Positions 1-64,000 of a stretch of DNA of 64,000 nucleotides are shown here, piece by piece; position 1 is the stretch's first letter; each line of letters opens with the position of its first letter. Position numbers and translations under genes: made by a program. The notes below the pieces were generated by a model that did no database searches, was not told the origin of the DNA, and worked only from the letters and a program-made list of their open reading frames with translations. Origin of the DNA: Glaciecola amylolytica (GTDB taxonomy: Bacteria; Bacteroidota; Bacteroidia; Flavobacteriales_D; Crocinitomicaceae); NCBI GenBank assembly GCA_003856375.1, contig CP034120.1:1426001-1490000 (forward strand). The letters are read 5' to 3'.

Positions 1-90
1 GGAACCGCCTGATTGAAATACAGAAATCCACTTTTTAGCTTAAGGGACAAATCATTTTCAATGAATCCTGCTGTTTATACCTTGTTCAGA
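1..90. other. window edge, no gene called
   Basis: The first 90 bases lie downstream of the outer-membrane gene on the minus strand. On the minus strand one frame is open from a TAA to the window edge and reads like beta-strand residues (IENDLSLKLKSGF). No ATG or GTG opens it, and the only ATG here runs into a stop after six codons. It may be the start of another minus-strand gene with a TTG start, or noncoding. The sequence does not decide. Confidence 0.3.
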
Positions 91-702
91 TCACAATTTG
101 AAGAAAAAGGCAATCCGATAGATCAAAGGAATTAAAGTTCCGTTTTCCTTTTTCATGAAATACCCGGTTCTGAGCGGGCTGTTTGCATTATCGATAATAT
201 CGTACATGATTCCGGCATTCAAACGGAAATTTTGTTCTTCACCGAATGCATGGGAAAACCCAAAACCAAGCAAGCCGGTTGGCGCCCAGACTCTTTTAGC
301 CGAAATAACCCCATTTGCATAACTATACGGATTTGAAAGCATTTCGAATTCAAATCCTACAAACAGGTAGTTGAAAAAACGGGCATGAACGAAGGCTCCT
401 CCGCCATAAACAGAATAGGAACCCGAAAGACCGGTTTGCGGGCTCTTGTAAGAAGAATAATGATAGCGTAGAGAAGGACCGAAAGAAACATATTTGTTGC
501 GGACAATCCCGAATTTTAAACCCAATCCACCGGTACCACCGTAACTACCTGCAGAAAAGTGTATATCCGCACCGATTTCATAGTAAGGTTCGAAACGGGA
601 ATCAGTTGTTTTTTCATCATCTACGTACAGTTCATCATCTACCTGACTGAAACTGGTGAGAGAAGTAAAAAGAATTAAAAAGAGTGTAGCAAACTGTTTC
701 AT
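91..702 (-). CDS. outer-membrane beta-barrel protein, unknown role
   Basis: A 203-residue protein with a cleavable signal peptide (residues 1-19, ending SFSQ), followed by alternating Gly/aromatic-rich segments. It ends in Phe-Lys-Leu, as beta-barrels inserted by the BAM machinery often do. This pattern fits a small eight-stranded porin-like or OmpW/PorT-like barrel, but I recognise no specific family. The ATG overlaps the stop of the upstream esterase as ATGA (699-702), so it is probably the last gene of the dnaX-lipoprotein-esterase transcript. Its place in the outer membrane is inferred from signal peptide and composition only. Confidence 0.7.
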   Translation of the reverse strand: MKQFATLFLILFTSLTSFSQVDDELYVDDEKTTDSRFEPYYEIGADIHFSAGSYGGTGGLGLKFGIVRNKYVSFGPSLRYHYSSYKSPQTGLSGSYSVYGGGAFVHARFFNYLFVGFEFEMLSNPYSYANGVISAKRVWAPTGLLGFGFSHAFGEEQNFRLNAGIMYDIIDNANSPLRTGYFMKKENGTLIPLIYRIAFFFKL

Positions 703-1325
703 AATATTGCGATAAGTGTTTCTTCGTGAATGTCGTGTTTGCCTTCAAAACGGGCAATTTGAATTCCTTTCGACCGATAATCAGCAATCAGGGATTCCTG
801 TTCGGATGCTGGAAAATATTCGTCTTCGGCTCCAAGAACAAAGGTACATTTTTTAGCAATCGATCTGTGTTCTTCAATCGTCAGGTCCGGAGGATAAACG
901 CTGGCCCAGGAAATGAAATGGTCGCAGTTGATTTTTCCATAAGACAACCATCTGGCAGCAGTTGCACCTCCCTGTGAAAAACCAAGTACGGTGATTTTTT
1001 CTGCAGGATGTTTTTGACTGATTTCCTGATGAAGCAAATCAAGTGACAAAACGTTTAATCGAATGTCTTCTTCCCTCCATTCGCGCGTCATCCAGGATGC
1101 ACCAACCCTTCCTGAAGTTCCTTTCAAGTAAAAGCGGTGTCTTCCTTCCGGAAATACGAAAAGCGTGTCGTTTAAAGAAATTCCTGCGAACTTAAGATGA
1201 AAATATGCAACCAGCTGACCGTAACCATGCAAGACATAAACGATGTGTTTAACAGGTTCTTCAGGGACAATCAACCGATATCTCAAAGAAGACGGAACTT
1301 CAATAACAGCTTCTACGGAACTCAT
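699..1325 (-). CDS. alpha/beta hydrolase (phospholipase/carboxylesterase type)
   Basis: This 208-residue protein is a serine hydrolase of the alpha/beta fold. Visible landmarks are the oxyanion-hole region VLHGYG near residue 31, the nucleophile elbow GFSQG near residue 117, an Asp in GAEDEYFP, and the catalytic His in GKHDIHEE near the C-terminus. Length matches small carboxylesterase/phospholipase-family enzymes that act on ester substrates in the cytoplasm; there is no signal peptide. Both ends overlap neighbours through ATGA (1322-1325 and 699-702), indicating translational coupling. The substrate cannot be inferred. Confidence 0.85.
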   Translation of the reverse strand: MSSVEAVIEVPSSLRYRLIVPEEPVKHIVYVLHGYGQLVAYFHLKFAGISLNDTLFVFPEGRHRFYLKGTSGRVGASWMTREWREEDIRLNVLSLDLLHQEISQKHPAEKITVLGFSQGGATAARWLSYGKINCDHFISWASVYPPDLTIEEHRSIAKKCTFVLGAEDEYFPASEQESLIADYRSKGIQIARFEGKHDIHEETLIAIL

Positions 1326-2125
1326 ACCCTTCGAGGTAAGTTTTTAGCAAATTCAGGATAAAGGCGGTATTTTTTAGCCACAGGATCCAGGAAGAATTTG
1401 AACTTCAACGTCTTTTTCTTTGTGATGGAAGGAATGTATTGGTAGATATCTCCGATATTTTTGGTGTGTGCATCAATCTCACTTTCATAAATGGCAATAT
1501 CCATCGGAACCTGCTGCGGATTTTCTTCATAAGAATGAATAAATGCTTCCGGCTTATCTTCTCCCGCATGATCAAAACATTTCCACTGGAAAACCATCAT
1601 CAGATCGTGGTCATTGAACACAGAGAAATAACTTTTCCATCCGGAATTACGAATGCGGTATCCGATAATGATATCTTTTCTGGTTGGTGCAACAATGGAA
1701 CGGAACTCAACATCCAATTCTCTTCCCGGACTTGAAGGAGCAAAGATGGGATTTGAAATGCGGTCGATAGCTCCGTCGTAATAGAAGATGTAGTTGTAAT
1801 TTCCGGTATATCCTACTTCAGCGGCTTTTGCCTCGTTTTTGTTTTTAATGGATTGATTGATTGCATACTCCATTCTGTTCAGCGTAATAATCGCATCTTC
1901 AATCGTGTCGGCATTGATGTATTCCTTGTAAATCCGGATACTGTATTTTTCATTGGCAGGAATAGCCAGTGAGGCCGTGATTTCCCGTTTTGCGCGGGCA
2001 TCAAAACTTTCATTGTTTTTTTTACTTGCTTCAGCAGATTCGGTAGACGTCGTTGAAGAATTGTCTTCTCCGCAAGAACTACTGATAAGTAAGAGGCAGA
2101 TGATGCCGATTGAGAATGGTTTCAT
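1322..2125 (-). CDS. putative lipoprotein, unknown function
   Basis: A 267-residue protein starting with a lipoprotein signal: a hydrophobic stretch ending ISSSC, where the Cys near residue 18 would be lipidated. A low-complexity Ser/Thr/Asn linker follows. The remaining 220 residues carry no motif I recognise. It sits 5 bases after the tau reading frame of dnaX and overlaps the esterase by ATGA, so it is likely co-transcribed with dnaX, although a functional link is not evident. Outer-membrane attachment facing the periplasm is the usual fate of such lipoproteins. Confidence 0.7.
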   Translation of the reverse strand: MKPFSIGIICLLLISSSCGEDNSSTTSTESAEASKKNNESFDARAKREITASLAIPANEKYSIRIYKEYINADTIEDAIITLNRMEYAINQSIKNKNEAKAAEVGYTGNYNYIFYYDGAIDRISNPIFAPSSPGRELDVEFRSIVAPTRKDIIIGYRIRNSGWKSYFSVFNDHDLMMVFQWKCFDHAGEDKPEAFIHSYEENPQQVPMDIAIYESEIDAHTKNIGDIYQYIPSITKKKTLKFKFFLDPVAKKYRLYPEFAKNLPRRV

Positions 2126-2130
2126 ATAAA

Positions 2131-2739
2131 TTAATAATCAATGTCTAAGTTAAAACGATTCTTAAGGTCGAAAAGGTTGCTGTTTTTCTTAGCTAATTTT
2201 TCAAAACGGTCGGGACCGTTCAAATATTTGACTTCTTCCGGAGCATCTTTGATCATTTCCAACAGAATATTTAAATCGTAATTCTGGATTTCCTTCCGGA
2301 TATAAGCCAGCACTTCTCCGATTGCACCTTCCAGTCTGGTGAACTGAATCGTATTGTCTACCTCAAACTGGAAAGTGATTTCATCCAATTGAACAGGTTC
2401 GCGTTTGATCATAACGTGATAAACCTGGTCCTGGCCATTTAATTTCTGAGTGTGTGCCATGGTTTTCCATAAACGCACGACATCGTCCCGGTGAAATTCT
2501 TTTCGGGGCAAATCACTTGTAGCAACAGTAGCTTTCGCTTTTTGCTGCTCAATCATGTGATTGATCGATAAGTTATTGGAATTCAGATTTCCTGTCGGAG
2601 CGGAAAGCACTTTTGCTTCCGGTTTCGTAGCAAAAGCTGCACGTTCAGGAGTAACGGAAGGCTTGTTTACAGGCTTGCTGGGCTCATTTCGTAAGCTTTG
2701 TCCGATATAAGGAATGATTTGAACAGGATCAGTTAAGGA
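2131..2739 (-). CDS. dnaX: DnaX tau C-terminal region, reached by a -1 frame shift from the gamma frame
   Basis: This frame has no convincing start of its own. Its first in-frame GTG is at 2610, but the reading frame is open back to the A10 run at 2740-2749 in the gene above, and adds 202 residues. The end (EKLAKKNSNLFDLKNRFNLD then IDY) resembles the C-terminus of full-length DnaX in Bacteroidota, where a similar EKF..NP..L.LK..F.LD pattern closes the tau subunit. In tau this region contacts the polymerase alpha subunit and the DnaB helicase. Together with the upstream frame it would give a protein of about 572 residues. Either the run is a programmed slippage site that makes both gamma and tau, or one A is missing from the assembly or genome. 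Confidence 0.8.
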   Translation of the reverse strand, partial: SLTDPVQIIPYIGQSLRNEPSKPVNKPSVTPERAAFATKPEAKVLSAPTGNLNSNNLSINHMIEQQKAKATVATSDLPRKEFHRDDVVRLWKTMAHTQKLNGQDQVYHVMIKREPVQLDEITFQFEVDNTIQFTRLEGAIGEVLAYIRKEIQNYDLNILLEMIKDAPEEVKYLNGPDRFEKLAKKNSNLFDLKNRFNLDIDY

Positions 2740-3848
2740 TTTTTTTTTTCAAGCTCAGATTTAACCGAACAAATTTGCATCAGTGTTAACTCAACGAGCA
2801 GTCGTTGGTTCTTGGCAGCTTTGTAGTCGACATCTGCTTTACTCAAAACACCTAAACAGCGCAGAACCATTGCTCCGTCTACTTTTTTAGCTTGTTCGAT
2901 AAAGAGTTTTTCCGTCACTTCACCTACTTCGAGCAAGTTTGCCGTTCGGGGATCTTTGCAGATCAACAGGTTTCTGAAGTGTTCAGCCAATCCGACCAGG
3001 AAATGATGTCCGTCGAATCCTTTTTCCATTACATCGTTGAACAACAACAAGCAAGCGGGAATATCTTCATTCAAAGCATTTTCAATTACTTTGAAATAAT
3101 AATCGTGATCCAGTACGTTCAGATTCTCCAATACGGCTTTGTGCGTAATGGTTGTACCACAAAAACTAACAATCTGATCGAAAATGGAAAGCGCATCACG
3201 CAAAGCACCATCTGCTTTTTGAGCAATTAAGTGAAGTGCGTCGGGATCGGCAGAAATGGCTTCCTGAGTTGCCACGTGAGCCAAATGATCCGCAATGTCT
3301 TTTACTTTGATTCGTTGAAAGTCAAAAATCTGACAGCGGGAAAGAATCGTAGGAAGAATTTTATGCTTTTCAGTTGTTGCCAGAATGAAAATGGCATGAG
3401 CAGGTGGTTCTTCCAATGTTTTCAGGAAGGCATTAAAAGCCGCCGTCGACAACATGTGAACCTCGTCGATGATATACACCTTGTGAGTTCCCAATTGCGG
3501 GGCAATGCGCACCTGATCAATCAATCCGCGGATATCGTCCACCGAGTTGTTGGATGCCGCATCCAATTCGTAAACGTTCAGTGAAGCTCCTTCATTGAAA
3601 GAAAGACAGCTGTCACACTGATCACAAGCCTCAACAGATTCTGTTCGGTTAAAACAATTGATCGTTTTCGCTAAAATACGGGCTGTAGTCGTTTTTCCAA
3701 CTCCACGGGAACCACAGAACAAGAAGGCCTGAGCCAGATGCTGGTTCTTGATGGCATTCTTTAAAGTGTTTGTAATTGCCTTCTGCCCAACAACCGTATC
3801 AAAGGTCTGGGGTCTGTATTTTCTGGCAGAAACAACGAAATCCGACAT
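2733..3848 (-). CDS. dnaX: DNA polymerase III clamp-loader subunit gamma (N-terminal part of DnaX)
   Basis: The AAA+ ATPase core of the clamp loader that places the sliding clamp on DNA. Walker A is GSRGVGKT at residues 46-53, a zinc knuckle uses Cys65, Cys75, Cys78 and Cys81, Walker B is IIDE at 126-129, and the sensor/arginine-finger motif SRC is at 170-172. The frame ends at 371 residues, two codons after a run of ten A (2740-2749 as T on the plus strand). That is the length and position expected for gamma rather than full tau. The -1 frame continues with the tau domain. A TAATTTTG promoter element (3854-3861) ends 5 nt before the ATG. Confidence 0.95.
   Translation of the reverse strand: MSDFVVSARKYRPQTFDTVVGQKAITNTLKNAIKNQHLAQAFLFCGSRGVGKTTTARILAKTINCFNRTESVEACDQCDSCLSFNEGASLNVYELDAASNNSVDDIRGLIDQVRIAPQLGTHKVYIIDEVHMLSTAAFNAFLKTLEEPPAHAIFILATTEKHKILPTILSRCQIFDFQRIKVKDIADHLAHVATQEAISADPDALHLIAQKADGALRDALSIFDQIVSFCGTTITHKAVLENLNVLDHDYYFKVIENALNEDIPACLLLFNDVMEKGFDGHHFLVGLAEHFRNLLICKDPRTANLLEVGEVTEKLFIEQAKKVDGAMVLRCLGVLSKADVDYKAAKNQRLLVELTLMQICSVKSELEKKNP
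2740..2749 (-). promoter_or_regulatory. dnaX: A10 slippery run inside dnaX
   Basis: On the coding strand the codons read GAA AAA AAA AAT CCT TAA. One extra A, or a -1 shift on A AAA AAA, changes the reading to GAA AAA AAA AAA TCC and joins the tau frame. Thermus thermophilus dnaX uses transcriptional slippage on an A9 run and E. coli dnaX uses ribosomal -1 slippage on A6G. I see no strong stimulatory hairpin just downstream, which favours polymerase slippage over ribosomal slippage if the shift is real. A homopolymer sequencing error remains possible. Confidence 0.7.
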
Positions 3849-3853
3849 AAGAA

Positions 3854-3861
3854 CAAAATTA
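3854..3861 (-). promoter_or_regulatory. promoter -7 element TAATTTTG of dnaX
   Basis: An exact match to the Bacteroidota primary sigma factor element TAnnTTTG, ending 5 nt before the dnaX ATG. The transcript would start at or next to the start codon. Confidence 0.55.
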
Positions 3862-3924
3862 GCTAAACTTTCTCAAAGAATTGAAAATTGAAAATGGTAA
3901 AATTGAAAAGTTTTGAAAAAATGA

Positions 3925-4002
3925 AAAGAGTCAAGACAGATTAGTGGTTATTGGGGGTGTTTTTCAATATTGACTCTAAAAGTCTTGTCTGTTGACTCTT
4001 TA
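3925..4002. repeat. imperfect inverted repeat upstream of the cystathionine beta-synthase-type gene
   Basis: The arm AAAGAGTCAAGACAGA (about 3925-3940) and the arm TGTCTGTTGACTCTTT (about 3987-4002) pair at about 14 of 16 positions. A third related piece, TTGACTCTAAAAGTC, lies between them. The right arm overlaps the likely -33 region of the downstream gene, so it could be an operator. It could equally be chance in AT-rich spacer DNA. Confidence 0.35.
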
Positions 4003-4018
4003 AATTTTCAATTAAAAC

Positions 4019-4026
4019 TATCTTTG
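4019..4026 (+). promoter_or_regulatory. promoter element TATCTTTG
   Basis: Exact TAnnTTTG match 15 nt before the ATG at 4042, with a TTG at 3992-3994 (spacing 24, longer than typical). Its position rules out the farther upstream in-frame ATG at 3970 as the main start. Confidence 0.5.
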
Positions 4027-4041
4027 CGTAAAATTCAGTAC

Positions 4042-5403
4042 ATGAAAGTTTATAACAACATATTGGAAACCATCGGGAACACTCCTTTGGTGAAATTAAA
4101 CAAGCTCACAAAAAACTGTAAGGCAACTGTTTTGGCGAAAGTTGAAACAACCAATCCGGGAAACTCTGTGAAAGACAGAATGGCCGTGAAAATGATTGAA
4201 GATGCTGAAAAAGCAGGATTATTGAAACCGGGAGGAACGATCATCGAAGGAACTTCAGGAAATACAGGAATGGGTTTGGCTTTGGTTGCAATCATTAAAG
4301 GTTATAAACTGATCTGCGTTTTGAATGACAAACAGTCGAAGGAGAAAATGGATATTTTACGCGCAGTTGGTGCGGAAGTAGTTGTTTGTCCTACGGCGGT
4401 TGAACCTTCAGATCCACGTTCCTATTATTCGGTATCCAAAAGATTGGCAAAAGAAATTCCGAATTCCTGGTATGTAAACCAATACGATAACTTGTCGAAC
4501 AGAACGGCTCATTATGAGCAAACAGGACCTGAAATTTGGGAACAAACCGAAGGGAAAGTGACACATTTTATCGTTGGAGTTGGAACCGGAGGAACGATTT
4601 CCGGAGTTGGTAAATATTTGAAAGAGAAAAACCCGAATGTGAAAATCTGGGGAATCGATACGTATGGTTCTGTTTTCAAAAAGTACAAGGAAACAGGAAT
4701 TTTCGATGAAAATGAGATTTATCCGTATATCACTGAAGGAATCGGGGAAGATATTCTTCCTGCAAACGTAGATTTCGAAGTGATTGATTTGTTCGAGAAA
4801 GTAACAGATAAAGATGCAGCAGTTTACACGCGTCGTTTGGCTCGTGAAGAAGGAATTTTCGTTGGAAACTCAGCAGGAGCTGCAATCGGTGGATTAATTC
4901 AGTTACAGGATCAGTTGACGGAAGACGATGTAGTGGTTGTTTTATTCCACGATCATGGAAGCCGTTACGTTGGGAAGATTTTCAACGACGATTGGATGCG
5001 TGAAAGAGGATTCCTGGAAGAAGAATTTAAAACAGCTGAAGATGTGATTGCGCGTCATGCGGACTTGCCTTTGGTAACATTGTATTCTGAAGAATTGGTG
5101 TCTCACGCGATTATGAAAATGCGTAAGTACAACATTTCTCAGATTCCGGTATTGAGAGACGGTGAATTGGTAGGTTCGTTGAATGATTCTCAGGTTTATC
5201 AGTTGTTGGTCGACAATCCTGCATTGCGTGATACTCCGATTTCTAAAATCATGCAGAAACCTTTCCCCGTTGTTCAGGCGAGCGCAAAGTTGGAAGATGT
5301 TGCAAAATTAATCAATGAGCAAACTCCGGCTGTGATTGTGGAACGTGCAAACGGCGACAAAAAGATTTTAACACGTCAGGATGTAATTGCTTCTTTGGCG
5401 TAG
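4042..5403 (+). CDS. cystathionine beta-synthase-type PLP enzyme with CBS domain pair
   Basis: A fold-type II PLP enzyme of about 453 residues. The PLP lysine lies in NPGNSVKDR (Lys44), the phosphate loop is GTSGNTG near residue 72, and a second glycine loop is GVGTGGTISG near 176. Residues from about 330 to the end form two CBS motifs (DLPLVTLYSEELVSHAI and IMQKPFPVV regions), often an adenosyl-ligand sensing module. This architecture is that of cystathionine beta-synthase, which condenses serine and homocysteine, though cysteine synthase activity is also seen in the family. I start at ATG 4042 because the family begins near YNNILETIGNTP and a promoter lies between this ATG and 3970. The next gene's GTG overlaps its TAG. 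Confidence 0.88.
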   Translation: MKVYNNILETIGNTPLVKLNKLTKNCKATVLAKVETTNPGNSVKDRMAVKMIEDAEKAGLLKPGGTIIEGTSGNTGMGLALVAIIKGYKLICVLNDKQSKEKMDILRAVGAEVVVCPTAVEPSDPRSYYSVSKRLAKEIPNSWYVNQYDNLSNRTAHYEQTGPEIWEQTEGKVTHFIVGVGTGGTISGVGKYLKEKNPNVKIWGIDTYGSVFKKYKETGIFDENEIYPYITEGIGEDILPANVDFEVIDLFEKVTDKDAAVYTRRLAREEGIFVGNSAGAAIGGLIQLQDQLTEDDVVVVLFHDHGSRYVGKIFNDDWMRERGFLEEEFKTAEDVIARHADLPLVTLYSEELVSHAIMKMRKYNISQIPVLRDGELVGSLNDSQVYQLLVDNPALRDTPISKIMQKPFPVVQASAKLEDVAKLINEQTPAVIVERANGDKKILTRQDVIASLA

Positions 5404-6182
5404 TGGAAAAAATCAAATACATAGATCAAATGCAGCGAACGGTGGAAGTTAATTCCACCGTTTTGCGTATTGTGTCACTGGTTCCTTCTCAAACGGAGTT
5501 ATTGGTTGATTTGGGCTTGCGGGAAAAATTGGTCGGAATCACCAAATTCTGTATTCATCCACCTGAACTGAGAAAAGAGGTGCAATTGATCGGAGGAACA
5601 AAAAATGCGAAAATCGACCTGATCAGGTCATTGAACCCGGATTTGATCATTGGAAACAAGGAAGAAAACAATCAGACTGATATCGAACAACTGGAACAGG
5701 AATTTCCCGTTTGGATGAGCGATATCTTCAATCTGGAAGATGCTTTGGAAATGCTCGACAAAATAGGAGAGCTTACCGGTACACAGCAAAAGGCTGCAGA
5801 ATTGAGATCTGCGATTGAAAAGAACTTCAAGTCATTGAATACCTTAAAATCGACCGGAAAAAGCGTCTTGTATCTGATCTGGAAAAACCCTTACATCGCA
5901 GCCGGAAAAAATACATTCATAGATTCCATGCTGGAAACTTTGGGCTTTGAAAATGCAATGGATCAGGATCGTTATCCGGAAGTGAATCTGGAAACCGTCA
6001 ACCCGGATTTCGTATTCCTGAGTTCAGAGCCATATCCCTTCAAAGAAAAACACATAGAGGAATTGCAGAAACAGTTTCCTGAAAGCCAAATTATTTTGGT
6101 GGACGGAGAATATTTTTCCTGGTACGGATCGCGTTTACTGGGTGCTCCGGCTTATTTTTTGAAATTGTTGGGTTCTATCTGA
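5403..6182 (+). CDS. BtuF/FecB-like helical-backbone metal-receptor protein lacking a signal peptide
   Basis: The 259 residues carry the two-lobed periplasmic-binding fold of class III receptors (RIVSLVPSQTELLVDLGL near residue 22, DLIIGNKEENNQTDIEQL near 80, and the C-terminal DGEYFSWYGSRLL). Such proteins deliver vitamin B12, haem or iron-siderophores to ABC importers. No signal peptide or lipobox is present from either the GTG at 5403 or the ATG at 5430, so it may work in the cytoplasm. The GTG shares one base with the stop of the PLP gene, indicating coupling. No ABC permease or ATPase is nearby. A role in cobalamin or corrinoid handling is possible but not shown. Confidence 0.75.
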   Translation: MEKIKYIDQMQRTVEVNSTVLRIVSLVPSQTELLVDLGLREKLVGITKFCIHPPELRKEVQLIGGTKNAKIDLIRSLNPDLIIGNKEENNQTDIEQLEQEFPVWMSDIFNLEDALEMLDKIGELTGTQQKAAELRSAIEKNFKSLNTLKSTGKSVLYLIWKNPYIAAGKNTFIDSMLETLGFENAMDQDRYPEVNLETVNPDFVFLSSEPYPFKEKHIEELQKQFPESQIILVDGEYFSWYGSRLLGAPAYFLKLLGSI

Positions 6183-6201
6183 GAATTTAAGTGATAATTT
6201 C

Positions 6202-6287
6202 CCGCAGATGCACAGATTATTTGTGGCGCTTATCAGTCGCCACTCAAGCGAGTGCGGTGGCCGGGCAGTTAATATGCGCATCTGTGG
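6202..6287 (-). repeat. REP/MITE-like palindromic-ended repeat, copy A
   Basis: Starts CCGCAGATGCACA and ends TGCGCATCTGTGG, so the ends are near-perfect inverted repeats of about 13 bp. Its reverse complement aligns along its whole length with 39282-39371, including the internal blocks ACTCGCT and TGGCGACTGRTAAGCG. It carries no gene. Confidence 0.8.
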
Positions 6288-6395
6288 AAAAGTTAAAGAG
6301 TACCTACTGGCAGGCACTAAAATTATTAATCACTTGGGTATATTTTGGCATGGCCTGTTTTAAGTACATAATTCCCTCTAACGAGCGCCTCATAT

Positions 6396-6415
6396 GCGAG
6401 TCTGTTAGGCGAGCA
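6396..6415 (-). repeat. 20-bp core related to the REP-like repeat
   Basis: Read on the minus strand this is TGCTCGCCTAACAGACTCGC, matching 39301-39320 inside copy B at 18 of 20 positions. The flanks (CTAACGAGCGCCTCATATGC on the plus side) do not match copy B, so this is a fragment or a sister element sharing the core. Confidence 0.6.
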
Positions 6416-6562
6416 GCCCATAAAATCGGCATTCGTGCAATTAGTGGCTAACTATATCATCCAAATTTCTTTAGCAGTTTTAATCAATTGTTAAATATGC
6501 TCCTGCAATAAAACGAATTCGGACGAATCCCTTAAATTTATGCAGGCATATCTATTTTTACC

Positions 6563-7012
6563 ATGAAAAATTCAGTTTTTACTTTCGTATTGCTTGCCTT
6601 TATTTGTTGGGTATCGCTTTCGTTTAAAACTCCTGCTCCGACGTATCATACCATTACCATAAAGGTTACCAACATTCGGAACAACTCGGGGAAACTTCAA
6701 ATACAGGTTTTTCGTACAGCCGAAAACTACAAAAAGCAAATTCCCTGGAAAGTGAAATTGTTTGATAAGGATGCTGTGAAGAATAACACGCTGACTTGCA
6801 CCATTACGGGAATTGAAGAAGGAGAATACGGTGTGGCGCTTTTGGACGACGAAAATGCGAACAAGGAAATGGATTACAGCATGTTTGTCCCCGATGAAGG
6901 ATTTGGTTTTTCAGATTACTACCACACTGCGTGGAGCAAACCCCAGTTTGAAAACTTCAAATTTCAATTAAAAGGAGATAAAACGGTTACGATCAAAGTG
7001 CGCTACGTTTAA
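6563..7012 (+). CDS. DUF2141 domain secreted protein
   Basis: A 149-residue protein with an N-terminal signal or anchor sequence (residues 1-21), then a single DUF2141 domain. Landmarks are the early strand ITIKVTNIRNNSGKLQIQVF, the central GEYGVALLDDENANKEMD and the FVPDEGFGFS motif. Length is typical for the family, which is common in Bacteroidota and other Gram-negatives and is predicted periplasmic; its biochemical role is unknown. It is a single-gene unit, convergent with the next gene with only 4 bases between stops. Confidence 0.85.
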   Translation: MKNSVFTFVLLAFICWVSLSFKTPAPTYHTITIKVTNIRNNSGKLQIQVFRTAENYKKQIPWKVKLFDKDAVKNNTLTCTITGIEEGEYGVALLDDENANKEMDYSMFVPDEGFGFSDYYHTAWSKPQFENFKFQLKGDKTVTIKVRYV

Positions 7013-7016
7013 GATT

Positions 7017-8369
7017 CTACAGCTCAAAAACTCCCAATCCGAACACCATTTTAGAGAGTTCGTGAAGCGGATGTTTATTCTCTTTGAACAGAATTTTTCC
7101 GCTGAGGGAATAATGCTTTCCTTTTTCCGGTTTGATTTCGATCTGAACAGATTCAGTGCTTTTCAAAAAGTCGTTGAATGCCTTGACTGGCCCCATGTTT
7201 TCAATGACTGCTGTCACAAAAGTACTTCCATAAACCTTAGTGGCTTTTTCGAGGTGGCCCTTGATGAAAAACACCTCATTTCCATTATACGGAACAACCG
7301 CGGAAGGATCAACTCCGATAAAATATGTGTTGGAAGCAAGCTGCTTCAGATAATATGAAGTATTTCCAAAGCTTAGGCGCAGGTTGTCTTTGCGAACCGA
7401 CGAAGGAAAAGATTTCCAAAGCTCCTCAACGTTACAATCCTTTTTTGTCTGAACAATCAGATTCATGACCGGAACGGGTAAAAAACCGAAAACCTTCGGC
7501 AAACTGTCTTTTGTGTCTTCCAGATACGTTCCGTTGAAATCCACGGCGTAAGCCTCTAAATCCTTAAAATGCGGAAGTCCTTTCGGGAAAAAACTCAATA
7601 AAGTATCCGGCAACGCTTCTGAAATCAGGCGGGAATAAATATAAACTCCTTTCGGATTCAAACCGAATTTCAAACTCTGGTGAAGTTGTTTCGGGTAAAC
7701 AAGTCCGCCTTCCAGGTTGATTTCACGATCCTGATGCTGAATGGATAAATCCATGGAAGAAAACCCGCTTTTTTCAGGAAGATTTTTCCAATGGAGCGCA
7801 ATGAATTCATTCTTCTCAGGCGCTGCTTTGCGCAATTCTTTAAACGGAGCATTCAGAACTTCAGCCAAAACGGATTCCAATTCCTTTTTGCTCGATTTTA
7901 TGCCGCGAATTTGATTGATATAGATCCCACAATGTCCTTTTGCTCTTCCGATTTGGTTGGATTTGCAGTATTCTGAAATATGTTTGTTAAATGCAGAGCT
8001 ATTAAAAGTCTGAACGGCAATAACCAGAAAGTTCTTCTTGTTTCGCTCAATGTTATAGAGAACGATGTCTTCCTGAAAATCGATAAACAAAGGTTTTTTG
8101 TCTGTGTCTTCATTGGTTCCTCTTTCGATCAGATCTTTCACTTGCTGAACAAAAGCGTCATCTTTTTCCGTGAACAGGGTCGTGTAAACTTCTGTTTTGA
8201 TAAAAGATTCGGCATCCATCCGCAAAACCCATTGACTGTCTTTTGGAATTGGCACAAAGGGATTATTCTGATTGTTTGAGAGGAAATTAAGGCAAATAAA
8301 AATCAATAAACTGGATGCTGTGAGTAGCACTACAAGGAAAGCTGCATAAAAGCGTTTTTTTATTTGCAT
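7017..8369 (-). CDS. membrane-anchored hypothetical protein
   Basis: 450 residues with one N-terminal transmembrane segment (about residues 8-30, FYAAFLVVLLTASSLLIFICL) and no clear cleavage site, followed by a large extracytoplasmic domain. The domain has several repeated beta-rich stretches and a motif PKDSQWVLRMDAESF just after the anchor. That arrangement resembles DUF4836-like or DUF3352-like proteins of Bacteroidota, but I cannot assign a family with confidence. It is divergent from the acyltransferase at 8411. A TACCTTTA element ends 4 nt before its ATG. Confidence 0.65.
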   Translation of the reverse strand: MQIKKRFYAAFLVVLLTASSLLIFICLNFLSNNQNNPFVPIPKDSQWVLRMDAESFIKTEVYTTLFTEKDDAFVQQVKDLIERGTNEDTDKKPLFIDFQEDIVLYNIERNKKNFLVIAVQTFNSSAFNKHISEYCKSNQIGRAKGHCGIYINQIRGIKSSKKELESVLAEVLNAPFKELRKAAPEKNEFIALHWKNLPEKSGFSSMDLSIQHQDREINLEGGLVYPKQLHQSLKFGLNPKGVYIYSRLISEALPDTLLSFFPKGLPHFKDLEAYAVDFNGTYLEDTKDSLPKVFGFLPVPVMNLIVQTKKDCNVEELWKSFPSSVRKDNLRLSFGNTSYYLKQLASNTYFIGVDPSAVVPYNGNEVFFIKGHLEKATKVYGSTFVTAVIENMGPVKAFNDFLKSTESVQIEIKPEKGKHYSLSGKILFKENKHPLHELSKMVFGLGVFEL

Positions 8370-8398
8370 GTCATAAAGGTAATTTTTTCTTGAAATTG

Positions 8399-8406
8399 TA
8401 ACTTTG
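8399..8406 (+). promoter_or_regulatory. promoter element TAACTTTG, 4 nt before ATG
   Basis: Exact TAnnTTTG match immediately upstream of the acyltransferase start at 8411, implying a transcript with almost no 5' leader. Confidence 0.55.
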
Positions 8407-8410
8407 TTTC

Positions 8411-8968
8411 ATGGGAAAATTCTTTTTCTGGATACTTAAGTTATTCGGTTGGAAAATAGACAGTCATACTCCGGTTGGTATTGATAAAGCTGTAGTAGTG
8501 GTAGGTCCTCATACTTCGAACTGGGATTTTGTGATTGGTAAAATAGCTTTTGCGCACTATGGAGTGAATGCCAAGTTCTTGATTAAGAAAGATTTGTTCT
8601 TTTTTCCGTTGGGTTTTATTTTGAAGGCAATGGGAGGAGTTCCGGTCGACAGAAAGAAAAATAACAACATCACCGAGCAGGCTGTAAATTACTTTAAGAC
8701 GAATGAAAAGTGCTTCATGGTATTTACTCCTGAAGGAACCAGAGGCTATCAGCCGAACTGGAAAAAGGGATTTTATTACATTGCTCAAAGTGCAGATGTT
8801 CCGATTTACATTGCTTATATCGATTACAAACGCAAAACAGGTGGTTTTCATTCGCTCTTTATTCCAACCGGAAATGTGGATGCGGATATCAAATACATTA
8901 AGAATATTTTATCTGAATACACAGGGAAAGTTCCTGAAAATGGTATACGAAAGGAAGAGACAATGTAG
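8411..8968 (+). CDS. 1-acyl-sn-glycerol-3-phosphate acyltransferase-like protein (PlsC superfamily)
   Basis: A 185-residue acyltransferase of the LPLAT superfamily. The catalytic HX4D motif appears as HTSNWD (His34, Asp39), the second block is GGVPVDRKK near residue 78, and the third is FTPEGTRG near 110, the signature that binds the glycerol-phosphate acceptor. It is shorter than classic PlsC (about 240) and belongs to the compact form often annotated as acyltransferase in Bacteroidota. It probably acts at the inner face of the cytoplasmic membrane in phospholipid or lipid modification. The precise acceptor is unknown. Confidence 0.85.
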   Translation: MGKFFFWILKLFGWKIDSHTPVGIDKAVVVVGPHTSNWDFVIGKIAFAHYGVNAKFLIKKDLFFFPLGFILKAMGGVPVDRKKNNNITEQAVNYFKTNEKCFMVFTPEGTRGYQPNWKKGFYYIAQSADVPIYIAYIDYKRKTGGFHSLFIPTGNVDADIKYIKNILSEYTGKVPENGIRKEETM

Positions 8969-9040
8969 CTGTCGAAGACGAGCAATGACAAACGTCAGCA
9001 CAGAAATTGAGAAGATAAAACAGCAACGTAAAATAGAAGC

Positions 9041-9829
9041 ATGTCAGAATTTTTAAGAACGGTTAACGTTACACGTTACATTTCGCCTTTGAGAGAAGGA
9101 GGTTCACTTCCGGCTTTGGTGGATGCAGACGACGATTTTAAGTATGTGCTGAAGTTTCGCGGAGCGGGACACGGAGTGAAAGCATTGATCTCGGAGTTTC
9201 TAGGTGGTGAAATTGCCCGAATGTTGGGATTCAAAGTTCCGGAATTGGTTTTCGTGAATTTAGATGAAGATTTCGGTCGTTCTGAAGCAGACGAGGAAAT
9301 TCAGGATTTACTGCGCGCCAGCCACGGATTGAATCTGGGACTGCACTTTTTGTCGGGAGCAATTACTTTTGACCCCGTTGTGACCAAAGTCGACGAAGAA
9401 ACGGCTTCCAGGATTGTTTGGCTGGATGCTTTCATCACAAACATCGACCGGACTTTCCGAAATACCAATATGCTGATCTGGAAAAAAGAATTGTGGCTGA
9501 TCGATCACGGCGCTGCATTTTATTTCCATCATACCTGGGAAAACTGGGAGAAAACGGCAGTGAGTAATTTTGTGTATGTAAAAGACCATGTTTTACTGCC
9601 TCAGGCCACAAAAATGGACGAAGCAAATACTTTTTGCAAGACCAAACTGAATGAGGAAAACCTGAACCGTTTGGTGGATGCAATTCCGGAATCCTGGCTT
9701 ATCTGGGAAGATCTGGATGCAACTCCGGATGAGATCAGAGGGGTTTATAAACAGTTTTTGAATCTGAGATTGACTCATTCCGACAATTTTGTCAACGAAG
9801 CTAAAAATGCACGCAATGTTCTTATATGA
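9041..9829 (+). CDS. HipA-like kinase-fold protein
   Basis: A 262-residue protein resembling the HipA-like kinase family that is standalone and shorter than HipA toxins. Visible features are the early VTRYISPLREGGSLPALV, the nucleotide-binding-like KYVLKFRGAGHGVKALISEFLGGE region (residues 34-57), the catalytic-loop-like WLDAFITNIDRTFRNTNML (near 129), and the DFG-like metal motif WLIDHGAAF (near 151). No HipB-type antitoxin is adjacent. Instead it overlaps the DUF3037 gene, a pairing that is recurrent in bacteria as I recall it. The target is unknown, and toxin function should not be assumed. Confidence 0.8.
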   Translation: MSEFLRTVNVTRYISPLREGGSLPALVDADDDFKYVLKFRGAGHGVKALISEFLGGEIARMLGFKVPELVFVNLDEDFGRSEADEEIQDLLRASHGLNLGLHFLSGAITFDPVVTKVDEETASRIVWLDAFITNIDRTFRNTNMLIWKKELWLIDHGAAFYFHHTWENWEKTAVSNFVYVKDHVLLPQATKMDEANTFCKTKLNEENLNRLVDAIPESWLIWEDLDATPDEIRGVYKQFLNLRLTHSDNFVNEAKNARNVLI

Positions 9830-10190
9830 GTACGCAGTTATCCGGTTGGTACCTCAGGTAGAACGGGAAGAATTTATCAATGTGGGCATTATTCTGTTTT
9901 CGAAAAAGGAAAAATTTATCCAAACCAAAATTGCCCTTTCAGAGAAACGATTGGCTTTGTTTGAGTGTGAACTGGACATTGAACAGGTGAAATCTAATCT
10001 GAGAGCATTTGAACTGATCAGTATCGGAGCAAAAGAAGGCGGACCGATTGCCTGCGAAGAATTACCGGAACGTTTTCGTTGGTTGACAGCAGTTCGGAGT
10101 TCTATTATTCAAACGTCACGGCCACATCCCGGAAAAGCAAAAGATCTGGAAAAAGAAGTGGAGCGTTTGTTTGCGGAGTACGTTTCTTAA
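9807..10190 (+). CDS. DUF3037 protein, partner of the HipA-like gene
   Basis: 127 residues from the ATG at 9807, beginning MHAMFLYEYAVIRLVPQVEREEF, a typical DUF3037 N-terminus; ATG 9816 is an equally good start. An in-frame TTG at 9789 exists but lies deeper inside the upstream gene. The sequence INVGIILFSKKEKF and the C-terminal charged helix match the family. It overlaps the HipA-like gene by 23 bases (13 if 9816 is used), so the two are translated from one message and may form a functional pair. No function is known for DUF3037. Confidence 0.82.
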   Translation: MHAMFLYEYAVIRLVPQVEREEFINVGIILFSKKEKFIQTKIALSEKRLALFECELDIEQVKSNLRAFELISIGAKEGGPIACEELPERFRWLTAVRSSIIQTSRPHPGKAKDLEKEVERLFAEYVS

Positions 10191-10224
10191 ATGGAAGACT
10201 TTTTAAATTCTCACTTTTACCTTT

Positions 10225-10410
10225 TCACTTTTTAAAAGAATCCGTTTTTTTATCATATCCATACGGACAGTGTCTGCAGCCGCTTTTACAGCAATGACCG
10301 CGTTTCAGGTGATACTTTTCAGTGAAAACGATATATCCTTCCGGAGTGTAATAGAAATCATCCGGATCTAAACCGTTATTTTTGGGAAGCGGACGAAAAT
10401 CATCAATCAT
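10225..10410 (-). CDS. small DUF5522-like cysteine-rich protein
   Basis: 61 residues with a C-terminal cluster GHCCKSGCRHCPYGY, four cysteines that probably bind a metal. The middle DPDDFYYTPEGYIVFTEKYHLKRG fits the DUF5522 family, which I recognise as small proteins of this length in many bacteria. The ATG is preceded by TAATTTTG and a 4-nt gap, so the mRNA is probably leaderless. It is divergent from the PLP enzyme at 10431 and convergent with DUF3037. Confidence 0.75.
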   Translation of the reverse strand: MIDDFRPLPKNNGLDPDDFYYTPEGYIVFTEKYHLKRGHCCKSGCRHCPYGYDKKTDSFKK

Positions 10411-10414
10411 AATG

Positions 10415-10422
10415 CAAAATTA
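10415..10422 (-). promoter_or_regulatory. promoter element TAATTTTG, 4 nt before ATG
   Basis: Exact TAnnTTTG match; the gap CATT separates it from the ATG of the DUF5522-like gene. Confidence 0.5.
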
Positions 10423-10430
10423 CATATTTC

Positions 10431-11336
10431 ATGGAGCTGTTTGATACTTCCAAATCCATTTTACAGGAAATTAACCTTGGTTCGGGGTTTCGGAATGTGC
10501 GTTTGCTTGTAAAAAGAGACGATTTAATCCATTCGGAAGTTTCGGGAAACAAATGGCGAAAACTGAAGTACAACATTGAATTGGTGCAATTTCAGAAAAA
10601 AGACGGGATTCTGACTTTCGGCGGTGCTTATTCCAATCATTTGTTGGCAACTGCAGCGGCTTGTCATCTGGCCGGACTGAAATCCATCGGAATTGTTCGG
10701 GGAGAAGAGTTAAATGAGAACAGCAATGAAAACCTCAGACGTTGTTCGGAACTGGGAATGGAATTGAAGTTTGTTTCAAGAGAAGAATACGATTCCCGAA
10801 ACGAAAAGATCTCGCAGGAAACCTGGAAAGAAGAATACCCGTTTTATCTCCTCATTCCTGAAGGCGGGAGCAATTACTACGGAATGGTGGGCTGCCAGGA
10901 AATCTGGAAAGAACTTCCGGAACGGGTGGATCATCTATTCGTGGCGCAGGGAACCACCACCACCAGTTGCGGATTATTGGTCGGTGGAAGTGAGCATACT
11001 GAAATTCACGTTGTGCCTGTTTTGAAAGATTTCGATTCAAAAGCAGAAATGAAAAAGCAGCTTTTTCCGTTTTTGATAGATGAAGAAACCATCATGGAAA
11101 ATTTGAATCGGGTAGTGGTGCATGGGGAATCTCATTTCGGAGGTTATGGAAAATGGAATGACGAATTGTTGGATTTCATCGGTTTTTGCCAAAAAGAGTA
11201 CGATTTGCCGCTTGATAAAATCTATACCGGGAAAGCATTTTACGCTTTGATGGAATGGCTCAAACTTCAGGATTTTCCAACTCCGCAAACCATTGTGTTC
11301 ATCCACACGGGTGGGTTGATGAATGGTGGTGTTTGA
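10431..11336 (+). CDS. ACC deaminase / D-cysteine desulfhydrase family PLP enzyme
   Basis: A 301-residue fold-type II PLP enzyme. Substrate- and PLP-binding blocks visible are KRDDLIHSEVSGNKWRKLKY (the PLP lysine is one of the Lys residues here), TFGGAYSNHLLATAA, and the phosphate loop GTTTTSCG near residue 174. The family includes 1-aminocyclopropane-1-carboxylate deaminase and D-cysteine desulfhydrase; the latter, which releases sulfide, pyruvate and ammonia from D-cysteine, is the commoner activity outside plant-associated bacteria. It is slightly short for the family. It stops 7 bases from the convergent quinone reductase gene. Confidence 0.85.
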   Translation: MELFDTSKSILQEINLGSGFRNVRLLVKRDDLIHSEVSGNKWRKLKYNIELVQFQKKDGILTFGGAYSNHLLATAAACHLAGLKSIGIVRGEELNENSNENLRRCSELGMELKFVSREEYDSRNEKISQETWKEEYPFYLLIPEGGSNYYGMVGCQEIWKELPERVDHLFVAQGTTTTSCGLLVGGSEHTEIHVVPVLKDFDSKAEMKKQLFPFLIDEETIMENLNRVVVHGESHFGGYGKWNDELLDFIGFCQKEYDLPLDKIYTGKAFYALMEWLKLQDFPTPQTIVFIHTGGLMNGGV

Positions 11337-11343
11337 TTTTTTT

Positions 11344-11925
11344 TTACTTCAATCGTTTCCCCAAACTCTCAACTTTTTCCAGCCATTTTTTCCTCATTTC
11401 TGTTTTGGAATTCTTAATAATCCCGATATAACTCACTTTCACCGGACTAATTCCACAAAATTTCAGGGTAGAACGCTTTAATTGATTGACGCTGGGTCTT
11501 CCGAAATAAAACCGATAAAACCAGCCGGGTTGATCCAAAGTGGTAATAATATGCGCTGTTTTTCCTTTTAGTAATTTATCCCACAAGCTTGAATTTTCGC
11601 GGTATTGAAAAGCAAATCCGGGAAGAAACAAACGGTCGAGGAATCCTTTTGTGATAGCAGGTAATCCTCCCCACCAAACCGGGTGAATCCAAACCAAATG
11701 CTCGGCCCATTGAATCTTTTCCCATGCCTCAAGCAAATCGGGTTCCAATTCGGTTCTTTTTTGATATCCGAACTGAAGATTGGGGTTAAATTGAAGATCT
11801 GCAATAACGATTTCGCGAATTTCAGCGTTTGAATTTGCCGCCCCTTTCCGGTAAGCTTCCGCGATTCCGAAATTGAACGAGTCGTGATTGGGATGTCCGT
11901 TGATAATTAAGATCTTCTTGCTCAT
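11344..11925 (-). CDS. NAD(P)H:quinone oxidoreductase, flavodoxin-like fold
   Basis: 193 residues from the ATG at 11925. The flavin phosphate loop is INGHPNHDSFNFGIAEAY and the second flavin contact is HPVWWGGLPAITKGFLDRLF, diagnostic of the NQO1/KefF/MdaB family that reduces quinones by two electrons with FMN or FAD. An in-frame extension to 11991 would add 22 residues not seen in the family and would overlap the regulator gene. A TAGCTTTG promoter element at 11941-11948 lies 15 nt upstream, confirming the shorter start. It lies downstream of a Crp-type regulator on the same strand. Confidence 0.87.
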   Translation of the reverse strand: MSKKILIINGHPNHDSFNFGIAEAYRKGAANSNAEIREIVIADLQFNPNLQFGYQKRTELEPDLLEAWEKIQWAEHLVWIHPVWWGGLPAITKGFLDRLFLPGFAFQYRENSSLWDKLLKGKTAHIITTLDQPGWFYRFYFGRPSVNQLKRSTLKFCGISPVKVSYIGIIKNSKTEMRKKWLEKVESLGKRLK

Positions 11926-11940
11926 TGTTTTTGTTTTGAG

Positions 11941-11948
11941 CAAAGCTA
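11941..11948 (-). promoter_or_regulatory. promoter element TAGCTTTG
   Basis: Exact TAnnTTTG match ending 15 nt before the ATG of the quinone reductase at 11925. It supports that start and gives the gene its own promoter, apart from the Crp-type gene. Confidence 0.5.
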
Positions 11949-11980
11949 AGTGTATCCGTTTCAGTAGAAAAGGACAAATG

Positions 11981-12550
11981 TCACAAAACAATTTGCTTTC
12001 TGATTCGGATTAAATGCCGCTGCGTGATTCCAAGATAGGACGCCAGATGCTGCCCGGAAATCAGTTGAATGTATTCCGGCTGATTGTCTACAAGACCTTG
12101 ATACCGTTTTTGCGCAGAATCACGCTGCAGCTGAAACACACGACCTTCGAGTTCGAGGTATTGTTGTTCGGCAACGATTTTCAGAAAGAGCACCCATTTC
12201 GGATTTTTCTCTGCAAGTTGCTCGATCTCTTTTTTGGGAATTACCAGTAGTTCTCCGTTCGAAATAGCCTGAAGGTTTTCAATGCTCTTATTTCCGGTAA
12301 TGAATGCCGAATAAGCAGTCATGAATTCATTTTGAAAGCGAAAGCAGTAGGTAATCTCTTCTCCAGTTTCGGAAGGGTAAAAAGAACGGAAAATCCCTTT
12401 TTCAATAAAAGCTACTTCAGAGCAAAATTGCCCTTCCCGGATAAAATAAGTTCCCTTTTCAACTTTTCGGAGTACAAACAGAGGAAGAGCCTGATTGATC
12501 TCTTCCTCTGAAAAAATAGCAAAACTGTTTAAGTATGATTTCAACTGCAT
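11981..12550 (-). CDS. Crp/Fnr-family transcriptional regulator
   Basis: 189 residues: a cyclic-nucleotide-binding-like beta barrel (about residues 25-115, with KGTYFIREGQ and EVAFIEKGIFR), a long helix, and a C-terminal winged-helix segment (HLASYLGITQRHLIRIRKQ) that binds DNA. It ends a little short after the recognition helix, as is common for this Bacteroidota subgroup. Ligand residues of the classical cAMP pocket (RXSXXA) are not visible, so it may not bind cAMP. It could control the adjacent quinone reductase. Its TAACTTTG promoter element is 4 nt from the ATG. Confidence 0.85.
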   Translation of the reverse strand: MQLKSYLNSFAIFSEEEINQALPLFVLRKVEKGTYFIREGQFCSEVAFIEKGIFRSFYPSETGEEITYCFRFQNEFMTAYSAFITGNKSIENLQAISNGELLVIPKKEIEQLAEKNPKWVLFLKIVAEQQYLELEGRVFQLQRDSAQKRYQGLVDNQPEYIQLISGQHLASYLGITQRHLIRIRKQIVL

Positions 12551-12554
12551 GAAT

Positions 12555-12562
12555 CAAAGTTA
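12555..12562 (-). promoter_or_regulatory. promoter element TAACTTTG, 4 nt before ATG
   Basis: Exact TAnnTTTG match; the gap ATTC separates it from the Crp-type gene's ATG. Confidence 0.55.
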
Positions 12563-14077
12563 CTGTTTCGCAACTTTAATGGTATTTGTTTCTCCTGATT
12601 TCTTTGTGAAAACAAGTTGGTAAACTCCGGCTGAAAGGTGACCTAATTGCAATTTATTGTCTTCAATCTGCTGAAAAGTGCTTACAATGCGGCCTGAAGC
12701 ATCAATCAGTTTGATATCGGAAAGTTCATTGCCATCAATTGAAAAAGTCAATTCAGAAGTAAATGGATTCGGGTAGGCTGAAACCGTTTCTGCAGCATTT
12801 TCAGAAAGACTTAAACTCTGGCTGATATCAATCTGCACATGCATGAAGTTTGCAACAGCATTCGCATCTCTGGATGAACCGCCAACCAGGATTGCATTCC
12901 CTGAATGTACCAGTTTCATTGTTTGTAAATAATCATTCGAAGGAGAAACATCCACTGTAAATGACCCGTTTCCGTTGAAACCCAAATCCGGAGTTCCGTT
13001 GGAGTGGAGACGGGTAATGGTAAAACCGTAATTGTATTCCGAAATTACGCGGCTTCCCCCAAGAAGTATTTTTCCGTCTTGCTGAATCTGCATGTCTTTG
13101 GAAGGATAGTTGTGAGTCAGAATTCCGTTTGAACCAAATCCCGAATCAGGAGTTCCGTTTGCATTGATTTGCAGGATTAAATTTCCCATGGCAGATCCAT
13201 TCATGATGATTTTTCCGTTGGGTAATTCAAAGGCATCAGAGATTAACTCACCGGAGAGTCCGACCACCTGACTGTTGTCATAGATATCAATAACAACTTT
13301 TCCTCCCTGACCGAAAGACGTTATAAAATTTCCCTGCAAATCCACTTTCACACAGCTGAGTTTTGGATTCTCAAGATCATTTGCTTCATAGCCGTAAATC
13401 AAAATTGAGCCGTCGCTCATCGAAATTCCACCCCAGTTCACTAAAGAGTAATTGGCATCGCCTATAAATTTAACTCCGCCGTTGCCGTAATTCGTATCCA
13501 AAACTCCGGTGGAAGTGAGTTTCATAATGCATGTCTGGTATCCGGCATTTCCAACCAACAACATGGAGCCATTCGCTTGGAGTAGGATCGAATTGAAATG
13601 GCTGTCCGTATGATTAAAAACAAGCGTTCCGTTGTTTGCGAAACTGGAATCGATTGCTCCGTTCGGATGATAGCGGGCAATGAAAGAACGATGGTCTCCC
13701 GGCCCGGCCTGAGTTGGTCCCATATAAGCAGATCCTGCTGTCAGGATTTTTCCATCCGGTTGAAGAACGATTTCCAACGGGAATTCGGAGTATTCGATTT
13801 CTGTATACACCAGGCCGTTTGTTCCGAAATTGGTTGCGATACTTCCATTACTGGTGTGTTTTGACAAAGTCAGGCGATAAACGTCGCTTCCGCCTCCCAA
13901 TGAATGATAACCGGTACTGAAAACAGATCCGTCCGGAGCGATCGTAAGTTTGTTTATTTCGGTTGAATTGCCGGTAATAACGACTCCTGAATTCCCGAAA
14001 TTATTGTCCAGACTGACATTTTGGGAAAAGGTATTGAAAAAGATAAAGCAGGAAAAAAATGTAAAATAGGTCTTCAT
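12560..14077 (-). CDS. delta-60 repeat secreted protein with T9SS sorting domain
   Basis: 505 residues with a signal peptide (1-18), at least six delta-60 repeats (each containing PDGKIL/LQPDG-like strands and an LD..FG.NG motif, for example IDSSFANNGTLVF and PDSGFGSNGILTH), and a C-terminal sorting domain starting SAYPNPFTSELTF and ending GHLSAGVYQLVF plus a basic tail. The repeats likely form a beta propeller. The C-terminal domain directs export by the type IX system to the cell surface. The substrate or partner is unknown. Its 3' end abuts the Crp-type gene start. Confidence 0.88.
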   Translation of the reverse strand: MKTYFTFFSCFIFFNTFSQNVSLDNNFGNSGVVITGNSTEINKLTIAPDGSVFSTGYHSLGGGSDVYRLTLSKHTSNGSIATNFGTNGLVYTEIEYSEFPLEIVLQPDGKILTAGSAYMGPTQAGPGDHRSFIARYHPNGAIDSSFANNGTLVFNHTDSHFNSILLQANGSMLLVGNAGYQTCIMKLTSTGVLDTNYGNGGVKFIGDANYSLVNWGGISMSDGSILIYGYEANDLENPKLSCVKVDLQGNFITSFGQGGKVVIDIYDNSQVVGLSGELISDAFELPNGKIIMNGSAMGNLILQINANGTPDSGFGSNGILTHNYPSKDMQIQQDGKILLGGSRVISEYNYGFTITRLHSNGTPDLGFNGNGSFTVDVSPSNDYLQTMKLVHSGNAILVGGSSRDANAVANFMHVQIDISQSLSLSENAAETVSAYPNPFTSELTFSIDGNELSDIKLIDASGRIVSTFQQIEDNKLQLGHLSAGVYQLVFTKKSGETNTIKVAKQ

Positions 14078-14163
14078 GTGCGTTGAAATTTATTGTGTTG
14101 CTAAGAATACAATCGCGAAAACACAAAGGTTGCCTGCGGGAAATGAAAAATGTCCTGAAACAA

Positions 14164-14200
14164 AAAAAGTCGGAGTGAAAATTGTTCACCCCGACTTTTT
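14164..14200 (-). terminator. intrinsic terminator of the M16 peptidase pair
   Basis: AAAAAGTCGG pairs with CCGACTTTTT around an extended stem (GTGAA/TTCAC) and a short loop, with a U tract on the minus strand directly after the stop of the 692-residue protein. Confidence 0.8.
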
Positions 14201-14210
14201 CAATGATTAA

Positions 14211-16289
14211 TTATTCAAACATCGTTTTGTCGTATTCACCATTGAATTCGATTGATTTCGTAACTCCGGAAAGGCTCATTTCACCTGCCGTTTGAGTTAG
14301 TTTGTGAGCAAACAAGAATCCGTTTACTTCTTTGTAATCATCGAAAGTAACTGTTGATTCCATTACTTCATCACCTTTTTTCACAATTGAAATGGTTTTG
14401 AACTTCAGGTTCGTTGTTACATCAAAGTAATCAAAGGATTCTTTTTCTCCGTCATTTGTTACCAATACGTAGTAATCTTTTCCGTTGATTGTTTCAATTC
14501 CTTTGATTTCGTATTTCATTCCGGAAGTTTTGTAGCTTACTTCAGGGAATAAACCTTCGCTTTTCTTTTTCGAAGTCAATTCTTCAGCTGTCATCGCTTT
14601 CTTACCGGTTTGCATATTCATTTCAGAACCTTTTGTTCCGTCGTAGTACGAACTTTGGAAAACCATTCCCTGAGCTTCGATCTTCATTGCTTCCTTGTTA
14701 GGTGCTACGAATACGTCAGTCATGCTGATTGCCATTGGGATTTGAGGAGCAGAAAGTTCCACTTTCTTCACAACAGATTTTACTTTCTTCATCTTCTTAG
14801 CCAAATCTTTCGCAGAAGTTGTTTTCGTAACCGTGTTGATATATCTTTCGATCAATTGATCAGCAGTAATATCTGCTTTCTTCATTTCCTTCACAGGATT
14901 TCCGAACGGATCTAATTTTTCAATCACTCCATCGCTGTCGAAAGCTTTTAATTTCGGCAAGATATCTTCGTTACCGACTACTACGATGTTGAATCCGTTT
15001 TTGAAGTACTTCTGAGCAACAGTCAATACATCGTCTTTAGAAATAGCTTCCAAACGCTTCAAGTATGTTTGGTAGTAATCTGCAGGCAGGTTTTCGCGGA
15101 TGATGTTCAAAGCGAAACGAGCAATTGTTTGCGGTCTTTCCAATGAACGTGCAAATCCACCAGCCATTGCTGATTTTGCCAGGTTCAATTCGTCATCTGT
15201 TACATAGCTGTCGCTGATTTTAGCAATTTCGTTCAGGATTTGAGTGATCGCAGAATCTGTTACATCATTTCTGAAGCTTCCGGATGTTCCGAACCAGCTT
15301 CCGTCCCTTGTAACTTCGAAGTCGGAATAACATCCGTAAGTGTACGCCTTATCTTCACGCAGGTTTTGCATCAAACGAGCACCGAATGAACCACCACCAA
15401 GGATGCTGTTCATAACATTCAAAGCGATCTGATCATTTGCTCCAGGTTTCATTTCGATCGGGAACGTAATGGAAATAACAGATTGAACTGCTCCCGGTTT
15501 GTTTACGAAGATCACACGGTTTCCTTTTGCTTTCAATCCGCTTCCGAAATCTTCCTTGTAAACAGCTCCGCCTTTCCATGTTCCGAAGTACTTCTCAGCC
15601 AATTTCACCGCATTGTCTTTTGTGATATCACCAACAATTACCAAATACGCTCCGTTTGGAGTGAATATTTTCTTGTAGTTGTCCTGAACATCATTCAAGG
15701 TAATTGCAGCCAAAGAAGCTTCGTCCATGACACCACCGCGCGGGTGATTCGGGAAATCGATCTTCATTTCAGCGTTTGAAGCCATTGTGTTCGGGTCTGA
15801 TTTCGCAGACAACAAGCTGGATTCGTTTTGTTTTTTGATACGCTCAAATTCACCTTGAGGGAAAGCCGGATTCATCGCAACATCCTGCATGATATCCAAT
15901 CCTGTTTCAATGTGTTTTGTTAAACAAGAGAAGTAAATAGAACTTCCGTCAGCGTTTAAAGAAGCACCCATGTTGTCTACTTCCTTATCCAATACGTCTT
16001 TTGAACGCTTCGTTGTTCCGGAAGTAAGCAATTGTCCCATCAGGTTATTTGTTCCCGCTTTAGAACCTTCGATCATTGGTGAAGCTCCCATTGTAAGTGA
16101 GAAAGAAACGCGTGGAAGTTTGTGATTTTCAGAAAGAATAACAGTGATTCCGTTGCTCAGTTTGAAAACCTCAGAGTTTTTAATGTTAATGGTTGGGGCT
16201 GCAGCTGCAGCAGGTCTTACAGAACGATCAATTTGTCCGTAAACCCCTGTAAATGCCGCTAAAGCAACAAGTGTAATTAACTTTTTCAT
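14211..16289 (-). CDS. M16-family peptidase homologue without HXXEH (inactive partner), with extra C-terminal domain
   Basis: 692 residues with a signal peptide. Two M16 lobes span about residues 35-450, but the zinc motif HXXEH is absent: the equivalent helix reads AGTNNLMGQLLTSG. Such proteins usually act as the non-catalytic half of a heterodimeric M16 peptidase. Residues about 480-692 form an added beta-rich domain (KKADITADQLIERYINTV, then TVTFDDYKEVNGFLFAHKL) like the LolA/outer-membrane lipoprotein carrier fold. It is translated 12 bases after the catalytic partner, with a strong terminator after it, so the two are an operon. Confidence 0.88.
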   Translation of the reverse strand: MKKLITLVALAAFTGVYGQIDRSVRPAAAAAPTINIKNSEVFKLSNGITVILSENHKLPRVSFSLTMGASPMIEGSKAGTNNLMGQLLTSGTTKRSKDVLDKEVDNMGASLNADGSSIYFSCLTKHIETGLDIMQDVAMNPAFPQGEFERIKKQNESSLLSAKSDPNTMASNAEMKIDFPNHPRGGVMDEASLAAITLNDVQDNYKKIFTPNGAYLVIVGDITKDNAVKLAEKYFGTWKGGAVYKEDFGSGLKAKGNRVIFVNKPGAVQSVISITFPIEMKPGANDQIALNVMNSILGGGSFGARLMQNLREDKAYTYGCYSDFEVTRDGSWFGTSGSFRNDVTDSAITQILNEIAKISDSYVTDDELNLAKSAMAGGFARSLERPQTIARFALNIIRENLPADYYQTYLKRLEAISKDDVLTVAQKYFKNGFNIVVVGNEDILPKLKAFDSDGVIEKLDPFGNPVKEMKKADITADQLIERYINTVTKTTSAKDLAKKMKKVKSVVKKVELSAPQIPMAISMTDVFVAPNKEAMKIEAQGMVFQSSYYDGTKGSEMNMQTGKKAMTAEELTSKKKSEGLFPEVSYKTSGMKYEIKGIETINGKDYYVLVTNDGEKESFDYFDVTTNLKFKTISIVKKGDEVMESTVTFDDYKEVNGFLFAHKLTQTAGEMSLSGVTKSIEFNGEYDKTMFE

Positions 16290-16301
16290 GATCTTATTCT
16301 G

Positions 16302-17768
16302 TTAGTTTGCCTTTGGTAAATAATGTAAAATGATGCGATTGTCCTGAGTCAGGTATTTTTTCGCAACACGTTGGATATCCTCACGAGTAATGCTCATGTA
16401 GATTTCCATTTGCTTGTTGATCAACTCCGTGCTTCCGAAATACATTCTGTTTTGTGCCAGGTTTTCAGCAATTCCGGCTACAGTTGAATTGGAACTTACG
16501 ATTTGGTTCTCAAATTGATTTCGAACCGCTTGAAATTCTTCTTCGGAAATTAAATTGTCCTGAATAGCTTTGATCTCAGCATCCAATGATTTTTCCAAAT
16601 CGTCAACTGAAGTACCGTTCGCAGCGATTGCAGCAACGATTCCCAATCCCGGATCTTCCATGTTGAACGCGAAAGAGAAAGCAGCAACAGCTTGTTGTTT
16701 TTTCTCTACAATCTCTTTGTTCATACGGGAAGAATTACTTCCTGATAAAACTGCGTTCAAAAATTCGATAGCAGCGAAATCTTTGTCTGTTTCTTTCGGG
16801 AATTTGTATCCCATAAATACAGCAGGCAATTGAATGTTGTCGTAAACAGTTTCTCTTTGTACTCCTGAAATCGGTTCAAATGCCGGATTCGGACGAGGAA
16901 TATCGCAAGACATTGCAGCATATTTCTTCAACAATTCTTTTGCTTTTGCATCCGTCGGGTTATTGAAGTTTTTCGCGTCAAATGCTTTTTTCTCAACTCC
17001 GTATTTTGTTTTGAAATCTGCATCGGAAAGGTTTTCGAAATCGCGGAAAAGATTGATTGCCTGTCCTTTAGGAACGGAGGCAAAATATTTGTCAATCCAC
17101 TTTTTAGTTTGCTCGATATTGATATCTCCGGCAATAGAAAGAACCGCATTGGAAGGAACATAGAATGTGTGATAGAAATTCACATAATCGATTTCCTGTG
17201 CAGCATTCAAATCTTCCATACTTCCGATCGGAACCCAACGGTAAGGATGGTTTTTGTAAGCCATCTTGAACAGGTTCTCCATGAAAGTAGCATACGGTTG
17301 GTTGTCAACACGCTGTCTTTTTTCTTCTTTTACAACTTCACGCTGTGTTTCAACACCTGTTTGATCCACTTTTGCATGCAGCAAACGCTCACTTTCTAAC
17401 CATAAACCAAGTTCCAATTGATTGGAAGGAAGGATTTCATAGTAATAAGTTCTGTCCTGACTGGTGTTTGCATTCAACGCACCTCCGTTTTTCTCAACCA
17501 ATTCGGAATATTCTCCGCGTTTGATGTTTGTAGAACCTTCAAACAATAAATGTTCGAAGAAGTGAGCGAATCCAGTTCGGGAAGGATTTTCGTTTTTAGA
17601 ACCTACGTGATACATAACAGAAACAGCTACAATCGGTGTAGCGTGCTCTTCATGTAAAATAACATGCATTCCGTTTGCTAAATCATATTCGATATATTTT
17701 ACCTTCTCCTGGGAGAAACTATAGATCGAAGAAGAAAGCAACAATGCTGTAAAAAGACTTTTTTTCAT
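16302..17768 (-). CDS. M16-family zinc peptidase (active partner)
   Basis: 488 residues from the ATG at 17768, with a signal peptide (1-19, ending SFSQ). The inverted zinc motif HFFEH is at residues 69-73, followed by the third zinc ligand Glu in the downstream VKEEKRQR region. Two similar lobes (about 25-240 and 250-470) match the periplasmic or secreted M16B peptidases of Bacteroidota. The longer in-frame extension to 17825 would place a non-hydrophobic piece before the signal peptide, so I reject it. Partner of the following inactive homologue. Confidence 0.9.
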   Translation of the reverse strand: MKKSLFTALLLSSSIYSFSQEKVKYIEYDLANGMHVILHEEHATPIVAVSVMYHVGSKNENPSRTGFAHFFEHLLFEGSTNIKRGEYSELVEKNGGALNANTSQDRTYYYEILPSNQLELGLWLESERLLHAKVDQTGVETQREVVKEEKRQRVDNQPYATFMENLFKMAYKNHPYRWVPIGSMEDLNAAQEIDYVNFYHTFYVPSNAVLSIAGDINIEQTKKWIDKYFASVPKGQAINLFRDFENLSDADFKTKYGVEKKAFDAKNFNNPTDAKAKELLKKYAAMSCDIPRPNPAFEPISGVQRETVYDNIQLPAVFMGYKFPKETDKDFAAIEFLNAVLSGSNSSRMNKEIVEKKQQAVAAFSFAFNMEDPGLGIVAAIAANGTSVDDLEKSLDAEIKAIQDNLISEEEFQAVRNQFENQIVSSNSTVAGIAENLAQNRMYFGSTELINKQMEIYMSITREDIQRVAKKYLTQDNRIILHYLPKAN

Positions 17769-18066
17769 GTTGAATTTTTCGACTTGTTTGTACGAAAATA
17801 AAAACAAAATTGCTTTTGGGATCATTTAGATGAATTTCGGATCATATTATGGACAAACGGTTTGTATGGATTAATTACGAATGATGCCACTGAAAATTTG
17901 TTCTAGGGTTTATAACCCTAAAAGGGTGACGTCAAAAAAAATCACTATATTAATTACGTACGCGATTCCCCATGATTTCTTAAAATACCAACCTTAACAA
18001 ATTTTAGCCGCAAGCTACAAGCCGGATTTCGTAATTAATAGCATGGTTTTTGCTATTTTCGGGATT
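17769..18066. other. 298-bp divergent intergenic region with repeated TTAATTACG motifs
   Basis: Divergent spacer between the M16 peptidase pair and the signal-peptide protein at 18067. TTAATTACG occurs near 17871 and 17950 and its complement CGTAATTAA near 18031. A small hairpin AGGGTT-TAT-AACCCT sits at 17905-17919. These could be operator half-sites for one or both divergent genes; nothing else recognisable is present. Confidence 0.4.
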
Positions 18067-19149
18067 ATGAAATTATTGACTTTCGGCTTTTTGCTTTTTT
18101 CAACCGGTCTCTTCGCACAAAAACAGACCGTTTTTGCCTATATGGACTACAACAATTTTTTTCGTTCGTTTAAAGATGGTTACTTCAATCAGGTTGATCA
18201 TCAGGCTGTAACCGGTCTGGCTCACGGCGATGAGGTGATTGCCTATTACAACAATCAGCGCGATTTTAAAGTTTACGACGGAACATTTTCCAGAGTAATG
18301 ACCAATCAACCGGCAACGTTTAAAATTTCGGATCACATGGCTGCCTGGAATATCGGTCAGCTGCTTTTCTATTACGAAAATGGAAAACCACATAATTTAA
18401 CATCTTTTGGAGCGAATTATTGGGTTACGGATTCCTTGATCACTTTTCAGGATAGACGCTATAATTCGTTGAATGTCGTGTATCAGGGAAAAATTTCCAC
18501 ATTGGTGCAAAGTACCACCGAACTTCCGGAGCCGGTTGTGCAGGGAGATAATATTTTGGTGTTTAAAGATAACGGTGATGTTTACAAAGTGTTTTACAAA
18601 GGCCAGACCTACGATTTGGGAACTTACAACGGAACTCCTTTTGAGTTTTTTGCAGGTACGGATATTTTAGCATTCAACGATCCGCAAACAAGAACCTTCG
18701 CTGTTTTTCAGGACGGGGAATTTCTGGATGTAGAAGACTTCCGCGTACCCAAAGTCAAAGCAGGAAGAGGTTTTATTGCTTACGAAGATCTTCAGGGAAA
18801 TTTGAAATTCTACGGAAAAGGGAAATATGAAACACTAAGTTCTTTTGCTCAATTCTGGGATGCGAAAGATGATCTGGTTGTTTGGGGAGATGCCAATACA
18901 ACGTATCAGTATTTCAAAGGTGAAAAGAAAAACCTGGCAAATTTCGTGGTGAAAGAATGGCAGATGAAAAATGATGTAGTTGCCTTCAGAACGCTGATGG
19001 GCGGAGTAGGAGCTTCAGTTGGCGGAGCTTATAAGGAAATCACAACCATCAACAATACAGAATTCATTATTAACGGACATGGTGTGATGGTGACCTTGCC
19101 GAATCGCGCTGTAATGGTTTTGTATAACGGACAAATCTACCGGGATTAA
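18067..19149 (+). CDS. exported hypothetical protein, possible beta-propeller
   Basis: 360 residues from the ATG at 18067; the signal peptide is clear (MKLLTFGFLLFSTGLFAQ). The rest is made of repeated units of about 40 residues with an aromatic-rich pattern (for example FKVYDGTF, FKDNGDVYKVFYKGQTYDLG, FAVFQDGEFLDVEDF), as in propeller or WD-like domains, but no known family is recognisable. A TATTTTCG element lies just before the ATG. An ATG at 18043 in frame would precede the signal peptide with charged-poor residues and is unlikely. Function unknown. Confidence 0.7.
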   Translation: MKLLTFGFLLFSTGLFAQKQTVFAYMDYNNFFRSFKDGYFNQVDHQAVTGLAHGDEVIAYYNNQRDFKVYDGTFSRVMTNQPATFKISDHMAAWNIGQLLFYYENGKPHNLTSFGANYWVTDSLITFQDRRYNSLNVVYQGKISTLVQSTTELPEPVVQGDNILVFKDNGDVYKVFYKGQTYDLGTYNGTPFEFFAGTDILAFNDPQTRTFAVFQDGEFLDVEDFRVPKVKAGRGFIAYEDLQGNLKFYGKGKYETLSSFAQFWDAKDDLVVWGDANTTYQYFKGEKKNLANFVVKEWQMKNDVVAFRTLMGGVGASVGGAYKEITTINNTEFIINGHGVMVTLPNRAVMVLYNGQIYRD

Positions 19150-19231
19150 TATAAAAGTGAGAAACAAAAATTGGGCATTCCGATCGATGAGTCACTTTTC
19201 TTTCAATTTTAACTTTTCAATTTTAACTTTC

Positions 19232-19257
19232 ACTCAATTCGTAATTGCGAATTGAGT
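19232..19257 (+). terminator. hairpin, probable terminator of the exported protein gene
   Basis: ACTCAATTCG pairs perfectly with CGAATTGAGT (10 bp, 6-nt loop), followed by a T-rich run. The same T run forms TATTTTTG (19257-19264), a possible promoter for the DUF4494 gene, so termination and initiation elements are merged here. Confidence 0.6.
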
Positions 19258-19285
19258 ATTTTTGTTTCTCTAAAATTTTGATTAA

Positions 19286-19891
19286 ATGAACAGTTGGTTT
19301 ACCGTTAAGGTTAAATATACAAAGCAGTTGGAAGATGGTACTTTCAAGCGCGTTTCGGAACCGTATTTGGTTGCAGCAATGACTTTTACGGATGCTGAAG
19401 CAAGAATCTACGAAGAATTGGGAAGTTTGATCCGTGGGGAATTTGTCGTTACGGGAATTACACGTACTGATTTCCACGATATTTTCCATTATGAGGATGC
19501 AGACGTTTGGTATAAATGTAAAATCACTTACGAAGCCGGAGGTGATGGCGGAGAAGAAGGTGCGAAGGCTAAAAAAGTCTCTCAAAACTTTATCGTAACT
19601 GCTCATTCCGTGAAAGATGCATTTGAACGTTTGAAAGAAAGTTTGGGCGGAATGATGATCGATTACGTGATTCCTTCCATTATCATTTCACCGATCGTAG
19701 ATGTTTTCCCTTTTGGAGATGAATCTGAAGACCGCGTAGCTGTTGATTTCGAAAAACAAGTAAAAGCAGAAGTTGCTGAACATGCGATGGGAACAAAAAC
19801 GGTGTTTTCGGCTCCCGGATCTGATGTAGATGAGTTCGAAGGTGACGACGAAGATTCAGTGATTGATGACCAATTCGGAGAAGAGGAATAA
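19286..19891 (+). CDS. DUF4494 domain protein
   Basis: 201 residues. The N-terminal half matches DUF4494 (WFTVKVKYTKQLEDGTFKRVSEPYLVAAMTFTDAEARI near residue 4, and DVWYKCKITYE near 77), a family largely restricted to Bacteroidota. The C-terminus is an acidic tail (DEFEGDDEDSVIDDQFGEEE). There is no signal peptide. The gene ends three bases before pdxH and is probably co-transcribed with pdxH and the M16 gene; family function unknown. Confidence 0.85.
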   Translation: MNSWFTVKVKYTKQLEDGTFKRVSEPYLVAAMTFTDAEARIYEELGSLIRGEFVVTGITRTDFHDIFHYEDADVWYKCKITYEAGGDGGEEGAKAKKVSQNFIVTAHSVKDAFERLKESLGGMMIDYVIPSIIISPIVDVFPFGDESEDRVAVDFEKQVKAEVAEHAMGTKTVFSAPGSDVDEFEGDDEDSVIDDQFGEEE

Positions 19892-19894
19892 GAA

Positions 19895-20542
19895 ATGGAT
19901 GACTTTTTGAAAGTGATTCGGAACGACCATCACCAATTTGACCAGGGGAAACTGGAAGATCATTTCGGAGATGAACCTTTTGCGCTTTTATCCAGATGGT
20001 TGAGAGAAGCGATTGAAAAACCGACTACAGAGCCGAATGCGATGACGGTGTCAACGATTGGCTTGGATGGATTTCCGAGAGCACGTGTGGTTTACTGGAA
20101 AGAATTACTGGAAGAAGGGATTGTTTTTTATACCAACTATCTAAGCGATAAGGGAAAAGCCATTGAAGCAAATCCGAAGGTTCATGCTTTGTTGTATTGG
20201 CCGGAAATGGAACGACAAATCAGCATTTCAGGATTAGCGGAGAAAGTTCCTGCTGAAATGAGCGATGCTTATTTCGAATCAAGACCCAGAGGAAGCAAAT
20301 TGGGAGCCTGGGCTTCTCATCAAAGTGAAGTGCTTCTTTCCAGAGAAGATCTGGAAAATCGCGTTGCGGAGTATTCCGAAAAATTCCCTGATTTTGTGCC
20401 GCGGCCGGATCATTGGGGTGGTTACATTATTAAACCCTTGAATGTGGAATTTTGGCAGGGAAGATCTTCCAGATTGCACGACCGAATCGTTTTTAACTTG
20501 AAATCCGACAATTCTTGGGCTTTGTACCGCAAGAATCCTTAA
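19895..20542 (+). CDS. pdxH: pyridoxamine/pyridoxine 5'-phosphate oxidase
   Basis: 215 residues with all hallmarks of PdxH: PNAMTVSTIGLDGFPRARVVYWKEL (FMN-binding strand), SDKGKAIEANP, the WPEMERQISISG block, and the C-terminal signature WGGYIIKPLNVEFWQGRSSRLHDR. It oxidises PNP or PMP to pyridoxal 5'-phosphate with FMN and oxygen, supplying the PLP enzymes encoded elsewhere in the window. The ATG follows the DUF4494 stop by three bases, and the next gene's ATG is three bases after its stop. Confidence 0.96.
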   Translation: MDDFLKVIRNDHHQFDQGKLEDHFGDEPFALLSRWLREAIEKPTTEPNAMTVSTIGLDGFPRARVVYWKELLEEGIVFYTNYLSDKGKAIEANPKVHALLYWPEMERQISISGLAEKVPAEMSDAYFESRPRGSKLGAWASHQSEVLLSREDLENRVAEYSEKFPDFVPRPDHWGGYIIKPLNVEFWQGRSSRLHDRIVFNLKSDNSWALYRKNP

Positions 20543-20545
20543 CGA

Positions 20546-21790
20546 ATGATAGAATTATTACCTCATATTTATACCCTTTCCAATGGGTTAAGACTGGTTT
20601 ATTTGCATGCAAATTCACCGGTTGCACATTTGGGGGTTACTGTTCTTGCAGGTTCCCGATTTGAAGAAGATCACGAGATTGGTCTTGCTCATTTCCTGGA
20701 ACATAGCATTTTTAAGGGAACGGAGAAAAGAAAAGCATTTCACATTCTCTCCAGATTAGATTCTGTTGGGGGAGAGTTGAACGCTTACACCACAAAAGAG
20801 GAAATTTGTTTGTATGCTTCTTTTGTGAAATCACACCTGAACCGGGCGGCAGAATTGCTTTCCGATATTGCCATCAACAGCAACTTTCCCGAGAAGGAAA
20901 TTCAGAAAGAAAAGGAAATCGTTCTGGATGAATTGAATTCCTATCTCGACAATCCAAGCGATAAAATTTTTGATGATTACGAAGCGTTGATCTTCCCGGA
21001 TCATCCTTTGGGAAATAACATTTTGGGAACTCCCGAATCGGTGCAGTCTTTTGGAAGGGAATCCTTGAAAAGGTATGTCGACAAGTTCTTCTTTACGGAG
21101 AACACGGTGCTTTCTTTTGTGGGAGACATTCCGCTGAATACACTTGTAAAATGTCTGGAAAAGCATTTTCATTCCATGTCGAGCGGAAAAACAAAAGCGA
21201 TTCCTAGACCTTTTGATGCCTATCAACCGATTAAAAAGCGCGTAGAAGAAGGAAATTACCAGGCTCACGCAATTATTGGGGGAATTGCTCCCGGTTACAA
21301 CAGTGATCACCGAAGAGGAATGACCATGTTGACGAATGTACTTGGCGGACCGGCGATGAATTCCAGATTGATCTTGTCTGTTCGTGAAAAATACGGATAT
21401 ACCTATAATATTGAAGCGCAGTATTCGCCTTATCCGGACTTGGGTTATTGGTCCATTTACTTCGGAACGGATCAAAAGTATCTTTCCAAGACTATTAAGA
21501 TCATTTACGCCGAATTGAAGAAGCTGCGTGACATTCCACTCACTTCGAAACAATTGCAGCAGGCAAAAGAGCAGCTGAAAGGACACATTGCACTGTCTCT
21601 CGATTCCAACCTGGGATTGATGCAGGGCTTGGGGAAATCATTGCTTTTGTTCAATCAAATTGATACGATTCAGGAAATGTATGCCAGCATTGATAAGTTG
21701 ACGAGTGAGGAATTGCAGGAAATTGCTCAGACTTATTTCAAGGAGGAAAACATTTCTGAATTGATCTATGATGTGAAATCAGGAAACTGA
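20546..21790 (+). CDS. M16-family zinc peptidase (cytosolic, MPP-like)
   Basis: 414 residues, no signal peptide. The inverted zinc motif HFLEH is at residues 49-53, and the downstream Glu ligand falls in the LDELNSYLDNPSDK region. Length and lack of an export signal are typical of the small processing-peptidase-like M16B enzymes (YmxG/MPP-beta type), which work as dimers. Unlike the secreted pair at 14.2-17.8 kb it has no obvious inactive partner here, and a homodimer is plausible. Part of the DUF4494-pdxH transcript. Confidence 0.9.
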   Translation: MIELLPHIYTLSNGLRLVYLHANSPVAHLGVTVLAGSRFEEDHEIGLAHFLEHSIFKGTEKRKAFHILSRLDSVGGELNAYTTKEEICLYASFVKSHLNRAAELLSDIAINSNFPEKEIQKEKEIVLDELNSYLDNPSDKIFDDYEALIFPDHPLGNNILGTPESVQSFGRESLKRYVDKFFFTENTVLSFVGDIPLNTLVKCLEKHFHSMSSGKTKAIPRPFDAYQPIKKRVEEGNYQAHAIIGGIAPGYNSDHRRGMTMLTNVLGGPAMNSRLILSVREKYGYTYNIEAQYSPYPDLGYWSIYFGTDQKYLSKTIKIIYAELKKLRDIPLTSKQLQQAKEQLKGHIALSLDSNLGLMQGLGKSLLLFNQIDTIQEMYASIDKLTSEELQEIAQTYFKEENISELIYDVKSGN

Positions 21791-21918
21791 TTGCCTGAAA
21801 ATACTGGGATGTCCCAATATTGGGAAATGGGGAAATGACATTTCAACTCTTGCAATCCTAAGTCATCATTCAAAAAATATTTTATTGTTTTTTGAGGATC
21901 TCCGAAAAGAATTGGAGC

Positions 21919-21926
21919 TACCTTTG
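21919..21926 (+). promoter_or_regulatory. promoter element TACCTTTG
   Basis: Exact TAnnTTTG match ending 18 nt before the ATG at 21945. The in-frame TTG at 21885 and ATG at 21927 would lie before or on top of the transcription start, so 21945 is the better start. Confidence 0.5.
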
Positions 21927-21944
21927 ATGATCAAATTACAGGTC

Positions 21945-22493
21945 ATGACTTTTCAAACTTATTTAGAACTTTTCGAACAAATTTTAAGCTCACCGAAACC
22001 AGAAGCACCTTACGACAATCCGGATTATTTCAACTATACCAAGCTGAATTGGTCTCGGATGAACCGATGGTTGAAAAAGGGTGAGATCCTGCCTCAGATT
22101 CAAGAGAAAATCAAAAATATTCAGGAGCCGCAAAGCTGGATTCTAATCACCGAACCCTGGTGTGGAGATGCTGCGCATATCGTACCGTTTATCAAAATGA
22201 TGGCAGATCTGAATCCATTAATTCAACTGGATTTGGAGCTACGTGATGCCGAACCGCATCGTATTCAGAACTACCTGACAAACGGAGGAAAAGCAATCCC
22301 GAAATTGATTATACGGAATTCAAACGGTGAAGATTTGGCAAGCTGGGGTCCAAGACCTGTGGAATGTCAGACCCTTTATCAGGAAATGCATACAAGCAAA
22401 GCACCTTTTGAAGAAGTGAAGATCCGACTGCAGAATTGGTATAACGAGCACAATGGCGTCGAAATTCAGGACGAAATAGCTGGTTTAATCTAA
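21945..22493 (+). CDS. thioredoxin-like family protein
   Basis: 182 residues from the ATG at 21945. The middle has a thioredoxin-fold signature with a WCGDAAH segment (EPWCGDAAHIVPFIKMM), a single Cys rather than a CXXC pair, followed by the cis-proline loop GGKAIPKLIIRN and the strand GEDLASWGPRP. It is therefore a thioredoxin-like protein of the type with one active-site Cys; the redox role is uncertain. It is convergent with trmN6, overlapping by 9 bases at the 3' end. Confidence 0.78.
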   Translation: MTFQTYLELFEQILSSPKPEAPYDNPDYFNYTKLNWSRMNRWLKKGEILPQIQEKIKNIQEPQSWILITEPWCGDAAHIVPFIKMMADLNPLIQLDLELRDAEPHRIQNYLTNGGKAIPKLIIRNSNGEDLASWGPRPVECQTLYQEMHTSKAPFEEVKIRLQNWYNEHNGVEIQDEIAGLI

Positions 22494-23189
22494 AACCCGG
22501 TCGTGAAAATCTCGGGTGAGTTCTTTATACTCCTGAGTATATTTCCCTTGTTCATCGCGAATACAAAAAGAAGACTTTTTAGTCTCTACCTGCTTTTTTT
22601 GCAAAGAGATAATTGCTCGCGTATGCTTGTTGGGTTTACCGAAAATGGTAATAAAATCGGCTGGGAATAAGTTTTTCTGATCGGCCAACTGAATGAATGA
22701 TTCGGAAGCTTCAAAAGGAATGATTATCCAGGCTTTTCCATCCGGAGAGAGAAAGTTTAGAATCGAATTCAGAAGTTCATCGAAGCTAAGGCTGTCGGTG
22801 TGTCTGGCTAATGATTTGTGCTCATCCGAATTTTTAGAGCTGTTCTCAAAGAAAGGAGGATTGCTGATGATGGCATCAAAGGGAAGTTCCGTCTGATAAT
22901 CCTGAACAGCTTGATTAAAAATGGAAATAGCGCTTTGAAAAGGCGAATTTTTGGCATTTTCTACTGCATCCGTGAAAGCTTCTTCCGAGATTTCCAATCC
23001 GATGATTTCCTCGAATGGAAAACGCTGAGCTGACATCAGTGCTAAAACGCCGGTTCCGGTTCCGATATCTAAAAGCCTTTTGGGAGCATCCCAATAGCAG
23101 AGAGAACCGAGAATCATAGAATCGGTTCCTACTTTGAGGGCTGCATGTTTTTGTTGGATTTGAAAGTGTTTGAATTGAAAAACACTCAT
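22485..23189 (-). CDS. trmN6: tRNA1(Val) adenine-37 N6-methyltransferase
   Basis: 234 residues of the TrmN6/YfiC family: an SAM-binding loop LDIGTGTGVLALMSAQRF, the second acidic contact IIGLEISEEAF, and the N6-adenine catalytic motif NPPF (ISNPPFFENS). It methylates N6 of A37 in tRNA-Val. The ATG overlaps the rimM stop (ATGA at 23186-23189), placing it third in the rpsP-rimM-trmN6 transcript. The conserved GRV-like lysine-rich C-terminus is present. The convergent neighbour overlaps it by 9 bases. Confidence 0.88.
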   Translation of the reverse strand: MSVFQFKHFQIQQKHAALKVGTDSMILGSLCYWDAPKRLLDIGTGTGVLALMSAQRFPFEEIIGLEISEEAFTDAVENAKNSPFQSAISIFNQAVQDYQTELPFDAIISNPPFFENSSKNSDEHKSLARHTDSLSFDELLNSILNFLSPDGKAWIIIPFEASESFIQLADQKNLFPADFITIFGKPNKHTRAIISLQKKQVETKKSSFCIRDEQGKYTQEYKELTRDFHDRVLD

Positions 23190-23716
23190 TCTCCCATGTA
23201 CATTTCAATCAGCCCTTCCGGAGATGTAATATGTAATGTCTTGGATTTACGGTCTACCTTTTGAATAAGGCCATCAATGAACGGAATCAGGATTTCTTTT
23301 TCACCATTGATTGCTACAATCAGCGGATTAACACTGTTGTCGACAACCTGTTCAATAATTCCGGTTTCCCCGTAACGCGTATCAATCAATTTAAAACCAA
23401 TGATTTCATGGTCGTAAAAATGTTTGTCGTCTAATTCGGGAAGAATGGATAGGGGAAGGTAACAGCTTTTACGGAGAATAATCTTCGCGTCATTTTCAGA
23501 GTCAACACCTTCAAGTTTTACTGCTGCAAATCCTTTATTTTTCAAGATGAAAGATTTGACAAAGAAAGGCGTTAACTGGCCGTTAATGTCGATGAAAAAA
23601 GCATCAAGTGTGCGGTAATCTTCCGGATTGGTTACGTCTAAAAAAAGCGAAACTTCACCTTTGTATCCGTGAAGTTTCGCAATATAACCAAGTTGAAAGC
23701 AATCAGAATGTTGCAT
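23186..23716 (-). CDS. rimM: ribosome maturation factor RimM
   Basis: 176 residues: N-terminal RimM domain (LGYIAKLHGYKGEVSLFLD, then FFVKSFILKNKGFAAVKLEGVD) and a C-terminal PRC-barrel (GFKLIDTRYGETGIIEQVVDN, ILIPFIDGLIQKVDRKSKTLHI). It binds ribosomal protein S19 and helps mature the 30S head; placement next to rpsP is the usual arrangement. It is followed by trmN6 through an ATGA overlap and preceded by rpsP with 18 bases between. Confidence 0.95.
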   Translation of the reverse strand: MQHSDCFQLGYIAKLHGYKGEVSLFLDVTNPEDYRTLDAFFIDINGQLTPFFVKSFILKNKGFAAVKLEGVDSENDAKIILRKSCYLPLSILPELDDKHFYDHEIIGFKLIDTRYGETGIIEQVVDNSVNPLIVAINGEKEILIPFIDGLIQKVDRKSKTLHITSPEGLIEMYMGE

Positions 23717-23734
23717 TGATCAACTTTTAAATAA

Positions 23735-24313
23735 TTAAGCCTCAGCTTCTCCTTCTGCAGCCGGAGCATCCTCTGCAGGAGCTTCAGTTGTTTCTTCAGC
23801 AGCTTCTTCTGTTGCAGCCTCAGTTTCTTCAACTGCAGGAGCCTCTTCAACAGCAGGCGTGTTTTTAGCTTCAATTGCTTTCGCTTTTGCTTCGTTAGCT
23901 TCAGCTTCAGCTTTCAAACGAGCAGCTTTGTCAGCTACAGCGTCTTTCCCAAGACCTTCAATTTTACCTTGGATTTTAGATGCTTTATCAGCTTCCCAAG
24001 CAGCAAATTTTGCTTCTACTTGTTCTGCAGTCAAAGCTCCTTTTGTGATTCCTTTCAACAAGTGGTTTTTGTATAAAACTCCTTTGTAAGAAAGAATTGC
24101 ACGTGCAGTATCAGACATTTCAGCTCCTGTACCAACCCATTTCAAAGTTGATTCAAAGTTGATGTCAATTGTTGCAGGATTCGTGTTTGGATTGTAAATT
24201 CCTAATTTCTCGATGAATTTACCATCACGCTTAGCGCGGGAATCAGCTACTACTACGTGGAAAATTGCTTTTCCTTTTTTACCGTGTCTTTGCAAACGAA
24301 TACGTGTTGCCAT
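23735..24313 (-). CDS. rpsP: 30S ribosomal protein S16 with long Ala/Glu/Pro-rich tail
   Basis: The first 80 residues are S16 (MATRIRLQRHGKKGKAIFHVVVADSRAKRDGKFIEKLGIYNP, and FESTLKWVGTGAEMSDTARAI). From about residue 115 a low-complexity Ala/Glu/Pro tail extends to residue 192. This is more than twice the usual S16 length; such tails are seen in Bacteroidota S16. Promoter TATCTTTG at 24388-24395 with TTTG 19 bp upstream, then a leader of about 70 nt with a small hairpin (24328-24342). First gene of rpsP-rimM-trmN6. Confidence 0.95.
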   Translation of the reverse strand: MATRIRLQRHGKKGKAIFHVVVADSRAKRDGKFIEKLGIYNPNTNPATIDINFESTLKWVGTGAEMSDTARAILSYKGVLYKNHLLKGITKGALTAEQVEAKFAAWEADKASKIQGKIEGLGKDAVADKAARLKAEAEANEAKAKAIEAKNTPAVEEAPAVEETEAATEEAAEETTEAPAEDAPAAEGEAEA

Positions 24314-24327
24314 AATGTTAATTGTTT

Positions 24328-24342
24328 GAGGTGCGAAACCTC
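24328..24342 (-). promoter_or_regulatory. small hairpin in rpsP leader
   Basis: GAGGT-TTCGC-ACCTC forms a 5-bp stem in the 5' leader of rpsP. It may be part of an autoregulatory or stability structure; no conserved r-protein leader is recognisable. Confidence 0.35.
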
Positions 24343-24387
24343 GATTAAAAATGAATATTAACTTCTGCTTAACGAATAAACAGGGTG

Positions 24388-24418
24388 CAAAGATAGTAAA
24401 AGCTTCAGAATCTGCAAA
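24388..24418 (-). promoter_or_regulatory. promoter of the rpsP operon
   Basis: TTTG at 24415-24418 and TATCTTTG at 24388-24395, separated by 19 bp, match the Bacteroidota sigma-factor consensus exactly. Confidence 0.75.
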
Positions 24419-24424
24419 TAAAAA

Positions 24425-24450
24425 GAGGCAAGATATTTCTACCTTGCCTC
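24425..24450 (-). terminator. intrinsic terminator of the outer-membrane barrel gene
   Basis: GAGGCAAG (24425-24432) pairs with CTTGCCTC (24443-24450), with a U tract on the minus strand after the second arm. Confidence 0.75.
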
Positions 24451-24478
24451 AGCCAATAATAATTTGATTTGTTGCAGA

Positions 24479-25303
24479 TTAATCTCCGAAAGAAAATTTA
24501 ATTCCTACCTGAACAAAGAAGTTGCTGAAGTTTGCAATCTGACGTAATTCTTCTGTCGCTTTTGAATTATCAAACCCCAGAGGGTTTGTTGAAGTATTAT
24601 TCGAAGAACTTGTTAATTCATCTACGTAAGTCGTTTGCTTGTCAGAGGTTGTCATCGCTCCCATGGCATCATTTCCGTTGATAGTGTATTTTTTAATTTC
24701 TGTTTCTTTTGATTTAACGCGTAAGCTTGTAGCACCAATTTCCGCAAAGAATCCGAATTTGGTTCCGAAGTGAACGTTCAAACCAAGAGCTCCGGTATAT
24801 CCTAAAGCTACTTTTCCGGAAGTTGTTAATTCAACCATTGTAGGTGAAAGAGGATTTGTTTGGTTGTCAATTTCTGATTTAACAGATCCGATCAATGGCA
24901 ATACCAATCCGGCACGTGTGTAAACAGAAACCTTTTCACCTCCTGATTTTACAATAACTGCAGGTGTAATTCTGAATTGCGTTGAACGCTGTGTATGTTC
25001 ATATTTTCCAGTCGGAGCAGTCGTTTCTTCTACCATTGTTTTAGACCCGAAGAACCCGTTTAAACCTAATTCAATTCCGAAATGCTCACCAAACATATAG
25101 CCCGGAGTTACGTTTGCAAGAACTCCACCTCCAAGAGTACCATAAATATTTTTCTCGCTGTAAGTTCCGGTCAAATTTGTATTTGTACCAAGAACGTGTC
25201 CCGGAGATCCAAGACCATACCCTACAGAAACGCCTAAATTAAATTGTGCTGACGCCGTACCGAGAGAAAGAACAGCAATTACGGGTAAAATTAATTTTTT
25301 CAT
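24479..25303 (-). CDS. outer-membrane beta-barrel protein
   Basis: 274 residues with a cleaved signal peptide (MKKLILPVIAVLSLGTASAQ) and alternating barrel strands, for example GVSVGYGLGSPG, TPGYMFGEHFGIELGLNGFFG, TRAGLVLPLIG and FFVQVGIKFSFGD, with a terminal aromatic residue near the end. This is the OmpA-like/PorT-type eight-stranded barrel style common in Bacteroidota; no ligand is known. It has its own terminator at 24425-24450. Its promoter region holds TTTG and a degenerate TAAATTGC, so the match is weak. Confidence 0.8.
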   Translation of the reverse strand: MKKLILPVIAVLSLGTASAQFNLGVSVGYGLGSPGHVLGTNTNLTGTYSEKNIYGTLGGGVLANVTPGYMFGEHFGIELGLNGFFGSKTMVEETTAPTGKYEHTQRSTQFRITPAVIVKSGGEKVSVYTRAGLVLPLIGSVKSEIDNQTNPLSPTMVELTTSGKVALGYTGALGLNVHFGTKFGFFAEIGATSLRVKSKETEIKKYTINGNDAMGAMTTSDKQTTYVDELTSSSNNTSTNPLGFDNSKATEELRQIANFSNFFVQVGIKFSFGD

Positions 25304-25387
25304 AAGTTAATAGTTATTAAGATTTTTCGCAATTTAGAAGTTAGAAATTAATTATGCAAACATAATATTTAAGAATTGCAAAAAAAG

Positions 25388-26032
25388 ATGATAATTAACA
25401 AGTTAAAAGAGATTGTAGAAGAGAAATTCAGAAGTGAAAGCGCAGATCACGATTGGTATCACATCGAACGCGTTTTGAAACTGTCGGAATTTATTCAGGA
25501 GAAAGAAGGAGGAGATTTGTTGGTTGTACAGGCGGCGGCTTTGCTGCACGATATTTCCGACCATAAATTGAATGGCGGAATAAAAAATGACTGTGGAAGA
25601 GTTTCCCGCGAGATTTTAACTTCATTGGATGCTGATCCCGAATTGATTGATCAGGTTTGCTCGATTGTGGATTTGGTTTCCTTTAAAGGAGCAGGAGTGG
25701 AAGATGAAGCGGGAAGCATTGAATTGACAATTGTCCGTGACGCAGACCGTTTGGATGCAATCGGAGCGATCGGAATTGCCCGGGCGTTTCATTTTGGCGG
25801 AAAACGTGACAGATCACTTTATGAACCGGATTTAGGTCCGTCGCTGCACACGGATTTTGAAGCCTACTCTTCTGATAAATCACACACTTTGAACCACTTC
25901 TACGAGAAGTTACTTTTATTGAAAGATCGCCTGACGACACCAACCGCACAAAAAATCGGTTTGGAAAGACATGAATTGATGGAAAATTTCGTGGATTCTT
26001 TTCTAAAGGAATGGAATGTGAAGGTAAAATGA
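25388..26032 (+). CDS. HD-domain phosphohydrolase
   Basis: 214 residues from the ATG at 25388; an in-frame TTG at 25376 is possible but follows an AT-rich spacer without support. HD-family metal ligands appear in order: DHDWYHIERV (first His), AALLHDISD (the HD pair), then IVRDADRLDAIGAIGIAR. Length and order match YfbR/YedJ-type phosphohydrolases on nucleotides or small phosphates. The substrate is unknown. It is a single gene, 64 bases upstream of the ROK kinase gene. Confidence 0.82.
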   Translation: MIINKLKEIVEEKFRSESADHDWYHIERVLKLSEFIQEKEGGDLLVVQAAALLHDISDHKLNGGIKNDCGRVSREILTSLDADPELIDQVCSIVDLVSFKGAGVEDEAGSIELTIVRDADRLDAIGAIGIARAFHFGGKRDRSLYEPDLGPSLHTDFEAYSSDKSHTLNHFYEKLLLLKDRLTTPTAQKIGLERHELMENFVDSFLKEWNVKVK

Positions 26033-26096
26033 AGATAAATTACTAAATCTGTTTACTAAACTTTAATACTCGAAAAAAAAATAGCAATTTTACCGC

Positions 26097-27044
26097 ATGA
26101 TTGAACATGTTGCACTTGGAATAGATATCGGTGGAACCAATACTGCTTATGGCTTGGTAAACCGAAAAGGAGAAGTTCTTTTTGAGGAGTCAATTACTAC
26201 GAACGATTATTTGGATCCGGAAGAGTTGGTTGACAAAATTTATCAGGATGTAAAAGACAAAGGTTTTTTGGATAATTTGCTGGGATTGGGAGTTGGAGCT
26301 CCGAATGGAAACGCTTTTACTGGAAATATCGAATTTGCACCGAACCTGAAATGGAAAGGTGTTGTTCCGATTGCAGAATTGTTTGAACAAAAATTTCACC
26401 GGCCAACTTTATTGGCGAATGACGCAAATGCCGCCGCAATAGGTGAGCATTTATTCGGAAATGCAAAAGATCTGAATGATTTTGTATTGGTGACACTTGG
26501 AACCGGGCTTGGATCCGGAATTTTCATCAACGGAGAATTGATTGTCGGGTCGCAAGGTTTTGCAGGAGAATACGGACACATCCGAGTTGTTCATAACGGA
26601 CGTTCATGTGGCTGCGGAAGAAACGGCTGTCTGGAAACTTATGTTTCGAGTACAGGTGTTGTGAGAAGTGTGGAGGAATTGGAAAGTCCGCACAGAGAAA
26701 ACTCCAGTTTGAGAGATTTGTCGAACATAACGGCGAAAAAAGTGTTTGAAGCAGCTTCTTCCGGAGACGACTTTGCCTGCGAAATTGTTGATTACACAGC
26801 TGAAATGCTTGGAATTGCCTTAGCTGATTTTGCTGCTTTTTCAAATCCGAAAGCATACGTCTTGTTTGGAGGATTGGCTCAGAGCGGAGCTTATTTCTCT
26901 GAGAAAGTGAAAAAATACATGGAAGAAAATCTTCTTCAGATCTACAAAGGACACATTGAAATCCGAAATTCCGCTTTGCACGATATGAACGCTGCTGTTT
27001 TAGGTACTGCAGCTTCCATGTTCTGGAATGCGATAAAAAAATAG
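26097..27044 (+). CDS. ROK-family sugar kinase (glucokinase type)
   Basis: 315 residues: ATP phosphate-1 loop GIDIGGTNTAYGLV, catalytic Asp in LANDANAAAIGEH, second phosphate loop TLGTGLGSGIFING and the ROK zinc-binding signature CGCGRNGCLETY. The family phosphorylates glucose, N-acetylglucosamine, mannose or N-acetylmannosamine. The next gene encodes an exported GH92 alpha-mannosidase only 3 bases downstream, so mannose is a plausible substrate from context, though glucose cannot be excluded. Confidence 0.88.
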   Translation: MIEHVALGIDIGGTNTAYGLVNRKGEVLFEESITTNDYLDPEELVDKIYQDVKDKGFLDNLLGLGVGAPNGNAFTGNIEFAPNLKWKGVVPIAELFEQKFHRPTLLANDANAAAIGEHLFGNAKDLNDFVLVTLGTGLGSGIFINGELIVGSQGFAGEYGHIRVVHNGRSCGCGRNGCLETYVSSTGVVRSVEELESPHRENSSLRDLSNITAKKVFEAASSGDDFACEIVDYTAEMLGIALADFAAFSNPKAYVLFGGLAQSGAYFSEKVKKYMEENLLQIYKGHIEIRNSALHDMNAAVLGTAASMFWNAIKK

Positions 27045-27047
27045 AAT

Positions 27048-30017
27048 ATGAAAAGAACCATCGCTTTATCAATTCTACTGACGTCATTTTCTGCAACATC
27101 CCAAATTCAGGAGTTGAAGCAGAATTCAGACCTGGCCAGAGAAAAAATCACTCAAAACAAGTCGGCAAAAAAGAACATAGATCCAACTCAATTTGTCAAT
27201 CCGTTTGTAGGAACAGGCGGCCACGGACACACTTTTCCCGGACCGGTTCTTCCGTTTGGAATGGTACAAGTGGGACCCGATACACGTTATGAAGGCTGGG
27301 ACGGATGCGGTGGTTATCATTATTCAGATTCGGTTATTTACGGATTCAGTCACACACATTTAAGCGGTACGGGAGTTCCTGATTACGCGGATGTGTTGTT
27401 GGTTCCGCAGCAGGGACAATTAAATACTGTTCCCGGATATAAAAAAGCTTCCGGTTTCGGATCAGCATTCAGTCATTCGAAAGAAAAAGCCCTTCCCGGA
27501 TATTATCATGTGGAACTGGAGAATGGAATAACAGCGGATTTAACGGCAACGCTTCGTTGTGCTCTGCACAGATATCAGTTTTCGGAAGTAAAAGGAAAAC
27601 GATACATTATTATTGATTTGGGATACAGAGATCGTGTACTGGACGTTTCTGCAACCAAAACCGGGGCAAACTCAGTTACCGGAAAACGTGTTTCCGAAGC
27701 CTGGGCAACGAACCAGCATTTATATTTCAGTTTGGAAACATCGATTCCTTTCAAGAAAACGAAATGGATTCAGGATGAGAAGAACGGGAATTACCTGTTT
27801 GTGATGGAATTTCCCGATGGTGTGAAAGAGATTTCCGTTCGCGTAGGAATTTCCGGAACCAGTGAAGCAGGAGCTGTTTCGAATCTGAAAGCAGAACTAA
27901 ATACCTTTGATTTCGATTTGATCCGTTCAAGAGCACAGGTTGCCTGGAACACGGAATTGAAGAAAATTCAGGTAGAATCTTCTGATAGAACGGTATTGAC
28001 AAACTTCTACACGGCACTTTATCACAGCTATGTCCATCCGTCGCTTTGGTCGGATGCAGATGGGAAGTACAGAAATTTCAAGAATGAAATCATGCAGTCG
28101 GAAACTCCGTTGTATTCTGTTTTTTCCTTGTGGGATACTTACCGCGGGGCAAATCCGCTTTATACCATCACACAGCCGAAGAAAGTGCCTTCATTTGTAG
28201 AGTCATTTTACCAGCAATATAAAAACACAGGTTTACTTCCCGTTTGGACGCTTTCCAATAACGAAACCAATTGTATGATCGGATACCATTCTGTATCGGT
28301 GATTACGGATGCTTATTTGAAAGGAATTCCTTTGGATAACCCGGAAGGATTACTGGAAGCAATGATCGCTTCAAGTACAGCAGATCATTTGGGCAAAAAG
28401 CAATACGGAGAAATTGGTTTTATTTCAGCAAATGCAGAGGCGGAATCCGTTTCCAAAACCCTGGAGTATGCTTATGATGACTGGTGTATTTCCAGATTTG
28501 CCGAGAAATTGGGGAAAACGGATATCGCAAAAAAATATCAGATCAGATCTGCAAACTGGATGAACCTGATGCATCCCGAAACCCGCTTTTTCCAACCGCG
28601 CAAAGAAGGTGTTTTTCTTCCTTTTTTTAGACCAAATGAAGTCAATCATCATTTTACGGAAGCAAACGGCTGGCAATATTCGTTAGCAGCTCCGCAGCAT
28701 ATTCAGGCCTTGATCGATATGCACGGAGGAAACGAAGGAATGGTCAATTTCTTAGACACGATGTTTCTGGGGTCGTCTTCCATGTCGGGCCGCGAACAAG
28801 CGGATATCACGGGATTGATCGGGCAATATGCTCACGGAAACGAACCGTCGCATCACATGGCTTACACCTATAATTATTGTGGTGCGCCTGAGAAAACACA
28901 GTTTTTCATCGACACGATCCTCAAAACATTTTATACCAACGAACCGGACGGACTTTCAGGAAATGAAGATTGCGGACAAATGTCGGCCTGGTATGTGTTG
29001 AGCTCAATGGGCTTTTATCCGGTTGCTCCGGGAAGCCCGACTTATGCCATTGGCCGTCCGTTGATGAATTATGTCACGATTTTCGGAGAGAAAGCAAATT
29101 TTGAAATCAGTGTAGTGAACAATACTCCGGAAAATAAGTATGTTCAATCCATTACCTGGAATGGTGCTGCTTATCAGAAATTATTCATTACGCATGAAAT
29201 GATTGTGAATGGAGGTGTTCTGGAAATTGAAATGGGTGCGAAACCCAATAAGCAAATTGCGAACTACGAATTGGATCTGCGTCATGAAGTGAATCCGGGA
29301 TTTGTCCCTGTGCCGTTTTTCACGACCAATCAAACCACTTTTGAAACACAGATAGAAGTTGGAATGGATGTGTTGTTCTTTGAAAAAGGAAAGATCTATT
29401 ACAGCCTAGACGGAGAGAAATTCCAGCCTTTTTATAAACAGGGAGGAAAGAATATAATTCTGAACGAAACGACAACGGTTTATGCGAAAGTTGTTCGCGA
29501 AGACGGAGCTGAGAGCAAAGTTGTCAGATCGGAGTTCGTAAAATACATCAAAGACAAAAAGATTGCTTTGTCTACCGAATATGCGAATCAGTATGCGGGC
29601 GGCGGTTCACAGGCTTTGGTTGACGGTCAGGAAGGAACGGATGAATACAGAGGAACAGAATGGCAGGGATTCAACGGAAAGAATGTAGAAGGAGTCATTG
29701 AATTGAATGAGACAAAAGAAGTTTCTACGATTCAGGTTTCTTACTTAGTGGATCAGAAATCGTGGATCTTCCCTCCGAAAAGTATTGCCGTTGAAATTTC
29801 GGAAGACGGTGTGAACTTTAAGAAATTGGGTAAAGCAGCCGGAATTACAATCAAAGAAGGTGAAACGCCGAAAACGGGAGAGATTACTCTTGAAATCGCT
29901 CCGACTTCCTGTAAGTTTATCCGCTTTACGGTTGAAAACTACGGTCCGTGCCCGGATTGGCATTTAGGAAAAGGAAATCAAACCTGGTTGTTTCTGGATG
30001 AAATCATCGTTAAGTAA
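27048..30017 (+). CDS. GH92 alpha-mannosidase with accessory C-terminal domains
   Basis: 989 residues with a signal peptide (1-19). GH92 motifs are plain: NPFVGTGGHGHTFPGPVLPFGMVQVGPDT, YHYSDSVIYGFSHTHLSG, and later QADITGLIGQYAHGNEPSHH and EPDGLSGNEDCGQMSAWYV, which carry the calcium-dependent catalytic acidic residues. After about residue 735 come a beta-sandwich with an Fn3-like or CHB_HEX_C segment (IYYSLDGEKFQPFY) and a discoidin/F5_8-type C-terminal domain (SILDGQEGTD-like), probable carbohydrate binders. It trims alpha-1,2- or -1,3-mannose from glycans. Co-transcribed with the ROK kinase; terminator at 30044-30078. Confidence 0.92.
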   Translation: MKRTIALSILLTSFSATSQIQELKQNSDLAREKITQNKSAKKNIDPTQFVNPFVGTGGHGHTFPGPVLPFGMVQVGPDTRYEGWDGCGGYHYSDSVIYGFSHTHLSGTGVPDYADVLLVPQQGQLNTVPGYKKASGFGSAFSHSKEKALPGYYHVELENGITADLTATLRCALHRYQFSEVKGKRYIIIDLGYRDRVLDVSATKTGANSVTGKRVSEAWATNQHLYFSLETSIPFKKTKWIQDEKNGNYLFVMEFPDGVKEISVRVGISGTSEAGAVSNLKAELNTFDFDLIRSRAQVAWNTELKKIQVESSDRTVLTNFYTALYHSYVHPSLWSDADGKYRNFKNEIMQSETPLYSVFSLWDTYRGANPLYTITQPKKVPSFVESFYQQYKNTGLLPVWTLSNNETNCMIGYHSVSVITDAYLKGIPLDNPEGLLEAMIASSTADHLGKKQYGEIGFISANAEAESVSKTLEYAYDDWCISRFAEKLGKTDIAKKYQIRSANWMNLMHPETRFFQPRKEGVFLPFFRPNEVNHHFTEANGWQYSLAAPQHIQALIDMHGGNEGMVNFLDTMFLGSSSMSGREQADITGLIGQYAHGNEPSHHMAYTYNYCGAPEKTQFFIDTILKTFYTNEPDGLSGNEDCGQMSAWYVLSSMGFYPVAPGSPTYAIGRPLMNYVTIFGEKANFEISVVNNTPENKYVQSITWNGAAYQKLFITHEMIVNGGVLEIEMGAKPNKQIANYELDLRHEVNPGFVPVPFFTTNQTTFETQIEVGMDVLFFEKGKIYYSLDGEKFQPFYKQGGKNIILNETTTVYAKVVREDGAESKVVRSEFVKYIKDKKIALSTEYANQYAGGGSQALVDGQEGTDEYRGTEWQGFNGKNVEGVIELNETKEVSTIQVSYLVDQKSWIFPPKSIAVEISEDGVNFKKLGKAAGITIKEGETPKTGEITLEIAPTSCKFIRFTVENYGPCPDWHLGKGNQTWLFLDEIIVK

Positions 30018-30043
30018 AAAGTTAGAAGGTAAAGGTTAAAAAG

Positions 30044-30080
30044 AAAGGTGGTTGAGCAGAGTCGAGATCACCTTTTTTCT
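30044..30080 (+). terminator. terminator after GH92, hairpin with a recurrent TTGAGCAGAGTCGA core
   Basis: AAAGGTG pairs with CACCTTT across a loop containing TTGAGCAGAGTCGA, followed by six T. The loop sequence resembles a dispersed hairpin of the form GGTGGTTGAGCnGAGTCGAAACCACC that I recall from Flavobacteriia genomes; this copy doubles as a terminator. Confidence 0.7.
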
Positions 30081-30154
30081 TTTTTACTTCTCGTTTTTAC
30101 ATTTTACCTTTCAAATAATACACAAACGGTCAATCATTCGCGTTAAAAAGTTGT

Positions 30155-30162
30155 TACCTTTA
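30155..30162 (+). promoter_or_regulatory. near-consensus promoter element TACCTTTA
   Basis: One mismatch to TAnnTTTG, 26 nt before the S46 peptidase ATG; no convincing TTG 19-23 bp upstream. Confidence 0.35.
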
Positions 30163-30188
30163 GCGCTCTTTTAAATAAAATCTAAAGA

Positions 30189-32315
30189 ATGAAAAAAATA
30201 GTACTCGCATTAGTCTTGTTGACCTATTCGATGGGGAACATTGCTCGTGCAGATGAAGGAATGTGGCTTCCCTTTTTGATTGGAAGAAACTACGAGGACA
30301 TGAAAAAGCATGGTCTGAAGTTAACGCAAGAGCAAATCTACTCCATTAACAAATCGTCATTAAAAGATGCAGTAATCTCTTTCGGTGGTTTTTGTACAGG
30401 TGAGATCATTTCCAATCAGGGATTGATTTTGACAAATCACCACTGTGGTTACGATGCGATTGCAGGTGCTTCAACTCCTGAGCACAATTACCTGGATAAC
30501 GGTTTTTGGGCAAAGAATTTCAAAGAAGAAATTGCTGTAAAAGGATTGACGGCTACGTTCATGATTCGTATGGAAGATGTGACAGCGCAGGTTGCGAAAG
30601 AATTGAATCCGAAAATGACTGCTGAAGAGCGTGCTAAGAAAATCAAAGAAGTAACAGACATTTTGGTGAAAGATGCTGTTGCAGGAACGCATTACGAAGC
30701 ATTTGTACGTGATTTTTACGACGGAAACGAATTCTATTTGTTCGTGAAAGAAACATTCAAAGATGTACGTTTGGTAGGAACACCTCCTCAATCTGCAGGA
30801 AAATTCGGTGGAGACTCTGACAACTGGGAATGGCCTCGTCATACGGCAGATTTCTCTATGTTCCGTGTTTACGCAGGATCAGATAACAAACCAGCTGATT
30901 TCAGTGATTCAAATGTTCCGTTGAAACCTAAGCATTCATTACCTATTTCTTTGAAAGGTGTGAAACAAGGAGATTACGCGATGATTATGGGATTCCCTGG
31001 AAGAACGAACCGTTACCTGACTTCTTACGGTGTAGATCAGGCAATTTCTTTGGAGCAGCCTAAAATCGTTGATATCCGTGCGAAGAAATTGGAAATCATG
31101 AAAAAATACATGGATAAAGATGTTGCGGTTCGTTTGCATTATTCATCCAAGTATGCTCAGGTTGCAAACTACTGGAAATACTTTATCGGTCAGACAGCTC
31201 AATTGAAAGCAAACAACGTAACTGACAAAAAGCGTAAAGTAGAAGAGGAGTTTACGAAATATGCTGCAGGTAAAGAAGAATACAACAATGTTCTTTCGGA
31301 TATCGATGCTGCATTTAAGGCTACAAATGACATTATTTATATTAAAGTATATCAGGGTGAATTCGTTCGTCAGGTAGACATCAACTCTGTTGTTTACTTG
31401 TATAAATTGGCTTTGGATGCTAAAAACTCAGGAAACGAAGAGCGTTACAACATGATTTTGGGTGCAGCGAAAGAAACTGCAGCAGAAATTTATGCAGAGC
31501 GTTCCATGGATATCGAATTGGAAACATTGGAGGAAGTATTGAAAATGTACATCCGTGATGTTCCGATGAACCAACAGGTTGGAATCACAAAATCGCTTGG
31601 TGTAGACGGTGTTGCTGCATTCATGAGCCGTGTGAAAGCAAACTCTGTATTCGCATCGAAAGAGCGTTTTGAAGAGTTCATGAAAAACTTTGATGCAACG
31701 AAAATGAGCCAGGATCCATTATTCATCCTGATTAAGGATTTGGATAATGCTTATCAGGCTGCAATGGGGCAAGATGCGATCAAAAACGCAAATGCGAAGT
31801 TGACAGTTGCAAACCGTGCTTTTGTAAAAGGAGTTCGCGAAATGCAACCGAATAAGAAGTTCTACCCGAATGCAAACTCAACGATGCGTTTGACTTACGG
31901 AAATGTATTGGCTTACGATCCGCGTGATGCAGTTCATTACGACTACTTCACAACATTGGATGGTGTGATGCAGAAAGAAGACCCTACAAACCCTGAATTC
32001 GTGGTTGATCCGCGTATCAAGGAATTGTGGCAGAAAAAAGATTACGGTCAGTATGCTTCAAATGGGAAATTGCCTGTAAACTTCCTTTCAAACAACGATA
32101 TCACAGGAGGTAACTCAGGTTCTCCGGTTATCAATGCAAACGGAGAATTGATCGGAACTGCATTTGACGGAAACTGGGAAGCAATGTCCGGTGATATCTA
32201 TTTCGAACCGAACATTCAGCGTACGATCTCTTTGGATATCCGTTACACGCTTTGGCTGGTAGACAAGTGCTACGGAGCTACGAATTTGATTAATGAAATG
32301 AAATTGGTGAAGTAA
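30189..32315 (+). CDS. S46-family dipeptidyl-peptidase
   Basis: 708 residues, signal peptide 1-21. S46 hallmarks: TNHHC with the catalytic His (84/85), the central GGDSDNWEWPRHTADF block carrying the catalytic Asp region, and the nucleophile in GNSGSP (Ser643). The residue 18 after the nucleophile, which separates DPP7 (Gly, broad hydrophobic) from DPP11 (Arg, acidic) in known members, is Gly661 here, so I infer DPP7-like specificity. Periplasmic removal of dipeptides from peptides fits an asaccharolytic or protein-using lifestyle. Strong terminator at 32363-32394. Confidence 0.93.
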   Translation: MKKIVLALVLLTYSMGNIARADEGMWLPFLIGRNYEDMKKHGLKLTQEQIYSINKSSLKDAVISFGGFCTGEIISNQGLILTNHHCGYDAIAGASTPEHNYLDNGFWAKNFKEEIAVKGLTATFMIRMEDVTAQVAKELNPKMTAEERAKKIKEVTDILVKDAVAGTHYEAFVRDFYDGNEFYLFVKETFKDVRLVGTPPQSAGKFGGDSDNWEWPRHTADFSMFRVYAGSDNKPADFSDSNVPLKPKHSLPISLKGVKQGDYAMIMGFPGRTNRYLTSYGVDQAISLEQPKIVDIRAKKLEIMKKYMDKDVAVRLHYSSKYAQVANYWKYFIGQTAQLKANNVTDKKRKVEEEFTKYAAGKEEYNNVLSDIDAAFKATNDIIYIKVYQGEFVRQVDINSVVYLYKLALDAKNSGNEERYNMILGAAKETAAEIYAERSMDIELETLEEVLKMYIRDVPMNQQVGITKSLGVDGVAAFMSRVKANSVFASKERFEEFMKNFDATKMSQDPLFILIKDLDNAYQAAMGQDAIKNANAKLTVANRAFVKGVREMQPNKKFYPNANSTMRLTYGNVLAYDPRDAVHYDYFTTLDGVMQKEDPTNPEFVVDPRIKELWQKKDYGQYASNGKLPVNFLSNNDITGGNSGSPVINANGELIGTAFDGNWEAMSGDIYFEPNIQRTISLDIRYTLWLVDKCYGATNLINEMKLVK

Positions 32316-32362
32316 CAAAGTAGACTTTCAGTCACTTCGTTACTTGTAACTAAGAAATAGAA

Positions 32363-32394
32363 AAGCCGCTGGTCGAAGGATCAGCGGCTTTTTT
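32363..32394 (+). terminator. intrinsic terminator of the S46 peptidase gene
   Basis: AAGCCGCTG pairs with CAGCGGCTT (9 bp) around a short loop, followed by six T. Confidence 0.85.
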
Positions 32395-32501
32395 GGTTTC
32401 ACAGATACTCAAAAAAATGAAGCTTCATGAAAAAGACAGGTTTCTCCATTTTTACTATTCGTAAATTATCAGAGAATGAGGAATCCGGACATCCCGGTTT
32501 T

Positions 32502-33125
32502 TTAATTTCTATGATTGAACTTTGATTTTCTAAATGCTTTTAACATTTCGTTCTTGTCTTTTTCATTGTTGTAGTTGATGTTTACACCGAAATCAAACCC
32601 ATTGATGAGTCTGCTGTACATAATCTGTTTAAGGATAATATTTCCTTTTGGATCATAAATAGTGAAGGAATAGGTATGAAAATCCAGTCCGTCAATTTTC
32701 TCAATGCTTGTAGCTGACGAGTCTGATTTTATTCCTTGATTTTCAAAAGTGGAATAGATTATGGTTTTTAAAGAATTGTTGTTTTCTTTCCATTCTCCTT
32801 CATACTCCTGTTTGTATGGCTCTGAAGTTGATTGGAATATATTGAACTGATTTTTTTGAAATCTGATGAGATTTTTGAGACCGCTGTAATCAACTTTAGC
32901 ATCGATTGTTTCTTCGATGGCTTTCACTCCCTTTTTAGTAGACTCCTTGGCTTTTTCTAAATTAGCAACTTCCCAGCCTTCCGGTATTTCAATTGTCCAA
33001 CCGATTTCTCTACTGGTATATTCATTTTTACGAATCCGTCCTTCGTCAATCTTTTTGGCAGGTTGTCCGCAGGAAGATAGAGAAAGAGCAGTTCCTATTG
33101 TCAGAGTTAAAAATAGCATTTTCAT
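32502..33125 (-). CDS. putative lipoprotein, unknown function
   Basis: 207 residues beginning with a lipoprotein signal (hydrophobic core, then LSLSSC with Cys near residue 19). A coiled, charged region follows and then GLKNLIRFQKNQFNIFQ, LDFHTYSFTIYDPKGN and FDFGVNINYNNE, a beta-rich pattern typical of small periplasmic lipoproteins. I recognise no named domain. The neighbouring HEAT-repeat gene is on the same strand 72 bases upstream; co-transcription is possible. Confidence 0.65.
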   Translation of the reverse strand: MKMLFLTLTIGTALSLSSCGQPAKKIDEGRIRKNEYTSREIGWTIEIPEGWEVANLEKAKESTKKGVKAIEETIDAKVDYSGLKNLIRFQKNQFNIFQSTSEPYKQEYEGEWKENNNSLKTIIYSTFENQGIKSDSSATSIEKIDGLDFHTYSFTIYDPKGNIILKQIMYSRLINGFDFGVNINYNNEKDKNEMLKAFRKSKFNHRN

Positions 33126-33167
33126 TTTTAGATTTTTGTTGGTTAATCAATTGTGTTCAATAATAGT

Positions 33168-33185
33168 CAAAAAAAAGTGGAACTG
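33168..33185. repeat. direct repeat copy 1 (CA8GTGGAACTG)
   Basis: An 18-bp sequence almost identical (one A longer) to 34189-34205. The two flank the HEAT-repeat gene, and the second copy forms half of the gcvT terminator. Confidence 0.5.
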
Positions 33186-33197
33186 TCATCCTGAGTA

Positions 33198-34034
33198 TTA
33201 TCCTGTTCCTGAATTTCCTGGTTTTTCCAGCTCAGCAATGCAATTTTTCAACCCCTTTTCCCATTCAGGATTTATTTTTATTGTTTGGTCTTCTTTTATC
33301 GCATTTAGATTTTGTTGAAGTAAAGGCAGGAATTCTTGGTTTTCACTAGTGATGATTGCTTCAAAAAGTAAGGTTCCAAATTCATCATTCATAAGTTCAC
33401 GCTTTATTAGTTCGTTCACTCGTGTGTCTTTTCGTTTTGCCAATCCGACAATTGCTTCCAACTTTGTTTCTTGATGCTTGTCATCTATTCGTTTCCATAA
33501 AGCGTTCCGTATATCTTTGGTGTTTCTTTCTCCTTGTCCAATATAAAAGGTTGCCCAATTTCTGACATGGTTTGATTTGTCGTCCGACAGTTTTATTAGA
33601 ATACTGATTGCTTGGGAATTGTCAATAAATCCCAGAGCCGAAACAAGGCCTTCTTTTATAAATTTATTGTCGCTGTTGCGAAACGAACATATCTTTTCGA
33701 TTTGTTCTTTATCCAGATTGTCGTTATTGTGTCCAATCGCATAAAGTAAAGCCATCAATACTTTGGGCTCCTTTTCATTGGTTAATAAATCAAAATAGAG
33801 GAGTAAAGTCTCTTTCAAAAATGGTCTTGGTGACAAACCTAGTTGTGCTAGAATATCAATCCCGATAATCCGTACTTTAGGGTCGTTTGACTTGGTGAAT
33901 TCCAAACATTTCCCAAACAATTCTTCACTGGGTCGTTTTCTTAAAATAGTGATATTGTCCCAACGTGATTTGTCTGACTTGTTATGGATAAGTCTGGATA
34001 ATAATTTGTCGTCTGTCCAATTAATTTTACTCAT
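33198..34034 (-). CDS. HEAT-repeat protein
   Basis: 278 residues, no signal peptide. It has about six helical repeats of roughly 35 residues (DPKVRIIGIDILAQLGL, EPKVLMALLYAIGHNN, NKFIKEGLVSALGFIDN, SNHVRNWATFYIGQGE, ETKLEAIVGLAKRKD), the HEAT/PBS-lyase-like signature of A.AL..i...a. Such repeats form solenoids for protein contacts. Its composition looks more A/T-rich than its neighbours, and it lies between two direct repeats (33168-33185 and 34189-34205), which might mark an insertion. Function is not inferable. Confidence 0.75.
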   Translation of the reverse strand: MSKINWTDDKLLSRLIHNKSDKSRWDNITILRKRPSEELFGKCLEFTKSNDPKVRIIGIDILAQLGLSPRPFLKETLLLYFDLLTNEKEPKVLMALLYAIGHNNDNLDKEQIEKICSFRNSDNKFIKEGLVSALGFIDNSQAISILIKLSDDKSNHVRNWATFYIGQGERNTKDIRNALWKRIDDKHQETKLEAIVGLAKRKDTRVNELIKRELMNDEFGTLLFEAIITSENQEFLPLLQQNLNAIKEDQTIKINPEWEKGLKNCIAELEKPGNSGTG

Positions 34035-34315
34035 TTCCGGTTAGCGATTTTTTACGATTCTCAGTTTAATGGTTTCATTCTTGCGGCAAACTCCATTTGA
34101 ATCCCGTTTAAATGAATGGTGCGAATCAGACAGAAACTTACTTGAATCAAGAAGCTTCGTGTTTATCAAAAATAAAGAAAATCAAGCACAAAAAAAGTGG
34201 AACTGCCGCAACAATTCCACTTGAGTATGTTTCTAAGGAAGAATTTCAATGACTAATTATCATTACCTCATTGTTCTCCCCTTAGTTCCCCTCCAAAGGG
34301 GGAAAGGAGGTTCTC
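34035..34315. other. intergenic region with gcvT terminator and a C/G-rich hairpin
   Basis: Holds the copy-2 direct repeat, the gcvT terminator (34195-34222), and a C/G-rich inverted segment near 34276-34309 (CCCC...GGGG around TTTGGA) next to the gcvT stop. The gene at 33198 starts at 34034, so its promoter should lie here, but no TAnnTTTG match stands out. Confidence 0.5.
34189..34222 (-). terminator. intrinsic terminator of gcvT (contains direct repeat copy 2)
   Basis: AAGTGGAA (34195-34202) pairs with TTCCACTT (34215-34222); the minus-strand transcript has a U tract immediately after. The left half (34189-34205) duplicates 33168-33185. Confidence 0.75.
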
Positions 34316-35398
34316 TTACTTCTGATAAAAAGGCATTTTAACCACTTTTGCCAAAACTCCCTTATCACGGATCTCAATATAGATTTCACTGTCAGGAGCG
34401 GCAAATTCTGTTTTCACATAAGCCATTCCGATTGCTTTCTTAACACTTGGTCCCTGAGTTCCGGAAGTTACTTTTCCGATCTCATTTCCATCAGCGTCTA
34501 ACACACGGTAATCGTGACGTGGAATTCCGCGTTCGATCATTTCGAAACCGATTAATTTACGGGAAACTCCGGCTTCTTTTTGAGCTTTCAAAAATTCAGA
34601 ATCCGTAAAATCTTTCGTGAATTTGGTAATCCATCCCAATCCTGCTTCCAAAGGAGAAGTGGTATCATCGATGTCGTTTCCGTACAAGCAGAAGCCCATT
34701 TCCAAACGCAAAGTATCACGCGCAGCCAAACCGATTGGTTTAATACCGAATGCAGCACCAGCTTCGAATACTTTATCCCAAACTTGTTTTACTTCCGAGT
34801 TTTTACAGTAGATTTCAAAACCTCCTGATCCGGTATAACCGGTTGCTGAAATGATCACATGATCGATTCCTGCAAAAGGACCAACTTCGAAGTGGTAATA
34901 TTTGATAGCAGATAAATCTACGTTTGTTAAAGATTGCATTGCCTCGATAGCTTTCGGGCCTTGAATTGCTAATAATGAGTAATCGTCGGAAAGATTTCTC
35001 ATCGACACATTTTTCGTGTTGTGAGAAGAAATCCAATTCCAGTCTTTTTCAATATTGGAAGCATTTACAACCAATAAATATTCTTCTTCCTTGATTTTGT
35101 AAACGATCAAATCATCAACGATTCCACCTTTTCCGTTCGGGAGACAAGAATATTGTGCACGACCGATCGTCAAAACAGAAGCATCATTACTTGTTACTCG
35201 CTGAATCAAATCCAAAGCATCAGGACCGCTTAACAAAAACTCTCCCATATGTGAAACATCGAATACTCCGACAGCGTTTCGAACAGTTTCGTGTTCTGCG
35301 TTCACGCCTTCATATTGTACCGGCATATTAAATCCCGCAAATGGAACCAATTTGGCTCCCAAAGCCTCATGGACTTGGGTAAGAGCAGTGTTTTTCAT
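34316..35398 (-). CDS. gcvT: aminomethyltransferase, glycine cleavage T protein
   Basis: 360 residues. It starts [30 protein letters not shown], and the folate-binding blocks [46 protein letters not shown] and [11 protein letters not shown] are all present. It transfers the aminomethyl carbon of glycine to tetrahydrofolate in the glycine cleavage system. gcvH and gcvP are not in the window. Normal length. A terminator follows at 34195-34222. Confidence 0.96.
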
Positions 35399-35482
35399 CT
35401 ATTTACTTTTTAGAGCATAAAAGTAAATATTCCTTTTAATTTGAGCCTAGAAAGTTTGAAAGAAATGGGATCTTGCAGTATT

Positions 35483-36166
35483 TTATTGAATGATCAATTT
35501 GGAACCGTGATACGGACAGAACTCATAGTTTGCAGGAAACAACTCTCCGTCATTCGAACACTTGGAATCCATGAATAAACTTGGTAAAGGCAAATGGAAA
35601 GTATGTTGAACCGAACTTACTCCAAATGTAAACTCTTCATTGGAGTAGGGATTAAGGGCTGATTGACCGTCTTCATCAATGATCTCAACATAAAATAAAG
35701 CCAGTCCTGAACCGAAATCGCCAAGCATTCTTGAAAACATTTGTCCGAGAGAGGCACTGATCATTTTAAGTTCACCGGAGAGTTTTGAATCAGGAATTGC
35801 TTTATAGCTTTTTCCTTTGAACTTTACAATGAAACTTTTTCGGAGATCTTCCTCGCTTTTAGCATCGAATTTTTGGGTGTAAGGATTGATTTTTCCCGAA
35901 ACAACCGCAAACACACTTTTGTTGCCCAACGTTTCCTTAAATTGTGCTACAATTTCCGGAGTAAGTGTTTTCGGGTCTTTTGCTGCAAAAATATCCCAAT
36001 AGATGTCCGAGAACCAATAAAGAATCGTTGTTTCATCCGTGTCGGTTTTTGTGACCATGATATCTTTAATGAATTTGGTCTGGTCAACATCAATTAGTTT
36101 CAGTTTCGATTGAGTAAAGGAAAATCCTGAAATGCACAAAGCAATTGTAAGGAGAATAGGCTTCAT
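35483..36166 (-). CDS. exported hypothetical protein
   Basis: 227 residues with a signal peptide (MKPILLTIALCISGFSFTQ). The rest has mixed alpha/beta character without a recognised domain. Two Cys near the C-terminus (SKCSNDGELFPANYEFCPYHG) could form a disulfide or metal site. A good promoter is present: TTG at 36207-36209, TATCTTTG at 36182-36189 (spacing 17). Unlinked to neighbours by operon structure. Function unknown. Confidence 0.65.
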   Translation of the reverse strand: MKPILLTIALCISGFSFTQSKLKLIDVDQTKFIKDIMVTKTDTDETTILYWFSDIYWDIFAAKDPKTLTPEIVAQFKETLGNKSVFAVVSGKINPYTQKFDAKSEEDLRKSFIVKFKGKSYKAIPDSKLSGELKMISASLGQMFSRMLGDFGSGLALFYVEIIDEDGQSALNPYSNEEFTFGVSSVQHTFHLPLPSLFMDSKCSNDGELFPANYEFCPYHGSKLIIQ

Positions 36167-36181
36167 TATTTTAATTTAGGT

Positions 36182-36209
36182 CAAAGATAGTTATTGCAGG
36201 AGATTTCAA
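36182..36209 (-). promoter_or_regulatory. promoter of the 227-residue exported protein
   Basis: TTG, 17-bp spacer and exact TATCTTTG, ending 15 nt before the ATG. Confidence 0.65.
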
Positions 36210-36239
36210 CGATTTCCCACTTAGTGGCAATCGATATTT

Positions 36240-36635
36240 TTAAGTCGATGCCAATTTTGAAAACCGGATGGTACAATCCCTTTCCTGTGCATTCGGATTC
36301 TCAAAAGCTCCGTATCTGAGAGTGGCAATTGATTTGTCCATGAAATAATGCTGTTCCAAAATCGGTTTGATGGCTTCAAATAATTGTTCTGCGTTCTTTC
36401 CGTTGAAATAAAGATAACCGTCTCCAAAGTCCAGTGAGATATCATGACCTTCATATCTTCCAAGCTCGGTATCGGTGATGTTTGATTGAAGTTGTTCTTC
36501 CAATTCATGTAACTCGGATAGATCCTCAATTCCGTAAAAGAATTGAATGACTACCAAATGGTCTTCTGCCGGAAAGGCATTTCCCGATTCGTCAGAAGTT
36601 GTATTCTTTCGTTGAAAAAAAGCAAGCCACCCCAT
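36240..36635 (-). CDS. small hypothetical protein
   Basis: 131 residues, no signal peptide. The middle HDISLDFGDGYLYFNGKNAEQLFEAIKPILEQ and the end RYGAFENPNAQERDCTIRF suggest a small alpha/beta domain of unknown function that I believe is shared by proteins in several phyla. A frame-shifted open frame over 36221-36529 overlaps it but has no coding character. I choose this frame for its regular codon use and start. Divergent from glnA, with 276 bases between. Confidence 0.6.
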   Translation of the reverse strand: MGWLAFFQRKNTTSDESGNAFPAEDHLVVIQFFYGIEDLSELHELEEQLQSNITDTELGRYEGHDISLDFGDGYLYFNGKNAEQLFEAIKPILEQHYFMDKSIATLRYGAFENPNAQERDCTIRFSKLAST

Positions 36636-36831
36636 TCCACAAGTTTTTCAATTAAAAAGTAAGTTAATTAAAAAAAATGAAATTTTTCAGAACGGCAGAT
36701 TTATTTAACAAAATGTTAATATGCAATAATTCAACTTCCTGATTTGTACTGAAACACCTTGATTCTATTTTTCCTGAAATCTTCATTTTTTACTTACAAA
36801 ATGGATTTTGATAAGAATTATTGAAATTAAC

Positions 36832-36877
36832 AGGGGGTGTTAGTAAAATAATGTGTAAAATTTTGGAATGACCCCCT
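36832..36877. promoter_or_regulatory. inverted repeat AGGGGGT/ACCCCCT over the glnA promoter
   Basis: AGGGGGT (36832-36838) and ACCCCCT (36871-36877) are perfect 7-bp arms 32 bp apart, and the right arm lies between the -33 and -7 elements. A regulator bound here could loop or block glnA, as expected for a nitrogen-controlled gene; the regulator is unknown. Confidence 0.45.
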
Positions 36878-36894
36878 CAAAAAGTATATCTTTG
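36862..36894 (+). promoter_or_regulatory. promoter of glnA
   Basis: TTTG at 36862-36865, spacer of 21 bp, and exact TATCTTTG at 36887-36894, 17 nt before the ATG. Confidence 0.7.
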
Positions 36895-36911
36895 TCGAAA
36901 ATTTTGAATTT

Positions 36912-39098
36912 ATGGCAACAAAAAGGTTACAAGCGTATCAGGATGTACTCAATCGTACACCAAAACACATCGATTACGATGGAAAAGTATCTGATTTATT
37001 TGGAAAAAATGTATTTCATGCAGAAGTAATGCGTGAATACCTTCCGTCAGATGCATATAAATCTATGATGGAGTCTATCCAAAATGGAACTCGCTTGGAT
37101 CGTAAAATGGCCGATCAGGTTGCTTCGGCAATGAAAGATTGGGCATTAACGAAAGGTGCCACACATTATACTCACTGGTTTCAGCCTTTAACAGGAACAA
37201 CCGCTGAAAAACACGATGCATTTTTTAAACCGGTAGGACCAGGTCGTGCAATTGAGCGTTTCGATGGCGAATTGTTGGTACAGCAGGAGCCGGATGCTTC
37301 TTCTTTTCCGAATGGTGGAATCAGAAATACATTTGAAGCACGTGGTTATACCGCCTGGGATCCTTCATCACCGGCTTTCGTAATCGGGAAAACCTTGTGT
37401 ATTCCTACCATTATGATTTCATATACAGGTGAATCATTGGATTACAAGATGCCTTTATTGAAAGCGCTTCATGCAGTGGATAAAGCAGCTGTTGAGGTGT
37501 GCCAGTATTTTGATAAGAACGTTACAAAAGTAAATGCAACACTTGGTTGGGAACAGGAATATTTCCTGGTAGATCAGGCTTTGTTCAACTGCCGTCCGGA
37601 TCTGATGATGACGGGTCGTGCATTATTCGGTCATGCTCCTGCAAAAGGACAACAATTGGAGGATCATTATTTTGGTTCTATTCCTGAACGCGTTACTGCT
37701 TTCATGCGCGAGTTTGAAACGGAAGCAATTTTGTTGGGAATTCCGGTTACGACGCGTCACAATGAGGTTGCTCCGAATCAATTCGAGTGTGCGCCGATTT
37801 TTGAAGAGTGTAACCTGGCGAACGACCACAATATGTTATTGATGGATTTGTTGGAAAAAATTGCACGTAAGCATGATTTCCGTGTTTTGTTGCACGAAAA
37901 ACCATTTGCAGGTGTAAACGGATCCGGAAAACATAATAACTGGTCCTTATCTACTGATACAGGTGTGAACTTGTTGCAACCGGGTAAAAACCCTAAGACA
38001 AACTTACAGTTCCTGACTTTCTTCGTGAATACGATTAAGGCAATTCATGATAACGATGATTTGTTGCGTGCTTGTATTGCATCGGCAAATAACGATCACC
38101 GTTTGGGGGCAAACGAAGCTCCTCCTGCAATTATCTCTACGTTTATCGGTTCTCAATTGTCCGGAATGCTGGATGAGTTGGAGCAAAACGTAAAAGCTGG
38201 AAAAATGTCTCCGGAAGAAAAAACGGAGTTGAAATTGAATATTGGTAAAATTCCTCAGATCATGTTGGATAATACGGATAGAAATAGAACTTCTCCGTTT
38301 GCATTCACAGGAAATAAATTCGAATTCCGCGCAGTAGGTTCTTCTGCAAACTGTGCTTCTGCAATGATTGTATTGAACACCATCATGGCGAAACAGCTGC
38401 AATTGTTCAAAGTGAGCGTGGATGCTCGCATTGATAAAGGAGAGGCGAAAGATGAGGCAATTCTGAAAGAACTTCAAATCCTGATCAAGGAATCCAAGAG
38501 AATTCGTTTCGAAGGAAACGGATATGGAGACGAGTGGGTGAAGGAAGCTGAAAAAAGAGGTTTGAATAACTTTAAAGATACTCCGCGTGCATTGAAGGCT
38601 TGGGGAGACAAGAAATTCATCAAGTTATTCGATGAAATGAATGTATTGACTCCACGTGAATTAGAAGCTCGTCAGGAAATCGAATTCGATAGCTACATCA
38701 TGAAAATTCAAATTGAAGCGCGTTTGATGGGAGATTTGGTTCAGACACACATTTTACCTGCTGTATTTGAGTACCAAAATCGCTTATTGTCGAATATTCA
38801 GGGAATCATGAGTGCTTTGGGTGAAAAGGCAGGAAAAGAAGCTGCTGCTGCTCAAATCGAATTGGTTACTAAGATTTCGATGCATTTGAATAAAATGAAG
38901 GCGACTTGTGATACGATGCTTCAGGCTCGAAAAGAAGCAAACAAAATTGAACATGCAGAAGAAAAAGCAATTGCTTACTGCGATAAAGTAAAGGTTCATT
39001 TTGATGAAATCCGTTACCATGCAGATAAATTAGAGTTATTGGTAGACGATGAATTGTGGCCATTGCCGAAATTCAGAGAAATGTTGTTTACACGTTAA
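36912..39098 (+). CDS. glnA: glutamine synthetase type III (GlnN-like)
   Basis: 728 residues, the length of GSIII, not GSI (about 470). Motifs: QEYFLVD near residue 219 (metal-binding), the long GSIII loop with GVNGSGKHNNWSLSTD near 336, and NRTSPFAFTGNKFEFRAVGSSANCASAM near 459, followed by the extended C-terminal helical domain. It makes glutamine from glutamate, ammonia and ATP as a large dodecamer. A strong promoter and an inverted repeat lie upstream, a terminator (39120-39151) after. Only glutamine synthetase in the window. Confidence 0.97.
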   Translation: MATKRLQAYQDVLNRTPKHIDYDGKVSDLFGKNVFHAEVMREYLPSDAYKSMMESIQNGTRLDRKMADQVASAMKDWALTKGATHYTHWFQPLTGTTAEKHDAFFKPVGPGRAIERFDGELLVQQEPDASSFPNGGIRNTFEARGYTAWDPSSPAFVIGKTLCIPTIMISYTGESLDYKMPLLKALHAVDKAAVEVCQYFDKNVTKVNATLGWEQEYFLVDQALFNCRPDLMMTGRALFGHAPAKGQQLEDHYFGSIPERVTAFMREFETEAILLGIPVTTRHNEVAPNQFECAPIFEECNLANDHNMLLMDLLEKIARKHDFRVLLHEKPFAGVNGSGKHNNWSLSTDTGVNLLQPGKNPKTNLQFLTFFVNTIKAIHDNDDLLRACIASANNDHRLGANEAPPAIISTFIGSQLSGMLDELEQNVKAGKMSPEEKTELKLNIGKIPQIMLDNTDRNRTSPFAFTGNKFEFRAVGSSANCASAMIVLNTIMAKQLQLFKVSVDARIDKGEAKDEAILKELQILIKESKRIRFEGNGYGDEWVKEAEKRGLNNFKDTPRALKAWGDKKFIKLFDEMNVLTPRELEARQEIEFDSYIMKIQIEARLMGDLVQTHILPAVFEYQNRLLSNIQGIMSALGEKAGKEAAAAQIELVTKISMHLNKMKATCDTMLQARKEANKIEHAEEKAIAYCDKVKVHFDEIRYHADKLELLVDDELWPLPKFREMLFTR

Positions 39099-39119
39099 TA
39101 AAATTCAACTTAGATTCAA

Positions 39120-39151
39120 CCCCGGTTCTGTATTCAGGATCGGGGCTTTTT
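39120..39151 (+). terminator. intrinsic terminator of glnA
   Basis: CCCCG...CTG pairs with CAG...CGGGG around TATT (39120-39145), followed by a C and five T. Confidence 0.8.
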
Positions 39152-39171
39152 GTTTCCCGGAGATTTTACGG

Positions 39172-39252
39172 ATAGCGCAGATTTTGATATTACTGTGTAC
39201 TGAAAAAGATCGTTTTATCTTAAAAGTAAATTGACGTAATCCGCGCTATTTG
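39172..39252. repeat. short inverted repeat ATAGCGCrGATT pair
   Basis: ATAGCGCAGATT (39172-39183) and AATCCGCGCTAT (39238-39249) pair at 11 of 12 positions; a third related copy, AATCCTCGCTATCTG, is at 39551-39565. The pair could bound a small nonautonomous element of about 80 bp. Confidence 0.45.
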
Positions 39253-39281
39253 CACGAAACTTCAAAACAGTCTGTAAATCC

Positions 39282-39371
39282 CCACAGATTCACAAATAAA
39301 TGCTCGCCTACCGGACTCGCTGGTTGAATTGTGGCGACTGGTAAGCGTCACCAATATCTGCGCATCTGTGG
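39282..39371 (+). repeat. REP/MITE-like palindromic-ended repeat, copy B
   Basis: 90 bp bounded by CCACAGATTCACA and TGCGCATCTGTGG. Aligns end to end with the reverse complement of 6202-6287. Confidence 0.8.
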
Positions 39372-39605
39372 AAAAATCACCAGAATTCTCTTACAAAACC
39401 TTTTATTAATGACTTGTATGAAAATTTGGAGGATGGCGTTAGAAATCCTTAGCGTTTATTTAAATTAATCTCAAAGTCTTGTACCTTCTTTTTGACTTAA
39501 ATGATTACCTGTATTTTCATACATGACTTTTGTTAAAAACAAATTGGTATAATCCTCGCTATCTGGGGGAGAAAAGAGATGCTCGATACTTATTCAACAA
39601 TTCCT

Positions 39606-39613
39606 TACCTTTG
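39606..39613 (+). promoter_or_regulatory. promoter element TACCTTTG of ispH
   Basis: Exact TAnnTTTG match ending 8 nt before the ispH ATG. Confidence 0.5.
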
Positions 39614-39621
39614 TTTCGAAG

Positions 39622-40830
39622 ATGAAACAGTTTGATATTCCGTCCCTTTTTCGATCGCCGATTATTTCAAAAGTAAAGGCATTCCGCAAAGCTCAGGATC
39701 CTCGTAAAAAGGATTTTTCAGCAACATTGCTGGACTTCGGAAATCTTCAATTGTACATTGCCCGCCACTTTGGTTTTTGCTATGGTGTGGAGAATGCCAT
39801 TGAGATTGCTTATCGTGCGGTAGAAGAAAATAAAGGAAAGCGAATCTTTCTGTTGAGTCAGATGATTCACAATCCTACGGTGAATGAAGACCTGACGCAG
39901 CACGGAATTCAATTTATTCAGGATACTTCCGGAAAACAGTTGATTTCCTGGGATGAACTGAACTCAAATGATGTGGTAATCATTCCTGCCTTTGGAACTA
40001 CGCTGGAAATCGAACAAATTCTAAACGACAGAGGTGTTTCTACCGAGAAATACAATACAACTTGTCCCTTTGTGGAAAAAGTCTGGAACAGGGCAGAGAA
40101 ACTGGGAACAGAGAATCACACCTTAGTTATTCATGGGAAATACAACCACGAAGAAACCCGCGCAACATTTTCGCATACGGCAGCAAATTCAGAAGCGGTT
40201 ATCATTAAAAACATGGAAGAAGCCATTTTTCTGGCGAAATGTATTACCGGCGAAGCTTCCAAAGCAGAGTTTTATACTTATTTCAAAGGAAAGCACACTC
40301 CTGATTTCGATCCGGAGCTTCATTTGAATAAAATCGGAGTGATCAATCAAACAACAATGCTTGCAACGGAAACTCAGGAAATAGCTGAGTTTTTAAAGAA
40401 AGCAACAGAAAGTTTTGCGGCCGCTTCCGGAATTTCAAAGACTTTTGCTGACACCAGAGATACCCTGTGTTATGCAACAAATGATAATCAGAGTGCGACA
40501 GAAGCATTGATGCAGGAACAGCTTGATTTTGCAATAGTGGTAGGTGGTTACAATAGTTCGAATACCACACATTTGGTAGAGCTGTTGGAACAAAGCTGTC
40601 CAACGTATTTCATTAAGGACGAATCGGAGATTTTGGATGGAACAACCATTCGCAGCTTCAATATTCATACACATGAATTGGAAACGATCGAGCATTGGAT
40701 GAAAGGGAGCAAGATCGGGGTTACTTCAGGGGCTTCCTGCCCGGATTCGATTATCGATGCAGTGATCTCTAAACTATTACAGCTTAATGGCAGTGAGAAA
40801 ACCATTGAAGAAGCGATGTCAAATCACTGA
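39622..40830 (+). CDS. ispH: 4-hydroxy-3-methylbut-2-enyl diphosphate reductase
   Basis: 402 residues. The three Fe-S cluster cysteines lie in FGFCYGVENA (Cys53), TTCPFVEKVW and TSGASCPDSI, with the substrate pocket motifs HNPTVNEDL, IHGKYNHEETRATFSH, INQTTMLATETQEI and VGGYNSSNTTHL. IspH makes IPP and DMAPP in the last step of the MEP isoprenoid pathway. At 402 residues it belongs to the longer plant/cyanobacterium-like form also found in Bacteroidota, not the 310-residue E. coli form. Downstream hairpin 40864-40890. Confidence 0.95.
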   Translation: MKQFDIPSLFRSPIISKVKAFRKAQDPRKKDFSATLLDFGNLQLYIARHFGFCYGVENAIEIAYRAVEENKGKRIFLLSQMIHNPTVNEDLTQHGIQFIQDTSGKQLISWDELNSNDVVIIPAFGTTLEIEQILNDRGVSTEKYNTTCPFVEKVWNRAEKLGTENHTLVIHGKYNHEETRATFSHTAANSEAVIIKNMEEAIFLAKCITGEASKAEFYTYFKGKHTPDFDPELHLNKIGVINQTTMLATETQEIAEFLKKATESFAAASGISKTFADTRDTLCYATNDNQSATEALMQEQLDFAIVVGGYNSSNTTHLVELLEQSCPTYFIKDESEILDGTTIRSFNIHTHELETIEHWMKGSKIGVTSGASCPDSIIDAVISKLLQLNGSEKTIEEAMSNH

Positions 40831-40863
40831 TTTTTTCAGAACACCTTTTTTCTAAGACATAAA

Positions 40864-40890
40864 AAAACCCTGACGTTTAACGTCAGGGTT
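40864..40890. terminator. bidirectional terminator between ispH and the T9SS protein
   Basis: AACCCTGACGTT and AACGTCAGGGTT form a perfect stem with a short loop; A/T tracts on both sides allow termination in both directions for the two convergent genes. Confidence 0.85.
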
Positions 40891-40911
40891 TCGATTTTAT
40901 ATTAAGACTTA

Positions 40912-41811
40912 TTAGTTCTTAACGAAGTTTCCTGTACCGATTTTACCAGAAACTGTTGTCAATTGGTAAATGTACATTCCTGCATTCAATGAAGCTACAT
41001 TGATGTTGCTAGTGTTACCAGTTGCAACTGTTTTTCCATCAGTTGTTGTAATAACTACAGAAGCGATTTCTTCAGTTGTTTTGATGTTCAATACATCTGT
41101 AGCCGGGTTAGGATAAACAGAAGCAGAAATTGCATTCTCGTTTAATCCAGCTGCACTCGTGATGTTAATGATCGGGTAAATAGCTAATGACATTTTAGCA
41201 CTTGCACCCCAAGCACTTACGATTGAATGGTAAGTACCATCACCCCAAACTTCACCAACATAATTAGCTGATGGAGCAAATGGGTTTGTACTTAAGTTAT
41301 TGGATGCGATACCTAAGATTTCACCAGCTGTTGTAGGAAGAACAACACCACACCAGAATTTTTGGTTAGCAGGAATTGCAACTGGCGCACTTAAAGCAAC
41401 AATGTGATTGTAAACGCGGCTTCCGTCAACTAGGTGGTATCCAGCTGCACTTGTATCAACTAGAGCTAAAGTAGAAGCACCTATACCAAGTGGCGTCATT
41501 AGATTTCCTGGTTGACCAGCATTATCAGACCAGATTGCAACTTGAAACGCACCAGTTCCAACTTTACGTGGAAGTAATAAGGCAACTTTTGAAATAGTTC
41601 CAGCACCGGCTACACCATAGTTACTATCAAATAATTGAAGTTTAATACGGTCGCCAAAAGCATTGCTTCCAGAAACATAACCACTATCAGGTGTTGAGCC
41701 TGCGAAATATATTGTAGGATTACCTACAAAATGAGAAGTCAATGTGTCAACTTGGGACATTGCTGCAAATGAAGAAGCAATAATACCAATAGAAAGTAAA
41801 AGTTTTTTCAT
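40912..41811 (-). CDS. secreted protein with T9SS C-terminal sorting domain
   Basis: 299 residues, signal peptide 1-19, then a beta-rich domain (FYAG-like VGNPTIYFAGSTPDSGYV, and KFWCGVVLPTTAGEI) of unknown family, and a sorting domain starting ASVYPNPATDVLNIK and ending LNAGMYIYQLTTVSG plus a basic tail. It would be exported to the surface by the type IX system. No enzymatic motif is seen. Its 3' end meets the bidirectional terminator. Confidence 0.85.
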   Translation of the reverse strand: MKKLLLSIGIIASSFAAMSQVDTLTSHFVGNPTIYFAGSTPDSGYVSGSNAFGDRIKLQLFDSNYGVAGAGTISKVALLLPRKVGTGAFQVAIWSDNAGQPGNLMTPLGIGASTLALVDTSAAGYHLVDGSRVYNHIVALSAPVAIPANQKFWCGVVLPTTAGEILGIASNNLSTNPFAPSANYVGEVWGDGTYHSIVSAWGASAKMSLAIYPIINITSAAGLNENAISASVYPNPATDVLNIKTTEEIASVVITTTDGKTVATGNTSNINVASLNAGMYIYQLTTVSGKIGTGNFVKN

Positions 41812-42012
41812 AGTTAATTTTAAAAAGTTTGAACAAATATAATTTTTATTAATTAATTCTTAATATGCGAACTAATTTTATTCTTAACCGTTGATTGTTT
41901 ATATTCAAAAAGGTTGGAAAAAGAAAATGTATTTGTCTTTGAAAGCTTACTGTACTTAATTTTTCGTGATATCTGCGTAGTTTTGATATTATATGTATTT
42001 TCAACTTCGGAA

Positions 42013-42020
42013 TAATTTTG
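42013..42020 (+). promoter_or_regulatory. promoter element TAATTTTG, 4 nt before ATG
   Basis: Exact TAnnTTTG match directly before the cyclase fusion gene. Confidence 0.55.
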
Positions 42021-42024
42021 TGGA

Positions 42025-43725
42025 ATGGAGCGCTTAATTAATATTTTAATCATTGATGAAAAAGAATCTGATCGCCTGGCACTAAGAGAAATCCTTGGTG
42101 GTGGCGGAAACATTCTCTTGTTTTGTGATTCGATTGAGGAAGCGCATGTGATTTTAAACAGAAGGGAGGCAGGAATTATCCTCGTAAACGTGGACAGTCC
42201 GAATTTTTCATCTATGGATGATCTGAAAGATTTGCTGCAGGCTCATGCTTCGAGAACACATTATTCGATTATTATTACTGAAAATACCAGAACGGGTTCC
42301 AAACTTTTGAAAGGATTCAATTCGGGAGCGGTTGATTTTATCACCAAACCATTCAATCCTTTGCTGATTCAGGCAAAACTGGACATTTACAAATCACTTT
42401 ATTATAAAGATCAGCGGATTGCGCAGCTTTTAGGAAACATTCTTCCTGAAAATGTACTGGATGATCTGAATCAGTACGGAAAGTTTTCTCCGAAACGGGT
42501 AGATAAGGGAGTGGTTTTGTTTACGGATTTTGTTGATTTCTCGATGAAGTCCAAATCGATCCGACCAATCAAACTGGTAAAACGTTTGGAATACTATTTC
42601 ACGGCATTTGATGAAATCGTTGAACGGTACAAACTGGAAAAGATCAAAACAATCGGAGATGCCTACATGGCAATTGCCGGAGTGAATGAAGACAATGCAG
42701 AACCGATTCTCCGGGCTTGTATGGCTGCTTTGGAAATGCGGAACTTCATCCGCAATGAAAAAGAACTGGCCAAAGCATTGAAAAAGGATTTTTGGGAAAT
42801 CCGGATCGGGATGCATGCCGGACCTTTGGTTGCAGGAATTATCGGTTCGAAACGCTATTCATTTGATGTATGGGGAGATACCGTAAATATTGCAGCAAGA
42901 GCACAGCAATTCAGCGGGATTGATCAGATAACGGTTACTCAGGTTATTCAGGATGAATGTTCCGTGTATTTCGAAACGAGAGGAATGGGGAACGTACCGA
43001 TCAAAAAACGCGGTGGTACAATGGAAACCTTCGAATTGGAATCGCTCAAATCGGAACACAGTTTATACCGTAACGGAAAAGTTCCATCTGTCGAATTGCG
43101 TGTTCTGTGTCAGATCGCAACGGTAGATTTTGAGCACATGCGCAGTGATATCCTGAATAAACTCAAATCAATGCTTCCGGAAGAAGTCGTTTATCATGAT
43201 CTGGGACATACCTTAAATGTTGAAAAAGCAGCTATCCGATTGGGACGATTGGAAGGATTGAATGAAGACGAGATGTTGTTGTTGCGCACTGCAGCTTTGT
43301 TTCACGACACGGGCTTTATCTTTACCTACGATCACAATGAATTGCATGCAGTGCGTTTGATGGAGCAAATGCTTCCGAAATACGGATTCAACGCTGAACA
43401 AATTCAGGTAATCCGTGAAATGATTCTGGCAACTTCCCTGGATATTGAACCGGTTGGCTTACTTCAGGAAATTTTGTGCGATGCCGATCACGACTATCTG
43501 GGGCGAGCGGATTATTATGTTGTGGCAGCTAAATTGCAACAAGAAATGATTGCCTTCGGAAAAGAAATGTCTGAAGAAAAGTGGCTTCAGATGCAAATTC
43601 GGTTTTTGGGAGAAACGCACCAGTTCTACACGATCACAGCTTTGAATATCCGCCAGAAGGGAAAAACAAACCGTTTGGCAGAATTAAAAATAAATCTGGA
43701 AGTTTTGCAAAATCAGCAAGTTTAA
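42025..43725 (+). CDS. receiver-like domain fused to class III nucleotide cyclase and HD domain
   Basis: 566 residues in three parts. Residues 1-120 fold like a response-regulator receiver (acidic IIDEKESD, Lys in FITKPF), but the phosphoacceptor position reads IILVNVDSP, with Asn55 in place of Asp. Residues about 155-360 are a class III cyclase: metal Asp168 (FTDF) and Asp212 (GDAY), adenine-type Lys208 and Asp281 (FDVWGD), and transition-state Asn288/Arg292, so probably an adenylate cyclase. Residues about 385-560 form an HD-like domain (YHDLGHTLNVEKA, AALFHDTGF, DADHDYLGRADYY). Making and perhaps degrading a nucleotide signal in one protein is possible; HD activity on cAMP is a guess. Confidence 0.87.
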   Translation: MERLINILIIDEKESDRLALREILGGGGNILLFCDSIEEAHVILNRREAGIILVNVDSPNFSSMDDLKDLLQAHASRTHYSIIITENTRTGSKLLKGFNSGAVDFITKPFNPLLIQAKLDIYKSLYYKDQRIAQLLGNILPENVLDDLNQYGKFSPKRVDKGVVLFTDFVDFSMKSKSIRPIKLVKRLEYYFTAFDEIVERYKLEKIKTIGDAYMAIAGVNEDNAEPILRACMAALEMRNFIRNEKELAKALKKDFWEIRIGMHAGPLVAGIIGSKRYSFDVWGDTVNIAARAQQFSGIDQITVTQVIQDECSVYFETRGMGNVPIKKRGGTMETFELESLKSEHSLYRNGKVPSVELRVLCQIATVDFEHMRSDILNKLKSMLPEEVVYHDLGHTLNVEKAAIRLGRLEGLNEDEMLLLRTAALFHDTGFIFTYDHNELHAVRLMEQMLPKYGFNAEQIQVIREMILATSLDIEPVGLLQEILCDADHDYLGRADYYVVAAKLQQEMIAFGKEMSEEKWLQMQIRFLGETHQFYTITALNIRQKGKTNRLAELKINLEVLQNQQV

Positions 43726-43773
43726 TTGAAAATGTTTAGCAGGTTCAATAATTCAAATATTCTTTGAACTTTC

Positions 43774-44565
43774 TCAAAAGCTCGGCTCAATTAAGCTCAA
43801 TAAATCATTCGTCGAGATTTCTCTGCTTTCTGCTTTTTTCGCCAGATTCCCGAAAGGATTTAAATCGGCATCCATACCTGCTCTTGCAAAACCATCAATA
43901 GCTTCCTCTTTCTTTTGTTCTGCTTTCGGGGGATTTGAAAAGTAGGTGCCGGTACTCTGTACGCTTGGTTCGGCAGCTAAATCTTTTTCGTCTCCGTCGC
44001 TTCGGGTTTCATCCTGAATGATAACCGATTTGAAACTTGTATTTTCAGAAGAAACAATGGTCGATGAAGCAGTGTATTTCCTCGCATCACTTTCCCCGAT
44101 CGGGAATTTCTTTTTGGTTTCAACGGTGCTTTCTTCTTTCGCAGGAGTTGTTGTTTTCGCCATTTGAGGGCTGCCGATAGAATCTGTTTCCATCACGGCC
44201 TTATCTTCAGGAGCAGCAACCCAAATAGTTGCAACACCTGCTGAAACAACAAGTAAAGCAGCCACACGGAACCAATTCCGGTTGTAAAGAGGAACTACTT
44301 TTGCTTCCTCCGGCTCACTTACGGGGGCGCTCCAATTCTGATGAATCCCGGGATGTTTTGCCTGAAAGACAGAATTTAAGCTGGATTTCACGGAAGGAGA
44401 AATCTCTTCACGGCTCGAAACCGAAAGGTGATTGATCTCCGTGTAAAATCCTCTCATTTCATTGTATTCCTGTTCAGAAGAAATAAGTTCCTGAACAATC
44501 TCCAATTCTGTCGGAGTTAAATCGCTGTAAGCCTTTGTCTGTATAATTTCGTCGAACGTATTCAT
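43774..44565 (-). CDS. anti-sigma-like membrane protein
   Basis: 263 residues. The N-terminal 90 residues are cytoplasmic and helical (FDEIIQTKAYSDLTPTELEIVQELISS), followed by one membrane span (98-118, WFRVAALLVVSAGVATIWV) and a variable Ser/Lys-rich periplasmic part ending NDLLSLIEPSF. The architecture and the position one base after an ECF sigma gene suggest an anti-sigma factor, although the classical ZAS zinc motif (HX3CX2C) is absent. Membrane topology and role are inferred from context. Confidence 0.65.
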   Translation of the reverse strand: MNTFDEIIQTKAYSDLTPTELEIVQELISSEQEYNEMRGFYTEINHLSVSSREEISPSVKSSLNSVFQAKHPGIHQNWSAPVSEPEEAKVVPLYNRNWFRVAALLVVSAGVATIWVAAPEDKAVMETDSIGSPQMAKTTTPAKEESTVETKKKFPIGESDARKYTASSTIVSSENTSFKSVIIQDETRSDGDEKDLAAEPSVQSTGTYFSNPPKAEQKKEEAIDGFARAGMDADLNPFGNLAKKAESREISTNDLLSLIEPSF

Positions 44566-44566
44566 A

Positions 44567-45157
44567 TCACTTTGTATGTTCCGGTTGGTATTCTTTTAAT
44601 CCTTGAGCTAAGTATTTGGTAGCATAGAAAAGCCGGGATTTAATGGTTCCTTCGCTGATTTCCAATGCCTCTGCGATTTCTTTGATCGATAATCCGTCGA
44701 AATGGCGCATTTCAAATACTTCTCTGTGTTTGTCTTCCAGTTGGGTAACCTGATAATTGTAGGCGTCCTTAAACATGGAATGATGAACCTGATTTTCCGT
44801 ATTCTTGCTTGTGTCGCTGATGGAATAGTTATTATCAAGTCCGTTACTGGTATTTTTCCGAATCTCCTGCTTCTTGTATTCGTTTTTGCACATGTTGTTA
44901 GCCACCGAATACATCCATGTTTTGAAAGAACGGGTCGTATCAAACAACTCCGGACGGTGAATCAGTTTGGTGAAGAAATCGTGTACGAAATCCTCCGATT
45001 TTTCACGGTCTCTCCAAAGCATGCGCATAAAATACGAAAGCAGGGCAGAAGCATAACGCGCGTAAAGCTTGTCAAAAGCCCTTTGATCTCCTCCTGCCAT
45101 TGCAATAACCAACTGTTCGTCGGTCATCTGATCATATTCTTTCCTGATTACCCGCAT
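44567..45157 (-). CDS. ECF RNA polymerase sigma factor
   Basis: 196 residues from the ATG at 45157 (a TTG one codon upstream is less likely). Sigma region 2 is LVIAMAGGDQRAFDKLYARYASALLSYFMRML with the -10-binding core EDFVHDFFTKLIH and FKTWMYSVANNMCKNEYKK; region 4 ends with the helix-turn-helix LSIKEIAEALEISEGTIKSRLFYATK. It recruits RNA polymerase to a small regulon, likely held by the membrane protein encoded next. The ATG overlaps the stop of the 408-residue secreted protein gene (TGATG). Confidence 0.93.
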   Translation of the reverse strand: MRVIRKEYDQMTDEQLVIAMAGGDQRAFDKLYARYASALLSYFMRMLWRDREKSEDFVHDFFTKLIHRPELFDTTRSFKTWMYSVANNMCKNEYKKQEIRKNTSNGLDNNYSISDTSKNTENQVHHSMFKDAYNYQVTQLEDKHREVFEMRHFDGLSIKEIAEALEISEGTIKSRLFYATKYLAQGLKEYQPEHTK

Positions 45158-46383
45158 CAACGCTTGATTTTAGAAAGTTGACCGGTTTTACGCGCTCTTG
45201 TTGCAACATTCAGGATCAAAGCACTCATTTCTTTGGCTTCTTCCGTTTTGTTGTATTCCTGATACAATCGTTCAATGCTGATCAAAGCAGGCAGATAGTT
45301 TGCCGAAAGCGCATCCGATTGTACATCCTGCGAAATTCCGAGTTTGTTTTTCTGCCAAACGGATTGAATCAGGTTGCTATTCCAGGCATTGTAATCAAAA
45401 TGACTCTTCAATTTGTATCCGAAAGTCAAGCCCACAGGATTCAAGGACCCGCTGATTCCTTGAAAATATTCTTTTGGAAAGGACATCGACAGGTAAATGT
45501 TTTTGGATACATTCAAAGAGCAGAATTCCTGAACAAAAGCAGTGTCAATATAAGTTGAGTTCGGCATCACAAATCCTTTTGCACTTAGGTTTTGCTGATA
45601 ATCAACACTCTGCATCAAATCAACGGAAATCAATTCAATATCGGATCGGTTCAGGTTGTTCTTTTCGAAGTTTGCGGGAATCAATTCGGTATAGCCATGA
45701 AGCAGCAGTGTTCCGTTACTTGGAACAGAGTTAACCAAATCCGTTGCATAATCTAAAACTCCGGTTGTAATTTTATTCTGACTGATCATCTGAAGTGTCA
45801 CGCTGTCTGCAAGCTGTTGATTGTTCGTTGCGAAACCATATACAGCCAGTTCTTGCTGAACTTCCGTTTTGTTTGGATTTAATTGCGCTGCTTGTACCAA
45901 CTCCGGAAATTGCTTCGGATTGTATTTGCTCACCAGATAGGTGTAAAAATGCTTTTCAAAACTTCCCGGAAGGATGTCTGTATAAAGCTGAGCGCTTTGC
46001 TTCATTTTGGAAGATTCCAAATCGCTCGGGCTTCGTCTGTATAATTGGTGTTTGGAATTGGAATAATTTGTCTCAAACTGATATTTGGCGCTTTGCAATT
46101 GTACGCTTGAATTGGAATCTTTTAGTCCTTCAGCACTTTCTTCTCCTAGCTTGCCAAAACTTGAATTCAAAGATTTGTCCTTTTTAAATGACCGTGTTTT
46201 TTTGCCATCTACAATCATGATCTCTTCCAATTCGGGAGCGGCTTTAGTAGTATCTGCCTTGACAGTACCGGGCATTCCTGTATTATTGGTATTGTTGTTC
46301 TTGTTATATATCGTCTCCTGTGATTGAGCTTTGCTAAACACCGCGCAGGAACAAAATGAAACAAGAAATATGAAATAACGCAT
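45157..46383 (-). CDS. exported hypothetical protein upstream of an ECF sigma gene
   Basis: 408 residues with a signal peptide (1-19) and an Asn/Thr-rich linker. The rest shows helical, TPR-like segments (FYTYLVSKYNPKQFPELVQAAQLNPNKTEVQQELAVYGF) and the end SANYLPALISIERLYQEYNKTEEAKEMSALIL, but no recognised family. It is first in a three-gene transcript with the sigma factor and the anti-sigma-like protein, so it may be the sensory or regulated partner, which is inference. No clear promoter found. Confidence 0.65.
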   Translation of the reverse strand: MRYFIFLVSFCSCAVFSKAQSQETIYNKNNNTNNTGMPGTVKADTTKAAPELEEIMIVDGKKTRSFKKDKSLNSSFGKLGEESAEGLKDSNSSVQLQSAKYQFETNYSNSKHQLYRRSPSDLESSKMKQSAQLYTDILPGSFEKHFYTYLVSKYNPKQFPELVQAAQLNPNKTEVQQELAVYGFATNNQQLADSVTLQMISQNKITTGVLDYATDLVNSVPSNGTLLLHGYTELIPANFEKNNLNRSDIELISVDLMQSVDYQQNLSAKGFVMPNSTYIDTAFVQEFCSLNVSKNIYLSMSFPKEYFQGISGSLNPVGLTFGYKLKSHFDYNAWNSNLIQSVWQKNKLGISQDVQSDALSANYLPALISIERLYQEYNKTEEAKEMSALILNVATRARKTGQLSKIKR

Positions 46384-46450
46384 AAAGCAATTTTTATCTG
46401 TAGTACAATCAGATTAAAATTAGGTTCAAAAAATGAAAGAAAAAAATGAT

Positions 46451-47131
46451 TTACGAATTAGAATCTGCCGCGAACAGGAATTTATTCGGCGATACTAAGT
46501 TTGTTTTTACAGCGTAAATGACAATTCCTGCAGTGTTTTTAACACCTAATTTTGCCATGATGTTTTTGCGGTGAGTATTGATTGTGTGATTACTCAAACA
46601 CAAAGAATCTGCAATCATGACGTTGGTCAATCCTTCAGCAATCATGGTGATGATCTCGGTTTCACGTTCACTCAGCATAATCGGTTCGCAGCTGAAAGAA
46701 TCGAAATCGATATCGTTTACGTCAATGGCAGCATCGCGGATCGTTTCCAGAATCTGACCGCAAAAGAACTTGTTCCCTCTCCAGGTTTCACGAATTGAAT
46801 CAATGATTTCCTGACTGTCACAATCTTTTTTGATATAGCTTTTCACGCCGGAACGCAATGCATTGACCAATGTTTGAGCGGATTGCTCGGGAGTAATCGC
46901 TACAACACTTAAATCCGGTTTTTTCTGGAGAATCTGAGGAATTACATCGATGGAAAAACCTCTTGCAGTGTAATCAACTAAAATAATGTTTGCATCAAAT
47001 GCTTTGTTGAGTGCGATAAGTTCTTCATTATTACGCGCTTCACCTACAATTTGAATATTTCGCTCCGTAGACAACAGCGTACGCAGACCAATGCGTATAA
47101 TTTCATTACTGTCGGCTAAAATGAGCTTCAT
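46451..47131 (-). CDS. NarL/FixJ-type response regulator
   Basis: 226 residues. Receiver with acid pocket (LILADSNE), phosphoacceptor Asp53 (IILVDYTARG) and the Lys/Thr switch region (SYIKKDC), then a LuxR-type HTH (LSERETEIITMIAEGLTNVMIADSLCLSNHTINTHRKNIMAKLGV) that binds DNA. No sensor kinase is adjacent. TACTTTTG at 47156-47163 lies 24 nt before the ATG as a promoter element. It may control the adjacent 46.4-43.8 kb sigma operon, which is speculation. Confidence 0.93.
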   Translation of the reverse strand: MKLILADSNEIIRIGLRTLLSTERNIQIVGEARNNEELIALNKAFDANIILVDYTARGFSIDVIPQILQKKPDLSVVAITPEQSAQTLVNALRSGVKSYIKKDCDSQEIIDSIRETWRGNKFFCGQILETIRDAAIDVNDIDFDSFSCEPIMLSERETEIITMIAEGLTNVMIADSLCLSNHTINTHRKNIMAKLGVKNTAGIVIYAVKTNLVSPNKFLFAADSNS

Positions 47132-47155
47132 TATTTAGATTAATTTTAAACAAGA

Positions 47156-47163
47156 CAAAAGTA
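47156..47163 (-). promoter_or_regulatory. promoter element TACTTTTG of the response regulator gene
   Basis: Exact TAnnTTTG match about 24 nt upstream of the ATG at 47131; no clear TTG at the expected spacing. Confidence 0.45.
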
Positions 47164-47220
47164 AGCAAAAAATGAACTGCTCGCTTCTTTCATCTAATAA
47201 AACTTTCAGATGTGACAGAA

Positions 47221-48315
47221 TCAATGAAATTCATCGGAAAATGTGTGAAAACTTTCCTTTAAAAGTGGCAGTTTCCGGTAGGGAATTTTCCTGATCTGAA
47301 AAGTGTCCTTTTGAACGATTAATTCGCTTTTTGTTCCGTTCCAGATGCAGGTGAGCGGGTATTCCGGTGAAGAGTAACGATCCGGATTACTTGTATTTAG
47401 CTTGAAGTCATGAAATTCATCTTTCGAATTTTGAAGAATAATGTATCCGTCCCGATGAATAAACAGGTGTTTGATCTGTGGAGAACCAAAAACTGCGTAA
47501 GCCCCGTGGTGCTTCAGACGCGGAAATTGATCGTCGTTAAAATTTCCATGTCTGAAGCTGGGTAATGTACATTCCAAAAGAATGAGTAAAGCAAAAGTGC
47601 CTTTAATGATTTGGTGATTTCGGGTGTTTTTAGTGAATGAAAGATTGTTTTTGAAACCGAAGATTCCTTTCCAGTTTTCCGGAAAGCAGGAAGTGTAGAG
47701 CAAGCTGAAGAAGAGGAGTGAACAGGAAAGAACCTTGACTGAAATATCAAAGGAGAAATTGATCAGAACAACTTGTGCAAAAACAACTACAGCAAGCAGT
47801 GAAGCCAGAAACTGAGTCCGTTTGAAGAGCAGCAACAGCGCAGTCAATAGTTCGATACAACCTAAGGTAATTGTGTAGGCATATGAACTTCCGGTCAGAG
47901 ACCAGTAAGCAATGTCCTTGGAAAGTTTTCCGAATGGAGTGTAAAGCGTATTGGGTTCGGGCAAATAGAATTGCGTTTTGACGATTTTATCCCAACCATA
48001 TTTGAAGAGGAAAAGGAACAAAATTCCTGCAAGGATCGTTTTGAGCAAATCTGCCGCATTGAGTTTCCACTTCATGCAAATCCACCGGATCGCGAAGCTT
48101 GAAAGCAAGCCTAAAATAACGCTTAAACTGACCAAAAGATAAGTTCCATAAGTGTCTGTCTCAAAAAGGAGCGTATCGTCCACCCACTTTAGAATAGCGA
48201 AAACAGGCTCTTGAATGGAATGGAAAAACCAATTGAAAAGAGTGTAGTCAAAGGGAAGCAAAAGCATCCACCAAAGAGCAATTCCTATGAAACTTATTTT
48301 CAGTCGTTCGTTCAT
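47221..48315 (-). CDS. multipass membrane protein with DoxX-like region
   Basis: 364 residues from the ATG at 48315. About seven hydrophobic spans (for example ISFIGIALWWMLLLPFDY, YLLVSLSVILGLLSSFAI, ILAGILFLFLFKYGWDKI, TITLGCIELLTALLLLF) make a DoxX/DoxD-like membrane core, then a soluble C-terminal domain of about 100 residues (RLKHHGAYAVFGSPQIKHLFI). A TTG one codon upstream is possible. Its stop-start arrangement with the small paralogue gene is TGATG, so the three genes here are one transcript. Function unknown. Confidence 0.75.
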   Translation of the reverse strand: MNERLKISFIGIALWWMLLLPFDYTLFNWFFHSIQEPVFAILKWVDDTLLFETDTYGTYLLVSLSVILGLLSSFAIRWICMKWKLNAADLLKTILAGILFLFLFKYGWDKIVKTQFYLPEPNTLYTPFGKLSKDIAYWSLTGSSYAYTITLGCIELLTALLLLFKRTQFLASLLAVVVFAQVVLINFSFDISVKVLSCSLLFFSLLYTSCFPENWKGIFGFKNNLSFTKNTRNHQIIKGTFALLILLECTLPSFRHGNFNDDQFPRLKHHGAYAVFGSPQIKHLFIHRDGYIILQNSKDEFHDFKLNTSNPDRYSSPEYPLTCIWNGTKSELIVQKDTFQIRKIPYRKLPLLKESFHTFSDEFH

Positions 48316-48860
48316 CAAACAGTTTGAGGGGTAAAAAATCTGTTTAAAGCTCTGAAAAGAAGCATTCCACCGCCGGTGATTCCAAACAGAAAAAGCAAAT
48401 AAGATTTTTTCTTTTTCTTCGGAGGGTTTTCCTGAATTTGTTCGATCGGTGTCTCTTGGGGAGCGTTTTCGCCATTGTAGATCTCAATCGGTGGAGTGTA
48501 ACCGGGAAGATGCTGCTTCAAGGAATCCGGAGAATTTTTAAAATTGATATATTCTACTTTGTAGTAATAATTGGTATTGGTTATCGAATCAATGTTCAGA
48601 TTATAATTCGAGTATTGCGGATCCCGGTAAACGGTATCGTAATAATGGAAACCACCAAAGTTTCCATATATTTCAATACTTGTCGTGTCGTTGAGACGTA
48701 CTACTTGTTTCAATCTTGGAGGTGGATCTCCGAAATTCCCGGAGGGATCGATCACAAATGTCGCAGCTGTTCCGGAATGACTTTTATGCGCAATGATGGC
48801 AGTTTGAGCTTGCAAAAAGGAACTCAGTGTCAATGTCAAAAATAGAGATAGCTGTTTCAT
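48315..48860 (-). CDS. small tail-anchored exported protein, paralogue 2
   Basis: 181 residues: signal peptide (MKQLSLFLTLTLSSFLQAQ), conserved HKSHSGTAATF motif at about residues 25-35, a central beta-rich segment, a Pro/Lys linker (PPKKKKKS) and a C-terminal span YLLFLFGITGGGMLLFRAL. The neighbouring gene has the same architecture with the same motif, so they are tandem duplicates. Lys before the last span is unusual for a protein crossing from the periplasm by the positive-inside rule, so the segment may be a secretion or sorting tail rather than an ordinary membrane anchor. Unknown family. Confidence 0.75.
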   Translation of the reverse strand: MKQLSLFLTLTLSSFLQAQTAIIAHKSHSGTAATFVIDPSGNFGDPPPRLKQVVRLNDTTSIEIYGNFGGFHYYDTVYRDPQYSNYNLNIDSITNTNYYYKVEYINFKNSPDSLKQHLPGYTPPIEIYNGENAPQETPIEQIQENPPKKKKKSYLLFLFGITGGGMLLFRALNRFFTPQTV

Positions 48861-48862
48861 AG

Positions 48863-49387
48863 TTATGCAATGGATCGGTTCGTATTTTGAGCTCTTCCGA
48901 AAAGTTTCATCAATAACATTCCACCGCCGGTGATTCCGAATAGAAACAATAAATAAGATTTCTTTTTCTTCTTTGCAGGAGTTTGGTTCAATTCGGTTTG
49001 TACCGGCTGAACTTGAGGTTCCTTTTGTTCAGGCTGAAGGGTTTCTTCCTGTGTGTTTGCTTTTTTGATGGAATCCTGATACTTCATCTGAAAGATCAGG
49101 GAAGAATAACGGTTCTTGTTTGGCAACGTATCTACTTTGATAACGGTTTGATTCAAATCGCTGATTTCATGCAAAATAACGGTGTCATTCAAAGGCTTGA
49201 AGTTTTGATAGTTGACAGGCTGCTTGAATGGAGATTCCACGTCAATGCGGATTTGACCGAAATTACTGTTTGCGGCGATTAAAAATGTAGCGGCGCTTCC
49301 GGAATGGCTTTTGTGAGAGATTAAAGGTGTTTGAGCAATGGATGCAAAACCTGAAAGTGCGCAGACGAGCGTAAAAAAGTGTTTCAT
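48863..49387 (-). CDS. small tail-anchored exported protein, paralogue 1
   Basis: 174 residues: signal peptide (MKHFFTLVCALSGFASIAQ), the same HKSHSGSAATF motif, a Gln/Thr/Pro linker, KKKKKS and the tail YLLFLFGITGGGMLLMKLF. The tail is nearly identical to the second paralogue while the middle differs, so the ends are under selection. First gene of the operon with paralogue 2 and the DoxX-like protein (two bases and TGATG between). No promoter of consensus form is seen. Confidence 0.75.
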   Translation of the reverse strand: MKHFFTLVCALSGFASIAQTPLISHKSHSGSAATFLIAANSNFGQIRIDVESPFKQPVNYQNFKPLNDTVILHEISDLNQTVIKVDTLPNKNRYSSLIFQMKYQDSIKKANTQEETLQPEQKEPQVQPVQTELNQTPAKKKKKSYLLFLFGITGGGMLLMKLFGRAQNTNRSIA

Positions 49388-49475
49388 TGTGTTTGTTTTG
49401 AAATAGGATACACTCTTGTCTTGAATTGGTTCAAAAAAAAGCAGACTTCGACTTCGTTTAGCTTACAAATAAAAA

Positions 49476-49505
49476 AAACTCCCTCTGGAAAGCGGGAGTT
49501 TTTGT
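49476..49505 (-). terminator. terminator of the LRR protein gene
   Basis: AAACTCCC pairs with GGGAGTTT around CTCTGGAAAGC-type loop sequence; U tract on the minus strand. Confidence 0.75.
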
Positions 49506-49530
49506 CTGAAGTGATAGAATAGTGGTGGTT

Positions 49531-51105
49531 TTACTCTTTTACTATGCGGGTCATAATCTGCTGCTGATCCAGTTCCAATATCACAAAATATACTCCGTTC
49601 GGATTACTGCTTAAATCGATTGTCATATTTGAAGAGTAGACAGTGTCACATATTAACGCGCCCACTGCGTTGGTTATTTTCACTGAAGTTGGTTCGAAAC
49701 CAGACGTTTTTATGTGAAAAATACCTGTACCCGGATTCGGATATATTTCAACCTGATCAGAAAGTAGATTTTCCTGTAAACCAACAGTATTTATAATCAC
49801 ACAAGCAGAAGTGTCGGAACAATTGTTATTGTTGGTAACAATTACAGCATAGCTTCCGTTTATGGTTGCAGTAAAATTTTGAGCTGTTTGCCCGGCAATG
49901 GGAGCATTTGTAGTACAATTGATCCATTGATAAGCTGCACCGGCTTGTGTTGCCGTAATAGTGATTCCCGTTAAAGTTGTATTTGTATTCGGCAAAGCGT
50001 TTACTGTTATATTCACCTGATCTGTATTCGTGCAGTTGTTGGCATCCGTTCCTGTTACGGTATAGGTTGTTGTACCGACTGCCGGAGTAAATGGAGTATT
50101 GTTCGTTACTCCGTTATTCCAGGTATAGGAAACTGCACCAGAACCATTCAATGTTAGTTGTGTTCCGGCGCAAACTGTTTGATCCGTTCCGGCATTTACG
50201 CCTGGTGCTGCGCTTACAGTAACAATTTTGCTGTTATTTGCCCGACATCCGTTTGGCTGTGTACTTGATACGGTATAAGTCGTCGTAATTGCGGGGCTGA
50301 CTGAAATGCTTGCACTGGTTTCTCCTGTACTCCATGAGTATGAACTACCGCCACTTGCCGTTAAGGTGATACTATTTCCGGAGCAAACCGTACCCGGACC
50401 ACTGATATTCACAACCGGTACAACGTCATAGAATTGGGTCACAGGAGGAAACTGATATGGAAATACATCCCAGCTGTTCGTACTGTAAGCTGCATTATCA
50501 ACATATACGCAGGTAAGCCCCGGATTTGCCCCGGCATCAATATAGCTTAAAGCAGTATTGTTTCCGCTGGCCAGGTTTAAATAGGTCAATTGATTACCAA
50601 AACAGTCTAAAGCGACTAAGCCGGGATTGTTACTGAAGTCGAGACTCGTTATATTGTTTTCGTAGCAATACAAATGGGTGAGAAGCGTGTTTGCACTGAG
50701 ATCCAAACTGGTTAAAAGATTGTTGTAGCAATAGAGTTCCGTTAAATTGGTATTTGCACTCAGGTTTAGACTGGTTAATTGACAATTCGTACAGTCTAAA
50801 AAAGATAAAGAGGTATTTGAGCTGAGGTTAAAACCCATTAATGGATTATCGTAGCACTTCAAAGTCGTTAGAGAAGTAAATGCTTCTATGCCGGTAAGAT
50901 TGGTGATTCCGAGATTATAGCAGTTCATCGGGCCGGTAAAAGCTTGTGCTTCTGAAACTTCAATTTCCGGACCTCCGCCGGTATTGATCGCTGGATTATT
51001 GACCAGATAGGCTTTGAAATTCGCATCCGGGATGTTTACGATTTGGGATTTGACGCTAAGGCTGGAAATTAAGATAGCAGCCAAAACGAGTATGTTTTGT
51101 TTCAT
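49531..51105 (-). CDS. leucine-rich-repeat secreted protein with Ig-like domains and T9SS tail
   Basis: 524 residues, signal peptide 1-20. About seven short LRRs follow (LTTLKCYDNPLMGFNL, LTELYCYNNLLTSLDL, LTHLYCYENNITSLDF), then two Ig-like/PKD-like modules with repeated Val-Thr-Ala-Thr strands and Cys pairs (VCSGNSITLTASGG, TVCAGTQLTLNGSG), and a sorting domain (VEIYPNPGTGIFHIK, ending LSSNPNGVYFVILEL and a basic tail). Exported to the surface through the type IX system; LRRs with Cys-Tyr motifs are typical of Bacteroidota adhesins. Target unknown. Confidence 0.87.
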   Translation of the reverse strand: MKQNILVLAAILISSLSVKSQIVNIPDANFKAYLVNNPAINTGGGPEIEVSEAQAFTGPMNCYNLGITNLTGIEAFTSLTTLKCYDNPLMGFNLSSNTSLSFLDCTNCQLTSLNLSANTNLTELYCYNNLLTSLDLSANTLLTHLYCYENNITSLDFSNNPGLVALDCFGNQLTYLNLASGNNTALSYIDAGANPGLTCVYVDNAAYSTNSWDVFPYQFPPVTQFYDVVPVVNISGPGTVCSGNSITLTASGGSSYSWSTGETSASISVSPAITTTYTVSSTQPNGCRANNSKIVTVSAAPGVNAGTDQTVCAGTQLTLNGSGAVSYTWNNGVTNNTPFTPAVGTTTYTVTGTDANNCTNTDQVNITVNALPNTNTTLTGITITATQAGAAYQWINCTTNAPIAGQTAQNFTATINGSYAVIVTNNNNCSDTSACVIINTVGLQENLLSDQVEIYPNPGTGIFHIKTSGFEPTSVKITNAVGALICDTVYSSNMTIDLSSNPNGVYFVILELDQQQIMTRIVKE

Positions 51106-51357
51106 GTTAGATGAAATAATTATTTAGGTGGTAAAATTAGATTGTACAATCAAGGTAAAATTGTACAGAATGGACAAATTTCATGAAATCGATGCTGCTG
51201 CTGAGGTTTGCTTTTCAGGATTTTGAACAACAAAAAACTCCCGGTTGCCGCCGGGAGCCAGGTTGTATTCCTACAACGTTGTTTTGTGTATATTTTCCCT
51301 TTACACAACAAGAAAATGTCTGTTGGTAAAAAAGTAACAGAGAATAGTTGGGATTAT
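51106..51357. other. intergenic region with a 3' terminator
   Basis: Contains the terminator of the CorC gene (51238-51257) and, near 51142-51170, TTGTACAATC/TTGTACAG-type palindromic pieces that may be regulatory for the LRR gene. Nothing else recognisable. Confidence 0.4.
51238..51257 (-). terminator. terminator of the CorC/HlyC gene
   Basis: CTCCCGG (51238-51244) pairs with CCGGGAG (51251-51257) with a U tract on the minus strand. Confidence 0.75.
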
Positions 51358-52638
51358 TTAATCTTCGATCGGAATTTCCTTAATGATCAATTTGTCGATA
51401 CGAGCGCCATCCATGTCAACCACTTCGATCTCAAAATTCAGCCAGTGAATTTTTTGTCCGGTGATGGGAAGACTTCTGGATTCATTTAAAACCAGTCCGC
51501 CAATCGTTGTGAAGTTCAGTTCGGATGAATTGTCTTCCAAACCAAATTGACGGAAGAACTCAGCAATCGGGTATTGCCCGTCGATTAACCACGAACCGTC
51601 TTCGCGCTGAACGAATTCAAACTCTTCCGCGTAGAAATCATTGAAATCACCCACAAGAGCCAAAAGTAAATCGTTCAAGGTTACAATTCCCTGTGTCTGA
51701 CCGAATTCATCTGTAATGATTCCGTAGTGCGTTCTGCTTTCTTTAAAATGAACCAAAGCTTCGTAAGCAGAAATATTTTCCAGGAGGAATTGAGGCTTTA
51801 ACATCAAATCCTTCAAATTGAAATCATGGTTGTTGATCGTGCGGAACAAGTCTTTCAAAAGAACAACTCCTAAAACGTGTTCGCGCTCTTCATCAAAGAT
51901 CGGATAGACAGAATGCAGTTCTTTTTCAACCTGCTCGCGGACTTCTTCTCTCGAATCGCCGATATCGATGAAAATCACATCATTCCGGTGCGTCATCAGG
52001 GAACTGATCGTACGATCTCCCAAATGAAAAACGCGCTCCAGAATATCCTGTTCGATTTCCTGAACTTCACCACCTTCCGTTCCTTCCTGAATAATGGCTT
52101 TGATTTCCTCTTCCGTTACTTTTCCGTCTGAAGATTGTTTGATTCGCAAGAGCTTAATTAAAAGATCCGAAGTAATGGTCAGCAACCAAACAAACGGAGC
52201 AGTCATCTTGGAAATAATCAACATCGGTCTTGCCATTGTTTTGGCAATTCCTTCCGGATTTGTTAAACCGATTCGTTTCGGAACCAATTCACCTAAAACA
52301 AGGGAGAAGAAAGTGATGATAACAACTACTGTGGTTACGGCAAGAAAATGCGCATAAGGTCTGGATGATTCAAAACCATGGTAAAACCCTTTGATATCTT
52401 CGGTCATTTTCTCTCCTGAAAAAATACCCGTTAGGATTCCGATTAAAGTAATCCCGATTTGAACCGTTGAAAGAAATTTGTTGGGTGCATTGAGTGTTTC
52501 AATGACCAACTTCGCACTTTTGTCACCTCTTTTTGCTGCGGCATCTAATTTGGATTTTCGGGCAGAAACCGTTGCGATCTCTGCCATGGAGAAAATTCCG
52601 TTTAAAATGATCAAAAAGAGGATTATGAGTAGTTCCAT
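51358..52638 (-). CDS. CNNM/CorC-family membrane protein (DUF21-CBS-CorC_HlyC)
   Basis: 426 residues. An N-terminal DUF21 domain with three or four spans (LLIILFLIILNGIFSMAEIATVSA, LSTVQIGITLIGILTGIF, TVVVIITFFSLVLGELVPKRI), a CBS pair (LMTHRNDVIFIDIGDSREEVREQV, then FLLENISAYEALVHFKESRTHYGIITDEFGQTQGIVTLNDLL), and a C-terminal CorC_HlyC beta domain (GSWLIDGQYPIAEFFRQFGLED). The family is linked to magnesium/cobalt efflux or metal homeostasis. The gene is separated from the aminotransferase by 0 bases, so they may be co-transcribed. Confidence 0.9.
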   Translation of the reverse strand: MELLIILFLIILNGIFSMAEIATVSARKSKLDAAAKRGDKSAKLVIETLNAPNKFLSTVQIGITLIGILTGIFSGEKMTEDIKGFYHGFESSRPYAHFLAVTTVVVIITFFSLVLGELVPKRIGLTNPEGIAKTMARPMLIISKMTAPFVWLLTITSDLLIKLLRIKQSSDGKVTEEEIKAIIQEGTEGGEVQEIEQDILERVFHLGDRTISSLMTHRNDVIFIDIGDSREEVREQVEKELHSVYPIFDEEREHVLGVVLLKDLFRTINNHDFNLKDLMLKPQFLLENISAYEALVHFKESRTHYGIITDEFGQTQGIVTLNDLLLALVGDFNDFYAEEFEFVQREDGSWLIDGQYPIAEFFRQFGLEDNSSELNFTTIGGLVLNESRSLPITGQKIHWLNFEIEVVDMDGARIDKLIIKEIPIED

Positions 52639-53838
52639 TTATCGAGTTGTTCCGGGATAAATTTCCAACGCTTTTTCTAAACAAACAACTGCTTTTTTCA
52701 AAGAATCCTGATTTAATACATAAGCGATACGCGCTTCCTGCATTCCTGCACCCGGTGTAGAGTAAAAACCATTCGCTGGTGCCATCATCACGGTCTGACC
52801 TTCATATTCAAAGTCTTCCAAAAGCCATTGGCAGAATTTTTCAGCATCATCAACCGGAAACTTAGCAACACAATAGAATGCACCGCTTGGTTTCGGGCAG
52901 AAAACACCCGGAATGCTGTTCAATCCGTCAACCATAATATTTCTGCGCTCAACATATTCCGAAACAACATCGTCGAAATAAGATTGCGGAGTATTCAAAG
53001 CTGCTTCCGAAGCAATCTGATCCACTGTCGGAGGAGAAAGACGTGCCTGACCGAACTTCAAAGCTGCAGCCATTACTTCCTGATTTTTGGAAACCAACGC
53101 ACCGATACGAGCTCCGCACATGGAGTAGCGTTTCGAAACCGAATCAATCATGATCACGTTGTTTTCGATTCCTTCCAGATTCAATACGGAAAACGGTTGA
53201 GCTCCATCGTAGCAGAATTCGCGGTAAACTTCATCAGCAAACAAGAACAAGTCATGTTTTTTGATGATGTCGCGCAATTGTTCCAATTCTTGCTTGCTGT
53301 ATAAATATCCGGTTGGATTCCCCGGATTGCAAATAACGATTGCTTTCGTTTTTGCAGTAATTTTCGCTTCAATTTCAGATACCGGAGGTAAAGCAAATCC
53401 TGTTTCGATACTTGCCGTTACCGGAACAACAGTCAAACCTGCCGTTACGGCAAATCCGTTGTAGTTTGCGTAGAATGGTTCAGGAATAATGACTTCATCA
53501 CCCGGATTGCAAGTTGTCATGAAACCAAAAATCAATGCTTCGGAACCGCCGGTTGTAATGATAATGTCTTCAGTATTTACCGGAAGTCCGCCTTTGCGAT
53601 ATGTTTCAGCCAATTTTGTTCTGTAAGATTCAAAACCTGCAGAATGGCTGTATTCAATTACTTTATGATCAAAATTTCGGATTGCATCCAGTGCAACTTG
53701 AGGAGTTTCGATGTCTGGCTGACCAATGTTTAAGTGATAAACTGTTTTTCCGGCTTTCTTAGCTTTTTCGGCATAAGGAACCAATTTACGAATTGGCGAG
53801 GCCGGCATATCAATGGCTTTTTGAGCAATTTTTGGCAT
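52639..53838 (-). CDS. PLP-dependent aminotransferase (AspC/class I-II)
   Basis: 399 residues from the ATG at 53838; a longer in-frame extension to 54048 would overlap the dipeptidase gene and the promoter, so I reject it. Fold-type I motifs: NIGQPDIETP (substrate loop), SEALIFGFMTTCNPGDEVIIPEPFYANY, the PLP Asp/Tyr in ICNPGNPTGYLYS and FLFADEVYREFCYDG, and the PLP lysine in DSVSKRYSMCGARIGAL. It probably interconverts aspartate/glutamate or aromatic amino acids. A TACTTTTG promoter element sits at 53862-53869. Divergent from the dipeptidase. Confidence 0.9.
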   Translation of the reverse strand: MPKIAQKAIDMPASPIRKLVPYAEKAKKAGKTVYHLNIGQPDIETPQVALDAIRNFDHKVIEYSHSAGFESYRTKLAETYRKGGLPVNTEDIIITTGGSEALIFGFMTTCNPGDEVIIPEPFYANYNGFAVTAGLTVVPVTASIETGFALPPVSEIEAKITAKTKAIVICNPGNPTGYLYSKQELEQLRDIIKKHDLFLFADEVYREFCYDGAQPFSVLNLEGIENNVIMIDSVSKRYSMCGARIGALVSKNQEVMAAALKFGQARLSPPTVDQIASEAALNTPQSYFDDVVSEYVERRNIMVDGLNSIPGVFCPKPSGAFYCVAKFPVDDAEKFCQWLLEDFEYEGQTVMMAPANGFYSTPGAGMQEARIAYVLNQDSLKKAVVCLEKALEIYPGTTR

Positions 53839-53861
53839 TTCTTTCTTTAATTTGGGGATAA

Positions 53862-53869
53862 CAAAAGTA
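53862..53869 (-). promoter_or_regulatory. promoter element TACTTTTG of the aminotransferase gene
   Basis: Exact TAnnTTTG match, 23 nt before the ATG; it argues against the upstream start at 54048. Confidence 0.5.
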
Positions 53870-53912
53870 CAGGAAATGTTGAGATATGCGTAAAATTGAC
53901 AATTTTTACAAG

Positions 53913-54680
53913 ATGAAGTATCTGTTAAGTCTCTTATTAGCCGCGTTTTTATTGAATGCATGTCAGGAAAATACCTCTGCCGAAGATGAAACTCCTTTGG
54001 TTGGAGAGTTTGATGTGAAAACGGTTGTTGAGAAGGAGGAAAAAGCAAAACCGGAAAAAATCGACCGGGTAATTCACGGTAAAGACACCTTGGTTTCAGT
54101 GGATTCCTTCAATAAAAATATTTGGTGGGAATTGAAATATGCAACCAAAGATAATTTCATGCACCGCGTGTTGTACGATACGATGCAGAAAGTGTACGTT
54201 CAGATTGATGTGGCGCGCAGACTGGCAAAATCGCAGGAATATCTGACAGGAAGAAACAAAGATCTGCATTTGTTGGTTTACGACGGATTGAGACCTTTAA
54301 GTGTTCAATGGGAAATGTGGAACGCTCTGGATACGATTCCGGTGTTTGAACGGGGAAGATTTGTGAGTAATCCGCGAAACGGAAGCGTTCATAATTATGG
54401 AGCTGCTGTCGACTTAACGATTTGTGATGCGAAACGGAAACCATTGGATATGGGAGCAGGGTATGACGATATCCGGAAGATTGCTTATCCGTCGCTGGAA
54501 TCTGAGTTTTTGGCAACAGGAGAAATCACGCAGCAGCAAATTGACAACCGGAAAATGCTGAGAAGAACCATGAAAAGTCAGGGGTTCTCTAATATTCCTA
54601 CCGAATGGTGGCATTTCAATGCTTTTCCGCGTCCGATTGCAAAATCGAAGTATGCGGTGGTTCTGAATGAAATTGAATGA
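53913..54680 (+). CDS. D-alanyl-D-alanine dipeptidase, VanX/DdpX type, lipoprotein
   Basis: 255 residues from the ATG at 53913, which starts a lipoprotein signal (LLSLLLAAFLLNAC; Cys17). The MEROPS M15D zinc site is visible as SVHNYGAAVDLT (His and Asp ligands) and EWWHFN (catalytic Glu and third His), with RPLSVQWEMW between. Lipoprotein anchoring suggests it cleaves D-Ala-D-Ala in the periplasm, as in peptidoglycan turnover or recycling. An ATG at 53886 in frame would precede the signal and is unlikely. Divergent from the aminotransferase. Confidence 0.92.
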   Translation: MKYLLSLLLAAFLLNACQENTSAEDETPLVGEFDVKTVVEKEEKAKPEKIDRVIHGKDTLVSVDSFNKNIWWELKYATKDNFMHRVLYDTMQKVYVQIDVARRLAKSQEYLTGRNKDLHLLVYDGLRPLSVQWEMWNALDTIPVFERGRFVSNPRNGSVHNYGAAVDLTICDAKRKPLDMGAGYDDIRKIAYPSLESEFLATGEITQQQIDNRKMLRRTMKSQGFSNIPTEWWHFNAFPRPIAKSKYAVVLNEIE

Positions 54681-54803
54681 AAATCAATATTTGAAACTTT
54701 CATTTAACCTGTGTTTTTAGCTTGATGAGGTTTCTTGTTTCATTTTTCTCTTTATGATATTTTGATTAATATCTTGATTTTTAGATGATTAATCTTTTAT
54801 ATT

Positions 54804-54827
54804 CTATTTGTCCGATAGAATATATAG
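54804..54827. promoter_or_regulatory. 24-bp palindromic operator upstream of the TonB receptor
   Basis: CTA and TAG ends flank a TCCGATAGAAT core; arms match at 7 of 10 positions. The site is the same as 57964-57987 in spacing and core (TCCGATAGRAT), both 20 bases upstream of the -33 TTG. Confidence 0.7.
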
Positions 54828-54846
54828 AAAATAATCTTCCTTTTCC

Positions 54847-54877
54847 TTGTTGTCCACAAAAAGACTTATTTAATTTG
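54847..54877 (+). promoter_or_regulatory. promoter of the TonB receptor
   Basis: TTG at 54847-54849, 20-bp spacer, TTAATTTG at 54870-54877; identical geometry to the sulfur operon promoter. Confidence 0.65.
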
Positions 54878-54894
54878 TCCCCTCAATTAAATAA

Positions 54895-57432
54895 ATGAAA
54901 ACAACAATACTCTTTTTCTTGCTTGGAATAAGTATCCGGGTTCAGGCACAAACAATTATTCGGGGGAATATTTCCGACGAAAGCGGACAATCTATTTACA
55001 ATGCGCGGGTCACGTTGCTGAACTCCGGAAAGACTTACATGGTAGATTCACTTGGCGTTTTTCTCATTGAAACTTCGGAGAAATTACCTTACAGATTGAA
55101 GTTCCATGCCGTCGGATTTCAAGCTTCGGAAGAGGAATTGAATGCTTATCCGCAAACTCCGCTGAAAATCACATTGAAAGATGAATCCTTGTCGGAAGTG
55201 GTGGTTTCTGCCCGCCGGAGAAATGAAACAGCTCAGGATTTACCGATTCCGATTGCGGTTGTATCCGGTGCAGCGATTGCAGAATCCGGGTCCTTCAATG
55301 TGAATCGGGTAAAGGAATTGGTTCCTTCCGTTCAGTTGTATTCATCCAATCCACGAAATACAACCTTGAACATTCGCGGTTTGGGTTCCACTTTCGGTTT
55401 GACAAATGACGGAATTGATCCCGGAGTAGGATTTTATGTCGATGGAGTTTATTATGCCCGTCCGGCGGCTACAACACTCGATTTTATCGATGTTGATCAG
55501 ATTGAAGTGTTGAGAGGCCCGCAGGGAACATTATTTGGAAAAAACACAACAGCGGGTTCTTTCAACGTAACCACCAAAAAGCCTGAGTTTACGCGTGGAG
55601 CAAATTTTGAACTCAGCTACGGAAATTACGGATACATTCAGGCCAAAGCATCCGTAACAGGGCCGCTAACCAAAAAACTGGCCGCACGGGTTTCTTTTTC
55701 GGGTACTCAACGAAACGGAACGATTTACAATGTTTCTACCAATAAATACACGAACGATCTGAATAACATCGGAACACGCGTTCAGCTCTTGTATAACCCC
55801 ACCAGTAAGATCGACGTTGCGCTGGCCGGAGATTTTACACGGCAAAGACCGGACGGTTACGCACAGGTTGTAGCGGGAGTTGTGAAGACCAAACGAGTGG
55901 CTTACAGACAATTCGATCAGATTATTGCTGATTTGAATTACTCTTTGCCCGGTGAAAATGCTTTCGATCGTAAAATTGATCACAATACAAGCTGGAAATC
56001 GGATCAGGATCTCGGAGGAGTTTCATTAAACGTTGATTTCCGGATAGGGAAGGGAAAATTGACCTCGACAACAGCCTGGAGATTCTGGAACTGGAATCCG
56101 TCTAACGACAGAGATTTTACGGGACTTCCTGTTCTGACTTTGTCGCAAGCACCATCGAAACATCAGCAATGGTCTCAGGAAGTGCGATACGCAGGAAACA
56201 TCGTGAAGAAACTATCAGGTGTAATCGGAGTTTACGCCATTGGACAGGAATTGAAAACCTGGCCGTATCATACCGAAGAATCAGGCGCTGCACAATGGCG
56301 ATTTTCTCAAAGTTCCACCAGTTCTCTGTGGCAGACTCCGGGCTTGTTTGAAGGATACGGAATCCGTACAACTTCAGCGTTGACAACATTCAGTGGTGCA
56401 GTATTCGGGCAGTTGGATTGGGAAATACTCAAACAACTGCACGTTTTGGGAGGTTTAAGAGTGAATTACGACGAGAAGAAAGTCAATTTCAGCAGAAAAA
56501 CCTATGGTGGACTGGAAACCACTGATGCGCAATTGATCGCCTTGAAGAAACTGGTTTACAGCGATCAGGAATTTTCGTCCGGAACGGATAATTCCAATGT
56601 TTCCGGGCAGCTTACATTATCTTACAAACCGATCAGACAAATGAATATTTATGCGACCTATTCCACGAATTACAAACCCGTTGGCTTGAATCTGGGCGGT
56701 CTGCCTACAGAATCCGGGCGTGTAATGACCGAATTGGCGGTGATTCGTCCGGAATACGTTCAGCATTACGAATTTGGAATTAAAACATCGTTTAAGCGGA
56801 ATTTCATATTCAACATTACGGCATTCAATACGGATATCAAAGATTATCAGACGCAGGTTCAAACAGCAGAAGTAGGAGTGAACCGCGGTTATTTAGCCAA
56901 TGCAGAGCGGGTTCAGGTTTTCGGTGTGGAAGTAGACGCCAATTTGAAAATCAATCAATACCTATCAATTTACGCGAACGGAGCATACACGGAAGGGAAA
57001 TATGTGAAATTTACCAATGCACCTGTTCCCTTGGAAGAAACGGGAGGTTCGGCTGCCTTCAAGGATGTTTCGGGATCGAGACTGCCGGGAATTTCCAAAT
57101 GGACGGTATCTGCCGGAGCGGAGTTCGGTCTTTCCGGAAAATTACTGGGTTGGTCAGGAAGATTCTTTCTGGCTTTGGATACTTACGCGCGCTCTTCGTT
57201 TTCATCCAGTTCTTCCGAATCTGCTTATCTGAATGTTTCCGGATATTCCCTGTTGAATGCCCGCATCGGTTTCAGAGCCGTGGACGGTGTTTCGGTTTAT
57301 TTCTGGGGAAGAAACATTTTGAACAAGAATTACTACGAACAGTTATTGGTTGCAGCCGGAAATGCAGGTCAGTTTGCTGCTGTGTTGGGTGATCCGATGA
57401 CTTTTGGTGTAACCCTAAAGTATTCATTTTAA
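54895..57432 (+). CDS. TonB-dependent outer-membrane receptor in the sulfur regulon
   Basis: 845 residues, signal peptide 1-18, an N-terminal carboxypeptidase-regulatory-like sandwich (about 20-95), the plug (about 105-230 with ETAQDLPIPIAVVSGAAIAES, IDPGVGFYVDGVYY, IEVLRGPQGTLFGKNTTAG) and a 22-stranded barrel ending in an aromatic residue (TFGVTLKYSF). Its operator and promoter are superimposable on those of the sulfite reductase operon, so it probably imports a sulfur-containing compound rather than iron; the ligand is inferred from regulation alone. No SusD partner is present. Confidence 0.9.
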   Translation: MKTTILFFLLGISIRVQAQTIIRGNISDESGQSIYNARVTLLNSGKTYMVDSLGVFLIETSEKLPYRLKFHAVGFQASEEELNAYPQTPLKITLKDESLSEVVVSARRRNETAQDLPIPIAVVSGAAIAESGSFNVNRVKELVPSVQLYSSNPRNTTLNIRGLGSTFGLTNDGIDPGVGFYVDGVYYARPAATTLDFIDVDQIEVLRGPQGTLFGKNTTAGSFNVTTKKPEFTRGANFELSYGNYGYIQAKASVTGPLTKKLAARVSFSGTQRNGTIYNVSTNKYTNDLNNIGTRVQLLYNPTSKIDVALAGDFTRQRPDGYAQVVAGVVKTKRVAYRQFDQIIADLNYSLPGENAFDRKIDHNTSWKSDQDLGGVSLNVDFRIGKGKLTSTTAWRFWNWNPSNDRDFTGLPVLTLSQAPSKHQQWSQEVRYAGNIVKKLSGVIGVYAIGQELKTWPYHTEESGAAQWRFSQSSTSSLWQTPGLFEGYGIRTTSALTTFSGAVFGQLDWEILKQLHVLGGLRVNYDEKKVNFSRKTYGGLETTDAQLIALKKLVYSDQEFSSGTDNSNVSGQLTLSYKPIRQMNIYATYSTNYKPVGLNLGGLPTESGRVMTELAVIRPEYVQHYEFGIKTSFKRNFIFNITAFNTDIKDYQTQVQTAEVGVNRGYLANAERVQVFGVEVDANLKINQYLSIYANGAYTEGKYVKFTNAPVPLEETGGSAAFKDVSGSRLPGISKWTVSAGAEFGLSGKLLGWSGRFFLALDTYARSSFSSSSSESAYLNVSGYSLLNARIGFRAVDGVSVYFWGRNILNKNYYEQLLVAAGNAGQFAAVLGDPMTFGVTLKYSF

Positions 57433-57460
57433 GGATCAGGCAGTTACTTGATTCAATTCC

Positions 57461-57482
57461 TATTAAATTAGTAGTATATTTA
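57461..57482. promoter_or_regulatory. near-palindrome and -7-like element before the Rrf2 gene
   Basis: CTATTAAATTAGTAG is a near-palindrome (12 of 15 positions), followed by TATATTTA 4 nt before the Rrf2 ATG. It may be the regulator's own operator. Confidence 0.45.
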
Positions 57483-57486
57483 TGGC

Positions 57487-57942
57487 ATGATTCCAAAAAG
57501 ATCGAAATATGCTATTCAGGCGTTGAAATGTCTGGCTAAAGTTTACCGCGAAAAGAAACACTTGTCAATCGCTGTGATCGCTGAACAGGAGAAGATTCCA
57601 CGAAAATTTCTGGAAGCTATTCTGCTGCAATTGAGAAACGGCGGACTTGTCGGAAGTAAGATGGGAGCAAGCGGAGGTTACTTTTTGGTCAAACATCCGG
57701 ATGAAATTGTATTGAGCAATATTATTCGTTTGACCGGTGGTCCTATTGCCTTACTGCCTTGCGTGAGTCTGAATTTTTACGAAGAATGTATTGAATGTCC
57801 GCACGAAGAGCTGTGCGCTTTACACGATGTAATGCTCGAAGTACGTGAAGCAAGCATTCATATTTTATCTAAAACAAGTCTGGCAGATTTAATTTTAAGA
57901 GAAAAGAAATTATTCAGAAAACATGAAAACAAGCGTAAATAG
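57487..57942 (+). CDS. Rrf2-family transcriptional regulator with four-cysteine C-terminus
   Basis: 151 residues of the Rrf2/IscR family: MIPKRSKYAIQALKCLAKVY, the wing LRNGGLVGSKMGASGGYFLVK, and a Cys cluster (Cys92, Cys101, Cys104, Cys110). Family regulators sense Fe-S clusters or cysteine-pathway metabolites. The cysteine spacing differs from IscR, so ligation is not certain. It lies between the TonB receptor and the sulfite reductase operon and is the obvious candidate to bind the operators in this region, which is inference. A near-palindrome (57461-57475) and a TATATTTA element just before the ATG could serve autoregulation. Confidence 0.87.
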   Translation: MIPKRSKYAIQALKCLAKVYREKKHLSIAVIAEQEKIPRKFLEAILLQLRNGGLVGSKMGASGGYFLVKHPDEIVLSNIIRLTGGPIALLPCVSLNFYEECIECPHEELCALHDVMLEVREASIHILSKTSLADLILREKKLFRKHENKRK

Positions 57943-57963
57943 TGATTTTTTGATTTTTAATTC

Positions 57964-57987
57964 CTACTTATCCGATAGGATAAATAG
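57964..57987. promoter_or_regulatory. 24-bp palindromic operator upstream of the sulfur operon leader
   Basis: CTACTTATCC-GATA-GGATAAATAG; the arms match at 9 of 10 positions. Its centre is about 65 bp upstream of the predicted start of transcription, which suits an activator. Confidence 0.75.
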
Positions 57988-58006
57988 AAAATAATTTGCA
58001 ATTTCC

Positions 58007-58037
58007 TTGCTCTTTTTAAGAAGAGGACTTTACTTTG
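58007..58037 (+). promoter_or_regulatory. promoter of the sulfite reductase operon
   Basis: TTG at 58007-58009, 20-bp spacer, TTACTTTG at 58030-58037. Transcription would start near 58041, so the leader ORF at 58047 begins almost at the 5' end. Confidence 0.65.
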
Positions 58038-58046
58038 CAGGACAAA

Positions 58047-58142
58047 ATGAAAATAGAAATGATTCAAAGAAACTTCATGCACAACATGCAAATATGCTGT
58101 ATGTCTGTCAAGCGACGGACAGCGGGAGGTATAATTATATAA
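58047..58142 (+). CDS. Met/Cys-rich leader peptide of the sulfur operon (putative attenuator ORF)
   Basis: A 31-codon ORF starting 10 nt after the promoter element. It holds five Met codons and two adjacent Cys codons (TGC TGT at 58095-58100, then ATG), and ends VKRRTAGGIII. The last codons (GCG GGA GGT) overlap GCGGGAGG (58122-58129), which can pair with the 5' arm of the terminator at 58159-58194. In a classic attenuator, stalling at Cys codons would free this segment and prevent termination. Too short for standard gene callers; translation is inferred from its position and codon content. It could also be chance, which conservation would test. Confidence 0.6.
   Translation: MKIEMIQRNFMHNMQICCMSVKRRTAGGIII
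58105..58134. promoter_or_regulatory. leader RNA hairpin and antiterminator arm
   Basis: CTGTC (58105-58109) can pair with GACAG (58118-58122). Then GCGGGAGG (58122-58129) and TATAA (58130-58134) can pair with CTTC-T-CCGC (58163-58171) and TTATA (58155-58159), about 13 bp with two bulges, excluding the terminator stem. Confidence 0.5.
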
Positions 58143-58158
58143 GTTAACAACGAGTTAT

Positions 58159-58194
58159 AACCCTTCTCCGCTTTTTGGTAGAGAAGGGTTTTTT
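58159..58194 (+). terminator. attenuator terminator before the aldo/keto reductase gene
   Basis: AACCCTTCTC (58159-58168) pairs perfectly with GAGAAGGGTT (58181-58190) around a 12-nt loop, followed by T4. It sits between the leader ORF and the first structural gene, so readthrough must be regulated for the operon to be expressed. Confidence 0.85.
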
Positions 58195-58216
58195 ATTGGC
58201 ATTAAAAAAAGAAATA

Positions 58217-59095
58217 ATGAAAAAAGTATATATCAATGAATATGGTCCGCGGGTTTCAGCTGCAGTTTATGGATTCTGGAGATGGACCGAAGAAGATCTG
58301 AATGACAGCAAAAAGCTGGAAGAAGTAGTGTTGTTCACCCGCGAACTTGGAATTGATACCTATGACCTGAGTTCAGGAGTCGGAGGAAATGAACTGGAGC
58401 ATCAGTTCGGAAAACTGATTGAATCCGGAGTAATCGATCAATCGGAGTTGATTTTATCAACCAAGGTCGGAATCCGGGAGTATTCCGGAGCTTACGGAAG
58501 CGGGATTTATTATGATTTGAGTCCGCAAAACATTACCAAAAGTGTTGAACAATCTCTGAAACGCTTAAAACGGGAAAAGATTGAAATTCTGATTCTGGAA
58601 CATTTTGATTTCCTTGCAAACATCGAAGAAACAGCATCCGCTTTATTGAAATTACAGCGAAGCGGAAAGATCTCATACATCGGAGTGTCGAACTTCAATG
58701 TGTTTCAGCAGCGCTTGTTGTCAGCTACACTTTCCCAACCGATCATTACCAATCATTTGGAACTGAATCTGCTTCAAACAGAGGCATTGCACGACGGGCG
58801 GCTTGATTTTATCAGAGAACAGCACAGTCGGGCACTTGCATTTTCACCGTTGGCGGATGGCCGGATTTTGTTGGGAGAAGATGCACAAGCGGTGAAACTG
58901 CGTTTGGCTTTGATCGAAATCGGAAAGAAATACGAGGCAAATGTGGAGCAGGTTGCGGTAGCCTGGTTGAATAAACTGGGAGCACTTCCGATTATCGGCA
59001 GTAAAGAAAAACGCAGAATCCAGAATGCTGCAACGGCTCATTCATTCGAATTGTCGCAGGAAGATTGGTATTACCTCTATCATGCAACCAAATAA
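58217..59095 (+). CDS. aldo/keto reductase-like protein lacking the catalytic tyrosine
   Basis: 292 residues from the ATG at 58217; the in-frame TTG at 58175 lies within the terminator and is rejected. The (beta/alpha)8 fold of AKRs is recognisable: GIDTYDLSS (Asp50), STKVGI (Lys83) and LILEHFDF (His129) keep three of the tetrad residues, but where YdhF-type AKRs have DIYGG the sequence reads GVGGN, with Val55 in place of the catalytic Tyr. The downstream motif GVSNFNVFQQRLL is present. First gene of the sulfite reductase operon. It may be a non-canonical reductase or inactive. Confidence 0.82.
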   Translation: MKKVYINEYGPRVSAAVYGFWRWTEEDLNDSKKLEEVVLFTRELGIDTYDLSSGVGGNELEHQFGKLIESGVIDQSELILSTKVGIREYSGAYGSGIYYDLSPQNITKSVEQSLKRLKREKIEILILEHFDFLANIEETASALLKLQRSGKISYIGVSNFNVFQQRLLSATLSQPIITNHLELNLLQTEALHDGRLDFIREQHSRALAFSPLADGRILLGEDAQAVKLRLALIEIGKKYEANVEQVAVAWLNKLGALPIIGSKEKRRIQNAATAHSFELSQEDWYYLYHATK

Positions 59096-59097
59096 TC

Positions 59098-61224
59098 ATG
59101 GAAAGTTTCAGAACAGAATACGAACTTCAGACTGAAGCGAAGAAAATCCGGGTTGAACAGGATATTCTCGAGTTGGGAGAAAAAATTGCGGCTTTCAAAG
59201 AAGGAAAAATTCCGGATGATAAGTTTCGCTCATTGCGCTTAGCCCGTGGAGTTTATGGCCAGCGTCAGTTGGGTGTTCAGATGATCCGGATTAAACTTCC
59301 CTACGGAAAAGTGAATTCCCGTCAATTGAGGCGAATTGCGCAGGTCAGCGATGAATACAGTACAGGGAAATTGCACATAACTACCCGGCAGGATATTCAG
59401 ATTCACCATGTTTCCCTTGACAGAACTCCGCAATTGTGGGCTGATCTGGAAAAAGATGACGTGACTTTGCGTGAAGCTTGCGGAAACACCGTTCGGAATG
59501 TGACAGCGAGCGACAATGCCGGCATCAATCCCAATGAGCTTTTTGATGTGACACCTTATGCCGAGCAGGTATTTCAATATTTTCTGCGAAAACCGTTCGG
59601 ACAGGAATTAGGGCGAAAAATAAAGATTGCTTTCAGCTCAGATGATGTCGATGATGCATTTACATTCATTCACGATTTTGGATTTATTCCCCGTATTGAA
59701 ATTCAAAACAATTCCGATAACTCCCCGAATGAAGTAAAAGGATTTAGAGTTTTGATTGGTGGCGGATTAGGTGCTCAACCTTTTTTGGCAAACCTTGCCT
59801 ACGAGTTTCTTCCTGCAAGCGAATTGATTCCGTTTATAGAAGCTTCCATCCGTATTTTCGACCGGTATGGGGAACGTAACAGCAGGAATAAAGCACGGAT
59901 GAAGTACCTGATTTCAAAAATTGGACTTGAAAAGTTCATGGATCTGGTAATAGAGGAGCGACTGGCGGTTCAGTACGACCCTGAAAATGACGCTGTAAAA
60001 AGCCTGTTTGAGCAGGATTATGAAAAGCTGAATCCGATTGAAATCAATACTTTGTTTACAGATGATCAACTTTATAATGAATGGATCAGAACCAACGTGA
60101 TTCTGCAAAAGCAACAGGGATATCTGGCTGTTTATGCAAAAGTTTCTTTGGGCGATTTTTCTACTGATCAGGCTCGTTCCCTGTCAGATTTGCTGGATGA
60201 GTTCGGTTTTTCTGAATTGCGTTTTACCATTCATCAGAATATTCAGATCAGAGGAGTAAAGGCGGAACAATTACCACTTGTTTATGCGAAGCTGAGGGTT
60301 CTGAATCTGGCAGATTCAGGATTCAACCGCCTCACCGACATTACTGCTTGTCCGGGAACGGATACCTGTAACCTGGGAATCTCCAACAGTACGAACGTGG
60401 CATTGGAACTGGAATCATTTATCCGGACTTCCTATCCGGGATTGATAGAAGAAGCCGCAATCAAGATCAAAATCAGCGGTTGTATGAATTCCTGTGGTCA
60501 ACACGGTTTGGCGCAGATCGGTTTTCACGGAAGCTCAATCAAAACCAAAGAAGGAACGCTTCCGGCTCTACAGGTATTACTCGGAGGAGGAAGCACAGGT
60601 TCGGGAAGTGGAAGAATTGCCGAAAAAACGATCAAAATCCCAAGTAAACGCGTGTTGAAAACGATTCAGGCGATTTTAGACGATTACCTCCGTTTTCATG
60701 AAAATGCAGAAACGTTTAATGATTATTACGACCGGCAGGGAAATCTTTATTTCTACAATTTGCTCAAACCGCTCACAGATCTGGAACAAACAGAAGAAAC
60801 CGAATACCTTGATTGGGGACAGGATCAACGCTTTGCGACAGCAATTGGAGTAGGAGAATGTGCCGGAGTAATGATTGATCTGGTGGCGACACTCTTTTGG
60901 GATGCGGAAGAAAAACTGGAGTCTGCTCATCAGGCATTTCAGGAAGAAAGATATGCAGATGCGGTTTATTACGCATATGCTTCCGGAATTCTCGGAGCAA
61001 AAGCCAGATTGATTGAAAAAGGAGTGAAATGTAATACACAGCACGGCATTCTGACGGATTTTGATACGCATTTAGGACCAGCATCCGGTTTTTCAGAAGA
61101 GAAATCCTTTCACGACTTTATGTTGAGAATCAACCAGGAGAAAGCAAACGAACTTTTTGCGTCGGATTATCTGAAAGAGATTGACGCATTCATTACAAAA
61201 TTGAAAATAAGAGATGAATACTAA
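59098..61224 (+). CDS. siroheme-dependent sulfite (nitrite) reductase with extra C-terminal helical domain
   Basis: 708 residues. Ferredoxin-like half-domains and the siroheme/4Fe-4S site are complete: Cys418 and Cys424 in ACPGTDTC, Cys462 and Cys466 in SGCMNSCGQHG, with KLHITTRQDIQIH and RFTIHQNIQIRG. It reduces sulfite to sulfide (nitrite is the alternative); the sulfur-gene context decides for sulfite. About residues 590-708 (DYLRFHENAETF to the end) form an added helical domain resembling HEPN-like domains, absent from classic CysI/NirA. The ATG at 59098 follows the AKR stop by 2 bases; the next gene overlaps by 11. Confidence 0.93.
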   Translation: MESFRTEYELQTEAKKIRVEQDILELGEKIAAFKEGKIPDDKFRSLRLARGVYGQRQLGVQMIRIKLPYGKVNSRQLRRIAQVSDEYSTGKLHITTRQDIQIHHVSLDRTPQLWADLEKDDVTLREACGNTVRNVTASDNAGINPNELFDVTPYAEQVFQYFLRKPFGQELGRKIKIAFSSDDVDDAFTFIHDFGFIPRIEIQNNSDNSPNEVKGFRVLIGGGLGAQPFLANLAYEFLPASELIPFIEASIRIFDRYGERNSRNKARMKYLISKIGLEKFMDLVIEERLAVQYDPENDAVKSLFEQDYEKLNPIEINTLFTDDQLYNEWIRTNVILQKQQGYLAVYAKVSLGDFSTDQARSLSDLLDEFGFSELRFTIHQNIQIRGVKAEQLPLVYAKLRVLNLADSGFNRLTDITACPGTDTCNLGISNSTNVALELESFIRTSYPGLIEEAAIKIKISGCMNSCGQHGLAQIGFHGSSIKTKEGTLPALQVLLGGGSTGSGSGRIAEKTIKIPSKRVLKTIQAILDDYLRFHENAETFNDYYDRQGNLYFYNLLKPLTDLEQTEETEYLDWGQDQRFATAIGVGECAGVMIDLVATLFWDAEEKLESAHQAFQEERYADAVYYAYASGILGAKARLIEKGVKCNTQHGILTDFDTHLGPASGFSEEKSFHDFMLRINQEKANELFASDYLKEIDAFITKLKIRDEY

Positions 61225-61990
61225 AGAAAATCCCCAAATTTCTCTCGTCGGAGCGGGTCCGGGAGACATTGATCTGATTTCCGTAAAAGGATTGGACCGG
61301 CTGAAAAAAGCGCGGGTAGTACTCTACGATGCTTTGGTCAACGAAGAACTATTGACTTATGCTCCCACGGCAAAAAAGATTTTTGTTGGAAAACGAAAAG
61401 GATATAAAGCGTATGAGCAGGAAGAAATCAATCAACTTCTGGTCGAATCGGCGAATGAATTCGGGCATGTGGTGCGCTTAAAAGGTGGCGATTCCTTTGT
61501 TTTTGGAAGAGGAATGGAAGAAATTCAGTTTGCCCGGAAATATCAGATTCCGACAGAGGTTATTCCCGGAATTTCAAGTTCGATTTCCGTTCCGGCTTTG
61601 GCAGGAATTCCCGTTACACACCGGGGAGTCAGCAATTCGTTTTTTGTACTTTCCGCTACTTTGGCCGATGGATCGTTGAATCCGGAGTTGAAAAAAGCAG
61701 TGCAACTGGACGCTACGATTGTCATTCTGATGGGATTGAGCCAACTGGAAAAAATCACCCGTTTGTATCAGGAAGAATCGAAACAGGATCTTCCGGCTGC
61801 AGTGATTTATAACGGTTCTCTTCCGGATCAAAAAATACTTAGTGGTAACATTGAAACGATCACTGGGTTGCATCAGCAAGCCGGAATTGAAGGTCCGGGA
61901 GTGATCGTAATCGGAAATGTGGTTGCTTTTTCAAGTGCTGCTGCTCATTCAGAAACGTTTCATGAAGCAAAATCGACCTGTCTTTCATGA
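61214..61990 (+). CDS. cobA: uroporphyrinogen-III C-methyltransferase (SUMT)
   Basis: 258 residues with SUMT motifs: SLVGAGPGDIDLISVKG, RLKGGDSFVFGRG (the SAM/substrate loop) and GISSSISVPALAGIPVTHRG. It makes precorrin-2 from uroporphyrinogen III in siroheme synthesis, needed by the sulfite reductase upstream. Start overlaps the previous stop by 11 bases and the next gene by ATGA. Confidence 0.93.
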   Translation: MNTKENPQISLVGAGPGDIDLISVKGLDRLKKARVVLYDALVNEELLTYAPTAKKIFVGKRKGYKAYEQEEINQLLVESANEFGHVVRLKGGDSFVFGRGMEEIQFARKYQIPTEVIPGISSSISVPALAGIPVTHRGVSNSFFVLSATLADGSLNPELKKAVQLDATIVILMGLSQLEKITRLYQEESKQDLPAAVIYNGSLPDQKILSGNIETITGLHQQAGIEGPGVIVIGNVVAFSSAAAHSETFHEAKSTCLS

Positions 61991-63468
61991 GAGAATCAGT
62001 GGTAAACGAACTTTTTCCGGTTTTTCTCAAAACCAATGAGTTGAATGTCTTGTTGGTAGGCGGGGGAAATGTGGCACTGGAAAAACTGAGGGCTTTATTG
62101 ACGAATTCTCCCGAAACCAATATCTCGGTCGTTTCGAGAGAATATCAGGAAGCGTTTATAGACTTTGCAGAACGTCATGAAAACGTTTATCTGGAAACCC
62201 GTGACTTCGAAAAAGAAGACATTCTGGATAAACAACTGATCATTACGGCCTTGAATGACGTGGATCTTTCAGAGGAAATCATGAATCTGGCAAGTGATTC
62301 GGGAATTCTGTACAATGCAGCCGATAAACCTGATTTGTGTACATTTTACCTCGGATCGGTAGTTCGGAAAGGACATCTGAAGATTGGAATTTCGACCAAT
62401 GGAAAGTCGCCGACTTTAGCCCGGCGGCTCAAAGAAATCCTGGACGAAAATTTACCGGATGAACTGAATGAGTCTGCTGTTCAGCTGAATTCCCTGCGAA
62501 GCTTTCTGAAAGGAGATTTCAGGAAGAAAGTCCGGAAAATGAATAAAGCCACAGCAGGTTTGTTGGTTCGGGCGGAAAGGCCCTGGTATTTTTTTTCTCC
62601 ATGGAAATTACTGGCATATCTGGTCAGTATTTTGGGAGTAATGTTAGCCGGACATTTGATCTTCACATTGATTCCGCTGGAAACAATCTGGATTTCCGCT
62701 TCCGGTGCACTTGATTCATTGACCATTGATTTTGCGTACTTCATATTGGCTGGTTTCATTGCACAATTGATCGATGGTGCATTGGGAATGGCTTACGGAA
62801 TCAGCGCAACAACTTTTTTACTTTCGTTTGGAATTTCTCCGGCGATTTCCAGTATGGCGGTTCATGCTTCGGAGATTTTTACCAGCGGCGTATCCGGAAT
62901 TATGCACCTGCGCTTTGGAAACGTCAATAACCGCTTGTTCAAATCAATCCTGATTCCGGGTGTTTTAGGAGCGATCGTGGGAGCATACGTCTTGTCGGAA
63001 TTTGAATCTTACAACAACATCATCAAACCTGTTGTAAGTGCATATACTTTGTTTCTGGGAGCTTTGATCATTTATAAAGTGATCCGGAAAAAACAAACCC
63101 GGAAAAAGGTCACTAAAGTTGGTTGGTTGGGATTGCTTGGCGGTTTTCTTGATTCTATCGGCGGTGGTGGCTGGGGACCGGTTGTTTCTTCGACATTGAT
63201 TGCCAGAGGAAAACATCCGAGAATGATTGTCGGATCGGTGAATCTGGCGGAATTTTTTGTTTCGCTGGCCAGTTCTTTCACCTTTTTCACGGTTTTGGGA
63301 GCAAGTTCTGTTTGGCAGCCGATTGTCGGGTTGATTCTTGGTGGAGTTTGTGCAGCACCGATCGCTGCTTATCTGGCATCGAAGTTAAATATCAAAGCCT
63401 TGATGCTTTTTGTGGGAATTGTAGTTGTGATAGTGAGTTTACGCAACTTTTTAACCTTGTTATTCTAG
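61987..63468 (+). CDS. precorrin-2 dehydrogenase/ferrochelatase fused to TauE/TSUP transporter
   Basis: 493 residues in two parts. Residues 1-195 are siroheme synthase N-terminal (NAD loop LVGGGNVALEKLRALL, ISTNGKSPTLARRLKEIL) that oxidises precorrin-2 and inserts iron, completing siroheme with SUMT. Residues about 205-493 are a TauE/SafE-type membrane protein with about eight spans (FIAQLIDGALGMAYGISATTFLLSFG, SMAVHASEIFTSGVSGI, GFLDSIGGGGWGPVVSSTLIARG). TSUP transporters move sulfite, sulfoacetate or sulfate. Coupling one siroheme step with an anion transporter is unusual; both halves belong to the same sulfur pathway. The usual separate transporter gene is not seen here. Confidence 0.9.
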   Translation: MRESVVNELFPVFLKTNELNVLLVGGGNVALEKLRALLTNSPETNISVVSREYQEAFIDFAERHENVYLETRDFEKEDILDKQLIITALNDVDLSEEIMNLASDSGILYNAADKPDLCTFYLGSVVRKGHLKIGISTNGKSPTLARRLKEILDENLPDELNESAVQLNSLRSFLKGDFRKKVRKMNKATAGLLVRAERPWYFFSPWKLLAYLVSILGVMLAGHLIFTLIPLETIWISASGALDSLTIDFAYFILAGFIAQLIDGALGMAYGISATTFLLSFGISPAISSMAVHASEIFTSGVSGIMHLRFGNVNNRLFKSILIPGVLGAIVGAYVLSEFESYNNIIKPVVSAYTLFLGALIIYKVIRKKQTRKKVTKVGWLGLLGGFLDSIGGGGWGPVVSSTLIARGKHPRMIVGSVNLAEFFVSLASSFTFFTVLGASSVWQPIVGLILGGVCAAPIAAYLASKLNIKALMLFVGIVVVIVSLRNFLTLLF

Positions 63469-63472
63469 AAAA

Positions 63473-64000
63473 ATGATTGAGAAAATAAAAGAAATCACGT
63501 ACGACACGCTGGAGGATTACCTGCTTCGCTTATCGGAAATAAAAGATGTGAATATTGCTTTTTCAAGCAGTTTGAGCTGGGAAGATCAGGTAATCACGCA
63601 CGCTATTTTTAGTCAGAATTTACCGATCCGGGTTTTTACCTTGGATACGGGAAGATTGTTTCCTGAAACTTACAGCGTGATTGAATCGACACGTCAGCGT
63701 TATCAAAAATCGTTGGAAGTTTATTTTCCGAAGCACGAAGCTGTTGAGGATTTGTTGACCAGGAAAGGACCAATCAGCTTCTATGAATCGATTGAAAACA
63801 GAAAAGAGTGCTGTTTTATTCGAAAAGTGGAACCTCTGAACCGTGCTTTGGAATATGTCGATGTTTGGATCACCGGATTGAGAGCGGAGCATTCCGAAAA
63901 CAGAAACGATCTGAGCCTGGTTGAGCTTGATCCGGGAAGAGGAATCGTGAAAGTAAATCCTTTGGCTTTCTGGAGTCTGGAAGACGTGAAATCATACGTC
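63473..64000 (+). CDS. cysH: APS/PAPS reductase (CysH family), 3' end cut by window
   Basis: 176 codons are visible, then the window ends. Pyrophosphatase-like loop SSSLSWEDQ, the LDTGRLFPETY motif, and ECCFIRKVEPL, the two-Cys/RKVEPL signature of the [4Fe-4S] class, which points to adenylylsulfate (APS) reductase rather than PAPS reductase; GLRAEHSENR follows. It reduces activated sulfate to sulfite for the reductase upstream. Start follows the fusion gene stop by 4 bases. The C-terminal CXXC-type end is outside the window. Confidence 0.9.
   Translation, partial: MIEKIKEITYDTLEDYLLRLSEIKDVNIAFSSSLSWEDQVITHAIFSQNLPIRVFTLDTGRLFPETYSVIESTRQRYQKSLEVYFPKHEAVEDLLTRKGPISFYESIENRKECCFIRKVEPLNRALEYVDVWITGLRAEHSENRNDLSLVELDPGRGIVKVNPLAFWSLEDVKSYV

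Follow-up and report, generated by a model that had tools for sequence, protein, structure and literature searches.

Leader-peptide attenuators of the trp, his, leu and ilv type, known from Proteobacteria, place codons for the end product of a pathway in a short reading frame ahead of the biosynthetic operon, and an antiterminator competes there with an intrinsic terminator. For cysteine, the closest described systems come from other phyla. In the excerpts drawn on here, predicted Cys leaders of Actinobacteria are described as lacking conserved terminators, with Rho suggested (PMC1262725); leaderless poly-Cys ORFs of mycobacteria were named cysteine-responsive attenuators by Canestrari et al. 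2020 (cited in PMC9094748); and uORFC-8-2, which precedes cysS in Rhodobacterales, has adjacent Cys codons, usually codons 14 and 15, followed by a terminator, an arrangement for which attenuation is predicted (PMC8632094). Within Bacteroidota, the excerpted text reports leader-peptide attenuation before amino-acid biosynthesis operons of Flavobacterium psychrophilum (PMC9723704) and mentions leader-like ORFs in Bacteroides (PMC7366714), and the words Bacteroid- and Flavobacteri- are absent from the main text of PMC2965389 as excerpted. Among the matches listed in the literature searched, from which subscription papers were mostly absent, there was no cysteine attenuator of Bacteroidota and no composite of a SAM riboswitch with a poly-Cys ORF; this limited negative agrees with the suggestion of the initial annotation that such an element may be new for the phylum. 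We put the probability at roughly 0.85 that the leader described here is a ribosome-mediated transcription attenuator sensing charged tRNA-Cys, perhaps also tRNA-Met.

The leader and its operon in the window

The window, the whole 64,000-nucleotide stretch of DNA analysed, carries the regulator gene, the leader and the operon on the + strand. A gene for an Rrf2-family transcriptional regulator (57487..57942; Pfam PF02082, E 8e-31) lies upstream of an operon that begins with an aldo/keto reductase (58217..59095; PF00248, E 4.8e-35) and continues with a sulfite reductase that has NIR_SIR domains and a C-terminal HEPN match (59125..61224, start approximate; PF01077, PF03460, PF05168). These are followed, in 61214..64000, by Pfam matches to a tetrapyrrole methylase, a fusion of a siroheme-synthase N-domain with TauE (61987-63465) and a PAPS reductase (cysH) that runs off the window. 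The leader had been placed directly before a sulfite reductase operon; the operon is as claimed, but its first structural gene is the aldo/keto reductase, with sulfite reductase second.

Downstream of the regulator gene, a core-pattern search found the conserved palindrome TCCTACTTATCCGATAGGA (57962..57980), a likely Rrf2 operator. Of the 14 genus genomes, 12 contain its core pattern, in one or two copies each, and a reversed-pattern control gave 0 occurrences. The location of this putative operator just 5' of the promoter suggests a second, protein-based input to the operon. Another copy of the palindrome is found in the window at 54804-54820, ahead of a TonB-dependent receptor at 54895 that has neither a Cys leader ORF nor a terminator. 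The orthologous receptor of genome G006 (loci L022 and L229) does have a leader ORF, with two Cys codons, and a terminator, and that of G007 (L228) has a short ORF with one Cys, where no terminator was found.

The promoter predicted from the sequence (58007..58037) consists of TTG at 58007-58009 and TACTTTG at 58031-58037, and TTACTTTG from this region is common to all 11 genus leaders. TACTTTG fits TAnnTTTG, the promoter element of Bacteroidota, and therefore the 5' end of the RNA is predicted to lie a few nt from 58047. Direct reading bore out the features first noted in the leader: an ORF of 31 codons (58047..58142; peptide MKIEMIQRNFMHNMQICCMSVKRRTAGGIII and the stop codon TAA at 58140-58142) with five ATG codons, including the start at 58047, the adjacent Cys codons TGC TGT (58095..58100), which are the proposed stall site, a gap of 16 nt between stop codon and terminator, and a perfect terminator stem of 10 bp with a T tract. 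The ORF is present as described from 58047, but the conserved start is probably the ATG at 58059 (27 codons, four Met), because the relatives start at the aligned codon. An alignment of the genus leaders also showed that the window genome has an insertion of 4 nt, just past the Cys codons, that the other ten lack; the resulting frameshift moves the leader stop 3' of its usual place.

The intrinsic terminator (58159..58194), identified from sequence and folding, pairs AACCCTTCTC with GAGAAGGGTT (58159-58168 with 58181-58190) ahead of six T, and its 5' arm is shared with a predicted antiterminator. Co-transcriptional folding of the window sequence gives AGCGGGAGGTATAATT (58121..58136) as the 5' arm of this antiterminator; it overlaps the end of the ORF, includes GCGGGAGG (58122-58129) and TATAA (58130-58134), and contains a GCGG that is invariant in all 11 genus leaders. 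RNA folding places a small hairpin, TGTCTGTC..GACGGACA (58102..58121), just 3' of the Cys codons; its equivalents are TGTCCC..GGGACA in G002, G006, G008 and G012 and weaker in the other genus leaders. The leader of 175 nt folds better than 200 of 200 of its own dinucleotide shuffles (z -4.8). Since the fold beats the shuffles and the arrangement recurs in relatives, the arrangement exceeds what chance would produce. A SAM riboswitch or a T-box was rejected as the identity of the leader, as nothing in the window scored as high as the gathering threshold of any Rfam family.

We infer the antiterminator and the switch from folding, and the proposed mechanism would run as follows. RNA polymerase would start just 5' of the leader ORF with a ribosome trailing behind it. 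When Cys-tRNA is ample, the ribosome would reach the stop codon and cover GCGGGAGG-TATAA, leaving the two arms of the terminator to pair with each other, and transcription would stop before the operon. When Cys-tRNA is scarce, the ribosome would stall at TGC TGT and leave GCGGGAGG-TATAA free to pair with the 5' arm of the terminator, and the sulfate-assimilation operon would be transcribed.

Conservation and predicted folding within the genus

The aldo/keto reductase is found in 11 of 14 same-genus genomes and the sulfite reductase in the same 11. Conservation of the ORF and the terminator in relatives, on which the initial annotation had made its proposal depend, held throughout: all 11 operon-bearing genomes have a Cys-containing leader of 22-31 codons followed by a terminator. 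Cys codons occupy the equivalent part of every one of these leaders, as CC in eight, CCC in two and a single C in one (G003). A covariance model of the leader (R1), built from the 11, matched those 11 strongly and gave no match in G004, G005 and G010, the three genus genomes without sulfite reductase. In G005 (L011) the palindrome, the promoter and a leader-like ATG are kept although the genome lacks sulfite reductase, no terminator is evident by eye, and this remnant is probably a relic. A search of 240 family genomes with R1 returned 19 weak rows, 18 of which were read (L066 was left out). These included a Cys leader (L056), two His leaders (L051 and L054) and an Ile-rich leader (L053); no convincing leader was seen in the remaining weak rows of the 18.

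Substitutions within the leader ORF number 36/41/88 at codon positions 1/2/3, counted from the start codon as far as the Met that follows the Cys codons, over all, non-independent, pairs of 7 of the 11 genomes. This is the pattern expected if the leader ORF is translated.

For the switch itself, we folded the RNA of each genus leader up to just before the 3' arm of the terminator, setting the A site of the ribosome at the first Cys codon. With the RNA masked to the Cys codons, every one of the 11 leaders is predicted to form a hairpin that takes up some or all of the terminator 5' arm; with the RNA masked to the stop codon, the pairing is weak (-0.3 to -3.9 kcal/mol). Within the genus, these antiterminators barely exceed their shuffles (z 0 to -2.9). 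The window sequence gives z -1.29, with 54 of 500 shuffles as good, and the values for G006, G002, G008, G012 and G011 are 0.0, -0.5, -0.6, -0.6 and -0.7. Likewise, 5-9 of the 10 bases in the terminator arm are paired, near the averages of 5.9-7.1 given by shuffles. Covariation in the genus does not amount to proof: changes in the antiterminator are mostly one-sided and values like those observed are common among shuffles, and in the terminator two pairs changed on both sides, one of which is unpaired in 7 of 10 sequences. Mutually exclusive structures are supported by predicted folds in all 11 leaders and by an excess over shuffles in the larger set of 67 leaders described below, but values in the genus alone are near those of shuffles.

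The antiterminator also forms in folds without any ribosome, and termination would therefore depend on translation. In the full-length RNA the terminator is retained in all three ribosome states, so that the switch would have to be decided during transcription.

Cysteine leaders at sulfite reductase loci across Bacteroidota

The only criterion for a first sample of 80 loci, the best 80 kept, was the sulfite reductase protein. On its coding strand, the preceding 1500 nt were scanned for an ATG-initiated ORF holding two or more Cys in a stretch of four codons and then a terminator. By this loose rule, a Cys-dense ORF precedes a terminator in 54 of the 80 loci; L089, L106, L146, L148 and the far row of L107 were judged spurious by eye, which would leave 50 of 80 (the deduplicated counts given below are unedited). 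For the other 26 of 80, no Cys leader with a terminator was found in the 1500 nt upstream, although four of them (L098, L100, L112 and L142) have a poly-Cys ORF with no accepted terminator. According to record titles, some of which are unreliable for metagenomes, the hosts include Chitinophaga, Pedobacter, Mucilaginibacter, Pontibacter, Adhaeribacter and Flexithrix. Applying a stricter rule (an amino-acid doublet, or three in six) to all amino acids at the 80 loci, we obtained 40 for Cys and 30 for Met, where the reverse strand had 3 and 0, and the next residue, Leu, reached 16 versus 15 on the reverse strand. After deduplication to 75 loci, a Cys leader stands before a terminator in 38, compared with 3.29 expected from dinucleotide shuffles, and the count for Met is 28 compared with 1.15 expected.

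A second sample was drawn evenly over the phylum, with a sulfite reductase match in 64 of 392 genomes; 62 loci were examined, leaving out the window genome and a match at a contig end (G460). Fourteen of the 62 were flagged, or 13 after dropping the spurious L219, and these fall in family f14 (6 of 11), family f18 (3 of 4) and outside the class (4 of 7). Families without a detected leader account for 40 of the 62 loci (0 of 40). The strict rule, at 54 loci, gave 13 for Cys versus 1.5 expected and 6 for Met versus 0.73; related species are contained in both samples. At L230-L244, in families f17 and f19, genes of Rrf2, cysH, cysD and cysN size (named from size and order) stand before sulfite reductase. 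In the 12 kb upstream of these 15 loci, two rows were flagged but judged spurious, and no convincing Cys leader was seen. Both families appear to be Flavobacteriaceae-like.

The Met counts raise the question of whether methionine is the main stall signal, or shares that part equally with cysteine. Met is a second specific signal in the 75 loci, internal Met is richer in Cys leaders (181 of 1738 residues) than in non-Cys ORFs before terminators (64 of 2476), and the window ORF has its five Met codons. The Cys signal is nevertheless the stronger one in both samples, the Met codons are mostly on the 5' side of the Cys codons, further from the antiterminator, and Pontibacter-type poly-Cys ORFs have zero or one Met between the ATG and the Cys run. 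Moreover, the product of the sulfite reductase operon is sulfide, from which cysteine is made directly. A signal carried mainly or equally by methionine is thus unlikely in our view, and we retain Cys-tRNA as the principal input.

Antiterminator folding was evaluated for 67 distinct Cys leaders, a set that omits L089, L106, L146, L148 and L219 and keeps three possibly spurious entries (the far row at each of L167 and L173, and at L102 an overlapping ORF that is short). Their mean z is -1.74, with 63 of 67 negative, and 0.69 of the terminator arm is paired versus 0.51 in shuffles. When a common rule for the position of the ribosome was used, 66 Cys leaders had a mean z of -1.57 (57 negative; arm 0.60 versus 0.46), compared with -0.38 for 29 non-Cys ORF-terminator pairs (15 negative; arm 0.50 versus 0.52). 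The antiterminator pairing therefore appears to be tied to leaders of this kind and not to terminators generally.

These statistics bear on another explanation, in which the terminator is constitutive, the operon is under the Rrf2 regulator only and the short ORF plays no part in regulation. An Rrf2 gene and a conserved palindrome do lie directly upstream, families f17 and f19 combine Rrf2-size and cys-type genes with no convincing leader, and the antiterminator statistics are weak in the genus itself. What such a terminator leaves unexplained is the specificity for Cys and Met, the third-position excess of substitutions and the antiterminator excess in the larger set. Nor would it account for the spacing, in that, among the gaps listed where -5 to 110 nt were allowed, true-looking leaders nearly all end 16-47 nt before the terminator; in the 67-leader set the gaps are also 16-47 nt (median 26), a range due partly to construction because only 14-50 nt were admitted. 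We therefore rejected a constitutive terminator as the main reading and consider it very improbable.

The same rules applied at 30 hisG loci (L245-L274), a non-random draw of the best-scoring 30 of 128 matched genomes, gave 18 for His and 0 for both Cys and Met, with 2, 2 and 2 on the reverse strand. With the ribosome at the first His codon, all 17 His leaders evaluated had negative values (mean z -2.1; arm 0.72 versus 0.42). As hisG gives His and sulfite reductase gives Cys, the codon signal matches the amino acid of the operon. Together with the His leaders of L051 and L054 and the Ile-rich leader of L053, this makes leader-peptide attenuation look common in Bacteroidota. The hisG parallel also weighs on the possibility that the product of the ORF is a Cys/Met-rich microprotein, for example a metal-binding one, that acts as a protein. 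Such a product would fit the coding-type substitutions and the leader peptide, which is partly conserved in the genus. Between genera, however, the peptides listed have little in common beyond Cys/Met clusters and a position before the terminator, and His codons take their place at hisG. On these grounds a microprotein was discarded as the main reading, and we regard it as exceedingly improbable, keeping to ribosome-mediated attenuation.

Several loci depart from the single-leader arrangement. Tandem units, each with a Cys leader ORF and a terminator and present twice, lie ahead of sulfite reductase at L109, L122, L129 and L144. At L144 (4485-4729), a tRNA-Cys (gca) gene at 4657-4729 separates the tandem Cys units from sulfite reductase, the only tRNA-Cys among 60 loci scanned. 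An Rfam scan of 24 of the 80 loci, the second dozen picked partly for likeness to Pontibacter, found a SAM riboswitch (RF00162) with its end 383-599 nt before sulfite reductase in nine (L088, L089, L092, L093, L098, L100, L106, L112 and L142; eight Pontibacter and Botryobacter by record title) and elsewhere in two others. Directly after each of the nine riboswitches, in an arrangement seen for example at L088:4364-4587, comes an ORF that ends in poly-Cys and whose in-frame ATG lies ~7-9 nt 3' of the SAM aptamer. There was no consistent terminator 3' of these nine ORFs, and they may therefore act differently. We give about even odds to the wider proposal that Bacteroidota have widespread sulfur attenuators reading Cys and Met together, sometimes in tandem and, in relatives of Pontibacter, fused to a SAM riboswitch to form a two-input switch (SAM and Cys-tRNA). 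If real, the composite of SAM riboswitch and poly-Cys ORF would be an unusual two-signal RNA device for sulfate assimilation.

Comparison with described attenuators

If the attenuator reading is correct, several lineages of Bacteroidota gauge sulfur amino acids through ribosome stalling, and it becomes possible to annotate short Cys-rich ORFs ahead of their sulfur genes as regulatory. The literature searched describes no case in Bacteroidota of cysteine controlling sulfate assimilation at the RNA level. Like the trp, his, leu and ilv attenuators, the locus combines a short ORF that holds codons for the product of the pathway, antiterminator and terminator structures predicted to be mutually exclusive, and a biosynthetic operon. 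End-product codons, an intrinsic terminator and, over the 67 leaders, the folding statistics of an antiterminator are all found here. Unlike in those systems, the amino acid is cysteine (with methionine), the pathway is sulfate assimilation, the phylum is another one, and no protector hairpin that would enforce termination of an untranslated leader is evident in the folds.

With the mycobacterial and actinobacterial Cys leaders, as excerpted, the locus shares a run of Cys codons within a short reading frame that precedes cysteine genes, and the near-leaderless start predicted in the window genome recalls the mycobacterial poly-Cys ORFs. It differs from the actinobacterial leaders, in the excerpted account of PMC1262725, by a strong intrinsic terminator, a predicted antiterminator and Met codons mixed in with the Cys codons. 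The adjacent Cys codons followed by a terminator resemble uORFC-8-2, but that element precedes a cysteinyl-tRNA synthetase gene in Alphaproteobacteria, with no methionine enrichment described in the excerpted text (PMC8632094). Here the proposed attenuator lies upstream of the aldo/keto reductase and sulfite reductase genes and not of cysS, the position that characterizes uORFC-8-2. The case of F. psychrophilum is in the same phylum, and the section on 5' cis-regulatory RNAs of that paper, as excerpted, names no cysteine or sulfur operon (PMC9723704). The mechanism proposed for the locus is thus the classical one, and what is new, as far as searched, is the phylum, the operon, the mixture of Cys and Met codons, the tandem copies and the nine Pontibacter-type loci that join a SAM riboswitch to a poly-Cys ORF.
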